In this document: positions 1 to 57,702 of the stretch, one piece after another
Layout: each line of letters opens with the position of its first letter
Position numbering within the stretch: position 1 is the first letter of the stretch
Notes under the pieces: model-generated
The model's database searches: none
What the model saw: the letters and a program-made list of their open reading frames with translations, nothing else
What the model was told of the DNA's origin: nothing
Assembly (NCBI RefSeq): GCF_000689395.1
Contig: NZ_HG966617.1
Coordinates: 229,719 to 287,420 of the forward strand
DNA length: 57,702 nucleotides
Direction of reading: 5' to 3'
Source: Candidatus Phaeomarinobacter ectocarpi
Lineage (GTDB): Bacteria; Pseudomonadota; Alphaproteobacteria; CGMCC-115125
Translations under genes and position numbers: made by a program

Positions 1-13
1 GAGCTATGGCCCC
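1..13 (-). tRNA. tRNA-Ala, 5' end only (runs off the window)
   Basis: Read on the minus strand from position 13 down to 1, the bases are GGGGCCATAGCTC. This is the 5' acceptor strand, U8-A9 and start of the D stem of a typical alphaproteobacterial tRNA-Ala. The anticodon lies outside the window, so the isoacceptor is unknown. A tRNA-Ala downstream of the FYDLN-acid gene on the same strand fits gene order in this class as I recall it. Only 13 bases are visible, so the call is moderate. Confidence 0.55.
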
Positions 14-125
14 GAAAACCATTTTTAGGCGCCGTTCTCTGGCGCGTGCCGCTTTCCGGCACCTGAAGGTCGCACGTGGGGGCGCGACCTTTGTTTCTGC
101 AGACCCGACCGGGCGTGCGAAAGAG

Positions 126-151
126 GCGGGACATTACTCGGCGTCCCGCCC
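126..151 (-). terminator. hairpin 3' of the FYDLN-acid gene
   Basis: A perfect 8-bp inverted repeat (GGCGGGAC / GTCCCGCC) has a 10-nt loop. On the minus strand it is followed by a short, interrupted T tract (CTCTTT). It lies between the TIGR02300 gene and the tRNA-Ala, so it may end the first transcript. The T tract is weak. Confidence 0.4.
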
Positions 152-229
152 CATATCAAGCGCAGATTGGCGACGGCCGCAAAGACCCTGCATAGGCCGG
201 TCACCGGCCCCCTTTGAAAAGGCCTGACG

Positions 230-715
230 CTAGTCGTCGTCGCCCTTGCCGGTGGGGATCACGTCGGACAGATCGTCGTCCTCATCGTCATCATCATCGG
301 AGAGGAACGTGTCCTCGTCGTCATCTTCTTCGAGGTCCGTGTCGATGTCGTCGTCGCCCAGGTCAGGCAGATCTTCGTCGTCATCGTCATCATCATCGTC
401 GCCATCTTCATCAAGCCCGGGCTTGCGCTTGCGAGATGTCTTTTTCTCGCCAGACGCAACCTCATCGAGGCTTTCCGTGCCGTCATCCTCAATTTCGTCC
501 TCGTCGTCCTCAGCCTCGGCCTCTTCCGCAGGCTTTTCAGCCTCGGCAGGCTGAGCCTTCGCCTTGGCGCCACGACGCGGCTTGGGCGGCGCTGCCTGCG
601 GCCACTCGTGTTCGCATTTTGGACAATGGATGGGATCTTTTTTGAAGTCGTAGAACTTTGCCCCGCATTCCGGGCAAATCTGCTTCGTTCCCCATTCGGG
701 CTTTGGCACGGGCAA
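230..715 (-). CDS. TIGR02300 / FYDLN-acid family zinc-ribbon protein
   Basis: A 161-aa protein with an N-terminal zinc ribbon: CPEC at about residues 14-17 and CPKC at about 31-34. The family's FYD segment (GAKFYDFKK) lies between the two pairs. The rest is a low-complexity tail, first Lys/Ala/Pro-rich and then long Asp/Glu runs to the C terminus. This matches the alphaproteobacterial FYDLN_acid family, whose function is not established. It is divergent from aroA and upstream of a tRNA-Ala. The acidic tail suggests a soluble binding protein, perhaps for a basic partner, but nothing here shows which. Confidence 0.85.
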   Translation of the reverse strand: MPVPKPEWGTKQICPECGAKFYDFKKDPIHCPKCEHEWPQAAPPKPRRGAKAKAQPAEAEKPAEEAEAEDDEDEIEDDGTESLDEVASGEKKTSRKRKPGLDEDGDDDDDDDDEDLPDLGDDDIDTDLEEDDDEDTFLSDDDDDEDDDLSDVIPTGKGDDD

Positions 716-897
716 GCCTCTTTCAGCGTATATTCGTTGCGCAGCGGGTTGTTCCGCTGCATGTAGGTTTTCCCATTGCCACGATCATTCCGGACTGTCA
801 AAAGAGAAATGCGTGCCAACGCAAAATCGAGCCAAATCTTGCACGATTAAGCCCAAACGCGCGTTCCTGTAGGCATTTTTGACGCACCGGCGACCAT

Positions 898-2268
898 ATG
901 ACCGCTTCTTCTTCGCACGGCCATTCTTCTACCCAAGCCATGCCCTGGCGCGCCGCACCGGCAGGCGCCCTCAAGGGCGATGTGCGCGTGCCGGGCGACA
1001 AATCCATGTCGCACCGCTCCTTGTTGCTGGGGGCGCTGACCGTTGGTCGCACCACGGTGTCCGGCCTTCTGGAAAGCGACGACGTGCTGGCGACCGCCGG
1101 GGCCGTCAACGCCATGGGCGCACAGGCAGTAGACAAGGGCGACGGCAACTGGGAGATCGACGGGGTTGGTATTGGCGGCCTTGCCGAACCGCAGCAGGCG
1201 CTGGACTTCGGCAATGCGGGCACCGGCAGCCGGTTGATGATGGGCGTCGTGGCCGGTCACCCGATCACGGCAACCTTCATTGGCGACGCCAGCCTGTCGC
1301 GCCGGCCCATGCGCCGGATCACGGATCCACTCAGCCTCATGGGCGCGACCTTTGCCGGACCGCAGGGCGGGACGCTGCCCATCACGGTAACGGGCGCTCA
1401 GCCGCCGTTGCCTATTACCTACACGCTGCCGGTTGCTTCCGCACAGGTGAAGTCAGCCGTGCTGCTGGCCGGATTGTCCGCACCCGGACAAACCACCGTG
1501 CTGGAGCCGGTGCGCACACGCGACCATACGGAGAACATGCTGCGCGCCTTTGGCTGCGAGGTGGCGGTGGAAGAGGGGCCGCACGGCATTCATGCGGTGC
1601 GCGTCACCGGCGAATGCGAACTGACGCCCACCCATGTGGATGTGCCTGCGGACCCATCGTCCGCGGCTTTCCCGCTGGTGGCAGCCCTGTTGATCGACGG
1701 ATCTGACGTGGTCGCCCGCGACGTGATGGTGAACCCGCTGCGCGCCGGGCTGTTCACCACGCTCAAGGAAATGGGCGCCGACATTACGTTTGAAAACGAG
1801 CGCGAAAGCGGGGGCGAGCCCGTCGCTGACATCCGCGCGCGTTTCAGTGCGCTGGAAGGCGTCGAAGTGCCCCCCGAACGTGCTGCCTCGATGATTGATG
1901 AATATCCGGTGCTGGCCGTGGCCGCCTCCTTTGCGACCGGCAAGACCGTGATGCGCGGGCTTGAAGAACTGCGCGTCAAGGAAAGCGACCGCATTTCAGC
2001 CACCGTGGCCATGCTTGAAGCCTGTGGTGCACAGGTGGAGGAGCTGGAGGACGGCATGATCGTCACGGGCATTGGCGGCGCCATTCCCGGCGGTGGCCAT
2101 GTGCAGACGGGTCTGGATCACCGCATTGCCATGTCAGGCCTTGTGGCGGGCCTGGCTGCCAAGTCGGCTGTGACAATCGACGATGCGGCGATGATCGCCA
2201 CCAGCTTTCCGGCCTTCCGCGACCTGATGGTCGGGCTGGGCGCGCAGATATCGCCCACCAATAACTAG
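898..2268 (+). CDS. aroA: 3-phosphoshikimate 1-carboxyvinyltransferase (EPSP synthase)
   Basis: A 456-aa enzyme that joins shikimate-3-phosphate and phosphoenolpyruvate in the chorismate pathway. The substrate-binding segment [11 protein letters not shown] lies near residue 31, TRDHTENML at about 205, and the C-terminal LRVKESDR and LDHRIAMS motifs are intact. The sequence resembles the class II (CP4-like) enzymes of alphaproteobacteria. At the position where CP4 has Ala100, this protein has Gly108 in NAGTGSR. The start at 898 has no clear Shine-Dalgarno, and an internal ATG at 940 is an alternative. It is 11 bp upstream of cmk and very probably cotranscribed with it. Confidence 0.97.
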
Positions 2269-2279
2269 AGTATCTTCGA

Positions 2280-2918
2280 ATGAGCGCACTCGTGATTGCC
2301 ATTGATGGCCCCGCCGCAGCCGGCAAGGGGACCATTGCTAAAGATCTCGCGAGCAAGCTGGATCTGGCCTATCTCGACACGGGCTCTCTTTACAGAGCTG
2401 TGGCGCATGCGGTGATCCTGGCGGGTGGTGACCCGGCGGACGATGCAGACGCTGCCAGGGCGGCTGAAACACTTGATATTGAAGCCATCGACCAGACCGC
2501 CATCCGCACCCGGGAAGTGGGGACCGCAGCCTCCCTCGTGGCAGCCAAGCCGCAGGTGCGCGCCCAGCTGCTGGAAACCCAGCGCCGCATCGCCAAAAAT
2601 CCACCCGCCGGCAAGGGCGGGGTGGTGATGGATGGGCGGGACATCGGCACGGTTGTGTGCCCTGACGCAGACGTAAAACTCTTTGTTACGGCCTCTGATG
2701 ACGCGCGTGCGCATCGGCGGTGGCTGGAACTGGTCAAGTCGGACCCCGAGCTGACCCAGGCACAGGTGCTGGCAGACCTCACCGAAAGGGACCGCCGGGA
2801 CAGTGAAAGAGCCACGTCGCCCCTGGTGCAGGCTGCGGATGCAACCTTGCTCGACACCACCAATTTGAGTATAGAAGCGGCGATCCAAGCGGCGCTCGAT
2901 ATTGTCGGGCGGCGATAG
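2280..2918 (+). CDS. cmk: cytidylate kinase
   Basis: A 212-aa cytosolic kinase that phosphorylates CMP and dCMP with ATP. The P-loop GPAAAGKGT is at residues 10-18. MDGRDIGTVV at about residue 118 and the RRDSERATSPL segment near residue 170 are diagnostic of CMP kinases. Length matches the family. The order aroA-cmk-rpsA is widely conserved in Proteobacteria and supports the call. Confidence 0.97.
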   Translation: MSALVIAIDGPAAAGKGTIAKDLASKLDLAYLDTGSLYRAVAHAVILAGGDPADDADAARAAETLDIEAIDQTAIRTREVGTAASLVAAKPQVRAQLLETQRRIAKNPPAGKGGVVMDGRDIGTVVCPDADVKLFVTASDDARAHRRWLELVKSDPELTQAQVLADLTERDRRDSERATSPLVQAADATLLDTTNLSIEAAIQAALDIVGRR

Positions 2919-3163
2919 TCACGTTTCTTAAGGGAGTTGCTCTTAACTAACCGCTGTCTGACGCCACTCATCATATTGCCGTCGCAAGGTGTGAAAGACC
3001 CCGAAAAACGGGAGATTTCGCGCCTTTTTTCGTGGGGTACATGCCTCTGAATGATGGGTCAAACAACGATCAAAAAAGCTGCAGTGGGGTTAGCCCCACG
3101 CGGAAGACCGCCGGAGACAACCGAGCGGCCCGAAAACATACAATGCTACTGGAGCAACCATTT

Positions 3164-4873
3164 ATGTCTCAAACTGCGGCCGATCCCGGCCTTAACCCGA
3201 CGACCGACGATTTTGAAGCCCTCCTGATGGAGAGCCTCGAGACCACTCACATGACGGAAGGCTATGTCGTCAAAGGCACGGTCACTGCCATCGAAAACGA
3301 CATGGCAATCGTGGATGTGGGTCTCAAGACAGAAGGCCGCGTGCCTCTGAAGGAATTTGCAGCCCCCGGCCAGGAACACGGTCTGACGGTTGGTGGTGAA
3401 GTGGAGGTCTATCTCGAGCGCGTGGAAAACGCGATGGGTGAAGCCGTCCTCTCCCGCGACAAGGCCCGTCGCGAAGAAGCCTGGGAGCTTCTCGAAAAGG
3501 CTTTCGAAAAGAACGAACGCGTCGACGGCCACATCTTTGGTCGCGTCAAAGGCGGCTTCACGGTGGATCTGGGCGGCGCTGTCGCCTTCCTGCCGGGCAG
3601 CCAGGTCGATATCCGCCCAGTGCGCGATATCACACCGCTTCTCAACATCACCCAGCCCTTCCAGGTGCTGAAGATGGACCGCCGCCGCGGCAACATCGTG
3701 GTGTCCCGCCGTGCCGTGCTTGAAGAAACACGCGCAGTACAGCGTGCGGAACTCGTCGAGAACCTCACCGAAGGTCAGGTCCTCGAAGGCGTGGTCAAGA
3801 ACATCACCGATTACGGTGCATTCGTGGATCTGGGCGGCGTCGACGGCCTCCTGCACGTCACGGACATTGCGTGGCGTCGCGTGAACCACCCGACAGACGT
3901 TCTGTCCATCGGCCAGACGGTCAATGTGCAGGTCATCAAGGTCAACCAGGAAACCCAGCGTATTTCGCTTGGCATGAAGCAGCTTGAGGCTGATCCCTGG
4001 GATGGCGTTGCTGCCAAATACCCTGTTGATCTCAAGATCAAGGGCCGCGTGACCAACATCACTGATTACGGCGCGTTCGTTGAGCTGGAACCAGGTGTTG
4101 AAGGTCTTGTCCACGTCTCTGAAATGAGCTGGACCAAGAAGAACGTACATCCAGGCAAGATCGTTTCCACTTCTCAGGAAGTCGAAGTGATGGTGCTGGA
4201 AGTCGACCCTGTGAAGCGTCGCATCTCGCTTGGTCTCAAGCAGTGCCTCGACAACCCATGGTCATCCTTCCTGGTCAACTTCCCGCAGGGCACTGAAGTT
4301 GAAGGCGAGATCAAGAACATCACCGAATTCGGTCTGTTCGTTGGCCTCGACGGCGACGTGGACGGCATGGTCCACCTCTCCGACCTCGACTGGAATCGCT
4401 CTGGCGAAGAAGCCATTGCCGACTACACCAAGGGCGACATGGTGAAAGCCACCGTTCTTGACGTGGACCCGGACAAGGAACGCATCTCCCTTGGCATCAA
4501 GCAGCTGGGCGGCGATCCCTTCGAAAGCGTTGGCGACATCCGCCGCGGTGAAATCATCACCGTGACGGTCACCAATGTGGAGGAAAACGGTCTTGAAGTG
4601 ACAGTGGGTGAAGAGCAGTTCACCTCCTACATCCGTCGCTCCGAACTGAGCCGTGATCGCGCTGACCAGCGTCCTGATCGCTACAATGTTGGCGACAAGA
4701 TTGATGCCCGCGTCACCCAGATCGACAAGGCGTCGCGCCGCGTCTCCCTGTCGATCAAGGCGAAGGAAATCGCTGAAGAGAAGGAGGCCGTCGAACAGTA
4801 TGGCTCTACCGACTCTGGCGCCTCCCTCGGCGACATTCTGGGTGCAGCCCTCAAGGGCAAAGACGACGACTAG
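3164..4873 (+). CDS. rpsA: 30S ribosomal protein S1
   Basis: A 569-aa RNA-binding ribosomal protein that helps load mRNAs onto the 30S subunit. Six S1 (OB-fold) repeats are visible, each with the pattern ITDYGAFVDLG or a variant plus R-I-SLG(M/I)KQ. The reading frame is open further upstream, to 3032. The start at MSQTAADPG is chosen because GGAG precedes it by 9 nt and because homologues begin here. A 245-bp leader separates it from cmk, and the gene ends in a strong hairpin terminator. Confidence 0.97.
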   Translation: MSQTAADPGLNPTTDDFEALLMESLETTHMTEGYVVKGTVTAIENDMAIVDVGLKTEGRVPLKEFAAPGQEHGLTVGGEVEVYLERVENAMGEAVLSRDKARREEAWELLEKAFEKNERVDGHIFGRVKGGFTVDLGGAVAFLPGSQVDIRPVRDITPLLNITQPFQVLKMDRRRGNIVVSRRAVLEETRAVQRAELVENLTEGQVLEGVVKNITDYGAFVDLGGVDGLLHVTDIAWRRVNHPTDVLSIGQTVNVQVIKVNQETQRISLGMKQLEADPWDGVAAKYPVDLKIKGRVTNITDYGAFVELEPGVEGLVHVSEMSWTKKNVHPGKIVSTSQEVEVMVLEVDPVKRRISLGLKQCLDNPWSSFLVNFPQGTEVEGEIKNITEFGLFVGLDGDVDGMVHLSDLDWNRSGEEAIADYTKGDMVKATVLDVDPDKERISLGIKQLGGDPFESVGDIRRGEIITVTVTNVEENGLEVTVGEEQFTSYIRRSELSRDRADQRPDRYNVGDKIDARVTQIDKASRRVSLSIKAKEIAEEKEAVEQYGSTDSGASLGDILGAALKGKDDD

Positions 4874-4931
4874 TCGTTTCGCACAGAAAATGACGTTTCG
4901 TTCATAGAGCGAAGCTGACAGAAAATCATTG

Positions 4932-4967
4932 TGGCGGCAGGGAAAACTCCCTGTCGCCATTTTGGTT
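4932..4967 (+). terminator. intrinsic terminator of rpsA
   Basis: An 11-bp stem (TGGCGGCAGGG paired with CCCTGTCGCCA, one G-T pair) closes a 6-nt loop and is followed by TTTTGGTTTT. It lies 58 bp after the rpsA stop. Confidence 0.85.
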
Positions 4968-5159
4968 TTGCGGCCTGGCGCCCCACCGATCAGCGTTAAA
5001 CCCTGTGCGTCAAAATGACACCGCCGTCATGTTTTCCAGTACGCTCAAGGCTCGAGATGGATAAGCCTTTGAAAATGCTCGCCTTGTTGCGTTCACGCAA
5101 CTTGACGCCCCCTGCCTCCTCGGGCATCGTTACGGCTTGGCACTAGGGACAAGGGCCGG

Positions 5160-5543
5160 ATGATTAAGTCAGAACTCGTACAGCGGTTGGCGCAGGCCAA
5201 TCCGCATCTGTATCAACGCGACGTTGAGCGCATCGTCGGCACGATCTTTGAGGAGATTGCGCAGGCGCTGGCCAATGGCGACCGTGTGGAACTGCGTGGC
5301 TTCGGCGCGTTTTCCGTCAAGACACGCCCGGCTCGGACCGGCCGCAACCCCCGCACCGGTGAACCGGTGGAAGTGGAAGCGAAGTCCGTACCGTTCTTCA
5401 AGACCGGCAAGGAACTGCGCGAACGGCTCAACCGCCGCCCGCTGGGCTCCGATGCGGCGTTGACGGAACAGCCATCAGAAGCCGGTGAGCCGGACAATGA
5501 TGATGTGCAGGACCTGGCCCCCAATCTGGCTGCCGGCGAATAG
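5160..5543 (+). CDS. ihfB: integration host factor subunit beta
   Basis: A 127-aa HU/IHF-family DNA-bending protein. The fold signature is clear: [11 protein letters not shown] at the N terminus, [12 protein letters not shown] at about residues 43-54, the beta-arm [12 protein letters not shown] at about 60-71, and [12 protein letters not shown] near residue 80. IHF-beta is normally about 94-100 aa. This protein has a further 35-residue acidic, Pro/Glu-rich tail of no recognised function. Its position downstream of rpsA is the usual one for ihfB. The start GGATGATTAAG lacks a strong Shine-Dalgarno, but the first residues match the family exactly. Confidence 0.95.
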
Positions 5544-5677
5544 CCTTCACGCTTCCTGAATCTGAACATCGCGTCAGCATCCGCTGGCAGTGGTTCAATG
5601 CGCGTGGCTGAGGTAACATCCTGCCCCTATTCGCCTGCCATGTTCACAAGACAAACCGTTTGAAAGTGATCTTGTAA

Positions 5678-6064
5678 GTGACGTTGAAGACCTGGTTCAT
5701 TCTCCTTCCCTGCGTACTCGTTGGCGTTGTGCTGACCCTGGCCAACATGGTGCCGGTGCAGTTCAGCCTTGATCCCTTCTCATCCACCCGTCCGGCGCTG
5801 GCCTTCACCGTGCCGCTGATCGTGGTCATCATGGGTGCCTTTCTGGCAGGGCTTCTGGCCGGTGGCCTTGGGGCGTGGGTTGGCCAGGGCGGACACCGCA
5901 AGGGAGAACGTCAGGCCAAGCGCGAATTGAAGCGCGTGCAAAAGCAGCAGGGCGCTGCCAATTCCAACAGCGTTGAAGGCGCAGGAACAGCTCTTGCCGT
6001 TGCGGGCGCAACCGCACCGGCCTTATCGGATCAAACGGCAAATGCGTCTCGTCACGGCGGCTGA
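5678..6064 (+). CDS. LapA/DUF1049-type inner-membrane protein
   Basis: A 128-aa protein with two hydrophobic segments (about residues 5-23 and 43-66) around a short loop with VPVQFSLDP. A Lys/Arg-rich stretch and an Ala/Ser-rich tail follow. This is the layout of the DUF1049 (lipopolysaccharide assembly protein A domain) family, which often follows ihfB in alphaproteobacteria. The start codon is GTG at 5678; a TTG two codons on is possible. The end overlaps the next gene by 23 bp, so the two are probably translationally coupled. Confidence 0.7.
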   Translation: MTLKTWFILLPCVLVGVVLTLANMVPVQFSLDPFSSTRPALAFTVPLIVVIMGAFLAGLLAGGLGAWVGQGGHRKGERQAKRELKRVQKQQGAANSNSVEGAGTALAVAGATAPALSDQTANASRHGG

Positions 6065-7022
6065 GATAAATCAGGCCCTGGACGTCCGCTCCTTGATGGA
6101 GCGGTTGCGCTCGGCCTTTCGTGACGACATCGCCAACCCGGCACGCACCCTCCACCACATTGAATCAAGCCTTGGCCCCGATGAGCCCGGTGCCGGCGAC
6201 CTGATGGTCATGCCCGCCTGGGTGCGCGGTACGGCCCGGTCCGGCGATATGAGCGGGCGGCGCGGCTATATCGGCGTCAAGGTCCAATCCGTTTTCCCTG
6301 ACAATCGCACCAAGGGCATCCCGTCGCTCACGGGCGTCTATGTGCTGATGTCTGGCCGCACGGGCGAGCCATTGGGTCTGCTGGATGCCCCGACCCTGAC
6401 CGCGTGGCGCACGGCGGCAGCATCTGCCCTGGCCGCTACCTATCTGGCTCGCCAGGACGCTGAACGCCTCTTGGTGGTCGGCAGCGGCGCGCTGGTGCCC
6501 CATCTCATCAAGGCCCATGCGGAAGCCCGTCCCATCTGCAACGTGCTGATCTGGAACCGCACACCCGCCACGGCAGAAAAACTCGCCAAACGCCTGACTC
6601 GGCCTGATTTGAAGGTCGCCGCCACAACGGACCTGGAAGGTGCTGTGCGCGGCGCGGATGTCATCTGCACGGCCACCGGCAGCACCCAGCCGCTCATCAA
6701 GGGAGAGTGGCTGCAGCGCGGCGTCCACCTGGACTGTGTCGGTGGCTACCGGCCGGACATGCGGGAGGTGGATGACGAGGTGGTATCGCGAGCCCGCGTC
6801 TTTGTGGATACCCGCACGGGCGCCATGAGCGAGGCAGGCGACATTATCGCCCCCCTTGAGAGCGGCGCAATCACCACTGAAGACATTACAGCTGATCTCC
6901 ATGATCTGGCCCGTGGCGACAGGGCCGGGCGGCGCTACCACGACCAGATCACCCTGTTTAAGTCGGTTGGTGTCGCGCTGGAGGACCTAGCAGCGGCCAC
7001 ACTCGCGTTTGAGCGGACATAA
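6042..7022 (+). CDS. ornithine cyclodeaminase / mu-crystallin family protein
   Basis: A 326-aa NAD(P)-dependent enzyme of the OCD/mu-crystallin family, whose members deaminate, cyclise or reduce amino or imino acids. The family core LTAWRTAAASALAATYLA is at about residues 121-138. The Rossmann segment VVGSGAL follows at about 146, and the later ATGSTQPL strand lines the cofactor site. The start is placed at MRLVTAAEI because homologues begin there. The substrate cannot be told from sequence: ornithine, alanine, lysine-derived imines and ketimines are all possible in this family. A palindromic repeat element begins 6 bp after the stop. Confidence 0.85.
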   Translation: MRLVTAAEINQALDVRSLMERLRSAFRDDIANPARTLHHIESSLGPDEPGAGDLMVMPAWVRGTARSGDMSGRRGYIGVKVQSVFPDNRTKGIPSLTGVYVLMSGRTGEPLGLLDAPTLTAWRTAAASALAATYLARQDAERLLVVGSGALVPHLIKAHAEARPICNVLIWNRTPATAEKLAKRLTRPDLKVAATTDLEGAVRGADVICTATGSTQPLIKGEWLQRGVHLDCVGGYRPDMREVDDEVVSRARVFVDTRTGAMSEAGDIIAPLESGAITTEDITADLHDLARGDRAGRRYHDQITLFKSVGVALEDLAAATLAFERT

Positions 7023-7028
7023 CCCTCT

Positions 7029-7119
7029 ACGTGTCCCCGGACTTGATCCGGGGCCTACTCGCAGATGCCACACATCACAGCGAAAGAGAGTGGACCCCGG
7101 ATCAAGTCCGGGGACACGT
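7029..7119. repeat. ~90-bp palindromic element, copy A
   Basis: Two perfect 25-bp inverted arms (7029-7053 and 7095-7119) flank a 41-bp centre that begins CCTACTCGC and ends GAGAGTGGA. Each arm is itself a hairpin, CCCCGGA-cttga-TCCGGGG. The same element recurs at 18212-18334, 27673-27762, 32310-32400 and 34315-34405. This copy begins 6 bp after the stop of the ornithine-cyclodeaminase-like gene. Confidence 0.92.
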
Positions 7120-7267
7120 GAGGGTGATTGAATTCCGGGTCATCCAAATCTGAAAATACAAAGCCTGACTCCGCGCTTTTCCCGCGTTATGCTTTTCCCG
7201 ACACGCTGACGACCGCCACCAAAAGAGCGGCGCAGCTGGAGGAAACTGATGAGGGGAGGCGGGCTTC

Positions 7268-8134
7268 ATGAGCAACGCCATTACGATTGATCGGCTGACA
7301 CCGACCATTGGCGCGGAAATTTCCGGCGTCGATATGAGCAAGCCGCTGGGCAATGAGACCTTTGCTGCCGTCCATGATGCGCTGATGGCCCACGGGGTCA
7401 TCTTCTTCCGCGATCAGGACATCACACCGGCGCAGCACAAGGACTTTGCCAGCAAGTTTGGTCACCTGCAGGTGCATCCATTCGCGCCCAATCACAGCGA
7501 AGAGCACCCTGAGATCATCGTCATCGAGCATGGTCCAAAGCGCAAACCCGACCTCAACAACTGGCACACCGATGTGACCTTCATGCAGGAGCCGCCGCTG
7601 GGCTCCGTGTTGCACGCCAAGATGATGCCGGAAACCGGTGGCGACACCATGTGGGCGAGCATGTATGCCGCCTATGAAGCCCTGTCAGACCGGATGCAGC
7701 GCATGCTGGGCGAGCTGACCGCGGTGCATGACTATGAGCACGTGTTCGGCAAGAGCGGCCGGCTGTACCGCAATCAGGCTGATGGCAAGATGCAGTCCGA
7801 GCGCGAAAAACATCCGCCTGCGGAGCATCCCGTCATTCGTACGCACCCGGTCACAGGCCGTCAGGGTATTTTCGTGAACTCGAGCTTCACCACCCACATC
7901 AAGGACATGAAGCAGAAGGAAAGCGATGCGCTGCTGGCCTTTTTGCATGAGCATGTGAAGCAGGCTGAATTCCAGTGCCGCTTCCGCTGGCAGAAAAACT
8001 CCGTTGCCTTCTGGGACAACCGCTGCACCCAGCACTATGCCATTGCAGATTATTTCCCTGAGCACCGTCAGATGCACCGCGTCACCATTGATGGTGACCG
8101 GCCCCAGTATCGGTCAGAGCACCGACCCAACTAA
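7268..8134 (+). CDS. TauD/TfdA family Fe(II)/2-oxoglutarate dioxygenase
   Basis: A 288-aa non-haem iron oxygenase. The iron ligands are visible as H100-x-D102 (NNWHTDVTF) and the distal His in MHRVTIDGDRP near residue 270. The 2-oxoglutarate-binding Arg is probably the Arg of HRVT. Family members hydroxylate taurine, alkylsulfates, aryloxyacetates or similar small substrates, and the substrate here is unknown. It is 27 bp upstream of a MAPEG gene, so an operon is likely. The start at 7268 follows GAGGGGAGG-rich sequence, a good ribosome site. Confidence 0.88.
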   Translation: MSNAITIDRLTPTIGAEISGVDMSKPLGNETFAAVHDALMAHGVIFFRDQDITPAQHKDFASKFGHLQVHPFAPNHSEEHPEIIVIEHGPKRKPDLNNWHTDVTFMQEPPLGSVLHAKMMPETGGDTMWASMYAAYEALSDRMQRMLGELTAVHDYEHVFGKSGRLYRNQADGKMQSEREKHPPAEHPVIRTHPVTGRQGIFVNSSFTTHIKDMKQKESDALLAFLHEHVKQAEFQCRFRWQKNSVAFWDNRCTQHYAIADYFPEHRQMHRVTIDGDRPQYRSEHRPN

Positions 8135-8161
8135 CTCCCCCACACAAGAAGAGGAAAGATA

Positions 8162-8617
8162 ATGGAAGAACTCATCAACAACGTGACGGCGTCAGCAACC
8201 TATTCAGGTGATCTGCTTGCAGCGCTTTATGTCATGGCGGCCTGGACTGCCGTGACGTGGATTCTCATGACCTTCGTGCGCCTGGGCGCCATGAACGAAG
8301 CCGGTCTGACACCGGACGATGCCAAGCACACAGACGCGCTGAGTGTCCTGCCGACGCGCCCGCGCCAGATGGCCGACAACTACAACCACCTGTTTGAAGT
8401 GCCGGTGATCTTCTACGCCGTGGTGCTGGCCATTCTGGTGAGCGGCCGTGCGGATGAAATCCACATGTATTGCGCCTGGGGCTTTGTCGCCTCGCGCGTC
8501 ATTCACTCCCTGTGGCAGTGGACCAGCAATGCGGTCGCCATCCGTTTCCCGCTCTTCGCGCTGGGCTGGATTCTGCTCATGGTCATGATCGTCCGCGAAT
8601 TGCTGGCAGTGCTCTAG
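8162..8617 (+). CDS. MAPEG family membrane protein
   Basis: A 151-aa protein with about four hydrophobic helices. The MAPEG-type segment RQMADNYNHLFEVPVIFYAVV near residues 63-83 and the following ASRVIHSLWQW segment place it in the MAPEG family, a group of membrane proteins of eicosanoid and glutathione metabolism. Bacterial homologues mostly have no proven function. The preceding AGAGGAAAGATA is a strong ribosome-binding site. Coupling to the upstream dioxygenase suggests a shared lipid or xenobiotic role, but that is inference. Confidence 0.85.
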   Translation: MEELINNVTASATYSGDLLAALYVMAAWTAVTWILMTFVRLGAMNEAGLTPDDAKHTDALSVLPTRPRQMADNYNHLFEVPVIFYAVVLAILVSGRADEIHMYCAWGFVASRVIHSLWQWTSNAVAIRFPLFALGWILLMVMIVRELLAVL

Positions 8618-8634
8618 TCAGCAGGTCCGCGAAA

Positions 8635-8692
8635 GCAACAATTGTTGCCCAATATCTCCGGAGTTGCAGGTGGTTGGCACCTGCAACTCCGG
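8635..8692. promoter_or_regulatory. two palindromes upstream of the hydrolase-monooxygenase gene
   Basis: A perfect 14-bp palindrome, GCAACAATTGTTGC (8635-8648), is followed 9 bp later by a perfect 14-bp inverted repeat with a 7-nt loop (8658-8671 and 8679-8692). No T tract follows, so this does not look like an intrinsic terminator. The first palindrome has the form of a dimeric-repressor operator. The rest of the 272-bp gap holds no gene that I can see. Confidence 0.4.
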
Positions 8693-8889
8693 GAACCGGG
8701 AAGATGCCGATGGTCAGGTAAAGACCACGAGAAAAAAAGACCCTTCCATTTCCAACACCAGTCGCCACCAGGATAAATCGCCCCGCTATGTCAGCGGTCG
8801 ATGGGTGGGGCTCTGCAAATCGATACGCGCTGGAAATTGCGGCCGGGCACGTTCAAAGTCGCGCAATACGCCAAAGAGGAAACGTCATC

Positions 8890-11415
8890 ATGAAACTGGA
8901 TCTCGCAAGCACCGCATTTCTGGCGCAACTGGCATCGCTGGGCGCGCCCGGTTTCCATGAGATGGAGCCCGAAGAGGCGCGTCTCGCGGGTGGCCAGATC
9001 GCTGAATCCTATCCGCCGGGCCCGGACATGGCATCGGTGCGGGATGAAACCATTACGGGCTCTGATGGTGCCGGGTTCCGGGTGCGCGTCCTCTCTCCCA
9101 CTGAGACCCCGCGCGCGGCACTCATTTTCTATCACGGCGGCGGCTGGGTGCTGGGCGACATTGATCAGTACGACACGCTGGGCCGCCAACTTGCCAAACG
9201 CACAGGGGCTGCCGTCATCCTTGTCGATTATCGCAAGGCCCCTGAGAATCGTTACCCAGCGGCAGCCCATGATGCCTATGACGCGCTGACATGGGTCGAC
9301 GCCAACATCACGTCCATTGCTGGAAAGCGCGTGCCGATCATCGTGGCGGGCGACAGCGCGGGCGGTAATCTCGCCGCGGTCGTCGCACAGCGGGCAAAGG
9401 CTGAGAATGGACCGGACATCTCGCTGCAGCTTCTCGTCTATCCCGTCACCGATGGGGCGATGAACACGCCCGGCTATGCCAACCCGGACAATCAGTTGCT
9501 GCTGAATACGCCGCTGATGGAATGGTTCTGGGATCATTACGCGCCGAACAAAAAAGACCGCGAAGAGCCCGGCGCGTCACCTGCGCGTGCAAAGGATCTG
9601 TCCGGTCTGCCACCTGCGCTGGTTGTGACCGCAGAATATGACGTGCTGCGCGATGAGGCCGAAGCCTATGGCGAAGCAATGCAGGCAGCGGGCGTCCCCG
9701 TCACGATCAAACGCTTTGACCGGCAGATGCACAATTTCTTCGCCATGCCCGGCCTGTTGCCAGCCGCCGCGACAGCGCTTGAATATGTCGGCCAGCAGAT
9801 CGACCGGCATCTGGCCACATCGAGCGAGGTTGACGCCGTGATCGTCGGCGCTGGTTTTGCGGGCATGTATCAGCTTCACAAGCTGCGCCAGCAGGGCCTG
9901 TCGACCCGCGTGATCGAGCGGGCCGATGATGTGGGTGGCACATGGTACTGGAACCGTTATCCCGGCGCCCGTGTGGATATTGAAAGCATGGCGTACTCGT
10001 TCTCGTTCGATGAGGAACTTGAACAGGAGTGGACGTGGAAAGAGAAATATTCACCCCAGCCTGAAATTCTTGAATACGCGCAGCATGTGGCCGACCGGTT
10101 CGATCTGCGCCGTGACATCACCTTTGAAACCAGCGTCACGCGCGCGCTCTACAATGAAGATACCGCGCGCTGGAATGTCTACACTGACTCAGGCGAGGTG
10201 ATCTCTGCGCAATATCTGATCATGGCGACAGGGTGTCTGTCTGCAATCAAGACGCCGGATATTCCCGGTGCAGATACGTTCAAGGGCGAGACATACATCA
10301 CCGGCCTCTGGCCCCATGAGGGCGTTGATTTTTCCGGCAAGAAAGTCGCCGTCATCGGCACAGGCTCCTCCGCCATTCAGGCCATTCCGCACATTGCGGA
10401 GCAGGCAGACCAGCTAACGGTGCACCAGCGCACACCGGCCTATTCCATGCCGGCGTTCAACCGCCCGCTGGAAGAAACTGAAATTCAGCAGATGAAGACC
10501 ACCTATCGCGACTATCGCGAAGCCCAGCGCAATCATCTGGCAGGTATTCCGTATCCTGAGCGTAACCTGATGCCAGCCGCTGCCGAGGGTGACAATGAAC
10601 GCAAGGCCCGTCTGGAAACGGCATGGGAATCCGGCATCCTCACCGCGCTCACGTCGTCATACATGGACGTGCTCTCCAACCAGGACGCCAATGATCTGGT
10701 CTCCGAGTTTGTGCGTGACAAAATTCGTGCCCGTGTGAAAGACCCTGAAACCGCTGAAACGCTGGCCCCTAAGACCTATCCGCTGGGCACCAAGCGCCCC
10801 TGTCTCGATACCAATTATTATGAGACCTACAATCGGGACAATGTGCGGCTTGTCGATCTGCACAAGACCCCCATTCAGGAGATCACGCCAACCGGTGTGC
10901 GCACCACCAGCGGTGAAGACAGCTATGATGCGATTGTGTTTGCCACGGGCTTTGATGCGATGACGGGTGCGCTGGAGCGCATCGATATTCGCGGGATTAA
11001 CGACATGGCCCTGAAGGATAAATGGGCCGACGGGCCACACACCTATCTGGGGCTGAGCGTGGCGGGCTTCCCGAACCTGTTCACGATTACGGGCCCGTCC
11101 AGCCCCTCAGTGCTCAGCAACATGATCGTCTCGATTGAGCAGCATGTTGACTGGATCAGCGATTGCATCGCGTGGATGCGGGACAATGGTCACACCACCA
11201 TCGCGGCCACTGAAAAGGCCGAGACGGAATGGGCGATCCACAATGAGCAGGCCGCCAATCTGACGCTCTTTCCCCAGGCCAATTCCTGGTACATCGGCGC
11301 CAATGTCCCCGGCAAACCGCGCACCTTCATGGCCTATATTGGCGGCGTGGACGTCTACCGTCACATTTGCGACTCCATAGCGTCAGACAATTATCAGGGG
11401 TTTGAAACGGCATAG
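8890..11415 (+). CDS. fused alpha/beta-hydrolase + FAD-dependent (Baeyer-Villiger-type) monooxygenase
   Basis: An 841-aa two-domain enzyme in one uninterrupted frame. Residues 1-310 are a hormone-sensitive-lipase-type hydrolase: oxyanion HGGGW 82-86, nucleophile Ser156 in GDSAGG, Asp251 and His281. Residues 315-841 are a class B flavoprotein monooxygenase: FAD site GAGFAG 320-325, NADPH site GTGSSA 490-495, and the Baeyer-Villiger-typical KRPCLDTNYYETYN segment. Only a few residues link the domains. The fingerprint FxGxxxHxxxWP reads FKGETYITGLWP, with Ile470 in place of His. A monooxygenase making an ester from a ketone plus a hydrolase cleaving it would be a self-contained catabolic module; this is inference. 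The ATG at 8890 is chosen because it starts the hydrolase domain. Confidence 0.9.
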   Translation: MKLDLASTAFLAQLASLGAPGFHEMEPEEARLAGGQIAESYPPGPDMASVRDETITGSDGAGFRVRVLSPTETPRAALIFYHGGGWVLGDIDQYDTLGRQLAKRTGAAVILVDYRKAPENRYPAAAHDAYDALTWVDANITSIAGKRVPIIVAGDSAGGNLAAVVAQRAKAENGPDISLQLLVYPVTDGAMNTPGYANPDNQLLLNTPLMEWFWDHYAPNKKDREEPGASPARAKDLSGLPPALVVTAEYDVLRDEAEAYGEAMQAAGVPVTIKRFDRQMHNFFAMPGLLPAAATALEYVGQQIDRHLATSSEVDAVIVGAGFAGMYQLHKLRQQGLSTRVIERADDVGGTWYWNRYPGARVDIESMAYSFSFDEELEQEWTWKEKYSPQPEILEYAQHVADRFDLRRDITFETSVTRALYNEDTARWNVYTDSGEVISAQYLIMATGCLSAIKTPDIPGADTFKGETYITGLWPHEGVDFSGKKVAVIGTGSSAIQAIPHIAEQADQLTVHQRTPAYSMPAFNRPLEETEIQQMKTTYRDYREAQRNHLAGIPYPERNLMPAAAEGDNERKARLETAWESGILTALTSSYMDVLSNQDANDLVSEFVRDKIRARVKDPETAETLAPKTYPLGTKRPCLDTNYYETYNRDNVRLVDLHKTPIQEITPTGVRTTSGEDSYDAIVFATGFDAMTGALERIDIRGINDMALKDKWADGPHTYLGLSVAGFPNLFTITGPSSPSVLSNMIVSIEQHVDWISDCIAWMRDNGHTTIAATEKAETEWAIHNEQAANLTLFPQANSWYIGANVPGKPRTFMAYIGGVDVYRHICDSIASDNYQGFETA

Positions 11416-11488
11416 GGTCCATCAAGACTGTGATCCTTGGAACCGGCTGGCGCGTATCCGTGTTATGCCTGTTCCGGGAGAACACACA

Positions 11489-12262
11489 ATGTCAGACACA
11501 CGCCGCCAGCTACTCAATGTCATCACGGCTATTTCGCAGGCCGCCGTTCCCGCCATGCCGGCCCTTGGCATCGGCATAAGTGTCGGCGCGCGCGATGGGG
11601 CGGCGTCACCTCTGGAAGTGCCGGCGGGCTATGCGTTTTCCATCTGGGGTCTCATTTTTCTGTTGGGCCTGATCTACGCCGTGCAGCAGGCGCTGCCATC
11701 AGCAAGACAGTCCTCCCTCTATCGCGACATAGGCAGCGGCGCCTGGATGCTGTTTGGCCTCTCCACCGCGTGGATGGTGGTGGCGCAGCTGAATGGGCCA
11801 AACGCCGTGCTCGCCACAATCATCGTGGTGATGCTGGTCATCGCCATCCGCATCATCCTTGCCGCATGGGACAATCGCGGAGACACGGGGCGCACGGTCG
11901 TGCTGCCGCTCTTCGGGCTCTATGCAGGCTGGCTGACACTGGCAACCGCGCTCAACGTGTCCGGTGTGCTGCGCGACTTCGGATTTGCCCCGTTCGATCT
12001 GCCGGACTGGCAATATGCGTCGCTCGTCCTGCTGGCGGCGGCCCTCGTCGCCATCCCGGTCCTGATGCGTGTCCGCGGATTGATCTGGTATGCCGCTGCC
12101 GCCATCTGGGGCCTTGTGGCCGTTGCGGTGAAAGACATCCCCATGGGCGCACCGGAAGCCTATGTGGGCTACCTCGCTGCCGTCATTGCCACCGTGCTCC
12201 TGCTCGTTTCGGCCAACTATCAGCGGGCCAAACACCGAGAACCTCCCTATCCGTTCGTTTGA
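11489..12262 (+). CDS. TspO/MBR-like polytopic membrane protein
   Basis: A 257-aa protein with about eight hydrophobic helices. The segment PAGYAFSIWGLIFLLGLIYA resembles the first conserved helices of proteins annotated as tryptophan-rich sensory (TspO/MBR-related) proteins. It is longer than the classical 150-170-aa TspO and seems to be a double-length relative. No ligand or transport function can be assigned. GGGAG lies 8 bp before the start codon. It follows the fused monooxygenase by 73 bp and could belong to the same transcript. Confidence 0.55.
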   Translation: MSDTRRQLLNVITAISQAAVPAMPALGIGISVGARDGAASPLEVPAGYAFSIWGLIFLLGLIYAVQQALPSARQSSLYRDIGSGAWMLFGLSTAWMVVAQLNGPNAVLATIIVVMLVIAIRIILAAWDNRGDTGRTVVLPLFGLYAGWLTLATALNVSGVLRDFGFAPFDLPDWQYASLVLLAAALVAIPVLMRVRGLIWYAAAAIWGLVAVAVKDIPMGAPEAYVGYLAAVIATVLLLVSANYQRAKHREPPYPFV

Positions 12263-12332
12263 TTTGTGAGCGCATAGCAGCCCTTCAGCGAGAGGTTGGG
12301 AGCGTGCCTCGTGTGCTGCTATAAAGCGGCCC

Positions 12333-13040
12333 ATGAGCACATTTGAGAATCCAGTTTTCTGCGCCCTCGACACACCCTCACCGGACAAGGCGGCAAAGCT
12401 CGCCCGCGACGTGGGCACGGCCGTTGGCGGTCTCAAGCTCGGGCTTGAGTTCTTCATGGCTGCGGGACCACAAGGCTTTGCCCAGGTCGCCAAGGAAGGC
12501 CGTCCGATCTTCCTTGATCTCAAGCTGCACGACATTCCCAACACCGTGGCAGGTGCCGTGCGCTCGCTGCTTCCTCTGAAGCCCGCCATCCTCAACGTGC
12601 ATGCGCAAGGTGGCCTCGCCATGATGAAGGCAGCCAAGGCAGCCGCAGACGAAGCGCCCGACGGTGGCCGTCCCATCATGATCGGCGTCACCATGATGAC
12701 CAGCCTTGATCAGTCCGATCTCGAACGCCAGGGCAACCGGCTGGCGACAACAGACTATGTGCGCCGCCTTGCCGAGCAGACGGCGGAAGCAGGCCTTGAA
12801 GGTGTTGTGTGCTCCGCGCTCGAGATTGAAACGCTCCGCGCCGACCTTGGCCCTGACTTCAAGCTGATTGTGCCGGGCATCCGTCCTGCGGGCGCAGACA
12901 TTGGCGACCAGAAGCGGGTGATGACGCCCGCTGAGGCGCGTGATCTGGGTGCGGACATTCTGGTGATCGGCCGCCCGATTACCGCTGCGGACGACGCAGG
13001 CGCGGCCGCCCGCGCCATCGCCGCTGATCTGGGGCTTTAG
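12333..13040 (+). CDS. pyrF: orotidine 5'-phosphate decarboxylase
   Basis: A 235-aa TIM-barrel enzyme that makes UMP from OMP. The catalytic Asp62-x-Lys64-xx-Asp67 array is visible in FLDLKLHDIPNTV. The C-terminal phosphate-binding segment VPGIRP and GADILVIGRPIT are intact. Length matches the bacterial family. It lies 5 bp before trpF, so the two share a transcript. Confidence 0.97.
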   Translation: MSTFENPVFCALDTPSPDKAAKLARDVGTAVGGLKLGLEFFMAAGPQGFAQVAKEGRPIFLDLKLHDIPNTVAGAVRSLLPLKPAILNVHAQGGLAMMKAAKAAADEAPDGGRPIMIGVTMMTSLDQSDLERQGNRLATTDYVRRLAEQTAEAGLEGVVCSALEIETLRADLGPDFKLIVPGIRPAGADIGDQKRVMTPAEARDLGADILVIGRPITAADDAGAAARAIAADLGL

Positions 13041-13045
13041 GGATC

Positions 13046-13693
13046 ATGTCGTCGCTTACCATCAAGATCTGCGGATTGACCACACCCGAAGCGGTGGACG
13101 CGGTGAACGACATCGAGGCGGATATGGCCGGCCTCAACTTCTTTGAAAAAAGCCCCCGCTATGTGACGCCGCAGCGCGCCTGCGATCTGGCGGCGGCCCT
13201 CAAGCCTTCGGTCCAGTCCGTCGCGCTGGTGGTGGATGCCCATGACGATGAGCTGGACACGATCGTGGCTGGCGCATCGCCGAACATCATTCAGGTGCAT
13301 GGACGCGAGACGCCCGAACGCGTGGCCCAGATCAAGGCCCGCTTCGGTCTGCCGGTCATCAAGGTGCTGCCGGTCAACGGCGCTGAAGACATCGAAAAGG
13401 CCCGTCTTTACGAAGACGCCGCCGATTGGTTGCTGTTTGACGCCAAACCCCCTAAATCACTCGCTAATGCCTTGCCCGGCGGCAATGGTCTGGTCTTTGA
13501 CTGGCGCCTGCTGACGGGGTTCACGAGCCGGTGCCCGTGGATGCTCTCAGGCGGCCTGAATGCCGACAATGTGGCCGAGGCGATCCGGATTTCCGGGGCC
13601 AAGGCGATTGACGTCGCGTCCGGCGTTGAGAGCGCACCAGGCGTCAAGGATCCCCAGCGGATCAAGGAATTTGCGGCTGCAGCCCGCGCGTAA
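13046..13693 (+). CDS. trpF: phosphoribosylanthranilate isomerase
   Basis: A 215-aa TIM-barrel enzyme of tryptophan synthesis that isomerises N-(5'-phosphoribosyl)anthranilate. The catalytic Cys9 is in KICGLTTPEAV and the acid is in LLFDAKPP. The C-terminal phosphate-binding region LSGGLNADNVAEAI and IDVASGVESAPG are typical. Its stop codon lies inside the first unit of a 30-bp tandem repeat that runs toward trpB. Confidence 0.97.
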   Translation: MSSLTIKICGLTTPEAVDAVNDIEADMAGLNFFEKSPRYVTPQRACDLAAALKPSVQSVALVVDAHDDELDTIVAGASPNIIQVHGRETPERVAQIKARFGLPVIKVLPVNGAEDIEKARLYEDAADWLLFDAKPPKSLANALPGGNGLVFDWRLLTGFTSRCPWMLSGGLNADNVAEAIRISGAKAIDVASGVESAPGVKDPQRIKEFAAAARA

Positions 13694-13734
13694 GCGTGGC
13701 GCGGTCAAAGCGTCCGCGCGTAAGCGTGGCGCGG
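13685..13734. repeat. two-unit tandem repeat across the trpF stop
   Basis: The 20-mer CGCGCGTAAGCGTGGCGCGG occurs at 13685-13704 and again at 13715-13734, a 30-bp period. A third, degenerate unit (CGCGCATACGCGGAG) follows near 13745. The TAA in the first unit is the trpF stop. The repeat fills most of the 83-bp gap before trpB. Confidence 0.85.
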
Positions 13735-13776
13735 CCAGAAGCTTCGCGCATACGCGGAGTGTGAAAGGATTTTGCC

Positions 13777-15012
13777 GTGAGCGGTTCAAACTCACCTGCG
13801 GAGACACCCAACTCGTTCAAGACGGGTCCCGATGAGCAGGGCCATTTCGGTCTCTATGGCGGACGCTTCGTAGCCGAAACCCTGATGCCGAATGTGCTGG
13901 CGTTGGACAAGGCCTATCGCGCCGCCAAGAAGGATCCGACCTTCGACGCGGAGCTGGTGGACTTTCAGCAGCACTACACCGGTCGCCCAAGCCCGCTGTA
14001 TTACGCGGAGCGCCTGACCGAGCATCTGGGCGGCGCAAAGATTTACTTCAAGCGCGACGAACTGAACCACACCGGCAGCCACAAGATCAACAACTGCCTG
14101 GGGCAGATCCTGCTCGCCAAGCGCATGGGCAAAACTCGCATCATTGCAGAAACCGGGGCAGGCCAGCACGGCGTGGCGACAGCCACCGTTGCGGCCCGCT
14201 TTGGCCTTCCGTGTACGGTCTATATGGGGGCAACCGACATTGAGCGGCAGGCACCTAATGTGTTCCGCATGAAGCTGCTGGGCGCTGAAGTCGTTCCCGT
14301 GACATCTGGCACGGGCACCCTCAAGGACGCCATGAACGAGGCCCTGCGCGACTGGGTTACCAATGTGGAAGACACGTTCTACATCATCGGCACGGTCGCA
14401 GGCCCGCATCCCTATCCCGAGCTCGTGCGCGACTTCCAGTCGATTATCGGCAAGGAAGTCCGTGCCCAGATGATGGAGCGCGAAGGCCGCCTGCCGGATT
14501 CGCTCATTGCCTGCATCGGCGGTGGGTCCAACGCCATGGGGCTGTTCTATGAATTCCTCGATGAGCCGGACGTGGATATTTACGGCGTGGAAGCGGCAGG
14601 CCACGGGCTTGATAAGCCCGGAGAGCACGCAGCATCCCTGACTGGTGGGTCGCCCGGCGTGCTGCACGGTAACCGGACCTATCTGCTGCAGGACGACGAC
14701 GGCCAGATCATTGAAGGCCACTCGATTTCGGCAGGCCTTGATTATCCCGGCATCGGTCCTGAGCATTCCTGGCTCAAGGATTCAGGGCGGGTGACCTATC
14801 TGTCCACAACCGACAATGAGGCGCTGGAAGCGTTCCAGCTGTGCACGCGGCTGGAAGGCATCATACCCGCTCTTGAGCCGTCGCATGCCCTGGCGCGGGT
14901 GACGGAACTCGCACCCACGCTGCCCAAGGACCATTTGATGGTGATGAATCTGTGCGGCCGTGGCGACAAGGACGTGTTCGCCGTCGCTGGCTATCTGGGC
15001 GTGGAGCTCTAG
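13777..15012 (+). CDS. trpB: tryptophan synthase beta chain
   Basis: A 411-aa PLP enzyme that condenses indole and serine. The PLP-binding Lys103 is in [10 protein letters not shown], the glycine-rich phosphate cup GGGSNAMG is near residue 245, and the GRGDKD motif is near the C terminus. The start codon is GTG. An N-terminal extension of about 18 residues precedes the conserved [11 protein letters not shown]. It is separated from trpA by 2 bp, as expected for subunits of one complex. Confidence 0.97.
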
Positions 15013-15014
15013 GC

Positions 15015-15854
15015 ATGACCCATACTCCTTCCCAGAAGACACGCATCGACACACGCTTTGCCGAACTCAAGGCACAGGGCAAGAAAGCCTTTGTCGGCTA
15101 TGTCACCGCTGGTGATCCCGACGCTGATACATCGTTGAAGATCGTCAAGGGTCTGCCCGATGCAGGCGTCGACATCATAGAGCTTGGCATGCCGTTCTCT
15201 GATCCCATGGCCGATGGCCCTGCCATTCAGGCCGGTGGTCTGCGGGCGCTCAATGCAGGCGCGACCATGATCAAGACGCTTGACCTGGTGCGGGCGTTCC
15301 GCGCCGACGATGACACGACACCGATCGTGCTGATGGGCTACTACAACCCCATCTACATCTACGGCGTCGACAAGTTTCTGGTTGATGCCAAGGAAGCCGG
15401 TGTGGATGGTCTCATCGTGGTGGATCTGCCGCCAGAAGAAGATGAAGAGCTGTGCATCCCTGCGACCAAGGCGGGCGTGAACTTCATCCGGCTGGCCACA
15501 CCGACAACGGACGCAAAGCGTCTGCCTGCCGTGCTCGCGAACACATCAGGTTTTGTCTATTACGTATCGATCACCGGCATTACCGGGTCAGCGTCAGCGC
15601 AGGTTGAAAAAGTTGCGTCAGCCGTGAGCGGTATCACCGGATCAACAGACCTGCCGGTTGTGGTGGGCTTTGGCATCAAGTCGCCGGAGCAGGCCCGCGA
15701 TATGGCGAGTGTTGCCGACGGCGCAGTGGTGGGCTCGGCCTTTGTGGACTGCATTGCCTCCACGCTGGATGCTGATGGCCGCCCCACCGATGAAACCGTA
15801 CCCAAGATTCTGGCCTTGGCGGCGGAACTGGCCGCAGGGGCCCACGCAGCGTAG
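15015..15854 (+). CDS. trpA: tryptophan synthase alpha chain
   Basis: A 279-aa TIM-barrel subunit that cleaves indole-3-glycerol phosphate and passes indole to TrpB. The catalytic Glu56 ([11 protein letters not shown]) and Asp67 (MADGPA) are present. The phosphate-binding [10 protein letters not shown] and the loop region TGITGSA are conserved. The ATG 2 bp after the trpB stop is chosen because it matches the family's N terminus. Confidence 0.97.
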
Positions 15855-15940
15855 ACTGCTCAACAGCATGATTTGGCCTGATTTTGCCCCCATAAACGGC
15901 AGGATACGGGCACACAGAGAACGGACCTGAGGAAAACGAC

Positions 15941-16882
15941 ATGAGCTGGCTTGAAAATGTGGTGCGACCCAAAATCCGCACCTTCCTTTCGGCAAAGCGC
16001 GATACGCCGGAAAACCTCTGGCACAAGTGCAAGAACTGCGGCGAGATGATTTTCCATCGTGACCTGGAGGAGAACCTTCATGTCTGCACCAATTGCGGTC
16101 ATCACGGGCGCCTGCGCGCCAAGGCCCGTCTGGACAATCTGTTTGACGGCGGCACCTGGGAAAAAATCGACAACCCGGAAGTGCCAGCCGATCCGCTCAA
16201 GTTTCGCGATCAGCGCAAATACACCGATCGCCTGAAAGAGGCGCGCACCAAGACCGGCGAAGAAGATGCGATGACCATCGCCCTGGGCGCGATCAGCGGA
16301 CAGAACGCGGTCGTGCTGGTTCAGGATTTCGCCTTCATGGGCGGATCCCTGGGCATGGCGGCAGGCGAAAGCATCGTGAAGGGGGCGGAGCTTGCGGTTG
16401 AACGCCGGGCCCCGCTCATCCTGTTTGCCGCTGCCGGTGGCGCGCGCATGCAGGAAGGCATTCTGTCTCTCATGCAGATGCCACGCTCGACGGTGGCCGT
16501 GCAGATGGTGCGCGAAGCAGGCCTGCCATACATCGTGGTGATGACTGACCCGACCACCGGCGGCGTGACCGCGTCCTACGCCATGCTGGGCGACGTGCAT
16601 ATTGCAGAGCCCGGTGCGCTCATCGGCTTTGCCGGTCCGCGTGTGATTGAACAGACCATCCGTGAAAAACTGCCTGAGGGCTTCCAGCGCGCTGAGTATC
16701 TGCTGGAGCACGGCATGGTCGACATGGTGGTGAAGCGCGGCGACATGCGCGACACCCTGGCAAAACTGATTTCCCTGCTGATGATCGAACCTGCAACAGC
16801 CCCAACTGCCCAGGCAATGCCTCAGGGCACGGCGCCGGTTCCTTACGAGGCAGGCGCTGCGACCGCTGCCGGCGCTGAATAG
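15941..16882 (+). CDS. accD: acetyl-CoA carboxylase carboxyltransferase subunit beta
   Basis: A 313-aa subunit of the carboxyltransferase that makes malonyl-CoA. The N-terminal zinc ribbon has Cys30, Cys33, Cys49 and Cys52. The crotonase-fold core carries the SGARMQEG-type oxyanion segment (here AGGARMQEG, about residue 165) and [16 protein letters not shown] short Ala/Pro/Thr-rich tail ends the protein. It lies 4 bp upstream of folC; the trpA-accD-folC order is common in alpha- and gammaproteobacteria. Confidence 0.97.
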
Positions 16883-16886
16883 CAAC

Positions 16887-18206
16887 GTGTCCGCGAAGAC
16901 CCTCCCCCAGCGCCAGTCAAGCGATGCGATCCTTGATCGGCTGACGGGGCTGCATCCCAAACTCATCGACCTGTCTTTGGGCCGTCTTGAGCGGCTGCTC
17001 GGTGCTCTGGGTAATCCGCACCTGCACATTCCACCGGTCATTCATGTGGCCGGGACCAATGGCAAAGGCTCGGTCGTGGCCTATCTGCGGGCGATGTTTG
17101 AGGCGCAGGGCCTGCGGGTGCACACCTATACATCACCGCATCTGGTCAAGTTCCACGAGCGCATTCGCGTGCCGGACCCAACCGGCAAAAGTGCGCCGGT
17201 CTCCGAAGATGAGTTGATCCGCCTGCTGAGTGATTGCGAAGCGGCCAATGACGGCGGCGACATCACGTTCTTCGAGATTACCACGGCGGCAGCCTTTCTG
17301 GCGTTCTCCCGCATACCGGCAGATGTGACGTTGCTGGAGGTCGGGCTTGGCGGGCGCTTTGATGCCACGAATGTCATCGAGACGCCGCGGGCCTGCGTCA
17401 TCACGCCGGTTTCCCTCGATCATCAAAGTTTTCTTGGCGACACGGTGGGCGAGATCGCCGGAGAGAAAGCCGGTATTCTCAAGCACGGCGTGCCTGCCAT
17501 TGTTGCTCCGCAGGTGGACGAAGCCCTTGAGGTGATTGAAGGCGAAGCCGCACGGCTGGAAGTGCCGCTGGCGCGCTTTGGCCAGGAATTCACAGCCTTT
17601 GAAGAACACGGTCGATTGGTATTTCAGGACACAACCGGCCTGCTGGACCTGCCGCTTCCCGGCCTGCGCGGACGCCACCAGATTGCCAATGCGGCAACCG
17701 CCGTTGCTACGGCACGTGCCTTTGGCGGGCTGGATGAAACAGCGATAGGCAACGGACTAAAGCAGGTTGAATGGCCCGCGCGCATGCAGCGCCTGTCCTC
17801 TGGCGCTCTGGCCGACAAGGCACCCGGTGCAGAACTGTGGCTGGACGGGGGGCACAATCCCGCAGCATCAAGGGCTATCGCAGAGACACTGGCGGACCTT
17901 GAAGACAAGAACCCGCGCCCCCTGGTGTTGATCAGCGGCATGATGGACTCAAAAGATACCGGCGGCTTCTTTGAAGCGTTTGATGGACTGGCCTCCACGG
18001 TGCTGACAGTGGGTATTCCCGGTCAGACCAATGGCCGCCCGGCGGACGACGTGGCGCAGATGGCGCGCGAGGCCGGCCTTGAGGCGGTCTCCATGCCTGA
18101 CATCGAGACCGCGCTGGAGCGGGCGTCTGTCATATCGCCGCCACCCCGGATCGTGATCTGCGGGTCGCTCTATCTCGCGGGCGAAGTCTTGGCGCGGAAC
18201 ACCTAG
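16887..18206 (+). CDS. folC: bifunctional folylpolyglutamate / dihydrofolate synthase
   Basis: A 439-aa ATP-dependent ligase that adds glutamate to dihydropteroate and folates. The Mur-ligase-type P-loop GTNGKGS is at residues 56-62. The Mg-binding TPVSLDHQSFLGDT and the later LDGGHNPAA segment complete the active site. The start codon is GTG, 4 bp after accD, so the genes are coupled. A composite palindromic repeat begins 5 bp after the stop. Confidence 0.96.
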   Translation: MSAKTLPQRQSSDAILDRLTGLHPKLIDLSLGRLERLLGALGNPHLHIPPVIHVAGTNGKGSVVAYLRAMFEAQGLRVHTYTSPHLVKFHERIRVPDPTGKSAPVSEDELIRLLSDCEAANDGGDITFFEITTAAAFLAFSRIPADVTLLEVGLGGRFDATNVIETPRACVITPVSLDHQSFLGDTVGEIAGEKAGILKHGVPAIVAPQVDEALEVIEGEAARLEVPLARFGQEFTAFEEHGRLVFQDTTGLLDLPLPGLRGRHQIANAATAVATARAFGGLDETAIGNGLKQVEWPARMQRLSSGALADKAPGAELWLDGGHNPAASRAIAETLADLEDKNPRPLVLISGMMDSKDTGGFFEAFDGLASTVLTVGIPGQTNGRPADDVAQMAREAGLEAVSMPDIETALERASVISPPPRIVICGSLYLAGEVLARNT

Positions 18207-18211
18207 GGAGA

Positions 18212-18334
18212 CCCGTATCCCCGGACTTGGTGATCCTTTAGTCCTCCGGCTTGACCGGAGGGCGGGGTCCACCCTCATTTGCTGCGGTTTACTGCCTCTG
18301 CGAGTAGGCTCCGGGTCAAGTCCGGAGATGCGGG
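18212..18334. repeat. ~90-bp palindromic element, copy B, reversed and interrupted
   Basis: This copy of the element seen at 7029 lies in reverse orientation: GCGAGTAGG and its arm are at 18301-18334. The other arm (18212-18229, ending CCCCGGACTTG) is separated from its expected continuation (GGGGTCCACCCTC at 18264) by about 34 bp. The intervening bases start GTGATCCTTTAG and contain CCTCCGGCTTGACCGGAGG. They match a second repeat found at 34254-34296, so one repeat seems to have entered another. Confidence 0.75.
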
Positions 18335-18351
18335 GTGGGTTACGTGAAAAC

Positions 18352-18390
18352 AAAAAGGGTCACCGCAGTCTTGCGGTGGCCCTTTTGTTT
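18352..18390. terminator. bidirectional terminator between folC and the WS/DGAT gene
   Basis: An 11-bp stem from GGGTCACCGCA to TGCGGTGGCCC closes a 4-nt loop. A run of A (18352-18356) lies on its left and TTTTGTTT on its right. It can stop both the rightward folC transcript and the leftward acyltransferase transcript. Confidence 0.85.
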
Positions 18391-18409
18391 CTCGCAGATC
18401 GCGTGAGAC

Positions 18410-20152
18410 TTATTCGGCGGCCTGCAGCGAAACCACCTTGCCGTCATCGGTCAGCCGCTCGCCTTTGGGGTCTGCGCTTTTCTTTGCGGGCTTCTTGGCC
18501 GCCGCCTTGGCTTTTGCCTTAGACGTTGTCTTGCGCTTGGCCTTGGTTTTCGTCTTGGCCTTCGCCTTCGCCTTCGTTTTGGCTTTTGCCTTCGTTGCGG
18601 TCTTGGCCTTGGAGACAGTGGTGCCATCCCGCTCGCTCAGGCTTGCGTCAGACTGATGTGCAGGCACCGCAGAGCGTGACAGGGAGGCCCGCTTCTTGGG
18701 GGCAGCCTTCATGGCCTTCTTGAAGGCCGGAGACGCTGCGCGCTTCTTGGCGGCAGCCATCAACTCGTCGAAGCTTTCTTGGATGCAATCAGCAAAGAAG
18801 CTCGGATCCGGGATCATCTCGCGGCATGACGTCAGGGAGATGGTGATCTGACCGCCATAGCTGAATACCGGCATGATGAGGCCCATGCCATCGAGGATCG
18901 GGCCGGTCCCAAACTGTGTGACCAGACGCGCGCCGGTCATGTAGAGCGGCACATTGGGGCCGGGCACATTGGTGATGACGCAGTTCATCGGCAGCTTCAT
19001 CCGGTTGGCGAGGCCAAGACCGGTGTAAAGACGCGCCGCCATGCCCGCTGTCGTGGAGGGAATGAACTGGGTGTAGTCCGTCATCGTCTTGGCGCCAACG
19101 GCGTTGGTCAGTTCCTTGGAGTTGGTGGTGTGTTCAAACACCGTCTCAAGGCGCTTCATCGGTTCTTCGATGTCAGTACCGATGGCCACCGTCATGGCAG
19201 ACACCTGGTTGCCGGCAGATTTCTGCTTGTCCGGTGACCGGACGGAAATCGGCGTCATGGCGACCAGTGAATCGCCGGGAAGCTCTTCCTTGTCCGCCAG
19301 ATATTTGCGCAGGGCACCGCCGCATACCGTCAGCACCACATCGTTGATGGTGGCACCAGGCACAGTCGTGCGGATGAACTTCAGATCATCAATGGCAAAG
19401 CTGCGGCCATCAAAGACCCGGTGCGGCGAGACGCAGCCATTGAAGCGGGTACGTGGCACGGGGCCTGACGACTTGAGATCACCCGTCGACATTTTGAGGC
19501 CAGCGCGGGCGAGCGCCGGCACGGAGCGGGCAACCACATTGGCAAGACGGAAAGGCTGAACCGCCGTGTGACCGGCCGTGCGGGCCAGAAGTTCCATGGC
19601 CAGCGGTTCACGCTCGGGCACCCATGGCTCCTTGGGCGGCGCTGGCTTGGCATCCGGCTTCAGGTCATGGATGGCCGCAACCATTTCAGCACCGGACACA
19701 CCGTCAATAATGGCGTGGTGCACCTTGGACAGGATCGCGAAGGATCCTTTGGGGATGCCTTCCACATTGTCGAGGCCTTCAATCACGTAGAATTCCCACA
19801 GGGGTCGGTTGGTATCGAGCGCGCGCGAATGCAGGCGCGACGCCTGAATGCACAGCTGGCGCCAGTCACCGGGGTGCGGCAGCGCGATATGGCGAACGTG
19901 GAACTCGATGTCGAAGTCCGGATCCTCAAACCAGTAGGGATGATCCAGATTGGCTGGCACGAAAGCCAGGCGCTGACGGAAGGCGCGCGACATATGCAGG
20001 CGCGCCTCGTAGTTCTTCAGAATTTCCTTGAAACCAAGCACGCCGCCCTCGACGGTGGATTGGTCGTAAATGGCCACTGAGCCGATGTGCATGGGCGCAT
20101 TCTTCGTCTCAAAATACAGAAACGAGGCGTCCATTCCGCTGAGTTGTTCCAT
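18410..20152 (-). CDS. wax ester synthase / diacylglycerol acyltransferase with Lys/Ala-rich tail
   Basis: A 580-aa WS/DGAT enzyme that esterifies acyl-CoA with fatty alcohols or diacylglycerol to make storage lipids. The N terminus MEQLSGMDASFLYFE and the active-site HHAIIDG (residues 145-151) are diagnostic. The conserved NVPGPNVPLY segment is near residue 395. Typical enzymes end near 460-480 aa. Here about 110 more residues follow, with a block of repeated KAK/KTK units (about 514-558) like the tails of histone H1-like and PhaF-like proteins. The start is supported by GGGGAG 8-12 bp upstream. The gene appears to be monocistronic. Confidence 0.93.
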   Translation of the reverse strand: MEQLSGMDASFLYFETKNAPMHIGSVAIYDQSTVEGGVLGFKEILKNYEARLHMSRAFRQRLAFVPANLDHPYWFEDPDFDIEFHVRHIALPHPGDWRQLCIQASRLHSRALDTNRPLWEFYVIEGLDNVEGIPKGSFAILSKVHHAIIDGVSGAEMVAAIHDLKPDAKPAPPKEPWVPEREPLAMELLARTAGHTAVQPFRLANVVARSVPALARAGLKMSTGDLKSSGPVPRTRFNGCVSPHRVFDGRSFAIDDLKFIRTTVPGATINDVVLTVCGGALRKYLADKEELPGDSLVAMTPISVRSPDKQKSAGNQVSAMTVAIGTDIEEPMKRLETVFEHTTNSKELTNAVGAKTMTDYTQFIPSTTAGMAARLYTGLGLANRMKLPMNCVITNVPGPNVPLYMTGARLVTQFGTGPILDGMGLIMPVFSYGGQITISLTSCREMIPDPSFFADCIQESFDELMAAAKKRAASPAFKKAMKAAPKKRASLSRSAVPAHQSDASLSERDGTTVSKAKTATKAKAKTKAKAKAKTKTKAKRKTTSKAKAKAAAKKPAKKSADPKGERLTDDGKVVSLQAAE

Positions 20153-20329
20153 CGCGCGTACTCCCCTTTAATTCATTGGGATAACTTCACCACACTAAGG
20201 CGGCGGGGCAAAGCGCTGATACGCAGGCGCGGTGCAGATTGGCACTTTTGAAGGGAATAAAAAGACGCAACGCATACAACGCGCTAGCACCTCGATCACG
20301 AATGACCCACAAGTCCCTCAGTTGCGCCG

Positions 20330-20359
20330 GATATAGACCGCATGCGGACTTTCGAGCAA
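20330..20359 (-). promoter_or_regulatory. candidate sigma-70 promoter of the WS/DGAT gene
   Basis: On the minus strand TTGCTC (-35) and TATATC (-10) are 18 bp apart. This would give a leader of about 170 nt. The match is moderate and unsupported by other evidence. Confidence 0.35.
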
Positions 20360-20421
20360 GTTAACCGTGCCATGCATTTTTGCACTGCAGCATCAGGCGT
20401 CATGTCCGGCGCGAGGGTGTG

Positions 20422-20457
20422 TGCAAACAAAAACCGGCGGCCCATAGGACCGCCGGC
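20422..20457 (-). terminator. intrinsic terminator of trxA
   Basis: On the minus strand, CCGGCGG and CCGCCGG pair around a 9-nt loop, followed by TTTTTGTTTG. It lies about 45 bp past the trxA stop. Confidence 0.85.
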
Positions 20458-20499
20458 TGCAGACACTTTGTCAGTCTGATTGTTCGTCAGTTCTGAGGC

Positions 20500-20820
20500 T
20501 TAGATCGACTCTTCGATCCACTCTGAAATCTTGCTCTTGGGCAGGGCGCCAACCTTGGTGGCTGCCACCTGACCGTCCTTGAAGATCATCAAGGTCGGGA
20601 TACCGCGCACGCCGTATTTTGTCGGCACGTTGGGGTTCTCGTCGATGTTGATCTTGGCAATGGTCAGCTTTTCGCCGAGCTCGCCCGCAATCTCTTCAAG
20701 AGCCGGTCCGATCTGTTTGCAGGGGCCGCACCACTCAGCCCAGAAGTCCACAAGGACGGGGCCGGACGCGTCAATCACATCGCCTTCAAAACTGTCGTCA
20801 GTCACTTTGGTTGTAGACAT
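20500..20820 (-). CDS. trxA: thioredoxin
   Basis: A 106-aa cytosolic dithiol reductase. The active site WCGPC is at residues 30-34, and the cis-Pro loop [11 protein letters not shown] is at about 73-83. The reading frame is open upstream, but [11 protein letters not shown] matches thioredoxin N termini and has GGAG about 6-7 bp before it. It lies 3' of addA, a common alphaproteobacterial arrangement, but has its own promoter in the gap. Confidence 0.96.
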
Positions 20821-20947
20821 GCGACGTCTCCTAATACTCATGGGACCGTACACGGGGGTGTGCAGATATCCCGAAATGAAAGGCAGGTTGCGGCTCACGT
20901 TGCTGTTCACAAGGTGAATCGCGTCCCGCCAAATTGCTGTTGGTCAG

Positions 20948-20976
20948 AATGTAGGAATGGCCCCCATGGGGGTCAA
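20948..20976 (-). promoter_or_regulatory. sigma-70-type promoter of trxA with palindromic spacer
   Basis: On the minus strand TTGACC (-35) and TACATT (-10) have the ideal 17-bp spacing. The spacer begins inside a perfect 12-bp palindrome, CCCCCATGGGGG (20961-20972), which also overlaps the edge of the -35 box. The predicted start gives a leader of about 120 nt. Confidence 0.6.
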
Positions 20977-21002
20977 GTACAGTCTCGGCAGTGTGATAAC
21001 GA

Positions 21003-24000
21003 CTAATTCACACTATTTCCACGTTGATCTAGCGCAAAAGCGGGCAGTTCCATCAGTCTGGGACCGTCGGTCCACACCAGTGCGCACGCCACGCTCTTGC
21101 CCGGATAGGCGGCTTCCACCAGGGAACGGTAGGCCGCCATCTGATCCAGATAGACGGCTGCCACATCCTCAACGCGCTTGGGCGGCGGGCGGTTGGTCTT
21201 GTAGTCCGCAATCAGAATGCGGTCATCGGTCACAACCAGCCGGTCGATCTGACCTGACAGCGGCACGCGCTTGCCGTTCCACGTCACCCGGCCTGCCAGC
21301 GACACCTCCGCCCGGCTGTCCGGCCCGAACAGATCTGCAAATTGCGGGTCATCCAGAACAGCCAGCACTTCAGCCGCGATGTCGCGCTGGGTTGCTTCAT
21401 CAAACTGCCCGGCGGCGGCGCGGGACAGATAGCCCAGCGCCAGTGCTTTGCGATTTTCTTCCGGTTGTTCCGGCAGCTGTTGCAACAAAGTGTGCACCAG
21501 TCGCCCCCGCGCAAACCGCTGCACCGGGTTGACGCCGTCAGCCGCCAGGGGAGAGAGAGCGGGCGGATCACTGAACGCACCTGGTTCGCCGGACGCCTCT
21601 TCTGCATCGGGCATCATGGAGGGTGCCAGCGGTCCCACCGGTACTTGCTCCATGGGCGCTGACTGCGTGGCCCAGGCGGGAAGGGCAATCGCATCCGCCA
21701 CATCATGGCTGTGCTTGTCCGCGACGGCCTCCACAATCTGTTCGCTCTCCAGCCGCCAGACAGTGCCGGGGCCATCGGCAAAGTCTTCTTCCAGTTCTTC
21801 TGCGTTCGGCTTGAGCGCATCTGCCGCACGCACATACCAGCTTGTGTCATTCATGCCCCGGGAGCCATGGGCGGCGGCGATGTAGAGCCGGTCCATGGCG
21901 CGGGTCATGGCCACGTAAAGCAGCCGGCGATATTCTTCGTCCTCGCGGGCGTCGCGCGCAGCCCGTGCGGCCAGCGACAGCTCATCCGCATCGGTCTTAC
22001 GCGGGCTATAGGTCACCAGCCCGTCGTCGCGGGTGTCCTTGTGCGCAATGAGGGACGCCCGCCCCGGCGTGCCGCCCGCCTGCACTGTGTCGGGCAGGAT
22101 CACCACGTTGGCTTCCAGACCCTTGGCGCCGTGCACGGTCATGATGCGCACCTGGTTGCCGCCCTGATCAAGGTCACGCTTGATTTCCGTGTCGCCCGCA
22201 TCCATCCACGCGACAAACCCCTGCAGGGACGGCGTGTTGGAAGCCTCATAGCTGAGCGTCTGATTGAGAAACTCGTCGATGGGGTCATGCACATCCATGC
22301 CCACCCGCGCCACGAGCCTGTCCCGTCCGCCGTCAGCCCCCAGCACGCGGGCAAAAAACTCGTGCGGCCGCAGGATCCCCGTGCGTGCGCGAATCTCCGT
22401 CAGATAGGCAAGCGCCTCCGGCGCGCCATCCACCATGTCGGCCCGCTCTTCCAGCGCCTTCCACAGGCTGATGGTTTTTTCCTTTGAGGCGCGCGCATGG
22501 GCGAGATCAAACAGACCTTCTTCGCTGATGGTGCACAGGGGACTGCGCAACACAGTCGCAAGCGTCAGGTCATCCTCCGGCAGCAAAGCAAAGCGCGCCA
22601 GCGCCATGAGATCCATGACCGCGATATGGTCGCCCAGCACCAGCCGGTCGACACCGGCAACGGGAATGTTGGAGGTCTTGAGCTGGCGGATCAGCTCATC
22701 CACAAACGGCCCGCGCTTGCGCACAAGAATGAGCACGTCGCCCGGCTCCATGACCCGGTCCCGCTGCGGCAAAAACTCCGTGCCGATCCAGTCCTTGAGC
22801 TTGCCGACAATGCGCGTTGCCAGCTTGGCTTCCTTGCTGCGCCCGCTGACCGCATCCAGCGGGTCATCCCACAATTCCTGCTCGTCGACCTCATCCGGCG
22901 TGACCGGTGACCAGAGTTCCACAAGGCCTGCGCGTCCTGTCCATACGCTTTCATGGTGGATGGGGTCGTCACCGGCTACGACGCCTGCGCGCATCGGCTC
23001 GGGCTCGAACGTCTTGTCGACACTGGACAAGATCTGGTCTGCCGTCCGCCAGGAGACCGTGAGATCAATGTCGTGCCATGTCTGGGTTGCCGCACCCGCC
23101 ATGGACCGGAACGCCGCCCGGCGGGCAGAAAATTCCTGCGGGTCTGCACCCTGAAACGAGAAGATCGACTGCTTCTCGTCGCCCACGGCAAACAGCGTGC
23201 GCACGGAGCCCGGGCCGCGCCCATCCTGATCCGGCGCAAAGTCCCGCGCGCCGTCGCCGGCAAAAAACTCGGTCACCAGAGCGGCGATGACCTTCCATTG
23301 CTCCGGACTCGTATCCTGGGCCTCGTCCACCAGAATATGATCAAGGCCCATGTCCAGCTTGTAGAGCACCCACTGGGTGGCCTCGCGGCTGTGCAGCAGG
23401 GAGACGGTGCGGGTGATGAGGTCGTCATAGTCCAGCAGGCCCCGACGTGTCTTCTCGGCTTCGTAGGCGTCAAGCACCGCGCAGCCGACCCGCAGGATGG
23501 CGCCGGTCAGAACAGCGGTCTGGGCGGCCCTCAGTTTTGCGGTGAGGCTCACCAGTGCCGCCTGCTGGTCTTCCATCCACTGCAGAATGTCCGGGTGAGA
23601 CGCGGCCAGGTCCTTGGTCATCAGGCTCGCCCGTGGCTCACCTGCCTGGGTCAGGAAAATGCCCGGATAATGTTCTTCAAAGCCTTCCGGTGTCATGTCT
23701 GCCAGCAGGGCGGCAAGGGCGGTTGCTTTGGTCGCATCCGTCTTTTTGCCCGACGCAAGTGCAGACTGCGCGGCCCGTATCTGCGCGGGGTCCAGCTCCG
23801 CAAGTGCTGCCGCCATTAAGTCATGCGCAGATGCCCCCGGCGGCACGCCTAGGGCATCGGCAACCGCGCGTTCGGCAGCATCGAGCCCCTGCGCGTGCTC
23901 GACATACCGCCTGATGCGGTGGCGCATGCCGGTGACTTCGCCCAACAGCATTTCAAATGCCATCTCGTCAGCCTCACCGACGAGTTTGACGACCGCATGG

Positions 24001-24599
24001 GCAAGAGGTGTCTCCGGCTCGTCGATGCTGGCCTGAAGCACCTCATCGCGCGCCTGGGCTAGAAGCTCCGCAGACTGACGGTCATCGGCAAGCGCAAAAT
24101 GCGGGCTGACGCCGGCTTCCAGCGGGAAGCGCCCCAGCAGGCTTTCGCAGAAGGCATGGATGGTCTGAATCTTGAGGCCGCCGGGCGTCTCAAGGGCACT
24201 GGCGAACAGGCGGCGCGCCTTGGCAATTTCATCTGCTTCAAGATGTTGGCCTTCGAGCTGGAACAGCGCCTCTTCAAGCGCGTCCTCAGCCATGGTGGAC
24301 CATTGGCCCAGCCGCTCATACAGCTTGGTCTGCATCTGCGCGGCAGCGGCGCGCGTGAAAGTAAGACACAGAATGTGCTCCGGCTTCGTGCCGCTCAGCA
24401 GCAGGCGCGCCACACGGCTCGTCAGCGTGTGGGTTTTGCCGGTGCCCGCATTGGCAGACACCCAGACGCTGGCTTTGGGATCAGCGGCATCAAGCTGCTT
24501 GTCCGTTGAGAGGCTTTGGAGCTCTGCATTGGCGCCCGAGGGTTCAAACTCAACCTCGACACCGTCGATCTCTAGTCGGTGTCGGTTGCTGTCTGCCAT
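21003..24599 (-). CDS. addA: double-strand break repair helicase AddA
   Basis: An 1198-aa UvrD-type helicase-nuclease that works with AddB to process DNA ends for RecA. Walker A (SANAGTGKTH) is at residues 48-57. The Walker B-type LVDEAQDTSPEQW is near 425, and motif VI (LYVAMTRAMDRLYIA) is near 905. The C-terminal RecB-family nuclease has IADYKTNRPPP and a following LDQMAAY. All key motifs are intact. The start overlaps the end of addB by 28 bp, so the pair is translationally coupled. Confidence 0.96.
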   Translation of the reverse strand: MADSNRHRLEIDGVEVEFEPSGANAELQSLSTDKQLDAADPKASVWVSANAGTGKTHTLTSRVARLLLSGTKPEHILCLTFTRAAAAQMQTKLYERLGQWSTMAEDALEEALFQLEGQHLEADEIAKARRLFASALETPGGLKIQTIHAFCESLLGRFPLEAGVSPHFALADDRQSAELLAQARDEVLQASIDEPETPLAHAVVKLVGEADEMAFEMLLGEVTGMRHRIRRYVEHAQGLDAAERAVADALGVPPGASAHDLMAAALAELDPAQIRAAQSALASGKKTDATKATALAALLADMTPEGFEEHYPGIFLTQAGEPRASLMTKDLAASHPDILQWMEDQQAALVSLTAKLRAAQTAVLTGAILRVGCAVLDAYEAEKTRRGLLDYDDLITRTVSLLHSREATQWVLYKLDMGLDHILVDEAQDTSPEQWKVIAALVTEFFAGDGARDFAPDQDGRGPGSVRTLFAVGDEKQSIFSFQGADPQEFSARRAAFRSMAGAATQTWHDIDLTVSWRTADQILSSVDKTFEPEPMRAGVVAGDDPIHHESVWTGRAGLVELWSPVTPDEVDEQELWDDPLDAVSGRSKEAKLATRIVGKLKDWIGTEFLPQRDRVMEPGDVLILVRKRGPFVDELIRQLKTSNIPVAGVDRLVLGDHIAVMDLMALARFALLPEDDLTLATVLRSPLCTISEEGLFDLAHARASKEKTISLWKALEERADMVDGAPEALAYLTEIRARTGILRPHEFFARVLGADGGRDRLVARVGMDVHDPIDEFLNQTLSYEASNTPSLQGFVAWMDAGDTEIKRDLDQGGNQVRIMTVHGAKGLEANVVILPDTVQAGGTPGRASLIAHKDTRDDGLVTYSPRKTDADELSLAARAARDAREDEEYRRLLYVAMTRAMDRLYIAAAHGSRGMNDTSWYVRAADALKPNAEELEEDFADGPGTVWRLESEQIVEAVADKHSHDVADAIALPAWATQSAPMEQVPVGPLAPSMMPDAEEASGEPGAFSDPPALSPLAADGVNPVQRFARGRLVHTLLQQLPEQPEENRKALALGYLSRAAAGQFDEATQRDIAAEVLAVLDDPQFADLFGPDSRAEVSLAGRVTWNGKRVPLSGQIDRLVVTDDRILIADYKTNRPPPKRVEDVAAVYLDQMAAYRSLVEAAYPGKSVACALVWTDGPRLMELPAFALDQRGNSVN

Positions 24600-27500
24600 T
24601 CTTTCACTCGGGCAAGATGGTCATAGTCGCCATCATAGGTCAGGAACTGCGGCCGGGGCCGCGAGATGTAGGGTGTCTCTTCCTCTTCAAACAGGGTGAG
24701 CAGGTCCACCATGTGCCCCATGGCAGCGTCGGCCTCCGTCATCACATCGGCCTTCTTGTCGACAGCACTTACGACCTTGCCGGTCTTGAGTTCCACATAG
24801 GCCAGCTCGCTCGTGAGCGCCCTGGGCGGGCCGATGGTCTTGCCACTTTTGTCCGTGTGGAACGCGCCGTCTCTGGCCATGGCGGCCTCAAGCGGCAGCT
24901 GCACGGAGAACCCGGCGGCGGTCTGCTTGGCGGTTGGCGCTGTACCGGTCTTGTAATCAAGAATGGCCAGCGACCCGTCGCTCAGCAGATCAATCCGGTC
25001 GGCAATGCCGCTCAGGGTAAACGCGCGCGTTGGAAGGGTGACTGTGTGCTCACCCTTCAGCTCGACAAATGTCTGCTTGATGCCGGTCCGCCTTGCCGCT
25101 TCCCAGGTGAGGAACCACTCCGCAACCTCCAAAAAGCGCGGATACCAGATGGCCTGCACGGCGGGCCGGGCATCCGTCTTGTCAAATTCCTCCCGCGCAA
25201 TGGCGACCAACTCACCATAGGCATTGTCCGGCATCGGTTTTTTCGCGGTGGGTGGATGCTCCAGCGAAAACCGTTCGAGGATCTTGTGGATGATGTCGCC
25301 CCGGTCGCGGGCGCCAGCATCCGCATCCAGATCATCCAGCACACTGAGCCCCAGCACATGGCTGGCATAGATGGCATAAGGGTCGCGGAACAGATCATTG
25401 ATGCGGGTGACGGACAGGCGGGCAGGCCGTGCTTCCACCGGCGGTGTGGGCGCCGGGCGATCAATCTGCCGGGCCTCGCGCACGGGCCGGTCCAGCGCCC
25501 GCGCCATGGCGAGCCACGGGCCGGATGGAATGCAGCGCTTTTGCTTTTTGCTGTCGTCGCCGGGCACCGGTAGGCCACCGACCAGATTTTCAAGCCGCAG
25601 CCACCAGCGCGACGGCACCGTGGGCTGACCATCCGAACGCTCCGCCCGGGTGAGGATCACGTCGCTCGTACCAAGCCCCTGCGCCACGTCATGGGCCGCA
25701 AGACCGATCAGGCGCTCAGGGGCCTCGAGGCCAAGCTGCGCGCGCATGGGGCGGTTGATCCACGCGCCTGTTTCAGCGCGCTGCGGCCACACGCCTTCAT
25801 TGAGCCCACCCAGCACCAGCCGGTCCGCATGTTGCAGGCGGGCTTCAAGGGGGCCGAGAATTTGCAACCGCGCATGGGAGCGCCGCACGGGCCGCACCAT
25901 GCGGCCGGTCATGAGTGCGCCAAGAATGGCCGGATAGTCCGCAGGCGAGATGCTGCCCAGCAGACTGGCCTGCGCCATCACATCCGCCATGAAGGCAGAG
26001 GCGGCCTCGCCCGATGCACCGGACCACAAGCGGTGTGCACCTGTTTCCTCATGAGTTGCCGCGAGCGCTTCTGCGGCAGTCAGATGCGCTTCCATGAGCG
26101 CGGCAGCATCAACCTCGCGCGCATCCATCACCTCAAGGGGCGCGCCAATGAAGGACGTGAGTGCCTGATGCAGCCGCCGCACCCGCGCGTGTTCATTTTC
26201 ATTGAGCGGGCCATATGTGCGGGTGGCGGCTTCCTCAACGGCGTCCGCCATGCCGTCAAGACCCGGCGCAGGACGCGGCCCGCGCAGGACCTGCTTGTCC
26301 AGCAGGTCCACCAATCCATGGAAGACGCCTTCTTCCTCACCGCCGCGCGCGAGGGGATGGCGCAGGGCCGTCAGCATCTCGATGGGGGCCAATTGCTCGG
26401 TCAGCATCTCCGCGACCTGCAACAGGAAACCGCCTGCACGCGTATGAGCCAGCGGCTGGCCGCCACTGTCATCCACGATGATGCCCCATCGCGCCAGATC
26501 ACTGGCAACCCGGCGGGCGAGATTTCGGTCAGGTGTCACAAGGGCCGCGGTCTTGCCCGGTGTCTCCAGTGCTTCACGCAAAGCAAGGGCGATCGACAGG
26601 GATTCAAGCTGCGGGTTGTCCGCACTCACCATGGTGAGACCGGTGAGGGCGTCGTCGATGATCGGCGACAGGTTGATGTCGGCGTCTTTCCACTGGTCGG
26701 TGGTTTCCGCAGGCCGCTGGGCTTCACTCACGAGCCGCGTTCGCGCTTCAGCGTTGTTTGACGATGTGCCGTAAGACCAGACTTTGACAGCGTTGCGCTC
26801 CATGCCGATGCGCGACAGCAGGAGTTTGAGGCCAAATTGCGGGTGTGCGGGTTCACACGCCGCCCAGGCCGCCTCGTCCATCTGCTGGTCGAGGCCGGGC
26901 AGCACAACGGTTCCCTCGTCAAGACCGGCAATGGTCTTGAGCATGTCAGCCGTGGCCTTGAGGGAACCGGTGGACCCCGCAGCGACGATGGCACCCGGCG
27001 GCGTGTCCTGCCAGCGCTTGCACGTGGCCTTGATGAGGTCGGCCCGGCGGCGCGCCGGGTCCATCAGGCCAAGCGTTGCGAGCATTTGCGGCCAGATGTC
27101 GGTAATCACCTCCAGGAATGTCAGGGTCTCTTTCCAGTGGTCCGCAAACTCACGATGCACCACGTTCTGCAATCGGCTCAGCGGCACATCCTGCGCGGCG
27201 AACGTATCCATCAGGGCCGCCAGTTCACCGGCCAAGGCAATGGCCTGTGCCTGACTCATGGTGGTGAGGCCGGTTGCCTCGGCGTGACGCTCAATGATCT
27301 GTGCCAGCACGAGCGTGCGGTGCATGGGCTCAATGGCAGGCGGCAGGGTCAGCGGCGCGTCGCCTGCGTCAGTGCTGCCAAAGCCAAGGTCCTCGTCCAC
27401 GTCCCCCAGCGGGCGAATGTCCGGCAGCAGCAAAGCGTCGGTTTCGCTTTGCTCCAGCAGGGCTTCCACAAGGGCGCGGGCAGCACGGCGGGTGGGCACC

Positions 27501-27601
27501 AGAACAGTGGTTGTGGCCAGCGCATCCCCACGCGCCAGCAACCCCGCCGCAAGGGCAGGCAGGAACGGGACGTGCGGGGGAATGGTGAAGACCTGGCCCA
27601 T
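24572..27601 (-). CDS. addB: double-strand break repair protein AddB
   Basis: A 1009-aa partner of AddA. The N terminus (VLVPTRRAARAL near residue 33) is typical of alphaproteobacterial AddB. No functional Walker A is evident, so it is probably an inactivated helicase domain, as in related proteins. The C-terminal nuclease has LAILDYKTGTAP and the following QLPLEAAM. Only three scattered cysteines are seen, so the Fe-S cluster of Bacillus AddB is not expected. GC-rich codon use matches its neighbours. A palindromic element lies between it and murU upstream. Confidence 0.93.
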   Translation of the reverse strand: MGQVFTIPPHVPFLPALAAGLLARGDALATTTVLVPTRRAARALVEALLEQSETDALLLPDIRPLGDVDEDLGFGSTDAGDAPLTLPPAIEPMHRTLVLAQIIERHAEATGLTTMSQAQAIALAGELAALMDTFAAQDVPLSRLQNVVHREFADHWKETLTFLEVITDIWPQMLATLGLMDPARRRADLIKATCKRWQDTPPGAIVAAGSTGSLKATADMLKTIAGLDEGTVVLPGLDQQMDEAAWAACEPAHPQFGLKLLLSRIGMERNAVKVWSYGTSSNNAEARTRLVSEAQRPAETTDQWKDADINLSPIIDDALTGLTMVSADNPQLESLSIALALREALETPGKTAALVTPDRNLARRVASDLARWGIIVDDSGGQPLAHTRAGGFLLQVAEMLTEQLAPIEMLTALRHPLARGGEEEGVFHGLVDLLDKQVLRGPRPAPGLDGMADAVEEAATRTYGPLNENEHARVRRLHQALTSFIGAPLEVMDAREVDAAALMEAHLTAAEALAATHEETGAHRLWSGASGEAASAFMADVMAQASLLGSISPADYPAILGALMTGRMVRPVRRSHARLQILGPLEARLQHADRLVLGGLNEGVWPQRAETGAWINRPMRAQLGLEAPERLIGLAAHDVAQGLGTSDVILTRAERSDGQPTVPSRWWLRLENLVGGLPVPGDDSKKQKRCIPSGPWLAMARALDRPVREARQIDRPAPTPPVEARPARLSVTRINDLFRDPYAIYASHVLGLSVLDDLDADAGARDRGDIIHKILERFSLEHPPTAKKPMPDNAYGELVAIAREEFDKTDARPAVQAIWYPRFLEVAEWFLTWEAARRTGIKQTFVELKGEHTVTLPTRAFTLSGIADRIDLLSDGSLAILDYKTGTAPTAKQTAAGFSVQLPLEAAMARDGAFHTDKSGKTIGPPRALTSELAYVELKTGKVVSAVDKKADVMTEADAAMGHMVDLLTLFEEEETPYISRPRPQFLTYDGDYDHLARVKEWQTATDTD

Positions 27602-27672
27602 GCCACAAGTCTAGCGTGAGTCGGACGCGAAGAGTCGGTGCTGAGAGACTTCTGCCCGTTTCAATTTCATGC

Positions 27673-27762
27673 CGTCGCCCCGGACTTGATCCGGGGCCTA
27701 CTCGCGGAGGCTTCACTCCGCAGCAGCTGAGAGTGGACCCCGGGTCAAGCCCGGGGATACGG
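27673..27762. repeat. ~90-bp palindromic element, copy C
   Basis: The arms include CCCCGGACTTGATCCGGGG (27680-27698) and CCCCGGGTCAAGCCCGGGG (27738-27756). The 39-bp centre begins CCTACTCGC and ends GAGAGTGGA. It lies 14 bp past the murU stop and upstream of addB. Confidence 0.92.
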
Positions 27763-27776
27763 AAGGGGAGAGGGCC

Positions 27777-28502
27777 CTAGAGGTCCCTGAGGAACTCTTC
27801 GGCCTCTTCCAGAGCACCCGGCGTTCCCACATGCATCCACACGCCGTCGTGGCGCATGCCATAGGCCCGTTTGTCTTCAATCAGGCCGCGCCAGACCTTG
27901 GTGGTGGAAAACGCGTCTTCCTCGATGTCCGCAAAAAGCTGCGGCTTGATGATCTGCACCCCCGTATACATGAACGGTGCAACCGATGCCGGCTCGCGCC
28001 ACTCGATACGACCGGCCGCATCCATGGTGAAATCACCGCGCGCCACATCGCCGACGATGTTGGCCGTGACTGCCACAACCAGCAGCGCGTCCATCTCGTC
28101 GGGGTCAAACCGCTCAAGCAGGCGCGGCAGGGTCTTGCCCATGCCCTCCACCCAGATGGAATCGCAATTGTGGGTGATGATGGGCTTGTCACCCAGCAAC
28201 GGCAGCGCCTTCTTGATGCCACCGCCGGTTTCCAGAATGGCCTCGGTCTCGTCCGAAATGATGATGCTGTCATCATTGCGCGCCTCGAGATGCGCCCGCA
28301 TCTGGTCAGCGAACGCATGAATATTGACGATGATGCGCTTGATGCCCGCATCCTTGAGCCGGTCGATGGCGTGATCCACCATCGGCTTGCCGGCCACTTC
28401 GATCAGCGCCTTGGGTTTGTCATTGGTGAGCGGGCGCATGCGGGTGCCGTGCCCGGCGGCCATCACCATTGCTGTATCGATCACGGTGTTTGGTGCTGTC
28501 AT
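27777..28502 (-). CDS. murU: N-acetylmuramate alpha-1-phosphate uridylyltransferase
   Basis: A 241-aa nucleotidyltransferase. The signature MAAGHGTRMRPLT is at residues 14-26, followed by KPKALIEVAGKPMVDHAID. GGGIKKALPLLGDKP and the acidic metal site in NCDSIW follow. With AmgK it forms a cell-wall recycling route that returns MurNAc to UDP-MurNAc and bypasses de novo MurA. The MTAPNTV start is chosen because it lies 10 bp after amgK and gives the family length; the frame is open upstream. Nucleotidyltransferases are similar to one another, so the specific name rests on the amgK neighbour. Confidence 0.88.
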   Translation of the reverse strand: MTAPNTVIDTAMVMAAGHGTRMRPLTNDKPKALIEVAGKPMVDHAIDRLKDAGIKRIIVNIHAFADQMRAHLEARNDDSIIISDETEAILETGGGIKKALPLLGDKPIITHNCDSIWVEGMGKTLPRLLERFDPDEMDALLVVAVTANIVGDVARGDFTMDAAGRIEWREPASVAPFMYTGVQIIKPQLFADIEEDAFSTTKVWRGLIEDKRAYGMRHDGVWMHVGTPGALEEAEEFLRDL

Positions 28503-28512
28503 CGGGCCGCGC

Positions 28513-29622
28513 TCATGTTGTGACACTGTCCGGATCAATCGGTACACAGATTTTTTCAAGCGGCAAATGCGCCTCAAACCAGGCTGCCACAGGCGCAAGC
28601 GCTGGATGCGCCAGATCGCGGGCGAGATAGTCCGCCAGCCGCGGGATGTGCTTCAGGTAACCCGGCTTGCCGTCGCGCAGCAGCAGGCGCGCAAAAATGC
28701 CGATGATCTTTGTGTTCCGCTGCGCGCCCATGATGGCATAGGCCGCGCGGAAGGCATCCGCGTCAAAGCCTGCGTTCTGTGCGGTGCGCGCAGCCTCGTA
28801 GCGCGCCAGAAGCCGCGCTTCGATGTCCGCAGGCACCGTGCGGCGGGCGTCCTGCAGCAGGGACGCCACGTCATAGGCGGCCGGACCAATCACCGCGTCC
28901 TGAAAATCAATGATGCCGATGCGCTGGAGGCCGGACTGGTCGTCGAGCACCAGCAGATTGGGCGAATGATAATCGCGCAGCAGCAGGACGTCGGCGGCGG
29001 TACGGGCCTTGGGCAGCACCTGCGTCCACGCGGCGTGGAAATCTGCCTGCGCTGTAGCGTCAAGGTCTTCACCAAAGGCCAACCGCGCATACCAGGACGG
29101 GAGCAGCTCTGCTTCCGTCATCAAGGCGGTGTCGTCATAGGGCGGCACAATGTGGGGTGGACCATCATCACCGCAGCCAAGGGATGTCGGCGCGGGCAGC
29201 GCGTGCAGGGCGGCCAGAACATCTGTTGCACCGCCATACAGCGCCTCTTCGCTGTCGCCTGCATCAATGCGCGCGGCGAAGACACCGTCGCCGAGATCTT
29301 CAAGCAGCAAGAATCCTTGCGTCAGGTCCTGCGCAAAAATTTCAGGCGCACTGAACTCGTGCTGCGTCAGGTGCCGCGCAATGGCCGCGAAGGGCCGCAT
29401 GTTTTCGGCCAGATGCACGATGGCGCTGTAGCTCTTGCCGTCCTTGACCGGCGGGCCGTCTGGCCCGGGAGGCGCATCCATGAGAATGGCGCTTTGGCCA
29501 CCCTTGGTCAGGCGCTCATACAGCCGCGTCGAGGCGTCACCGGCAACCGGTGTCGCGCTGGCGTCATCCCAGCCCGCCTGTGCGAGAAATGCATCGCGCG
29601 CCTGCCTGCGATCAGCAGTCAT
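28513..29622 (-). CDS. amgK: N-acetylmuramate/N-acetylglucosamine kinase
   Basis: A 369-aa phosphotransferase of the aminoglycoside-phosphotransferase fold. The catalytic loop is LLRDYHSPNLLVL (about residues 213-225) and the metal-binding Asp is in IGIIDFQDAVIGP. Family members between tsaE and murU phosphorylate MurNAc and GlcNAc at C1. The gene sits in that order: tsaE, 27 bp, amgK, 10 bp, murU. An aminoglycoside-resistance role is less likely given this context. Confidence 0.87.
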   Translation of the reverse strand: MTADRRQARDAFLAQAGWDDASATPVAGDASTRLYERLTKGGQSAILMDAPPGPDGPPVKDGKSYSAIVHLAENMRPFAAIARHLTQHEFSAPEIFAQDLTQGFLLLEDLGDGVFAARIDAGDSEEALYGGATDVLAALHALPAPTSLGCGDDGPPHIVPPYDDTALMTEAELLPSWYARLAFGEDLDATAQADFHAAWTQVLPKARTAADVLLLRDYHSPNLLVLDDQSGLQRIGIIDFQDAVIGPAAYDVASLLQDARRTVPADIEARLLARYEAARTAQNAGFDADAFRAAYAIMGAQRNTKIIGIFARLLLRDGKPGYLKHIPRLADYLARDLAHPALAPVAAWFEAHLPLEKICVPIDPDSVTT

Positions 29623-29649
29623 CAGTCCATGATCCTCATTGCGTGATGC

Positions 29650-30156
29650 TCATTGCGTAATTCTGGCAAGCTTGGGTCCCCATGTGCCGTAACCGACGGC
29701 GCTGAGTTTGCGTTTTTCAATCGCCGGGTCTTCGCCCTTATCCTCAAGGGTGAGGGTCAGGTTGAGGCGTCCCTTGACGCGGCCCGGCGCGAAGGCGCGG
29801 CCAAGGCGCTCGGGCCATTCCACCACCAGTGCGCCATAGTCCAGTGCGTCTTCAAGGCCCAGCTCTTCAATCTCGCTGTCATCCTCGATGCGATAGAGGT
29901 CCACATGGGCGACCATCAAATAGGGCGTGTCATATTGCTGGATCAGCGTGAACGTCGGGCTGGGGATTTCGCCTTCCACGCCCAGTTCGCGGATCAGCGC
30001 CCGCGCCAGCGTGGATTTGCCCGCGCCCAGATCACCTTCAAGGGCAATCACGTCGCCGGGCTCCAGATAGGACGCCAGCCGCACGCCGAACGCCTGGGTT
30101 GCAGCTTCGTCTGCAAGGTCCAGCTCGGCGTGTTGAAGATCGGCGACAGCAGGCAT
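29650..30156 (-). CDS. tsaE: tRNA threonylcarbamoyladenosine biosynthesis ATPase TsaE
   Basis: A 168-aa P-loop ATPase needed for the t6A modification of ANN-decoding tRNAs, working with TsaB, TsaC and TsaD. Walker A is GDLGAGKST, near residue 37. The family motifs SPTFTLIQQY and HVDLYRIED follow, and then VVEWPERLG. The frame is open to 30267. I place the start at MPAVADLQ because the homologous region begins soon after, although the Shine-Dalgarno is poor. It leads the amgK-murU set. Confidence 0.92.
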   Translation of the reverse strand: MPAVADLQHAELDLADEAATQAFGVRLASYLEPGDVIALEGDLGAGKSTLARALIRELGVEGEIPSPTFTLIQQYDTPYLMVAHVDLYRIEDDSEIEELGLEDALDYGALVVEWPERLGRAFAPGRVKGRLNLTLTLEDKGEDPAIEKRKLSAVGYGTWGPKLARITQ

Positions 30157-30411
30157 GGAGGGGTCCGGAAAATCGTGTGTAGCAGTAAAAACCTGTTCTT
30201 CGCGCTTGTAACCGGGGCCAGTGTGGCGCTCAACCCTTAAGACAGGCCTCACGCCGCCAGCGACCATCCGCCGACTTGGCCCGTTTTGCGGTTTCGTGCT
30301 ACCCGCTCATGCAAAGCTAGGGGCAACAAGCCACCCTTTGCCGATATTAGGCCGGGCCAAATTTCAGGCTGGGCCGATATCGCGCAGGGACGACGAACAG
30401 GGACAAGTACA

Positions 30412-31629
30412 ATGAGCGACAGTGTAGTCATCATCGGAGCCGGCCATGCCGCCGGTCAGGCCGTGGCCAGCCTTCGGCAGGAAGGCTTTGAGGGCACCAT
30501 TGTGGTGGTCGGCGAAGAAAGCGTCGTCCCCTATCAGCGCCCGCCACTGTCAAAAAAATTCCTCGCCGGCGAAATTGGCCTCGATCGTGTGCTGTTCAAG
30601 CCGGTGGATTTCTACGCCAAGGCAGAAGCGGAAATGATCCTCGACACCAAGGTCGAGAAGATTGATACCGCCGCCAAGAAGGTCATTCTCGAAGAAGGCC
30701 GCGAACTGGCATACGGCAAGCTGATCCTCACCACCGGTGGCCGCGTGCGCAAGCTCAACTGCCCCGGCGCCGACCTGCCTGGCGTCAATTACCTGCGCTC
30801 GATTGCCGACGTGGAAGCCATTCAGGCGCACTTCAAACCCGGCGCAAAGCTGGTGATTGTCGGCGGTGGCTATATCGGCCTTGAGGTGGCGGCGGTGGCC
30901 GTCAAGCGCGACATCGACGTGACTGTGCTGGAAATGGCACCGACTGTTCTGGGCCGTGTCACCTGCAAGGAAGTGGCGACTTTCTTTGAGCGCGTGCATG
31001 GCGAGGAAGGCGTCAAGATCCTCACCAACACGGCGTTGGAAAGCATTGAAGGCGACAGCCACGTCACCGGCGTCAAGACCGGCGACGGTGACATCATCCC
31101 CGCCGACTTCGTGATTGCCGGTATCGGCATTCTGCCCAACATGGAACTCGCGCAGGACGCTGGGATCGACTGCGGCAACGGCATTGTCGTGGACGATCTG
31201 TGCCGCACCTCCGTGCCGGATGTGTATGCGGCGGGCGACTGCACCTTCCACCCCAACCCGATCTACAAGACATCGCTGCGGCTTGAATCCGTGCACAACG
31301 CGCTGGAACAGGCCAAGACGGCAGCAGCCCATATCTGCGGCAAGGACAAGCCCTACGGCCAGGTGCCGTGGTTCTGGTCCGATCAGTACGACCTCAAGCT
31401 GCAGATCGCCGGCCTGAGCCAGGGATTTGACGAGGTCGTCATCCGTGGTGACATCACCGGACGCTCCTTTGCGGCGTTTTATCTCAAGGAAGGGCAGATG
31501 ATCGCCGTCGATGCGGTCAACCGCGCGCCGGAGTTCATGATGTCCAAAATGCTGCTTCAGAAGGGCACAAACGTGCCCGCCGAGCGTTTGGCGGACGAAT
31601 CCATCGAGATGAAGGATATTGCCAAATAG
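30412..31629 (+). CDS. NAD(P)H-dependent ferredoxin reductase (rhodocoxin/putidaredoxin reductase type)
   Basis: A 405-aa flavoprotein. The FAD site IIGAGHAAG is at residues 7-15, followed by the PYQRPPLSKKFL signature. The NAD(P) site VGGGYIGLE is near residue 149, and the C-terminal FAD contact VYAAGDCTFHPNP is near 275. Such reductases pass electrons from NADH to a [2Fe-2S] ferredoxin for P450s or ring hydroxylases. The matching ferredoxin gene lies 259 bp downstream. It is divergent from tsaE. No oxygenase partner is found beside it. Confidence 0.9.
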   Translation: MSDSVVIIGAGHAAGQAVASLRQEGFEGTIVVVGEESVVPYQRPPLSKKFLAGEIGLDRVLFKPVDFYAKAEAEMILDTKVEKIDTAAKKVILEEGRELAYGKLILTTGGRVRKLNCPGADLPGVNYLRSIADVEAIQAHFKPGAKLVIVGGGYIGLEVAAVAVKRDIDVTVLEMAPTVLGRVTCKEVATFFERVHGEEGVKILTNTALESIEGDSHVTGVKTGDGDIIPADFVIAGIGILPNMELAQDAGIDCGNGIVVDDLCRTSVPDVYAAGDCTFHPNPIYKTSLRLESVHNALEQAKTAAAHICGKDKPYGQVPWFWSDQYDLKLQIAGLSQGFDEVVIRGDITGRSFAAFYLKEGQMIAVDAVNRAPEFMMSKMLLQKGTNVPAERLADESIEMKDIAK

Positions 31630-31670
31630 GGGCCGAATGGGGCCTCTTACACAGGGGTAGGTCAGGGCGC

Positions 31671-31698
31671 TTGACGTACCGCCAGCAAGGCTTTAATT
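31671..31698 (+). promoter_or_regulatory. candidate promoter of the ferredoxin gene
   Basis: TTGACG and TTAATT are separated by 16 bp in the 259-bp gap after the reductase gene. If used, the ferredoxin has its own transcript with a leader of about 185 nt. The gap otherwise holds no gene I can support. Confidence 0.4.
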
Positions 31699-31888
31699 CC
31701 AAAGGCATAAAAAGTGACGGGTGCGTCATCTTTACGGAGTGCGGACGAGATTTGTCTGTCCGCGCTACCGGTTTTGGTCATGGGCTTGCGTCCCCCAAAA
31801 CCACCCCGTAAGACACCACCCGACGAAACCAAATGTGCGGGCCCAGCTGTATGGACGACCCGCGGTTTAGAACGATGCGAGAGGGAAC

Positions 31889-32209
31889 ATGGCGAAGATT
31901 ACCTATGTCGAGCATGACGGAACTGAACATGTTGTGGATGTGGCCGATGGCCTGTCCGTCATGGAAGGCGCAGTCAATAACATGATCCCCGGCATTGATG
32001 CCGATTGTGGCGGCGCCTGCGCCTGCGCAACGTGCCATGTCTATGTGGACGAAAAATTCGCTGACAAGATCGAGCCGAAGGAAGACATGGAACAGACCAT
32101 GCTCGACTTCGCACCGGACGTGCGTGAAACCTCACGCCTCTCCTGCCAGATCAAGGTCTCAGACGCGATCGACGGCATGGTCGTCAAGATGCCCGAAAGC
32201 CAGCACTAA
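31889..32209 (+). CDS. adrenodoxin-type [2Fe-2S] ferredoxin
   Basis: A 106-aa electron carrier. The cluster ligands are Cys40, Cys46 and Cys49 (C-x5-C-x2-C in CGGACACATC) plus Cys86 in RLSCQIKV, with an additional Cys44. The acidic [10 protein letters not shown] helix is the usual reductase and P450 docking surface. Together with the upstream reductase it forms a class I redox pair. GAGAGGGAAC precedes the start by a normal distance. It could also be the Fe-S biogenesis ferredoxin, but isc/suf genes are absent here. Confidence 0.93.
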
Positions 32210-32250
32210 AGATTTTTGTGCGGGAAACATCTTCCGCGCTCACAAACAAG

Positions 32251-32288
32251 AACAGCGCCCCCGGGTAAATCCGGCGGGCGCTGTTTTG
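32251..32288 (+). terminator. intrinsic terminator of the ferredoxin gene
   Basis: A 9-bp stem (ACAGCGCCC with GGGCGCTGT) extends inward through a CCGG/CCGG pairing with one bulged C, and is followed by TTTTG. Confidence 0.8.
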
Positions 32289-32309
32289 TATTTGGAGCAA
32301 AACTCCAAT

Positions 32310-32400
32310 CCGCATCCCCGGACTTGATCCGGGGCCTACTCGCAAACGATCAACTGCACAGCGGTCGAGAGTGGACCCCGGATCAAGTCCGGGTATGCGG
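32310..32400. repeat. ~90-bp palindromic element, copy D
   Basis: The arms (32310-32334 and 32376-32400) surround a 41-bp centre beginning CCTACTCGC and ending GAGAGTGGA. The centre differs from copy E (34315-34405) at only a few bases, so D and E are the closest pair in the window and lie in the same orientation. Confidence 0.92.
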
Positions 32401-32420
32401 AAGGGCGCGGGACTCGTGCG

Positions 32421-32522
32421 TCGCTTCTGGATTGTCCGGTTAAACCGGACAATGGCGTTGGGGATGTGTGTGAAGCATTGCACCCAAAGACACGCCACCC
32501 CACGGCTTGACCGGGGGGTCTA
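32421..32522. repeat. ~100-bp repeat, family 3, first copy
   Basis: This repeat begins TCGCTTCTGGATTGTCCGGT, has a palindrome GTCCGGTTAAACCGGAC, and ends near CACGGCTTGACCGGGGGGTC. The second copy at 33484-33584 has the same start and end motifs with a diverged middle. Both lie in the same orientation, one on each side of the SRPBCC/ArsR pair. Confidence 0.85.
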
Positions 32523-32553
32523 ACGCCGGGCGCCGATGCGCAGATAATTCGCG

Positions 32554-33060
32554 CTACCCCTGCAACTCCTTGAGGAGTTCTGCGAGCAGCTCCATGCCGC
32601 TGCCCCAGCCTGAATCGAGGCCGGCGATGGCGCCTTCGAAGCAGGTGAGTTCTGCGTCGGTGGCCTCATGCGGTGCCCAGGTAAGGCGCATTTTCGTTTT
32701 GCCGTTCTCTTCCTCAAACGTGACGGTGGTGAGCAGCACGCGCGGCCAGTCGGGCATCATCGGGTTCGCGGCGATGTTCCACTCGGCGTCGGTGTTGGAC
32801 ATCAGCATCACCAGTTTTTCCGGTGGCGAGACTTCCGTGTATTTTGAAATCTGATAGCCCGAGCCCTGGCTCATGCGCATCTCGTTGCGCCACACGCCAC
32901 CGACGCGCACATCCAGCTCGTGAATGATGGTTTCCACATTGGGGCCGTACCAGCGCGCCAGCAGCTTGGGGTCGGTCCATGTCTTCCACACCATCTCGCG
33001 CGGCGCGTCGAACTCGCGGTCGAGAATGTAAGTCGGCAACTCTTTGTTTTGCTCGCTCAT
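32554..33060 (-). CDS. SRPBCC (AHSA1-like) domain protein
   Basis: A 168-aa protein with the AHSA1-type start DREFDAPREMVWKTWTDPK, then LLARWYGP and WRNEMRMSQG. The fold is a helix-grip cup that binds hydrophobic ligands. The ligand is unknown. Its start codon overlaps the stop of the upstream ArsR-type gene by 4 bp (ATGA), so the two proteins are co-translated. Such ArsR-SRPBCC pairs are common and are usually read as regulator plus ligand-binding partner, but no function is proven. Confidence 0.88.
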   Translation of the reverse strand: MSEQNKELPTYILDREFDAPREMVWKTWTDPKLLARWYGPNVETIIHELDVRVGGVWRNEMRMSQGSGYQISKYTEVSPPEKLVMLMSNTDAEWNIAANPMMPDWPRVLLTTVTFEEENGKTKMRLTWAPHEATDAELTCFEGAIAGLDSGWGSGMELLAELLKELQG

Positions 33061-33431
33061 TTTGTTTGTCCTTCTTGTGCGGCGTTTTTCATATCGTCGA
33101 GCAGGTCATCAAGCTGGTCAAAGCTTGCCGACCAGAAATGTCTGAACTCTTCCAGCCACGTCACGGCGGCGGCCATGGGCTGCGCCTTGAGGCGGGCGGG
33201 GCGGCGTTGCGCATCCACGTCCCGCTCCACCAGGCCGGCGCGCTCCAGCACCTTGAGATGCTTTGAAACGGCGGGCTGGCTCATGTCGAAGGGGGTGGCC
33301 AGATCGTTGACCGAGGCCTCTCCGGTGGCAAGGCGCGACAGGATGGCTCTGCGTGTCGGGTCCGCCAGCGCCGAGAAGATGGCGTCAAGATTTGGTGGCG
33401 GTGCGCCAGGGCTGATCTGTTCCATAACCAT
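33057..33431 (-). CDS. ArsR-family winged-helix transcriptional regulator
   Basis: A 124-aa DNA-binding protein. The winged helix reads LADPTRRAILSRLATGEASV, then MSQPAVSKHLKVLERAGLVE, at about residues 21-65. No cysteine pair for metal binding is seen, so it is probably a non-metal member that partners with the downstream SRPBCC protein. The start is ambiguous between MVMEQ (33431) and MEQ (33425). A 16-bp palindrome covers both codons and suggests autoregulation. Confidence 0.88.
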   Translation of the reverse strand: MVMEQISPGAPPPNLDAIFSALADPTRRAILSRLATGEASVNDLATPFDMSQPAVSKHLKVLERAGLVERDVDAQRRPARLKAQPMAAAVTWLEEFRHFWSASFDQLDDLLDDMKNAAQEGQTK

Positions 33432-33439
33432 ATGGTTAT
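33424..33439. promoter_or_regulatory. palindrome over the arsR-type start codon
   Basis: ATAACCATATGGTTAT is a perfect 16-bp palindrome that overlaps the start codon of the regulator. On the minus strand a TATAAC box lies beside it, with TTGACC 14 bp further up, and there is no Shine-Dalgarno, so a leaderless or very short-leader transcript is possible. It is a natural candidate for the regulator's own operator. Confidence 0.5.
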
Positions 33440-33483
33440 ATAAAAAGATGCGCTGGTCAAGTCACCGCCCGCCGGCTCGTCAA

Positions 33484-33584
33484 TCGCTTCTGGATTGTCC
33501 GGTTAAACCGGACTATGGCGCTGGTGAAGTGTGGGGCGGTCCGTTCTCTCAAAACGCCATCCCACGGCTTGACCGGGGGATCCA
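33484..33584. repeat. ~100-bp repeat, family 3, second copy
   Basis: It begins TCGCTTCTGGATTGTCCGGT and ends CACGGCTTGACCGGGGGATC, in the same orientation as the copy at 32421-32522. The two bracket the ArsR/SRPBCC genes. Confidence 0.85.
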
Positions 33585-33614
33585 TGGCATCAGCCGTGAC
33601 GTTGGTCGCCCTGG

Positions 33615-33637
33615 ATTCCGCGATCAAGTCGCGGAAT
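33615..33637. repeat. short palindrome with CTTGATC-type core
   Basis: ATTCCGCG and CGCGGAAT are perfect 8-bp arms around GATCAAGT-like bases. The core matches that of the larger repeats in this window. Confidence 0.6.
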
Positions 33638-34214
33638 GACAAATTGTGTTTTCGGCGGGGGCATGGAGCGTCTGAAAAGAAAATGCAAAAGCTCTATCCC
33701 CGGTCTCTCCGGGTGGCGGATAATGCAGGCATCTCCCGCCACAAGGGCACCCGGGCCGTCCGGGCTTGGGCGGGGGAGCGAATGCCTGGAAGCAGGAAGG
33801 TATGGGTCGCGCGGCCTGAGCCATTTCTGTGCGGCAGCAGCGAGTAACGGGCGCTGCGGCTATAGAGGCGGTGACGGTTCGGCCCGGCGCATGGAGTAAG
33901 ATCGCCCCGGTGGACGTGCGTGCATGGCAAGGCGCGAGGACTAGCCCAGGCTTTGAATGCATGTGTGACCGGTAGCAGGGCTGCGGCGGAGCAAAGCGGG
34001 TAACACCCGTACCGCCGGTTCTATTGGCACCGAAGCATGTTCGCGTGCGGAGCGTCTGAGGACTGCCCCTTGTTGTTTGATCGCATGAGCCTATCGCAGG
34101 CCTCAGGCGCTCCCACTCCCTTTTTCAGGGAGAGACGAAATGGATACCCGCAGCGAGGATTCGCGTGCGGACGCTTGCGGCTGCCTGGATTTATGCGGCG
34201 GAAAGTTTCATGGA

Positions 34215-34296
34215 CCCTCCGGTCAAGCCGGAGGGAGGGCGAGATCTGGCTTTGTGATCCTTTAGCCCTCCCGCTTGACCGGACGGGTGGGATCTA
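34215..34296. repeat. family 2 palindromes, two units
   Basis: A near-perfect palindrome (34215-34235, arms CCCTCCGG and CCGGAGGG) is followed by a unit starting GTGATCCTTTAG at 34254. That unit has the core CGCTTGACCGGACGGG. The second unit matches the sequence that interrupts palindromic copy B at about 18230-18263. Confidence 0.75.
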
Positions 34297-34314
34297 TCCT
34301 AGGAGCGCACAGTT

Positions 34315-34405
34315 CCGTGTCCCCGGACTTGATCCGGGGCCTACTCGCAAACGATCAACTGCGCAGTAATCGAGAGTGGACCCCGGATCAAGTCCGGGGA
34401 TACGG
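34315..34405. repeat. ~90-bp palindromic element, copy E
   Basis: The arms (34315-34339 and 34381-34405) surround a 41-bp centre with the usual CCTACTCGC and GAGAGTGGA ends. It lies 24 bp past the divL stop. Confidence 0.92.
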
Positions 34406-34429
34406 ATGGAATTGTTGGAAGATGAGAGT

Positions 34430-37018
34430 CTACGACGCGGCTGCTGTGCCCGTCTCTTCGGCTTCCGGTGCTGGTGCACTCAGGGGCTTGGCGTCTGTCG
34501 GCAGGTGACAGGTCACTCGCGTACCTTCGCGCGGCGCGCTTTCAAGGGATACCCAGCCACCATGCAGCTCGACAAAGCTGCGCACGAGCGTCAGGCCAAG
34601 ACCAGCACCGCGACGCTTTTCTGAGCTGCCACGGGCTTCAAACCGGTCAAACACGGTGGCCTGATGTTCAGGCTTGATGCCGTCGCCCGTGTCGCGCACC
34701 CACAGGCGTATCTCGCCTGCGTCACGTTCACCGCCCAGGGTGATCGTGTCGCCGGGATTTGTGAAGGAGATGGCGTTGGACAGGAGGTTGAACATGATCT
34801 GTTTCAGGCGCCGTGAGTCCGCCTGAATGCTGCCGAGATTTTGGGGATGTTCGATTTCCAGCACCCGCTTGCCCTGCTTGGCGCGCGGGCTGGCCATATC
34901 AAACACCTGGGTCATCACCTGATCCAGATTGACCGGGTCGACATCCAGCGTCATCGCGCCCGCCTCAATGGTGGCGAGGTCGATGATGTCATTCACGAGA
35001 TCAAGCAGCTCGCTGGCGGATTTGAGAACGCCGCCTGCATATTCGCTCTGCTTTTCGTTGAGGGGGCCAAAAAGCTCCGTGTTCAGAATTTCACCAAAGC
35101 CGATGATGTTGGTGAGCGGTGTACGCAATTGATACGACACATGGCTGATGAATTCAGACTTGAGCCGGTCCGCGGTTTCAAGCGCATCATTGCGATCCCG
35201 CAGCGCGCGTTCAATGCGCGACGCATCGGTCACGTCCACATAGGTCAGCAGCGTGTTGCCGTCAGGCAGCGGCACGGCGGCATAATCGATGACCGAGCCA
35301 TCAGGGCGCGACAGACGGCCGGTCTTGTTGCCGCGTTCGTCGCTCACCGCCGTGATGCGGCCTTTGATCTCGGCCCACTCGTCCGTGTTGCTGTAGAGCC
35401 CCTGACACCAGTCGATGATCTGATCGATGTGCGGTTCGCCGGAAAGCTGCTGCGGCTCCAGCTGCCAGATGCGCTGGTAAGCCGGATTGTGCAGTTTGAG
35501 CCGGCCATCAGAGCCAAACACCGCAACGCCCTCATAGAGCTTGTTGAGGGTTTCCATCTGCACGTGCTGCGCCGTGGTGAGGCTGGACTCAAGTTTGAGC
35601 TGATCGGTGACGTTTTCGTAGAGATACAAAAGCCCGCCAAACGGGTGCGGCTGACTGATGACACGCAGGGTGCGCCCGTCCGGCAGGTGCCACAGCTCGT
35701 CCGTTGGTTCGTTGCTTGTGTAAAGCGCCAGGCGCTGTTGTTTCCACGCGCGGAAATCCGTTTGCTCGGGCAGGCGGCGTGCCTCGCGCAGCATTTCCAG
35801 TACTTCGCTCTCGCTGGGCTCGGTATCCAGAAAACTCTCTTCAAGGCCCCACAGGGTCTGGAAGGCGCGGTTGTAAAAGCGCAGGCGGCGATCCGGGCCA
35901 AAGATGGCAACCGGGCTGGCCAGCCGGTTGAGCGTGTCGCGGTGGGCTTCAAGGTGACGCTGCAGATCCCCTTCGGCTTCCGACAGGGCGGAGATATCGA
36001 GGGCAAAGCCCGCGCTGCCGCCATCGCCCAGGGGAAGCTCGATGATGTCGAGCACTTGTCGTTCCCCATGCACCACGGCATTGGCGCGGTCCCGAAACTC
36101 GCTCTGTGCGGCAATCGCAGTGGTCGCGGATTTGAGAATGTCCGCGCCCAGAAGTTCGCGGCCTTCATCAATGGCCGTGTCCGCGTCCTTGGCCTCAACG
36201 GCTTTGGCGTAGGCGCCATTGACCCAGATGAGGGCCCCGTCCGCCGAGCGCCGCCATGCGGGGAAGGGCGCTGCGTCCGTTACCTGGCTCAGCAGCGTGC
36301 GTTCGCGGTCCGCCTTGCGGGCGGTTTCAACAAGGCGGGATTCTTCCTCGCGCTCGCCGGTGATGTCGCGCATCCACAGGACGGCCTGCGCGCCCGCGGG
36401 GCGGCCTTCGGCTTCATAGGTGCGCCCGTCGCGCATCTGCAGGCTGAGCGAGAACCGTGCCCCGCGTTCGCGCAGACGCGACACGCCGTTGCGCAGGGCT
36501 TCGGCGTCTTCCGGCTCAAGCCGCGACAGCACGAAATCAAAATCAACAGCGCCCGACGACGGATCTGCCAGACCGGCCGTGGAACCAACAACGCGTGGAC
36601 GGCCCCAGTTGCGCGAGCCCGTGGGTGTCACCATGCGTTCCGGTGACCAGATGAAAACCGCATCGGGCTCGGCAGACAAAATGCTCTCCGCACTGTCGAG
36701 CTTTGTCTCAAGTTCGGTCATGCGTTCAGCGCGGGCGGTGAGGTCGCGGCGGTTGCGTTTGAACGCCCGGCCCGCAGCCCACAGGGCACCAATGGCAATG
36801 ACGACGGCACCCCCAGCGACCGACGCCAGCAACGTCTCGATGGAGGCTGCTTCAAGCCCGTCAGCAAAGCCCTGCTGGGCGTGCAGTGTGGTGGGTGCTG
36901 TCAGGGCGCAGGCCAGAACGCAGGTATGGGCTGCCGCGCCTGTAAAGGGGCGGTTGTGCGCAAGTCCGCGTGGCGTTCTGCCGGCGTCTGTTGGTGAAGT
37001 GCGCATGGGCCCTGACAT
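34430..37018 (-). CDS. divL: DivL-like PAS-domain histidine-kinase homologue (Tyr in H-box)
   Basis: A protein of about 862 aa. The N terminus has a hydrophobic stretch (about residues 27-48), then a membrane helix (60-83). Several PAS-type domains follow (about 125-600; two clear ones near 380 and 500), then a kinase core. The H-box reads HVSYQLRTPL, so Tyr629 occupies the position of the phospho-accepting His. The N-box LLSNAISF, G1 DTGDGI and G2 GAGLGLTL are retained. In Caulobacter DivL has the same Tyr and controls CckA-CtrA signalling at the cell pole. The neighbouring tsaE and ahcY fit alphaproteobacterial order as I recall it. The start is uncertain (37081, 37018 or 37006). Confidence 0.87.
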   Translation of the reverse strand: MSGPMRTSPTDAGRTPRGLAHNRPFTGAAAHTCVLACALTAPTTLHAQQGFADGLEAASIETLLASVAGGAVVIAIGALWAAGRAFKRNRRDLTARAERMTELETKLDSAESILSAEPDAVFIWSPERMVTPTGSRNWGRPRVVGSTAGLADPSSGAVDFDFVLSRLEPEDAEALRNGVSRLRERGARFSLSLQMRDGRTYEAEGRPAGAQAVLWMRDITGEREEESRLVETARKADRERTLLSQVTDAAPFPAWRRSADGALIWVNGAYAKAVEAKDADTAIDEGRELLGADILKSATTAIAAQSEFRDRANAVVHGERQVLDIIELPLGDGGSAGFALDISALSEAEGDLQRHLEAHRDTLNRLASPVAIFGPDRRLRFYNRAFQTLWGLEESFLDTEPSESEVLEMLREARRLPEQTDFRAWKQQRLALYTSNEPTDELWHLPDGRTLRVISQPHPFGGLLYLYENVTDQLKLESSLTTAQHVQMETLNKLYEGVAVFGSDGRLKLHNPAYQRIWQLEPQQLSGEPHIDQIIDWCQGLYSNTDEWAEIKGRITAVSDERGNKTGRLSRPDGSVIDYAAVPLPDGNTLLTYVDVTDASRIERALRDRNDALETADRLKSEFISHVSYQLRTPLTNIIGFGEILNTELFGPLNEKQSEYAGGVLKSASELLDLVNDIIDLATIEAGAMTLDVDPVNLDQVMTQVFDMASPRAKQGKRVLEIEHPQNLGSIQADSRRLKQIMFNLLSNAISFTNPGDTITLGGERDAGEIRLWVRDTGDGIKPEHQATVFDRFEARGSSEKRRGAGLGLTLVRSFVELHGGWVSLESAPREGTRVTCHLPTDAKPLSAPAPEAEETGTAAAS

Positions 37019-37103
37019 TGATTCGTCTTGTTCCTGCCTAGAAAACCCGCATACGCGGCGCCATGCAACCATTCCAAGCATTCAGGCCTTGAAAAGCGGG
37101 CAA

Positions 37104-37142
37104 CAAAAAACGGGGTGTCCCGAAAAGGACACCCCGTTTGAA
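37104..37142 (-). terminator. intrinsic terminator of ahcY
   Basis: A perfect 10-bp stem (CGGGGTGTCC with GGACACCCCG) closes a 6-nt loop. On the minus strand it is followed by TTTTTTG. It separates ahcY from divL. Confidence 0.88.
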
Positions 37143-37169
37143 GTTTGTTGGTCGTGTAAGCCGGATCGC

Positions 37170-38567
37170 TTAGTAGCGGTAATGTTCCGGCTTGAAGGGA
37201 CCCTGCTGCGGCACGCCGATGTAGTCGGCCTGCATGTCAGAGAGTTCCGTCAGCTGCACACCAAGCTTTTCAAGGTGCAGACGGGCAACCTTTTCATCGA
37301 GGTGCTTGGGCAGCACATAGACCTTGTTGTCGTACTCGTCACCCTTGGTGAAGAGTTCGATCTGCGCCAGCACCTGGTTGGTGAAGGACGCAGACATCAC
37401 GAAGGACGGGTGACCCGTTGCGTTGCCGAGGTTAAGCAGGCGGCCCTGCGACAGCAGGATCATCCGCTTGCCGTCGGGGAACTCGATCATGTCAACCTGT
37501 GGCTTCACTTCGGTCCACTTATGGTTCTTGAGCTCAGCAACCTGAATCTCGTTATCGAAGTGACCGATATTGCCAACGATCGCCATGTCCTTGAGGGCGC
37601 GCATGTGATCGATGGTGACCACATCCTTGTTGCCCGTCGTGGTGATGACGATGTCAGCCGTTGGTGCCGCATCTTCAAGTGTCACGACTTCAAAGCCGTC
37701 CATGGCAGCCTGCAACGCGCAGATCGGGTCAACTTCTGTGACCTTCACGCGGGCGCCGGCACCCTGCAGGGACGCCGCAGAGCCTTTGCCCACATCGCCA
37801 TAGCCGCACACGACGGCGGTCTTGCCGGCCATCATCACGTCCGTGCCGCGACGAATGCCGTCCACCAGCGATTCCTTACAGCCATACTTGTTGTCGAACT
37901 TCGACTTGGTGACCGAGTCGTTCACGTTGATGGCCGGGAACGGCAGGTGACCCTTTTCCATCAGCTGATAGAGGCGGTTCACACCGGTGGTTGTTTCTTC
38001 AGAAACACCCTGAATGGCATGGCGCTGCTTCACGAAGAAGCCCGGCGTTGCCGCCATGCGCTTCTTGATCTGCGCGAAGAGATATTCTTCTTCTTCAGAT
38101 GTCGGGTTGGAGAGGATGTCCTCACCTTCCTCAGCACGGGCACCCAGCAGGATGTACATGGTGGCGTCGCCGCCATCGTCGAGGATCATGTTGGTGGGCT
38201 CACCGTCGGGCCACTGGAAGATGGCGTCGGTGTAAGTCCAGTATTCTTCGAGGCTCTCACCCTTGACCGCAAAAACCGGCGTGCCGGATTTGGCAATGGC
38301 CGCAGCCGCGTGGTCCTGGGTCGAGAAGATGTTGCAAGATGCCCAGCGCACTTTTGCGCCCAGGGCTTCCAGCGTGCGGATCAGAACCGCGGTCTGGATG
38401 GTCATGTGCAGCGAACCGGTGATACGCGCGCCTGTCAGCGGCTTGCTGTCACCAAATTCTTCAACGCAGGACATAAGGCCCGGCATTTCCGTTTCTGCAA
38501 TTTCAATTTCCTTGTAGCCGAAATCCGCAAGGGAGATATCGGCAACGACGTAATCCTGCTCGCTCAT
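37170..38567 (-). CDS. ahcY: adenosylhomocysteinase
   Basis: A 465-aa NAD-dependent enzyme that splits S-adenosylhomocysteine into adenosine and homocysteine, removing the inhibitor of methyltransferases. The NAD-binding [10 protein letters not shown] lies near residue 252. The substrate-site motifs [14 protein letters not shown] and [14 protein letters not shown] are intact, and the C-terminal PEHYRY is diagnostic. Length matches the bacterial form with its extra insertion. An AT-rich inverted repeat about 120-140 bp upstream is a candidate control site. Confidence 0.97.
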
Positions 38568-38875
38568 AAGCGCTCACTCCGTAGAAATGGGCACCTTATG
38601 GGGACGCCCGCACACAAAACCCCCGGGCGAGGGCCCAGGGCAGTTAGCGGGGTTCTATCAGTCTGCGCCGATGACAACAAGGGGGATATAAAGACATGTT
38701 TATATCTATGGGTTGGAAAGTGGGTTTTGCGTGCCGGATCCGCGAAAAACCGCTGTTTCAACCAATCACACCCAAATAATTCGCGGTCGAACCTGTCTTA
38801 ACTGGGAATTATCCCCTTGCGGGTAATTTTACTTGTTTCCCGCACGTGCTGCCGGGACATTTTGAAGGAAAATTG
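38568..38875. other. divergent intergenic region between ahcY and the diguanylate cyclase
   Basis: This 308-bp gap carries the promoters of two divergent genes. It holds an AT-rich inverted repeat and no gene I can support. I see no SAH-riboswitch consensus on the ahcY side. Confidence 0.6.
38685..38706. promoter_or_regulatory. AT-rich inverted repeat upstream of ahcY
   Basis: GATATAAA and TTTATATC are perfect 8-bp arms around GACATG. It stands out in GC-rich surroundings, 118 bp before ahcY. It resembles operator-type sites of methionine-cycle regulators, but I cannot verify a match. Confidence 0.4.
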
Positions 38876-41134
38876 GTGCGTAAGCCCGGGTCACTTGTCG
38901 GAATTATTCAGCGTCATTTTGTGAGGATGTCGGCGCTGGCAGTCCTGCTTTGCTGTGGCCTGATCTTCATCGGCTATGTGCTTGCCGACACCAAGGAAGA
39001 GTGGTCCGCTGCTGTTGAACTGCGTGATCCAAGGCCGCTCGCGGTCAGTCGTCTGCGTCATCAGCTTGGCTATGGCGGGCTCGTCCATCACTACCTCAAT
39101 TCCATTCTGCGGCCTGAGAATGCCCTCGCAGAAACTACCACCTTTGATCTGGGCGCGGTGCGGGGCGCCATGCTCGACTTTCAGTCACTGGACGTCAGCC
39201 CGCTTGAACGCACCGCCCTCACGATCATCAACGATGAACTCGACCAGGTGCATGTCGCTCTTGAGCAAATGAAGAACGGCGAGTTTGCCGACCTGTCGCC
39301 GTCCGATGCGTATGCGAGTTTCGACGTGGATCTGGATCGTATGGCCAACGCGGTCAGCACACTCGCTACAGTGACCTTTGGCGAATTTGGTGAGACCCCG
39401 CCGCACCATCAGTTGCTGTCAGAATTTGAAGCCGCAATAGGGCTGGATGGCATTGTCCACCACCTCAAGGTGTTCCTGCTAACTGCAGATCCGAAACGTG
39501 CCGAGCGCACCTATGACGCGACGGCCCGCGCACAGGCGTTGCTTGAGCAGCTCAAGCTCCGCGCCGCGTCAAATGCAGAACGCGAAGCCGTGCGCGTCAT
39601 CAACCAGACTGTGTTGCAATACATAGCCGGCATTGATCTGGCGGTTGAGATGATGAGCCAGGGCAGGACGCCGCAGGAAATTGACGCTGCCATTCGTGTC
39701 GACGACATGCCAGCGATTAGTGGCTACGCCACGCTCGTGAGTTTTGAAATGGCGCGCATGGAACGCGGAACAGAGGCGGTAGGTCGCGGCATTCTGATTG
39801 CACAGATCACCGCGCTGCTGATATTCGCCCTTTTTGTCGTGCCCTTTGTGTTGCTGTTTGTCCGCATCACGCTGGGCCTCATTCAGGTGGTGCCGCAATG
39901 GGCTGAGGCTCTGACGACGGTGGCCGATGGGCTGGCGAAGGAGCAGTTTGAAAAGAACCAGGATTACTCTGGCCTGCCGGCGGAACTGGCGGCGCTTGAA
40001 GAGCCCTTTGCGGCCATCAGGCGCACCTTGTGGTTCCGCAAGGAACAAGCGCTTGAGGGCGAGGCTCAGGTCGATACCATGGCTGCTGAGAACGAGCAGA
40101 TGGCAACCAAGATCGCCGCCGTGAATGATGATTTGCGTATGGCCACACGGCGCGCTGAGAAAGCGGCAAAGGAAGCCGCCAAGGCCAGTGAAGACGTGAA
40201 CATGATGGGCGGCGTTATCGAGGCAATGTCACACGGCGTGCTCGCCACCCGCGGCTTCGACGGTATTCTGTTCTGGAACCTGCGCTTGAGTGAACTACTC
40301 GGCATTCCGTCTGGCTGGTTTTCCCGCGATCGTTCTCTCCACGAATTGCTGCTGTATCTCGCCACCCGTGGTGACTTCGGCTCCGGCGACCCCACGGAAA
40401 CCGTCCAGAATGTCATCAGTTTCATGGGCGAAAAACTGACCGAAGGCGTCTTGCGTCATGACCTGTCCATCAAGGGCAATGACGAGTGCGTTCTGGCTTT
40501 GGAAATCGTACGTCGTGGCGACGGGACCATCGTATTCTCCGCCACCGACATTACAGCCCGGCACGAACTGGCCGTTGCCATGGAACAGCAGGCCATCTCA
40601 GACCCGCTGACAGGATTGGCCAATCGCACCGCGCTGAACGACTTCACGTCATCGATGCTGAAGCACGCAAAGCGCTCCGGTGAGAAGGCGGCGATCCTCG
40701 CTCTGGATCTCGATGGGTTCAAACCCATCAACGATCACTATGGCCACGGTGCGGGCGACGAAGTGCTTGTTGAACTGGCCGATCGTCTGCGCGAGGAGGT
40801 TCGCGAAACAGATTTCGTCGCGCGCACAGGTGGCGACGAGTTCATTCTGGTGCTGTTGCATCTCGATGATGGGATGGGAGCAGCACGCTTTGCCAATCGT
40901 CTGCTGCGCGCGATCGAAGTACCTGTTCGCCTGTCATCTGGTGAAGATGTCAGCGTGTCCGGCAGCATCGGCATCTCTGTCTTCCCGGACCACACGGAAG
41001 ACCTGACATTGCTGTATCGCAAAGCCGACGAAGCGCTCTACGGCGCGAAAGCCGCTGGACGCAACTGCGTCATGACATATGACGAGATCGCTGCTGAGGC
41101 AGAAGAACCGGCCGACGTCGCCAAGAGCGCCTAA
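38876..41134 (+). CDS. membrane-bound PAS-GGDEF diguanylate cyclase
   Basis: A 752-aa protein that should make cyclic di-GMP. Membrane helices at about residues 18-37 and 306-332 enclose a periplasmic region of some 270 aa. That region contains two copies of a sensor module (about 58-165 and 183-300), each starting with a GxxGxVHH motif. A HAMP-like/coiled-coil stretch (about 390-440) leads to a PAS-like domain (445-565) and the GGDEF domain. The active site is intact (RTGGDEF) and the inhibitory RxxD (RETD) lies five residues before it, so product feedback is expected. The GTG at 38876 is chosen because AAGGA lies 6 bp upstream. Confidence 0.92.
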   Translation: MRKPGSLVGIIQRHFVRMSALAVLLCCGLIFIGYVLADTKEEWSAAVELRDPRPLAVSRLRHQLGYGGLVHHYLNSILRPENALAETTTFDLGAVRGAMLDFQSLDVSPLERTALTIINDELDQVHVALEQMKNGEFADLSPSDAYASFDVDLDRMANAVSTLATVTFGEFGETPPHHQLLSEFEAAIGLDGIVHHLKVFLLTADPKRAERTYDATARAQALLEQLKLRAASNAEREAVRVINQTVLQYIAGIDLAVEMMSQGRTPQEIDAAIRVDDMPAISGYATLVSFEMARMERGTEAVGRGILIAQITALLIFALFVVPFVLLFVRITLGLIQVVPQWAEALTTVADGLAKEQFEKNQDYSGLPAELAALEEPFAAIRRTLWFRKEQALEGEAQVDTMAAENEQMATKIAAVNDDLRMATRRAEKAAKEAAKASEDVNMMGGVIEAMSHGVLATRGFDGILFWNLRLSELLGIPSGWFSRDRSLHELLLYLATRGDFGSGDPTETVQNVISFMGEKLTEGVLRHDLSIKGNDECVLALEIVRRGDGTIVFSATDITARHELAVAMEQQAISDPLTGLANRTALNDFTSSMLKHAKRSGEKAAILALDLDGFKPINDHYGHGAGDEVLVELADRLREEVRETDFVARTGGDEFILVLLHLDDGMGAARFANRLLRAIEVPVRLSSGEDVSVSGSIGISVFPDHTEDLTLLYRKADEALYGAKAAGRNCVMTYDEIAAEAEEPADVAKSA

Positions 41135-41137
41135 GCG

Positions 41138-41449
41138 TCATTCTTCGCCAAAATTATCTGTCACCAGTTTGCTGAGTGCTTCCATGGCAGCTTCTGCCTG
41201 AGGGCCCGAGGCCTGCACCTTGATGCCGCAGCCTTTCGAGGCGGCCAGCATCATCAATCCCATGATGGATGTGCCGGCAACCGTCTGCCCGTCGCGGGAT
41301 ACGCGGATGTCCGCATCAAAGGATTCTGCCAGATTCACAAATCGCGCCGATGCGCGGGCATGGAGCCCACGGGCATTGGTGATTGTGAGGTCACGGGACA
41401 AGTCGTCCCCCTGGGGCGTGTCGCCCTGCTTATCTTCCGGCGCACTCAT
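41138..41449 (-). CDS. HPr phosphocarrier protein
   Basis: A 103-aa phosphocarrier with an 18-residue N-terminal extension. The active His30 is in ARGLHARAS, and the regulatory Ser61 is in GTSIMGLMML, the site that HprK phosphorylates. It ends 3 bp from the convergent diguanylate cyclase gene. With the EIIA and HprK genes upstream it forms the regulatory (not sugar-transporting) PTS branch typical of alphaproteobacteria. Confidence 0.95.
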   Translation of the reverse strand: MSAPEDKQGDTPQGDDLSRDLTITNARGLHARASARFVNLAESFDADIRVSRDGQTVAGTSIMGLMMLAASKGCGIKVQASGPQAEAAMEALSKLVTDNFGEE

Positions 41450-41497
41450 TGCCCGTGTTTCATCCCTGACCGCCCGACTATCGAGGCAGTCTTATTG

Positions 41498-41902
41498 TTA
41501 TTTGTCGTTCGCCAGAAGTTCGCTGGCGATGTTGATGTATTTCCGGCCGGATTCCTGCGCCATGGCCGCGGCTTCGGCAAGGGGGGTATCCACTCTCACG
41601 CTCGCAAGCTTGATCAGCATTGGCAGGTTGATGCCCGCAAGCACTTCCACGTTAGCCTGCTCCATGACGGAGATTGCGAGGTTCGATGGCGTGCCGCCGA
41701 ACATGTCCGTCAGCAGAATGACGCCATCGCCGGTTTCCACAGCGCTGACGGCGGAGATGATCTCCTTGCGGCGCTCCTCCATGTCGTCATCCGCTCCAAT
41801 GCAGATGGCGCGGGTATTCGATTGGGGACCCACCACATGCTCCATAGCGGCAGCAAACTCTGTGGCCAGATGTCCGTGGGTAACAAGTACAAGACCGATC
41901 AT
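41498..41902 (-). CDS. PTS EIIA component, mannose (EIIA-Man) type
   Basis: A 134-aa EIIA with active His9 in VLVTHGHLA. The later segment LLTDMFGGTPSNLA (about residues 68-81) is typical of the fructose/mannose class. No EIIB or EIIC membrane components are nearby, so it probably serves in regulation by phosphate flow from HPr. It is 48 bp upstream of HPr on the same strand. Confidence 0.94.
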   Translation of the reverse strand: MIGLVLVTHGHLATEFAAAMEHVVGPQSNTRAICIGADDDMEERRKEIISAVSAVETGDGVILLTDMFGGTPSNLAISVMEQANVEVLAGINLPMLIKLASVRVDTPLAEAAAMAQESGRKYINIASELLANDK

Positions 41903-42065
41903 GTGTCTTTAGTGATCCGTATACGGTGGAATTGAAGCCGTGCCTTGATCCCAAGGAGCGGCGCTGACGTCCAATGCTTGAGCGTCAAGGATGATCTCAA
42001 CGCCTTCCGGGGCGATTTGGCAAGAAGATTTGGCGGCATTTGTGCGTAAAGGGTGTTTGGCTGTC
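41903..42065. other. gap between hprK and EIIA where rapZ is often found
   Basis: In many alphaproteobacteria an RNase-adapter (RapZ) gene of about 850 bp separates hprK from EIIA. Only 163 bp lie here, with no RapZ-like segment in any frame that I can see. Confidence 0.55.
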
Positions 42066-42533
42066 TTAGCTGACACGGCCATCGTCACCGGGAAAGTGCC
42101 CCTGGCCGATGGTTTCCAGCGCCAGCGCGAGTTTGTGCGGGGCTGAAACCTCGAACGCTGCCAAGGGGATAACCGGCAAATCGACGCCATTCACTCTCTC
42201 GAAACGCGGCTCCGCAATACGTGGGAGGGCTTGGCCCGGCGTCATATCCACAATCAGGGCAACCGGAAAAAGTCTGGCACCCGCTGGCACCGCACGACTG
42301 ACAAGGCCCAGACCCCGGACCTCAAGAAGCCCCTTGAGGACAGTGGGAGCTGAGGCGTAAACCTGCGTTCCCTCGCCTGACAGGATCACCTGATCATCGG
42401 CAATCAGCCATGCATCCGAGTAGGTCTCCAGAAAACGGAAGGCGAGGTCGGACTTGCCCGACCCTGAAGGGCCGCGCAGCAAGGCGGCACGTCCGCGACG
42501 AGCAACGCAGGTGGCGTGATGCGTATCCGTCAT
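42066..42533 (-). CDS. hprK: HPr kinase/phosphorylase, short form
   Basis: A 155-aa protein that corresponds to the catalytic half of HprK, which phosphorylates HPr on serine. The P-loop GPSGSGKSD is at about residues 21-29 and the signature LLEVRGLGL follows at about 68-76. The longer Firmicutes enzyme has an N-terminal domain that is absent here, as in other alphaproteobacteria. It overlaps the end of chvG by 4 bp, so the sensor and HprK are translationally linked. Confidence 0.93.
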   Translation of the reverse strand: MTDTHHATCVARRGRAALLRGPSGSGKSDLAFRFLETYSDAWLIADDQVILSGEGTQVYASAPTVLKGLLEVRGLGLVSRAVPAGARLFPVALIVDMTPGQALPRIAEPRFERVNGVDLPVIPLAAFEVSAPHKLALALETIGQGHFPGDDGRVS

Positions 42534-44296
42534 TTGGCGGGCAGACGAATGATAAAGCGGGCGCCGGTCGTCTTGCCGGTCTCGTCTGTCGCGTTTTCTG
42601 CGTCCAACGACCCACCAAGGGCCTGCATGATCTGCCGGGAGATCGAAAGGCCAAGGCCGGAGTTCTTGCCAAAGGCGTCCGGCTCTGGGCGGTCGGTGTA
42701 AAACCGCTTGAAAATCGTTTCGAGATTTTCAGGCCGAATGCCCGGGCCGCTGTCTTCCACCGTAATGTCGATATCATCGCCGTTGCGTTTGATGGCCAGC
42801 ACCACCGTGCCGCCGTCAGGGCTGAAGGACACGGCGTTGTCCACAAGGTTGGCCAGCACCTGCCCGAACCGGAGTTCAATCACCTCTGCGACAAATGGCT
42901 GGGTGGGCGGTGTGGACGTATCAAAGGTCACGCGGATACCGCGGGTCTCGGCACCGTCACGCGACTGGGTGTAGTTGCGCACGAAGGTTGCCAGAACCTC
43001 TGTCAGATCAATGGGCACGGCTTCCGCGCGGCTCATTTCAGCGTCAATGCGGCTGGCTTCCGAGATGTCCGTGATCAGACGATCAAGCCGCGTCACGTCA
43101 TCTGCAATGATCGCCCGGAGTTGCTCGCGCGCCTTGTCGTCCTTGGCAATGGACAATGTTTCGATGGCACTGCGCAAGGACGTAAGTGGGTTCTTGAGTT
43201 CATGGGCCACATCTGCGGCAAACCGTTCGGTCGCGTCGATGCGGGCGTAGAGTTCCCGCGTCATGTCGCGCAGCGTGCCCGACAGCTCGCCGATCTCATC
43301 ACGCCGGTCACGAAAATCCGGAATTTCTACGCGCGTGTGGCGCTGATGGCGCACCCGCTCCGCTGCTTCCGCCAACCGGCGGATCGGTGCCGCGATTGTG
43401 CCCGCAAGCAGGATGGCGAGCAGCACGGACACGACCATCAGCACGCCGAACACCCGCAAGACCGCCATGCGTTCCGCGCGCACCAGAGCGTCAATGTCGC
43501 CACCTTCTGTTGACAGCAGCAGCGCGCCCATCACGGCCTTGAAACGCTGAACCGGTACGGCAATCGACACGATCAACTGACCGCGGTCATTCTCGCGCAC
43601 CATGCTGGTGGGTTCTGCACGCAACGCACCGCGCACTTCCTTGTAGCTGAGACCCTTGTCGCCGGGCAGCTCTTCGTAAGGCGGAACATCCGAGCCGCGC
43701 AGAAGGCCGGACACAAGCACATTGAACCAGTCCACCAGTGTGAACTCGTCATCCTGGGGCGGTGGCAATTCGTACGAAATGACATCGCGCCCGGTATCGA
43801 TGAACTGCGAGTCCACGACAATGACGCCATTGGTGTTGTAGAGTCGCGCGCGGGCATCGGTGGGCAACACTAGGCGGCGCAGAATGGCGGCAGCACGCTG
43901 CGGGTCAATCGGGGCCTGACGCGCAGCAACCGTCAGATCGATCTGCGGGATGGGGCCATCGGGCACGATTATCTGAGTTTCAAGTTCAATCGTTGCGGCT
44001 TCTGCCAGTGCACCGGCAATAATCTCGCCCTGCGCGCGGAGGTTCTGCACGCGCTGATCAATCAGCCCGGCCTGAAACTGGTTCACATACAAAATGCCGG
44101 CGGCCAGCAATGCCAGCGCCAGCACGTTGAAGGCCACGATGCGGCGGGTGAGGGTGGAGAAGCGCCCGCGCACCTGAAGGTCGTTGAGTGTCCGCCGCGC
44201 CCGTGCGGTAAGCGGCATGACGAAATCGCGCGCTGAAGCCAGCCAGCCGGGAAGCCGACTGTTGCTGCTGCTGGAACTGCGCGGTGTGTCCGCCAT
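42530..44296 (-). CDS. chvG: ChvG-type sensor histidine kinase
   Basis: A 588-aa kinase with a Ser-rich cytoplasmic start, two membrane helices (about residues 52-72 and 280-300) and a periplasmic sensor between them. HAMP follows, then the phospho-accepting His365 in FAADVAHELKNPLTSL. N-box LVDNAVSFS and G-boxes EDSGPGIRP and GLGLSISR are intact. It pairs with the response regulator 8 bp upstream. ChvG/ChvI systems sense acidity or envelope stress in Rhizobiales and lie beside hprK and pckA, as here. Confidence 0.92.
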   Translation of the reverse strand: MADTPRSSSSSNSRLPGWLASARDFVMPLTARARRTLNDLQVRGRFSTLTRRIVAFNVLALALLAAGILYVNQFQAGLIDQRVQNLRAQGEIIAGALAEAATIELETQIIVPDGPIPQIDLTVAARQAPIDPQRAAAILRRLVLPTDARARLYNTNGVIVVDSQFIDTGRDVISYELPPPQDDEFTLVDWFNVLVSGLLRGSDVPPYEELPGDKGLSYKEVRGALRAEPTSMVRENDRGQLIVSIAVPVQRFKAVMGALLLSTEGGDIDALVRAERMAVLRVFGVLMVVSVLLAILLAGTIAAPIRRLAEAAERVRHQRHTRVEIPDFRDRRDEIGELSGTLRDMTRELYARIDATERFAADVAHELKNPLTSLRSAIETLSIAKDDKAREQLRAIIADDVTRLDRLITDISEASRIDAEMSRAEAVPIDLTEVLATFVRNYTQSRDGAETRGIRVTFDTSTPPTQPFVAEVIELRFGQVLANLVDNAVSFSPDGGTVVLAIKRNGDDIDITVEDSGPGIRPENLETIFKRFYTDRPEPDAFGKNSGLGLSISRQIMQALGGSLDAENATDETGKTTGARFIIRLPAK

Positions 44297-44304
44297 GGTC
44301 TTGG

Positions 44305-45045
44305 CTACTCTTCCTTGTAGCGGTAGCCGACGCCATAAAGCGTTTCGATGGCGTCAAACTCTGTATCAACGGCCTTGAACTTTTTACGCAGCCGTTTGAT
44401 GTGGCTGTCGATGGTGCGGTCATCCACATAGACCTGATCGTCATAGGCTGCATCCATCAGCGCGTCGCGGCTCTTCACATAGCCGGGCCGCTGCGCCAGT
44501 GAGTGCAGGATCAGGAATTCCGTCACCGTCAATGTCACCGGCTTGCCGCCCCATGTGCAGGCGTGGCGCTCGGGATCCATCTCCAGCCGTCCGCGTTCGA
44601 TCACGCCCTGGGCTTCGGTCGTCGACGTCAGTTCACCATTGCTGTTCGAGCTCTTGCCATTGCCGTTGCCCGAGCTGTCCTTGGGCGACCCGCGCCGCAG
44701 CACCGCGCGAATGCGTTCAATGAGAAGGCGCTGGGAAAAGGGTTTCTTGATGTAGTCGTCCGCACCCAGCTTGAGGCCAAACAGCTCGTCAATCTCATCG
44801 TCCTTGGAGGTCAGAAAGATGACCGGCATCTCGCTGGTCTGGCGCAGCTTGCGCAGCAGTTCCATGCCGTCCATGCGCGGCATCTTGATATCGAACACGC
44901 CAACATCGCACGGCTTGCCGGCCAGCCCTTCAAGGGCGGCAGCGCCGTCACTATAGGTGCGCACGGTGAAGCCTTCCGCTTCCAGTGCCATTTGCACTGA
45001 TGTCAGGATGTTGCGGTCATCGTCCACCAGGGCAACTGTGGGCAT
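44305..45045 (-). CDS. chvI: ChvI-type OmpR-family response regulator
   Basis: A 246-aa regulator. The receiver domain (residues 1-120) has phospho-acceptor Asp52 in [11 protein letters not shown] and Lys in YIKKPFS. A Ser/Asn/Gly-rich linker (about 122-150) is longer than usual. The C-terminal winged helix ends in [12 protein letters not shown]. It is divergent from pckA across a 615-bp gap, consistent with control of the central carbon gene by this system, which remains inference here. Confidence 0.94.
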
Positions 45046-45660
45046 GGGGGAGTTCGCCTTCTTCTCGTTCGCTGAAATTCATGTCGTCGATGGTGTAGGA
45101 CCGATCGCAGACCGCAGATATCTGCGGTGAATCGGGCATCAAGATGACGCGTTCATGTTGTAGCGCCTTATTTCGCCGGGCCAAAGTGTCTGTGGACCGC
45201 CGCAGAGACTCACTAAGCGCTGGAGTCAATGTCCTCCAACTGCGAATCCGTTGCAGATTCCACACGCTGCTTTGCTCCCGGTAACCGCAATTCCCGAAAA
45301 TTGTCGCCGCCTGTTGCGCAACAATATGGCGCGGCATATTTTGACGGCGCTTGAGGACCGGATTTGGCTAAGCACTGAATTTTTATGGGAAATCTGCGGT
45401 TTTTCATGCATCCCTGAAAATACGCCGACGGCGCCTGGATTGGCGCGGCGCGTGCATCAGGTCACGGAGCAGCGGCGTTGCGCCAAAAAGCGGCACGGAT
45501 TGCGGCTTTTGTGGATCGACTCTGTAGCGCCAAAGCGTTAAGCCACGCTGCATTCACGCAGCGGAATTAGGGCGGATTGTCCGCCACGCAGACAGACATC
45601 AGGTTCGCTTCCCGCGCGACACAAGATCCGCAGCGGGGCGACGTTAAGGAGACGACGAAG
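45046..45660. other. 615-bp divergent regulatory region between chvI and pckA
   Basis: It contains a palindrome GTTGCGCAAC (45313-45322) directly followed by an inverted repeat AATATG/CATATT with a 6-nt spacer (45323-45340). I see no gene I can support. The region must hold the promoters of both chvI and pckA. AAGGAG lies 9 bp before the pckA start. Confidence 0.6.
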
Positions 45661-47274
45661 GTGACACAGACCGGTCCTAAGGTTTCAAGCTACGGCCTCG
45701 ATAAAATGGGCTTTTCCGACATCAAGGCTCAACACTGGAACCACGGCGCCGCGTCCCTCGTCGAAATGTCGCTGGACCGCAAGGAAGGCAATCTCGCCGC
45801 GGAAGGCCCGCTCGTCGTCAAGACCGGCTCCCACACCGGCCGTTCCGCCCAGGACAAATTCATCGTTCGCACCGACGACACCGAGAACACCATCTGGTGG
45901 GACAACAACAAGGGCATGACCCAGGAGGCGTTCGACACCCTCCACGCCGACATGCTGGCCCACGCCAAGGGCAAAGAGCTTTTCGTGCAGGACCTGTTCG
46001 GCGGCGCCGACAAGGACCACCGTCTGCCAACCCGCGTTGTCACCGAGTTTGCCTGGCACTCGCTGTTCATTCAGCACCTGCTGATCGAGCCGACCAGCGA
46101 AGAGCTTGAAACCTTCGAGCCCCAGTTCAAGATCATCGACCTGCCAAGCTTCAAGGCTGACCCGGAGCGTCATGGCTGCCGCTCTGAAACAGTCATCGCC
46201 TGCGACTTCACAAATCAGGTCGTGCTCATCGCCGGCACGTCCTACGCGGGCGAAATGAAGAAGTCCGTCTTCTCCATGCTCAACTATAAGCTGCCGCCGA
46301 AAAAGATCATGCCGATGCACTGCTCGGTCAACACCGGCAAGGATGGCGACAGCGCCATCTTCTTCGGCCTCTCCGGCACCGGCAAGACAACGCTCTCTGC
46401 TGACCCTGACCGCAAGCTCATCGGCGACGACGAGCACGGCTGGGGACCAAACGGCCTCTTCAACTTTGAAGGCGGCTGCTACGCCAAGATGATCAAGCTC
46501 TCTGCCACGGCAGAACCGGAAATCTTCTCCACCACAAAGCGCTTCGCGACCGTTCTTGAAAACGTGGTGATGGACGAAGACACCCGCCAGCTCGATTTCA
46601 ACGATGCGACCCTAACGGAAAACACCCGTGGCGCGTATCCGATCAAATACATTCCCAATGCCAGCCTCTCCGGCATTACCGGCCAGCCCAACACCATCAT
46701 CATGCTCACAGCTGATGCTTTCGGTGTGCTGCCTCCCATCGCCAAGCTGACACCAAGCCAGGCCATGTATCACTTCCTGTCCGGTTACACCGCCAAGGTT
46801 GCCGGCACCGAAAAGGGTGTGACCGAGCCTGAAGCCACCTTCTCAACTTGCTTTGGTGCGCCCTTCATGTCGCGTCACCCAAGCGAATACGGCAACCTGC
46901 TGCGTGACCTCATCCATGAGCACAAAGTGAATTGCTGGCTTGTGAACACCGGCTGGACCGGCGGCGTCTATGGCGTTGGCCATCGCATGCCGATCAAGGA
47001 AACACGCGCACTTCTCAACGCAGCCCTCGATGGCAGCCTGATGAATGCCGATATGCGCACGGATGCCAACTTCGGCTTTGAAGTGCCTGTTTCAGTGCAC
47101 GGTGTTGATGATCGTCTGCTGAACCCGCGCGACACATGGGCCGATGGCGATGCCTACGACAAGCAGGCCCGCGCCCTGGTCAACATGTTCATCGAGAACT
47201 TCGAAAAGTTCGAAGAGCATGTGGACCCCGATGTCCGCGAAGCCGCCCCGGCATCTGCCGCCGCTGCTGAATAA
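45661..47274 (+). CDS. pckA: phosphoenolpyruvate carboxykinase (ATP)
   Basis: A 537-aa gluconeogenic enzyme that converts oxaloacetate and ATP to phosphoenolpyruvate. The P-loop [14 protein letters not shown] is at about residues 239-252 and the metal/substrate segment DDEHGWG follows. HCSVN and RGAYPIKYI are typical of the ATP form. The start is GTG at 45661, chosen because AAGGAG precedes it by 9 bp; the frame is open further upstream. It faces chvI, the arrangement seen in Rhizobiales. Confidence 0.96.
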
Positions 47275-47292
47275 CCGCGCGACACCAAAGTT

Positions 47293-48819
47293 ATGCCTCA
47301 CAAGGGAGCCGTTGCCGCAGGCCATCAGGTCACAGCGGCAGCGGCTTTCGAGCTTCTGGAGGATGGCGGCAACGCATTTGATGCTGCCATTGCAGCCCTG
47401 CTTGCAGCCTGTGTCGCAGAGCCTGTGCTTGCATCGCCCGGCGGCGGTGGTTTTCTCACTGCCCGCTCAAAAGGCGAAACCCGCGTCTTTGATTTTTTTG
47501 CCCAGACCCCGCGCCGCAAACGGTCGCAAGGCGACACAGATTTTCGTGAAGTCCATGTGGATTTCGGCAGTGTCACCCAGGCCTTTCACATAGGGCTTGG
47601 GGCTGCTGCCACCCCCGGTTTCCTGCCGGGCATCTTTGCGGTGCATGAGCGCCTGGGTCGCGTGCCCATGGCACGCATTGCAGAACCGGCAATCCGCGCC
47701 GCCGAGGAAGGCGTGTTGGTCACCGAGTTTCAGGCGTATCTGTTCGGTGTCGTCGACCCCATTCTCAGGGCAACGCCGCAGCTACGTGATCTGTTCACAG
47801 ATGATCGCGACGAGCTGCTGAAAGAAGGTGCCGTCCAGACAAACCCGCACCTGGCGGACGCCCTTGATGCCCTGTCCCGCGAAGGCCTGGTGCTGGCCAC
47901 CAAAGGCGAGATCGCCCAGGCTATGGCGCGCCAGGCCGAAGATGCAGGCGGCCACCTCACCCTTGATGATTTTCGGTTTTACGAGACAGCCACCCGCGCA
48001 CCGCTCATTGCGCGCGCGGGCGATTTGATGATCGAGACGGCACCACCGCCCTCGTCAGGTGGCGTCATGGTGGCATTGGGGCTGGACCGCATTGAAGCAT
48101 CCCACAAGCGCTCGCGCGTACCTGCACCTGACATAACGGCGACATTGCTTTGGATGAACACGTTGCGCGAGAAATGCAGTGGCGACCCGGATGCGCTGGT
48201 GGCCATACGGGCCGAGCTGAAGAAGCCCGCCAGGCAACGCCCGCAAGCCCTGCGCGGCACCACCCATGTGAGCGTCGTGGACGCGGATGGGAACGCAGCC
48301 TCGGCCACGGTCTCCAATGGCGAAGGCTGTGGCGCTCTGGTGCCCGGCTGCGGCTTCATGCTCAACAATATGCTGGGCGAAGACGACATTAACCCCACAG
48401 GCTTTCATCAGTGGGCGGAGAACATGCGCATGTGTTCCATGATGGCGCCGATGCTGGCCCATGATGACCGGGGCAGCGTCACGGCTCTGGGCTCCGGTGG
48501 CTCCAACCGTATTCGTTCGGCCTTGCTGCAAACAGCAGCTCTGCTGGCGCGCGGTGCCCACGCCGAAGACGCCGTCATGCACCCGCGCCTGCATGTGGAA
48601 GGCACGCGAACGGACGCAACGACGCCCACCAAACTGAGCTTCGAGGAAGGCTGGCCCGATGCGGAACGTGAGGCCATGAGCAAGGAGTTCGACATTGTAG
48701 AGCCCTGGGCTGACCCCAACATGTTCTTCGGGGGTGTCCACATTGCGTCACGTGATGCCAGCGGCACAATGGAAGGTGCTGGTGATCCTAGACGCGCAGG
48801 TGTTTTCCTGAAGGTCTGA
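47293..48819 (+). CDS. gamma-glutamyltransferase family protein
   Basis: A 508-aa Ntn hydrolase. The self-cleavage/nucleophile Thr is in GTTHVSVVDADGN (near residue 320), and the upstream AAPEPVLASPGGGG-type segment (EPVLASPGGGGFL) is present. The N terminus lacks a signal peptide, so it is probably cytosolic, unlike the periplasmic enzyme of E. coli. It may act on glutathione conjugates or other gamma-glutamyl compounds. It lies 18 bp after pckA and 5 bp from the convergent WYL regulator. Confidence 0.88.
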   Translation: MPHKGAVAAGHQVTAAAAFELLEDGGNAFDAAIAALLAACVAEPVLASPGGGGFLTARSKGETRVFDFFAQTPRRKRSQGDTDFREVHVDFGSVTQAFHIGLGAAATPGFLPGIFAVHERLGRVPMARIAEPAIRAAEEGVLVTEFQAYLFGVVDPILRATPQLRDLFTDDRDELLKEGAVQTNPHLADALDALSREGLVLATKGEIAQAMARQAEDAGGHLTLDDFRFYETATRAPLIARAGDLMIETAPPPSSGGVMVALGLDRIEASHKRSRVPAPDITATLLWMNTLREKCSGDPDALVAIRAELKKPARQRPQALRGTTHVSVVDADGNAASATVSNGEGCGALVPGCGFMLNNMLGEDDINPTGFHQWAENMRMCSMMAPMLAHDDRGSVTALGSGGSNRIRSALLQTAALLARGAHAEDAVMHPRLHVEGTRTDATTPTKLSFEEGWPDAEREAMSKEFDIVEPWADPNMFFGGVHIASRDASGTMEGAGDPRRAGVFLKV

Positions 48820-48824
48820 CGCTC

Positions 48825-49532
48825 TCAATAAGTGCGATCACCCTTGCCGTATTCATCTTCCAGCTTGCGTGTGAAGGCGCGCAGATTGCGCTTGGGATCG
48901 CGCGGGTAGGTTTCGTCGAGTAGCTCCAGCTTCTCCATCCGGTCCGGCCGAAAGCTACGGAAGTCATCGCGCATTTCGCACCAGCACGGCACGGTCCAGA
49001 CCGGTCCGAAGAACGCCAGTGAAAGAGGCCACGCCGTGCGCCAGCGCTTGCGGCCCTGCTCGGGTGTATAGAGAAATCTGATCTTGATGCGGTGACGGAT
49101 GGCCCGGCGTATCTCGGCAAGATCAATCTCGATCGGCACCTGATGGTGATAGGGCGGCGCGATCAATCCATGGGCATCAATCTGTTCCTTGAGCGGTCCG
49201 GTCAGCACAGCCCGCACCTTGCCCAGAGCTGATTGCGCCTTGCCCGCCAACTCCTTGTCGCCCCACGCGGCCACAATGCGCGCGCCCAGCGCTATGGCTT
49301 CTGCTTCTTCGTCATTGAACATCAAAGGCGGCAGGTCGTAGCTGGGCCGCAGCGTGTAACCGACACCTGCCTCTCCATCGATGGGCACGCGTCCCGCCTG
49401 CAGCGAGGCAATGTCGCGATAGATCGTCCGCACGGAGACCTCCGTCTGCTTGGCAATCTGGTCGGCGGTGGCGGTGCCGTCGGTCCGGCGCAGTATCTCG
49501 ATGATTTCAAACAGGCGGTCAGCGCGGCGCAT
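48825..49532 (-). CDS. YafY/WYL-domain transcriptional regulator
   Basis: A 235-aa regulator with an N-terminal HTH (TADQIAKQTEVSVRTIYRDI, residues 22-41) and a C-terminal WYL-type ligand domain (about 130-235). The start matches family N termini. A perfect 10-bp inverted repeat in the 117-bp gap to the divergent GST gene is a strong candidate operator. The regulator probably controls itself and the GST gene. Confidence 0.9.
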   Translation of the reverse strand: MRRADRLFEIIEILRRTDGTATADQIAKQTEVSVRTIYRDIASLQAGRVPIDGEAGVGYTLRPSYDLPPLMFNDEEAEAIALGARIVAAWGDKELAGKAQSALGKVRAVLTGPLKEQIDAHGLIAPPYHHQVPIEIDLAEIRRAIRHRIKIRFLYTPEQGRKRWRTAWPLSLAFFGPVWTVPCWCEMRDDFRSFRPDRMEKLELLDETYPRDPKRNLRAFTRKLEDEYGKGDRTY

Positions 49533-49568
49533 GTGGCTCTCAAATGCAGGTTCGAAGCAGGATAATCA

Positions 49569-49592
49569 CTACTGACACAATGGTGTCAGTAG
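49569..49592. promoter_or_regulatory. operator-like inverted repeat between WYL regulator and GST genes
   Basis: CTACTGACAC and GTGTCAGTAG are perfect 10-bp arms around AATG. It sits in the divergent promoter gap 37 bp from the regulator start. The CTGACA-type dyad with a 4-nt spacer suits a dimeric HTH regulator. Confidence 0.6.
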
Positions 49593-49649
49593 GCAGCCTT
49601 TAGGCTCTGGGCATCGAAATCAACCCACCTGCTCCCGACGAGGTTTTGA

Positions 49650-50390
49650 ATGTCCACGCCGCAACTCGATGTCTATGGCTTTCCCGCCGCCGACCCCAAA
49701 GCCACATCCGCAAGCCCGTTCACTACCAAGATCGAATGTCTGCTGCGTCTTGCCGGGCTCCCCTACCGCATGCATGTGGTGACGAACCCCGGCAAGACCC
49801 CGCGCGGCAAACTGCCCTATCTGGAGGACGGCACAATGACTGTCTCAGACAGTGAGCACATTGTCGCTCATCTCAAAGCGGCCCGTGGGGTTGATCTGGA
49901 TGTTTCGCTGACACCCCTTGAACGTGCGCAGTCCCATGCCCTGCAGCGGATGATTGAGGAACGCCTGTACTGGATCATTGTCTATAGCCGGTGGATCGAT
50001 CCTGCCAATGATGGGGCCGTGTATGAGCAGTTTTTCGGCAGCCTGCCGCCGGTGCTGCGTGGCTTGATTTACAGGTCTGCCCTCAAAACCACCAAAGCAG
50101 CCCTGCATCATCAGGGCCTTGGCCGGCACACGGCAGACGAAATCTATGCGTTTGCCGCCCGCGATCTTGAAGCGATATCCCAGACCCTGGGCGACAAGCC
50201 ATTCCTGTTTGGAGACGCACCAACCCTGGCTGATGTTGTTGCCTTCGCTTCGCTCACCAACATGCTGAGACCCGACTTCAAAACGGCCCTAAGGGGCTTG
50301 GTTGAGGTGCGACCAAATCTTGTCGCTTATGAAACGCGTATGGGCGCCCTCTATGAGGACGGCGCGTCTATCCGATCATCCAGTCAATGA
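49650..50390 (+). CDS. glutathione S-transferase family protein
   Basis: A 246-aa protein with an N-terminal thioredoxin-like domain (residues 4-80, with GKTPRGKLPYLEDG and DSEHIVAHL) and an all-helical C-terminal domain (about 90-240, with FLFGDAPTLADVVAFA). The layout is that of the GST/metaxin-like group. Substrate is unknown. Its 3' end overlaps the convergent membrane-protein gene by 23 bp. It is divergent from the WYL regulator and probably under its control. Confidence 0.9.
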   Translation: MSTPQLDVYGFPAADPKATSASPFTTKIECLLRLAGLPYRMHVVTNPGKTPRGKLPYLEDGTMTVSDSEHIVAHLKAARGVDLDVSLTPLERAQSHALQRMIEERLYWIIVYSRWIDPANDGAVYEQFFGSLPPVLRGLIYRSALKTTKAALHHQGLGRHTADEIYAFAARDLEAISQTLGDKPFLFGDAPTLADVVAFASLTNMLRPDFKTALRGLVEVRPNLVAYETRMGALYEDGASIRSSSQ

Positions 50391-51438
50391 TCCGCTCGGC
50401 AAAAGCGCCACCCGTCCATGAGATGACCGGCAGGCTGAGCAGGCCCACGAAGCGGAACATGGTGCCGACGTCGATCGCCCATTCCGACACGCTCTCGATG
50501 CGCGCTTCATATGCCAGCAGGCCGGTGAGGCGGCTGCCCGCCTGAGCGCCGGCATTGCCGGTGTCTGACAGCTGCACCCGGGTGCGGCGTATATCGTCGC
50601 GGACCTTTGTGAGTTCACGTTCCTTGGTTTGTGTGATCAACCGGTGCACCCAGCGCAGCGGCATGAAGAACACCATGAGGGCAATGGTGACGATGAACAG
50701 AAATGCGACGATGAGCACGGCGTTGAGCGGCTGGCCGACAAACAGCAGGAATAGGATGGCCGCATGCAACAGCCACACCAGCGCACCGCGCAGGGCAATC
50801 CCGCCAACCATGTGCGCATCAGCCCGCGAAAGCAGGTCGAGTTGGGCGCTCTCAAGCACGTTGTCAGTCACCTCGGTGGTTTCACCGCGTGCCATGACCA
50901 CCCACCGGATGACAAGGCTGCTCAGCAACATGGTGGCAATCAGTGCCCACCAGGCGACGAGAGTGAACTCTTCGAAATACCCACGTTCTGGTGTCCCGGC
51001 ATCCCGCTGGGCGATGAACAACGCGGCGCCGATCACAAGTCCGAGAACCGCTGCTATCCATCCTGCGCGTCTGCGCTCCGGCGAGGGTTCAAGCGCCCGC
51101 ATCAGATCATCGCCCGTGATGCCGGCCAGCTTCGGGGCCAGTGTGTAGATGTCCTTGATGTTGCGTTGCCCTGCGATCTCATTCGCAGAGATGAACGCCC
51201 AGAAAAACGTGGATATGACCAGTGCCGCCCAGGCGTCCGCTGACAGCCCCACCACGCTGCGGTCTGCGGTGCTGAAGATCGAGACATCTTCAATCACCGT
51301 AACGAGGTAGAAGCTGGCGAACACAAGCGCTGCCAGTCCAAATCCCGTGGCAACAGGGCCAACCGGCGAGACTGCCATCAAACGGCGTTCCCACGCGGGA
51401 AGGTGTCGCCAGGCCTGGTCTGTTGGTGCGTCGGTCAT
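50368..51438 (-). CDS. uncharacterised polytopic membrane protein
   Basis: A 356-aa protein with about seven hydrophobic helices (near residues 22-50, 68-90, 125-148, 158-185, 218-270 as two, and 330-356) and a charged stretch around 275-310. I recognise no family or motif. It lies 3 bp past the map stop on the same strand and is probably cotranscribed with map. Confidence 0.75.
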   Translation of the reverse strand: MTDAPTDQAWRHLPAWERRLMAVSPVGPVATGFGLAALVFASFYLVTVIEDVSIFSTADRSVVGLSADAWAALVISTFFWAFISANEIAGQRNIKDIYTLAPKLAGITGDDLMRALEPSPERRRAGWIAAVLGLVIGAALFIAQRDAGTPERGYFEEFTLVAWWALIATMLLSSLVIRWVVMARGETTEVTDNVLESAQLDLLSRADAHMVGGIALRGALVWLLHAAILFLLFVGQPLNAVLIVAFLFIVTIALMVFFMPLRWVHRLITQTKERELTKVRDDIRRTRVQLSDTGNAGAQAGSRLTGLLAYEARIESVSEWAIDVGTMFRFVGLLSLPVISWTGGAFAERIIDWMIG

Positions 51439-51441
51439 CGG

Positions 51442-52200
51442 TCAGGCAGCATCCGGCAATTGCGTCACCACGATGGGCCCACGCCGCGTTGCCACCAGCG
51501 TGTGCTCATACTGCACGGCCAGCGTGCCATCAGGGGTAAAGAGACTCCAGCCGTCGTCCAGCTCATCCACCTGTGTTGCCCCAGTGGAGAGGAACGGCTC
51601 GATGGTGAAAACCAGGCCTTCCGTCATCCGGCGACGATCATGCTTGTCATACCAGGTGGGAATTTCGCGTGGCTCTTCGTGCAACGCGCGCCCAACCCCG
51701 TGGCTGGCGAGATTATCAATCACCGTAAAGCCGCGCTTGGCGGCGACGCCCTCAACGGTCCGCCCAATGACATTGAACCGCGCACCGGACTTAACCTGTC
51801 GCACGGACTGCTCCAGGGCCATGCGCCCGGCCTTGCACAGGGCAGCAATGGCGGGCGTGATCGGTGGCACGCCGAAGCTCGCCCCAGTGTCGGCAAAATA
51901 GCCATCAAGCTCCAGCGACACATCAATGTTGATGAGGTCACCCGCCTGAATGATGTCGTCACCGGGAATGCCGTGCGCGCAGACTTCGTTGCGGCTGATG
52001 CACGTGGCGCCGGGAAAATCATAGGTGAGGGCGGGGGCGGAGCGGGCACCAGCCCGGTCCATCATGGCGGCCCCGATACTGTCCAGCTCCCGTGTCGTCA
52101 TGCCGGGTTCAGCCGCGCGCACCATGCGCTGGAGAATGTCAGCCACCAGCCGCCCGGATTTTTTCAGGCCCTGAAGGTCATCATCATTGTCGATGGTCAT
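51442..52200 (-). CDS. map: type I methionine aminopeptidase
   Basis: A 252-aa enzyme that removes initiator Met from nascent proteins. The metal ligands are visible in INIDVS, FADTGASF, SHGVGRALHEEP, FTIEPFL and the final YEHTLVA. HGIPGDD is the substrate segment. Length matches the bacterial type I enzyme. It follows polA by 33 bp on the same strand. Confidence 0.95.
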   Translation of the reverse strand: MTIDNDDDLQGLKKSGRLVADILQRMVRAAEPGMTTRELDSIGAAMMDRAGARSAPALTYDFPGATCISRNEVCAHGIPGDDIIQAGDLINIDVSLELDGYFADTGASFGVPPITPAIAALCKAGRMALEQSVRQVKSGARFNVIGRTVEGVAAKRGFTVIDNLASHGVGRALHEEPREIPTWYDKHDRRRMTEGLVFTIEPFLSTGATQVDELDDGWSLFTPDGTLAVQYEHTLVATRRGPIVVTQLPDAA

Positions 52201-52233
52201 GCACTGCTCCCCAGCCGCGGCTTATGCACTGCG

Positions 52234-55143
52234 CTAATGCGCTTCCGCCCAGCTTAACGCCGCATTGGCATCCACCACCAGTGGCACAGAGAGATTGACG
52301 GCTGGCGCTGCCGCACCTTCCATCACCTCACGCACAACCTTGATGGTTTTGTCCGCCTGCTTTTCAGGCACTTCGAAAATCAGTTCATCGTGCACCTGAA
52401 GCAGCATCTTGGCAGGCAGTTTGGCTTTCTCAAGAGCTTCCGGCATACGGATCATCGCCCTACGGATGATGTCAGCCGCTGACCCCTGGATCGGTGCATT
52501 GATGGCGGCCCGTTCTGTGAACGAGCGCTGCGCGCCATTCTTGGAGGCAATTTCCGGCAGATGCGTCTTGCGGCCGAACAACGTCGACACAAAACCATGC
52601 TCGCGCGCATAGGCCTTGGTTTCATCCATGTAGGCGCGAATACCCGGGAAGCGCTCAAAGTACTTGTCGATATACTCCGCCGCCTCGCCGCGGGGAATGG
52701 ACAGCTGGTTCGCCAGCCCGAACGCTGAAATGCCGTAGATGATGCCGAAGTTGATCGCCTTCGCCTTGCGGCGGATCATCGGGTCCATGCCTTCAATGGG
52801 CTCGTTGAACATTTCACTTGCCGTCATGGCGTGAATGTCCAGCCCGTCCGCAAAGGCCTGCCGCAGCGTATCAATGCCGGCCATATGTGCAAGCACCCGC
52901 AGTTCGATCTGGCTGTAGTCAGCCGAGATCAGCACGTTACCGTCGTCAGCCACGAAGGCGGTGCGGATCTTGCGGCCTTCTTCGGTGCGAATGGGAATGT
53001 TCTGGAGGTTCGGGTCAGACGATGACAGCCGCCCCGTCGTGGTGGAGGCCAGCGAGTAACTCGTATGCACTCGCCCTGTTTCTTCGTTGATGAAGTCAGG
53101 CAGCGCATCGGTGTAGGTGCTTTTGAGTTTGGACAGCTGCCGCCATTCCAGGACGCGGATCGGCAGGTCATGTCCCTGCGCCGCCAGCGTTTCGAGAACA
53201 TCCGCGCCGGTGCCCCAGGCGCCTGTCTTGGTCTTCTTGCCGCCTTCAATGCCCATCTTGTCGAACAGGATTTCACCCAGCTGCTTCGGGCTGCCGATGT
53301 TGAATTCTTCGCCTGCCAGCTCGTGGATTTCAGCTTCAAGGCCTGCAAGTTTCTGCGCAAAGTCACTGGACATGCGCTTGAGGATGGCCGGGTCCAGCTT
53401 GATGCCCGCCATTTCCATCTGCTGCAGCACGCCGACCATCGGCCGCTCCAGCGTCTCGTAAACGGTCATCATCCGCTCGCCCACAAGGCGCGGTTTCAGC
53501 ACGTGATAGAGCCTGAGCGTCACATCCGCGTCTTCGGCGGCATAGCGGGTCGCCTTGTCGAGGGACACCTTGTCGAAGGTGATCTGCGCCTTGCCCGTGC
53601 CCGCCACTTCCTTGAAGGGAATGGGTGTGTGCTCAAGGAACCGCTGCGACAGCGCATCCATGCCATGGCTGTGCAGACCGGTATCCAGCGCGTAGGAAAT
53701 CAGCATGGTGTCGTCGATCGGATAAACGTCAATGCCCGCGCGCTTGAGGATGACAAGGTCATACTTGGCGTTCTGCAGCACTTTCATTACGCCGCTGTCT
53801 TCCAGCAGTGGTTTCAGCCGCGCGATAGCGTCCTTCACTGGAATTTGCTCCGGAGCCGGATCATCCAGCGCCAGTGTGCCTTCGCTCGCCATGCCGTGGG
53901 TGAGGGGAATGTAGCAGGCACGCCCGGGCTTCGTGGCCAGCGAGATGCCCACAAGCGAGCCTGACATGGGATCCAGCGAGGTGGTTTCCGTATCAAGCCC
54001 GATCAACCCCGTCGCGTATGCCTCCGCAATCCACTCGTCCAGTGCCTCAATCGTTGTGACGCAGTCATACTCGGTCTCTTCGATGGGTGGGTTGTCCGCA
54101 TAGGCCGGGTCCATGGCGCCGGGCGTACCGCCGGCCTCGCCAGCCTCCACCGACGGAGCAGCCTTCGGTTTTGCCTCGGACTTATGATCACCCGCAGCTT
54201 CAATGGCATCCGCGTCTGCATCCAGCATTTCTGCCATGCGGCGCGTCAGGGTGTTGAACTCCATGTCCTTCAAAAAGCCGATGAGCTTTTTGGCGTCCGG
54301 CTCAACAACCGCCATATCATCCAGCGGCACATCCACCGGCACGTCCTGGTCCAGCAGCACAAGCCGGCGCGAGATGCGCGCCTGCTCTGCAAACTCGATG
54401 AGGTTCTCCCGGCGCTTCTTCTGTTTGATGCTTTCCGCATTGGCGAGCAGGTTTTCAAGGTCGCCAAACTCGTTGATGAGCAGCGCGGCCGTCTTGATAC
54501 CGATGCCTGGAACCCCCGGCACATTATCTGACGAGTCCCCCGCCAGCGCCTGCACTTCCACGACCTTGTCCGGCGTCACACCGAACTTTTCAACGACCCC
54601 ATCACTGTCGATGACCTTGTCCTTCATCGGGTCCAGCATCTCGATCTTGTCATCAACCAGCTGCATCAGGTCCTTGTCGGACGAGACGATGGTGACTTCG
54701 GCACCCAGCGTCGCTGCTTGCTTGGCATAGGTCGCAATCAGATCATCGGCCTCAAAGCCGGTCATCTCGATGGAGGGCAGACTGAAGGCACGAGTTGCAT
54801 CGCGCACCAGTGGAAACTGCGGCACCATGTCTTCGGGCGGCGCATCGCGGTTGGCTTTGTAGTCTGAATAGATTTCGTTGCGGAACGTGTCGCCCTTGGC
54901 GTCAAAGATCACCGCAAAATGCGTTGGCGCATCCCGGTCGCCGCGCTCCTTGGATGCCAGCACCAGCTTCTGCAGCATGTTGCAAAAGCCCGACACAGCC
55001 CCCACCGGCAGCCCGTCAGACTTGCGCGTCAGCGGCGGCAGCGCGTGATACGCCCGAAACAGATAGGCAGACCCATCCACCAGATAAAGATGGCTGTTCT
55101 TGGTGAGGGGCGTTCCGCCGCCCAATGTCTTCTTAGTTGCCAC
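52234..55143 (-). CDS. polA: DNA polymerase I
   Basis: A 969-aa repair and Okazaki-processing polymerase. All three activities seem intact: a 5'-3' exonuclease (about residues 15-300, with VDGSAYLFRAYHALP and GFEADDLIATYA), a 3'-5' exonuclease (LIGLDTETTSL near 380) and the polymerase (motif A DYSQIELRVLAHM, motif C QVHDELIFEV). The second GTG (55143) is chosen as start because GGAG lies 8 bp before it. A Glu/Gly/Ala-rich linker near residues 320-345 separates the nuclease domains. Confidence 0.96.
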   Translation of the reverse strand: MATKKTLGGGTPLTKNSHLYLVDGSAYLFRAYHALPPLTRKSDGLPVGAVSGFCNMLQKLVLASKERGDRDAPTHFAVIFDAKGDTFRNEIYSDYKANRDAPPEDMVPQFPLVRDATRAFSLPSIEMTGFEADDLIATYAKQAATLGAEVTIVSSDKDLMQLVDDKIEMLDPMKDKVIDSDGVVEKFGVTPDKVVEVQALAGDSSDNVPGVPGIGIKTAALLINEFGDLENLLANAESIKQKKRRENLIEFAEQARISRRLVLLDQDVPVDVPLDDMAVVEPDAKKLIGFLKDMEFNTLTRRMAEMLDADADAIEAAGDHKSEAKPKAAPSVEAGEAGGTPGAMDPAYADNPPIEETEYDCVTTIEALDEWIAEAYATGLIGLDTETTSLDPMSGSLVGISLATKPGRACYIPLTHGMASEGTLALDDPAPEQIPVKDAIARLKPLLEDSGVMKVLQNAKYDLVILKRAGIDVYPIDDTMLISYALDTGLHSHGMDALSQRFLEHTPIPFKEVAGTGKAQITFDKVSLDKATRYAAEDADVTLRLYHVLKPRLVGERMMTVYETLERPMVGVLQQMEMAGIKLDPAILKRMSSDFAQKLAGLEAEIHELAGEEFNIGSPKQLGEILFDKMGIEGGKKTKTGAWGTGADVLETLAAQGHDLPIRVLEWRQLSKLKSTYTDALPDFINEETGRVHTSYSLASTTTGRLSSSDPNLQNIPIRTEEGRKIRTAFVADDGNVLISADYSQIELRVLAHMAGIDTLRQAFADGLDIHAMTASEMFNEPIEGMDPMIRRKAKAINFGIIYGISAFGLANQLSIPRGEAAEYIDKYFERFPGIRAYMDETKAYAREHGFVSTLFGRKTHLPEIASKNGAQRSFTERAAINAPIQGSAADIIRRAMIRMPEALEKAKLPAKMLLQVHDELIFEVPEKQADKTIKVVREVMEGAAAPAVNLSVPLVVDANAALSWAEAH

Positions 55144-55229
55144 GCAACACACTCCAGAGGATAGTCAAAGTCAGATTGATGCCGGTGGCCAACCTATCAT
55201 GCGACCGACAATGAAAAAGGGAGAATTCA

Positions 55230-55646
55230 ATGTTCGCACAGGGGGGCTTTGTCGTAGTTGCCTTGAGCGCGCTTTCATTTGTAGTCCCGCTTTTGGTGGG
55301 CGTAGTTTTTCTGGTTGTCCTCTTTCGCCCGGGCCATCGCTGGAAACTCATCACTTACAGGCGCGCCGGTGTTCTTTTTCTCATCTGCGTTGCTTGCGAG
55401 GCCATGGTCGCCTTGATGTCCGCGTTTAGGAGTATTCGCTACTATTGGACGGACGCGCCACATGATCTGCATCTGGATAGTGTGACACTCTGGATGAATT
55501 GGGCAGCGGTACCATTCTCGCTTTTCTCGGCTACTTTCGCCTATGTGTCGCTGGCGTCATTGGTACTGCTATTTCTCAGAGACAAGGGTGTTGACGTGGT
55601 TGAAGCTTTGGGCACCAAGCGCAGAGGCCTTGACCCCTACAACTGA
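55230..55646 (+). CDS. small hypothetical membrane protein
   Basis: A 138-aa protein with three hydrophobic helices (about residues 8-32, 46-64 and 88-115) and a polar C-terminal tail. No family is recognised. AGGGAGAATTCA before the ATG is a good ribosome site. Codon use is slightly less GC-rich than in its neighbours. It is divergent from polA. Confidence 0.65.
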   Translation: MFAQGGFVVVALSALSFVVPLLVGVVFLVVLFRPGHRWKLITYRRAGVLFLICVACEAMVALMSAFRSIRYYWTDAPHDLHLDSVTLWMNWAAVPFSLFSATFAYVSLASLVLLFLRDKGVDVVEALGTKRRGLDPYN

Positions 55647-55743
55647 GACCCCACGTTTGACCCGGTACCCTGCACGGGTGTACCAACGCCACCCCGGAAA
55701 AGCGGACTCACAAAGAGCCTGCCACCGGCCGAGGAAGACGCCC

Positions 55744-56736
55744 ATGGATATGGAAACACCTGCTGCCCCCTCATCTGATATTGGGGGCGATGCCACCACA
55801 CGCACTCCCGCCATCCAGGCGCGCGGTTTGCGCAAGATCTACAAGGCATCCAACAATGAGCCTGCCAAAGAGGCGCTCAAGGGCATTGATCTGACCATTC
55901 CACGCGGCAGCATCTTCGGCCTGCTCGGCCCCAATGGCGCTGGCAAATCCACCTTCATCAACGTGCTTGCCGGTATGGTGGTGAAGACGGAAGGCGAGGT
56001 CGACGTCTGGGGATTTGATATCGACGAGAACCCGCGCCAGGCGCGCGCCTCCATCGGCGTCGTCCCGCAGGAACTCAATATTGATCCGTTCTTTACGCCC
56101 GGCGAAGTGCTGGAACTTCAGGCGGGCCTCTATGGTGTGCCGCGCGCTGAGCGCCGCACCGACGAAATTCTCGAAGCCATGGGCCTGGCCGACAAGAAGG
56201 ATGCCTATGCACGGACCCTGTCCGGCGGCATGCGTCGCCGCCTGCTCGTGGGCAAGGCCATGGTGCACTCGCCCCCCGTCATCGTGCTCGATGAGCCGAC
56301 CGCCGGTGTGGACATCGAACTGCGTCAGCAGCTGTGGGCCTATGTCAAAGGTCTCAATGAGCGCGGCGTCACAATCGTTCTGACCACGCACTATCTCGAA
56401 GAAGCCGAAAGCCTGTGCGACGAGATTGCCATCATCAACCACGGTGAAGTGGTGGCCTGCGAGCCAACCCCGCAGCTGGTCTCCCGGCTGGACCGCAAGA
56501 CACTGCTGGTGACACCCGAAGCCCCGTTGAATGACGTGCCCGGCAGCCTCAGCAAGTATGATGCAAGCATTCTGCCCGGCGGTGTGCTGGAAATCGGCTA
56601 TCGCCCCTCAAGCCAGAACGTGGCTGAGATCCTCGAGCATGTGAGCACGGCGGGCATCACCATCCGCGATCTGTCGATCGAGGAAGGTCATCTGGAAGAT
56701 GTATTCCTGGAAATCACCCGGTCGACAAACAGCTAG
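55744..56736 (+). CDS. ABC-2-type ABC transporter ATP-binding protein
   Basis: A 330-aa ATPase. Walker A is GPNGAGKST (about residues 62-70), signature LSGGMRRRLL near 160, and Walker B VIVLDEPTAGVD near 180. The extended C-terminal part is typical of ATPases that serve ABC-2 export permeases. GAGGA lies 8 bp before the start. No permease gene follows: the next gene is on the other strand and the upstream gene is a 3-helix protein of unknown family. Confidence 0.93.
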   Translation: MDMETPAAPSSDIGGDATTRTPAIQARGLRKIYKASNNEPAKEALKGIDLTIPRGSIFGLLGPNGAGKSTFINVLAGMVVKTEGEVDVWGFDIDENPRQARASIGVVPQELNIDPFFTPGEVLELQAGLYGVPRAERRTDEILEAMGLADKKDAYARTLSGGMRRRLLVGKAMVHSPPVIVLDEPTAGVDIELRQQLWAYVKGLNERGVTIVLTTHYLEEAESLCDEIAIINHGEVVACEPTPQLVSRLDRKTLLVTPEAPLNDVPGSLSKYDASILPGGVLEIGYRPSSQNVAEILEHVSTAGITIRDLSIEEGHLEDVFLEITRSTNS

Positions 56737-56754
56737 AGTCTCGAGCTCTAAAGC

Positions 56755-57363
56755 CTAGATGCCAATCTCGGGAAACGGCGGCTGGTCGTCGCCTGAATAC
56801 GCCACCAGCGCACACATGATGATGTCCACCTCTGCACCATTGGGTGACAGGGGCATGTGCACGGCTTCAAATGTCATATGTGCAAGGTCATGGGCTGGCG
56901 CTTCAAATGAGGCTTCCTTGGGCGGCGTCCACCAGTCCATGGCCCCAAGCGTGCGCATGGGCCGGCCATATTCAACAACTGCCGTAAACACAGCAGATGC
57001 CAGCCTGGCTGCCTGAGGCCCCAGCGCGTCGAGCAATGATTTGCCGGTCGGTTCGCAGCCAAACAGATCGACAATCGCCGTGCCCGCTAGCCGGAAGGCA
57101 AAGCCACCGTCCGGCAGCACATCAATCAAAAACACACGCGGCAGATGGTTCACGAAATCCCGTGGGTGAACGTCCTCGCGCGCTGGAATGGGTTTGGACA
57201 CGCGCTTGCCGCGCCAATAGTCGTGCAACGCCACAAGGCGGGGGTCTTTCAGCGCGCAGACAGGATCCGCATAGGCCTCAAAAGGCGCCAGCTTGAGCAA
57301 GGGCGAGCGCCGTGCCGCCTTGCGCGCCGCTTCATTGGCAGCTGTCTGTGCTGGTGTCGCCAT
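56755..57363 (-). CDS. PAS-domain (PAS_5/MopJ-like) protein
   Basis: A 202-aa protein with one PAS-like domain over most of its length (LLKLAPFEAYADPVCALKDP start, then HLPRVFLIDVLPDGGFAFRL). It resembles the alphaproteobacterial single-domain PAS_5 family; a Caulobacter member, MopJ, modulates cell-cycle signalling. No output domain is fused. The MATPAQ start is preceded by GAGGCG at a good distance; the frame is open upstream. Confidence 0.75.
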   Translation of the reverse strand: MATPAQTAANEAARKAARRSPLLKLAPFEAYADPVCALKDPRLVALHDYWRGKRVSKPIPAREDVHPRDFVNHLPRVFLIDVLPDGGFAFRLAGTAIVDLFGCEPTGKSLLDALGPQAARLASAVFTAVVEYGRPMRTLGAMDWWTPPKEASFEAPAHDLAHMTFEAVHMPLSPNGAEVDIIMCALVAYSGDDQPPFPEIGI

Positions 57364-57665
57364 CGTCGTCACGCCTCGTTGCCGGTCCAGGGCGGTCTCA
57401 TGTGTCCCGTCGGAACAAAAAAGTCCCAAAAAGGCACAAAACACGCCTGTTCAAAGGCCGAAACGAATCGTCCGGCCTCCTTCCCCGCAACCCATGCGAC
57501 TATCGCGCCACCTCGCCCCCAAGCCAAGCGCCATCAGGTTTTTGTCCAAAATCAGCGAAATTCAGGCCCGCAGCGCAATCTGCATGATTGCCGCCGCCCC
57601 CCAACCGCGCTAGTTTCCGCGCTCCCGTGACAGGGTCACACCACGTGGCCCATATCGCTGGACCA

Positions 57666-57702
57666 GCACCCGTAGCTCAGCTGGATAAAGCGCTGCCCTC
57701 CG
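57666..57702 (+). tRNA. tRNA-Arg (anticodon CCG), 5' half only
   Basis: The 5' acceptor strand GCACCCG, U8-A9, D stem and D loop (GCTCAGCTGG), and the anticodon stem CTGCC are present. The loop continues CTCCG and the window ends on the third anticodon base, giving CCG (Arg, codon CGG). The D stem's last pair (C-A) is non-canonical, as is common. Confidence 0.75.

Follow-up and report, generated by a model that had tools for sequence, protein, structure and literature searches.

An esterase joined to a Baeyer-Villiger monooxygenase with an altered fingerprint in Candidatus Phaeomarinobacter ectocarpi

A single open reading frame of Candidatus Phaeomarinobacter ectocarpi joins an esterase, almost without a linker, to a complete Baeyer-Villiger monooxygenase (BVMO) of the phenylacetone monooxygenase (PAMO) type, in which isoleucine stands at the place of the fingerprint histidine. 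The frame occupies positions 8890-11415 of the window, by which we mean the whole stretch of 57,702 nucleotides that was analyzed. Each half belongs to a known family; the novelty lies in their being combined, in the repeated origin of the combination and in the absence of the fingerprint His. Comparison with relatives suggests that nature has joined a BVMO and a hydrolase at least three, and probably four, times and in both orders. The protein is best explained, in our judgment with good likelihood, as a single-chain cascade that would turn a ketone, with NADPH and O2, into an ester and the ester into an acid and an alcohol. Cascades that couple a BVMO to a hydrolase attract interest in biocatalysis. 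In the open-licence literature searched, no natural fusion of a hydrolase with a BVMO was seen.

The fused gene and its two active sites

The frame runs without interruption from the ATG at 8890 to the stop codon at 11413-11415. Its features are as follows.

8890-11415, + strand: hydrolase-BVMO fusion gene, 841 residues, a single open frame
directly 5' of the ATG at 8890, + strand: AGAGGAAAC, a plausible ribosome-binding site read from the sequence
8890-9804, + strand: hydrolase domain (HSL-like, Abhydrolase_3), residues 1-305, from Pfam and the match of the model to Est8
9133-9147, + strand: HGGGW oxyanion-hole motif, residues 82-86, seen in the translation
9355-9357, + strand: nucleophile Ser156 (GDSAG), from the alignment of fused rows
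9640-9642, + strand: triad Asp251, from the same alignment
9730-9732, + strand: triad His281, from the same alignment
9805-9825, + strand: junction, residues 306-312, from the AlphaFold2 model
9826-11412, + strand: type I BVMO domain, PAMO-like, residues 313-841, from the match to 1w4x and the model
9847-9864, + strand: first Rossmann motif GAGFAG (FAD), residues 320-325, from a motif check
9934-9978, + strand: second BVMO motif GGTWYWNRYPGARVD, residues 349-363, from a motif check and the PAMO alignment
10279-10314, + strand: altered fingerprint FKGETYITGLWP, residues 464-475, with Ile470 at PAMO H173
10357-10374, + strand: second Rossmann motif GTGSSA (NADPH), residues 490-495, from a motif check
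10792-10797, + strand: Lys635-Arg636, aligned with PAMO K336-R337 (the catalytic Arg)

Translation from a further in-frame ATG, at 8788, would lengthen the protein by 34 residues; the start at 8890 is favored because in the relatives L009 and L010 the frame opens just four codons ahead of the equivalent start. Residues 78-284 match Abhydrolase_3 (Pfam, E 1.8e-71), with HSL-type esterases such as Est8 as the closest solved structures to this half, while the residues from 317 match FMO-like/Pyr_redox_3 and the top solved structure for the second half is PAMO (1w4x, E 1.8e-191, residues 304-838). Together with the triad, these matches bear out the reading of the earlier note, made from the letters alone, that a complete Ser-Asp-His hydrolase and a flavin monooxygenase share one frame. 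That note had also allowed for a frame error at the junction. A frame error or assembly artefact is ruled out because 14 other distinct fusions have the same hydrolase-BVMO order (type A), among them a copy at 97% identity in a genome of the same genus.

Structure prediction, which the earlier note had proposed for both active sites, places each half on a known enzyme. In an AlphaFold2 model built on a 65-row alignment (mean pLDDT 93.3, pTM 0.71), the second half superposes on PAMO (4d03) with an rmsd of 1.1 over 530 residues (Z 54.6), the BVMO fold being predicted across the whole domain, and the first on the esterase Est8 (4ypv) with an rmsd of 1.5 over 306 residues (Z 47.3). The last hydrolase helix is modeled at 291-308 and the first FAD-domain strand at 311-319, so that only residues 309-310 would separate the domains, in keeping with the near absence of a linker that had been read from the sequence. 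The mutual placement of the two domains is uncertain at a pTM of 0.71, and channelling between them thus has no geometric support.

The hydrolase half has all the marks of an HSL-type esterase, namely HGGG, GxSAG, the Ser-Asp-His triad and, in the model, the alpha/beta hydrolase fold. Its score against the narrower LipP1 family (NCBIfam NF058653), 331.6 bits, falls below the curated cut-off of 350.

In the oxygenase half, the codon at 10297-10299 is ATC, which makes residue 470 Ile, as the earlier note had it, and this residue stands opposite PAMO H173. Realignment cannot restore the His because there is no gap near this place in the alignment with PAMO, and the idea of a shifted alignment was dropped. 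Every other fixed position of the fingerprint FxGxxxHxxxW[P/D] fits. The remaining oxygenase motifs are likewise intact: GAGFAG, GTGSSA and the Lys-Arg at 635-636 are present, and the sequence at 349 conforms to the type I BVMO motif [A/G]GxWxxxx[F/Y]P[G/M]xxxD. The equivalents of PAMO D66 and R337 are D363 and R636. As the strict fingerprint rule fails, the domain is called a PAMO-type BVMO with an altered fingerprint on the grounds of homology, fold and catalytic residues.

Two other assignments were also considered. An N-hydroxylating monooxygenase was rejected, since Lys_Orn_oxgnase (PF13434) matches residues 386-519 only, with 22.8 bits against a cut-off of 21.3, and is outdone by FMO-like (53.9 bits) and by PAMO (E 1.8e-191); by their structure matches the homologues are PAMO-type BVMOs, and this doubt of the earlier note can be set aside. 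Pentalenolactone D synthase PtlE (NF045818) scores 302.4 bits against a cut-off of 1100.

At the place of PAMO Cys65 the fused protein has Val362 (9973-9975). A Val is found there in 6 of 15 type A rows, 6 of 17 unfused rows without the His, 1 of 24 rows of type B (defined below) and 7 of 115 His-bearing rows. The PAMO Cys65Asp mutant, whose solved structure is 4d03, presumably acts as an NADPH oxidase. The same genome carries a further, unfused BVMO-like gene (L094, G000:C1:819711-821141; 36% identity), which retains the fingerprint His and has extra residues between the fingerprint W and the final P.

Recurrence and origins of the fusion

A contig scan of genomes, from which the best 80 of 239 relatives were taken as loci, and whole-genome searches together gave a comparison set of 173 distinct BVMO domains. 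This set includes some near copies, and since for many loci the flank extends over just 1.5 kb, some rows counted as unfused and unpaired may in fact be paired. Fifteen rows, the window's own included, are of type A, and those with names are alphaproteobacterial; the 14 others answer the proposal that the protein might represent a subfamily. The BVMO-hydrolase order is found in 25 rows, with named carriers among gammaproteobacteria, Hydrogenophilaceae, Ilumatobacter and other actinobacterial bins, and Mesobacillus (L078). A further 34 rows are neighboring hydrolase and BVMO genes, and the other 99 are unfused BVMOs.

Two more samples were examined. The later one was fetched after the pattern had been seen and comprises 42 loci, of which three are repeats and 39 were counted. 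Its eight new fused rows, two of them cut at a contig end yet showing both halves, are not new independent fusions because they lie inside known clades. Among the rows without the His that were read as unfused, L284 and L286 fall inside type A, both being truncated by a contig end, and L249, likewise cut, ends in 75 residues that match the beginning of the type B hydrolase with 60% identity (E 8e-28). The plasmid set consists of 17 loci examined among the 30 matches listed of 1313 matching records, and holds 16 gene pairs and one fusion, in BVMO-hydrolase order, on Bradyrhizobium plasmid pCB82_1. For this last gene (L292, Bradyrhizobium sp. CB82, 2528-5005) the annotation apparently sets the start within the FAD-binding region; the protein as annotated lacks GxGxxG and begins after it, whereas the open frame is longer (878 residues, with the match from 323), and either the start is mis-called or the gene is damaged.

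The active sites are retained throughout. The equivalents of Ser156 and Asp251 are Ser and Asp in 15/15 type A rows, 25/25 rows of BVMO-hydrolase order and 9/9 later fused rows; that of His281 is His in 15/15, 24/25 and 9/9, the sole exception being L043, whose frame runs off the sequence end, and the full triad is thus present in all nine later rows. On the oxygenase side, the Arg636 equivalent is present in every row counted (15 rows of type A, 24 of type B, 115 with the His and 17 unfused without it) and that of Lys635 in all but three, which have Arg; the equivalents of PAMO D66 and R337 are invariant in the groups counted, among them all 15 rows of type A, all 24 of type B and all 17 unfused ones without the His. 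Both halves of the window's protein are under strong purifying selection. For the hydrolase and the BVMO half in turn, dN/dS is 0.036 and 0.033 in comparison with the copy from the same genus, 0.057 and 0.057 with L009, and 0.124 and 0.088 with L011.

Trees were built without column 470, with a quick tree used rather than a thorough IQ-TREE search. Type A forms a single clade (support 100) and groups with the unfused L028, L032, L033 and L035, all of them His-bearing (support 96). The BVMO-hydrolase fusions of type B form a separate single clade (support 99), and L030 and L165, which are unfused and carry the His, are loosely placed in the vicinity of the two clades. The cut rows L249, L284 and L286, labelled unfused, split these all-fused clades, and each of the two is one clade once this is allowed for. 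The Mesobacillus fusion L078, in which the His is kept, lies among Bacillus gene pairs (support 100), and the Bradyrhizobium fusion falls outside both clades as one long row with a low placement support of 52. By these placements, at least three and probably four fusions would be independent, with the His kept in one.

Fusion out of neighboring genes is the likely route, since the type A hydrolases group with those of neighboring hydrolase>BVMO pairs (SH-aLRT 97) and the L078 hydrolase with those of BVMO>hydrolase pairs (96). The type B hydrolase is more distant, and no gene pair stands at its base in the hydrolase tree. The unfused arrangement can be seen in Modestobacter L032, whose BVMO lies beside type A (support 96): the hydrolase stop is followed by about 80 bases, a ribosome-binding site and the BVMO start. 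The hydrolase and BVMO trees disagree in places, with the hydrolases of Dehalococcoidia pairs near type A and their BVMOs elsewhere, and the partners must therefore also have been re-paired or moved between lineages.

The missing histidine

No other alignment column sets the two fusion families apart from their His-bearing relatives as well as residue 470 does. All 15 type A rows, aligned as the earlier note had suggested, lack the His (I in 6, V in 6, Q in 2, N in 1), and the 25 rows of BVMO-hydrolase order have F in 14, V in 4, L, Y and S in 2 each and H in 1. The His is present in 33 of the 34 gene pairs and in 83 of the 99 other unfused BVMOs of the 173-row set. In the later sample it is missing from all eight new fused rows (6 Q, 2 Y) and present in 27 of the 31 rows read as unfused, L251 being the only true unfused exception. 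The plasmid fusion has R, and 14 of the 16 plasmid pairs have the His, the exceptions being Marinibacterium (F) and Rhodococcus sp. DMU1 (S). Over all samples, and with near copies counted, the His is missing from 48 of 49 fused rows. This pattern goes beyond what the earlier note had read from the letters, as does the existence of a family with the reverse domain order.

A strict tie between His loss and fusion was dropped as an idea, as unfused BVMOs without the His exist and L078 is fused with it. An alternative possibility, to which we give serious weight though somewhat short of an even chance, is that the two coincide, the His being generally labile in the PAMO-like clade. Such a coincidence would bear on the absent His alone and would not conflict with a cascade. 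It agrees with the absence of the His from 16 of 99 separate BVMOs, from 1 of 34 and 2 of 16 gene pairs and from L251, as well as with its retention in L078, and is less easily squared with the 48 of 49 fused rows or with the eight of eight later ones, though these fall within the A and B clades already known. Regains came out ambiguous in a parsimony count, and a count that excludes regain was used instead; both leave out the Bradyrhizobium fusion. The latter gives 11 losses, 9 of which are unconnected with fusion and count as background losses, in favor of a labile residue. Against this, the chance that the stems of both A and B bear a loss is about 0.0016 at the whole-tree rate or 0.0135 at the rate of the enclosing clade, both calculated post hoc. 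Two results suit coincidence: independent pairs yield p 0.5 in a sign test, for which significance is out of reach, and among 16 unfused genes without the His that were examined, 15 have no hydrolase homologue in their vicinity. The link between fusion and His loss is thus suggestive, not proven, because the His has also been lost in some unfused enzymes.

It is possible, if rather doubtful, that joining an esterase alters what the oxygenase needs, and that the His was for this reason lost in parallel in fusions of opposite order. If so, with the ester removed at once, a role of the His in domain motion or in holding NADP could have become needless or harmful, and the fusions of parallel loss would be cascade enzymes with altered cofactor kinetics. 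In either case, the fusions provide a natural set of His-free BVMOs in which the role of the fingerprint His can be tested. They also bear on how BVMOs are counted. A 2015 census describes its sequences as curated by confirming both fingerprints (PMC4498894), and would by that rule have omitted the His-free fusions; surveys that require the full fingerprint would miss hydrolase-BVMO fusions of this kind.

Proposed reaction and comparison with known systems

In the cascade that we favor, the C-terminal PAMO-like domain would use FAD, NADPH and O2 to insert oxygen beside the ketone carbonyl and make an ester, and the N-terminal HSL-type esterase would split the ester into acid and alcohol, pulling the oxygenase step forward as it takes the ester away. 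The fusion would have arisen from neighboring genes with the same two activities, and the oxygenase would operate without the canonical His, as the fungal BVMOAf1, with Gln, does. Both activities are inferred, as are the order in which the steps run, the way the fusion came about and the substrate, which by relation to PAMO and steroid monooxygenase would most likely be an aryl or a medium or long alkyl ketone. That the fusion may perform two consecutive steps had been predicted from the sequence, and the prediction is strengthened by the side-by-side hydrolase and BVMO genes in 34 of 173 rows and 16 of 17 plasmid loci, some of them with adjoining alcohol dehydrogenases.

The gene neighborhood gives further, though limited, indications. 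Among 11 type A loci, neighbors are shared only between close relatives (the window with G003, and L017 with L029, one gene also in L012) and no evident catabolic operon surrounds the fused gene. This pattern suits a self-contained module, and a substrate guess based on an operon was dropped. Among ten neighbor proteins scanned, an alcohol dehydrogenase of L009 best fits a ketone pathway; at E 1e-12, a homologue of it was found in L009 only, among 66 loci of at least 7 kb. In 6 of the 13 annotated plasmid loci, a dehydrogenase stands directly beside the hydrolase/BVMO couple: an NDMA-dependent alcohol dehydrogenase with an aldehyde dehydrogenase ahead of both genes in one, an alcohol dehydrogenase between them in another, a short-chain dehydrogenase after the couple in two, an alcohol dehydrogenase on the opposite strand in one and a glycerol dehydrogenase in one. 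The other seven have no such dehydrogenase directly beside the couple. These neighbors fit, without proving, a route from alcohol to ketone to ester to acid and alcohol.

Within the window, a group of same-strand genes upstream of the fusion (5973-8617, +) encodes an ornithine cyclodeaminase-like reductase, a TauD-family dioxygenase whose score exceeds the NCBIfam cut-off for taurine dioxygenase, and a membrane protein of the MAPEG family; the group is common to the same-genus G003 and absent from the other type A loci compared. About 7 kb downstream lies a wax ester synthase/diacylglycerol acyltransferase gene (18410-20152, -; Pfam WS_DGAT_cat, E 7.4e-68), and ester metabolism may matter in this organism.

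The steps might also run in reverse: the esterase would first split an ester to free a hydroxy- or keto-compound, and the ketone so released would be oxidized by the BVMO. This is improbable. The hydrolase does resemble broad HSL-type esterases, and as both domain orders occur, order in the chain does not fix the order of reaction, but alcohol dehydrogenases able to make ketones adjoin some of the paired relatives. A hydrolase acting after the BVMO is also the commoner known logic, as in the HAPMO, CHMO and acetone monooxygenase pathways. The same order, from ketone through ester to acid, with the BVMO and the esterase as separate enzymes, has been proposed for long alkanes in Thalassolituus (PMC6304351), and a Rhodococcus BVMO is reported to convert 2-alkanones to alkyl acetates (PMC12724338).

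Equally hard to credit is an oxygenase that is a weakly coupled NADPH oxidase, or oxidizes S or N, beside a hydrolase usefully acting on an unrelated ester: a change of the His reportedly lowers activity in CHMO and abolishes it in HAPMO (cited in PMC3762062) and the PAMO C65 place is Val here and in 6 of 15 type A rows, yet the catalytic Arg and Asp are invariant in the groups counted, the dN/dS of the BVMO half is low, BVMOAf1 is active with Gln at the place of PAMO H173 (PMC3762062), and the repeated joining to the kinds of hydrolase found beside BVMO genes would be left unexplained. A BVMO can thus work without the His, as the activity of BVMOAf1 indicates, and the single-chain cascade remains the preferred reading.

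Among known systems, the closest to the BVMO half are PAMO of Thermobifida fusca (1w4x; about 54% identity, fold within 1.1 A) and steroid monooxygenase (4aos; 49% identity, 1.7 A). The catalytic Arg and Asp and both Rossmann motifs of PAMO are retained in the fused protein, but His173 of PAMO is Ile470 here, and the solved chains of the two enzymes, with 542 and 549 residues, each consist of a BVMO domain alone, whereas the fused protein carries a hydrolase ahead. The bacterial HSL esterases Est8 (4ypv) and LipP1 (NF058653) have HGGG, GDSAG and the triad in common with the hydrolase half, which fits Est8 to 1.5 A over 306 residues, although the solved chain of Est8 lacks a BVMO domain. The BVMOAf1 of Aspergillus fumigatus likewise has a predicted BVMO domain fused to another domain and the change H173Q, and was active when cloned in truncated form; it is fungal, 42% identical to PAMO, and joined at its C-terminal end to what its authors call a putative polynucleotide synthase domain, not to a hydrolase (PMC3762062). 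The same two families as in the fused protein, in either order, are found as neighbors in Rhodococcus sp. DMU1, Marinibacterium pLA6_004 and Modestobacter L032, where, unlike in the fusion, they make two proteins, and the His is present in 47 of the 50 pairs seen.
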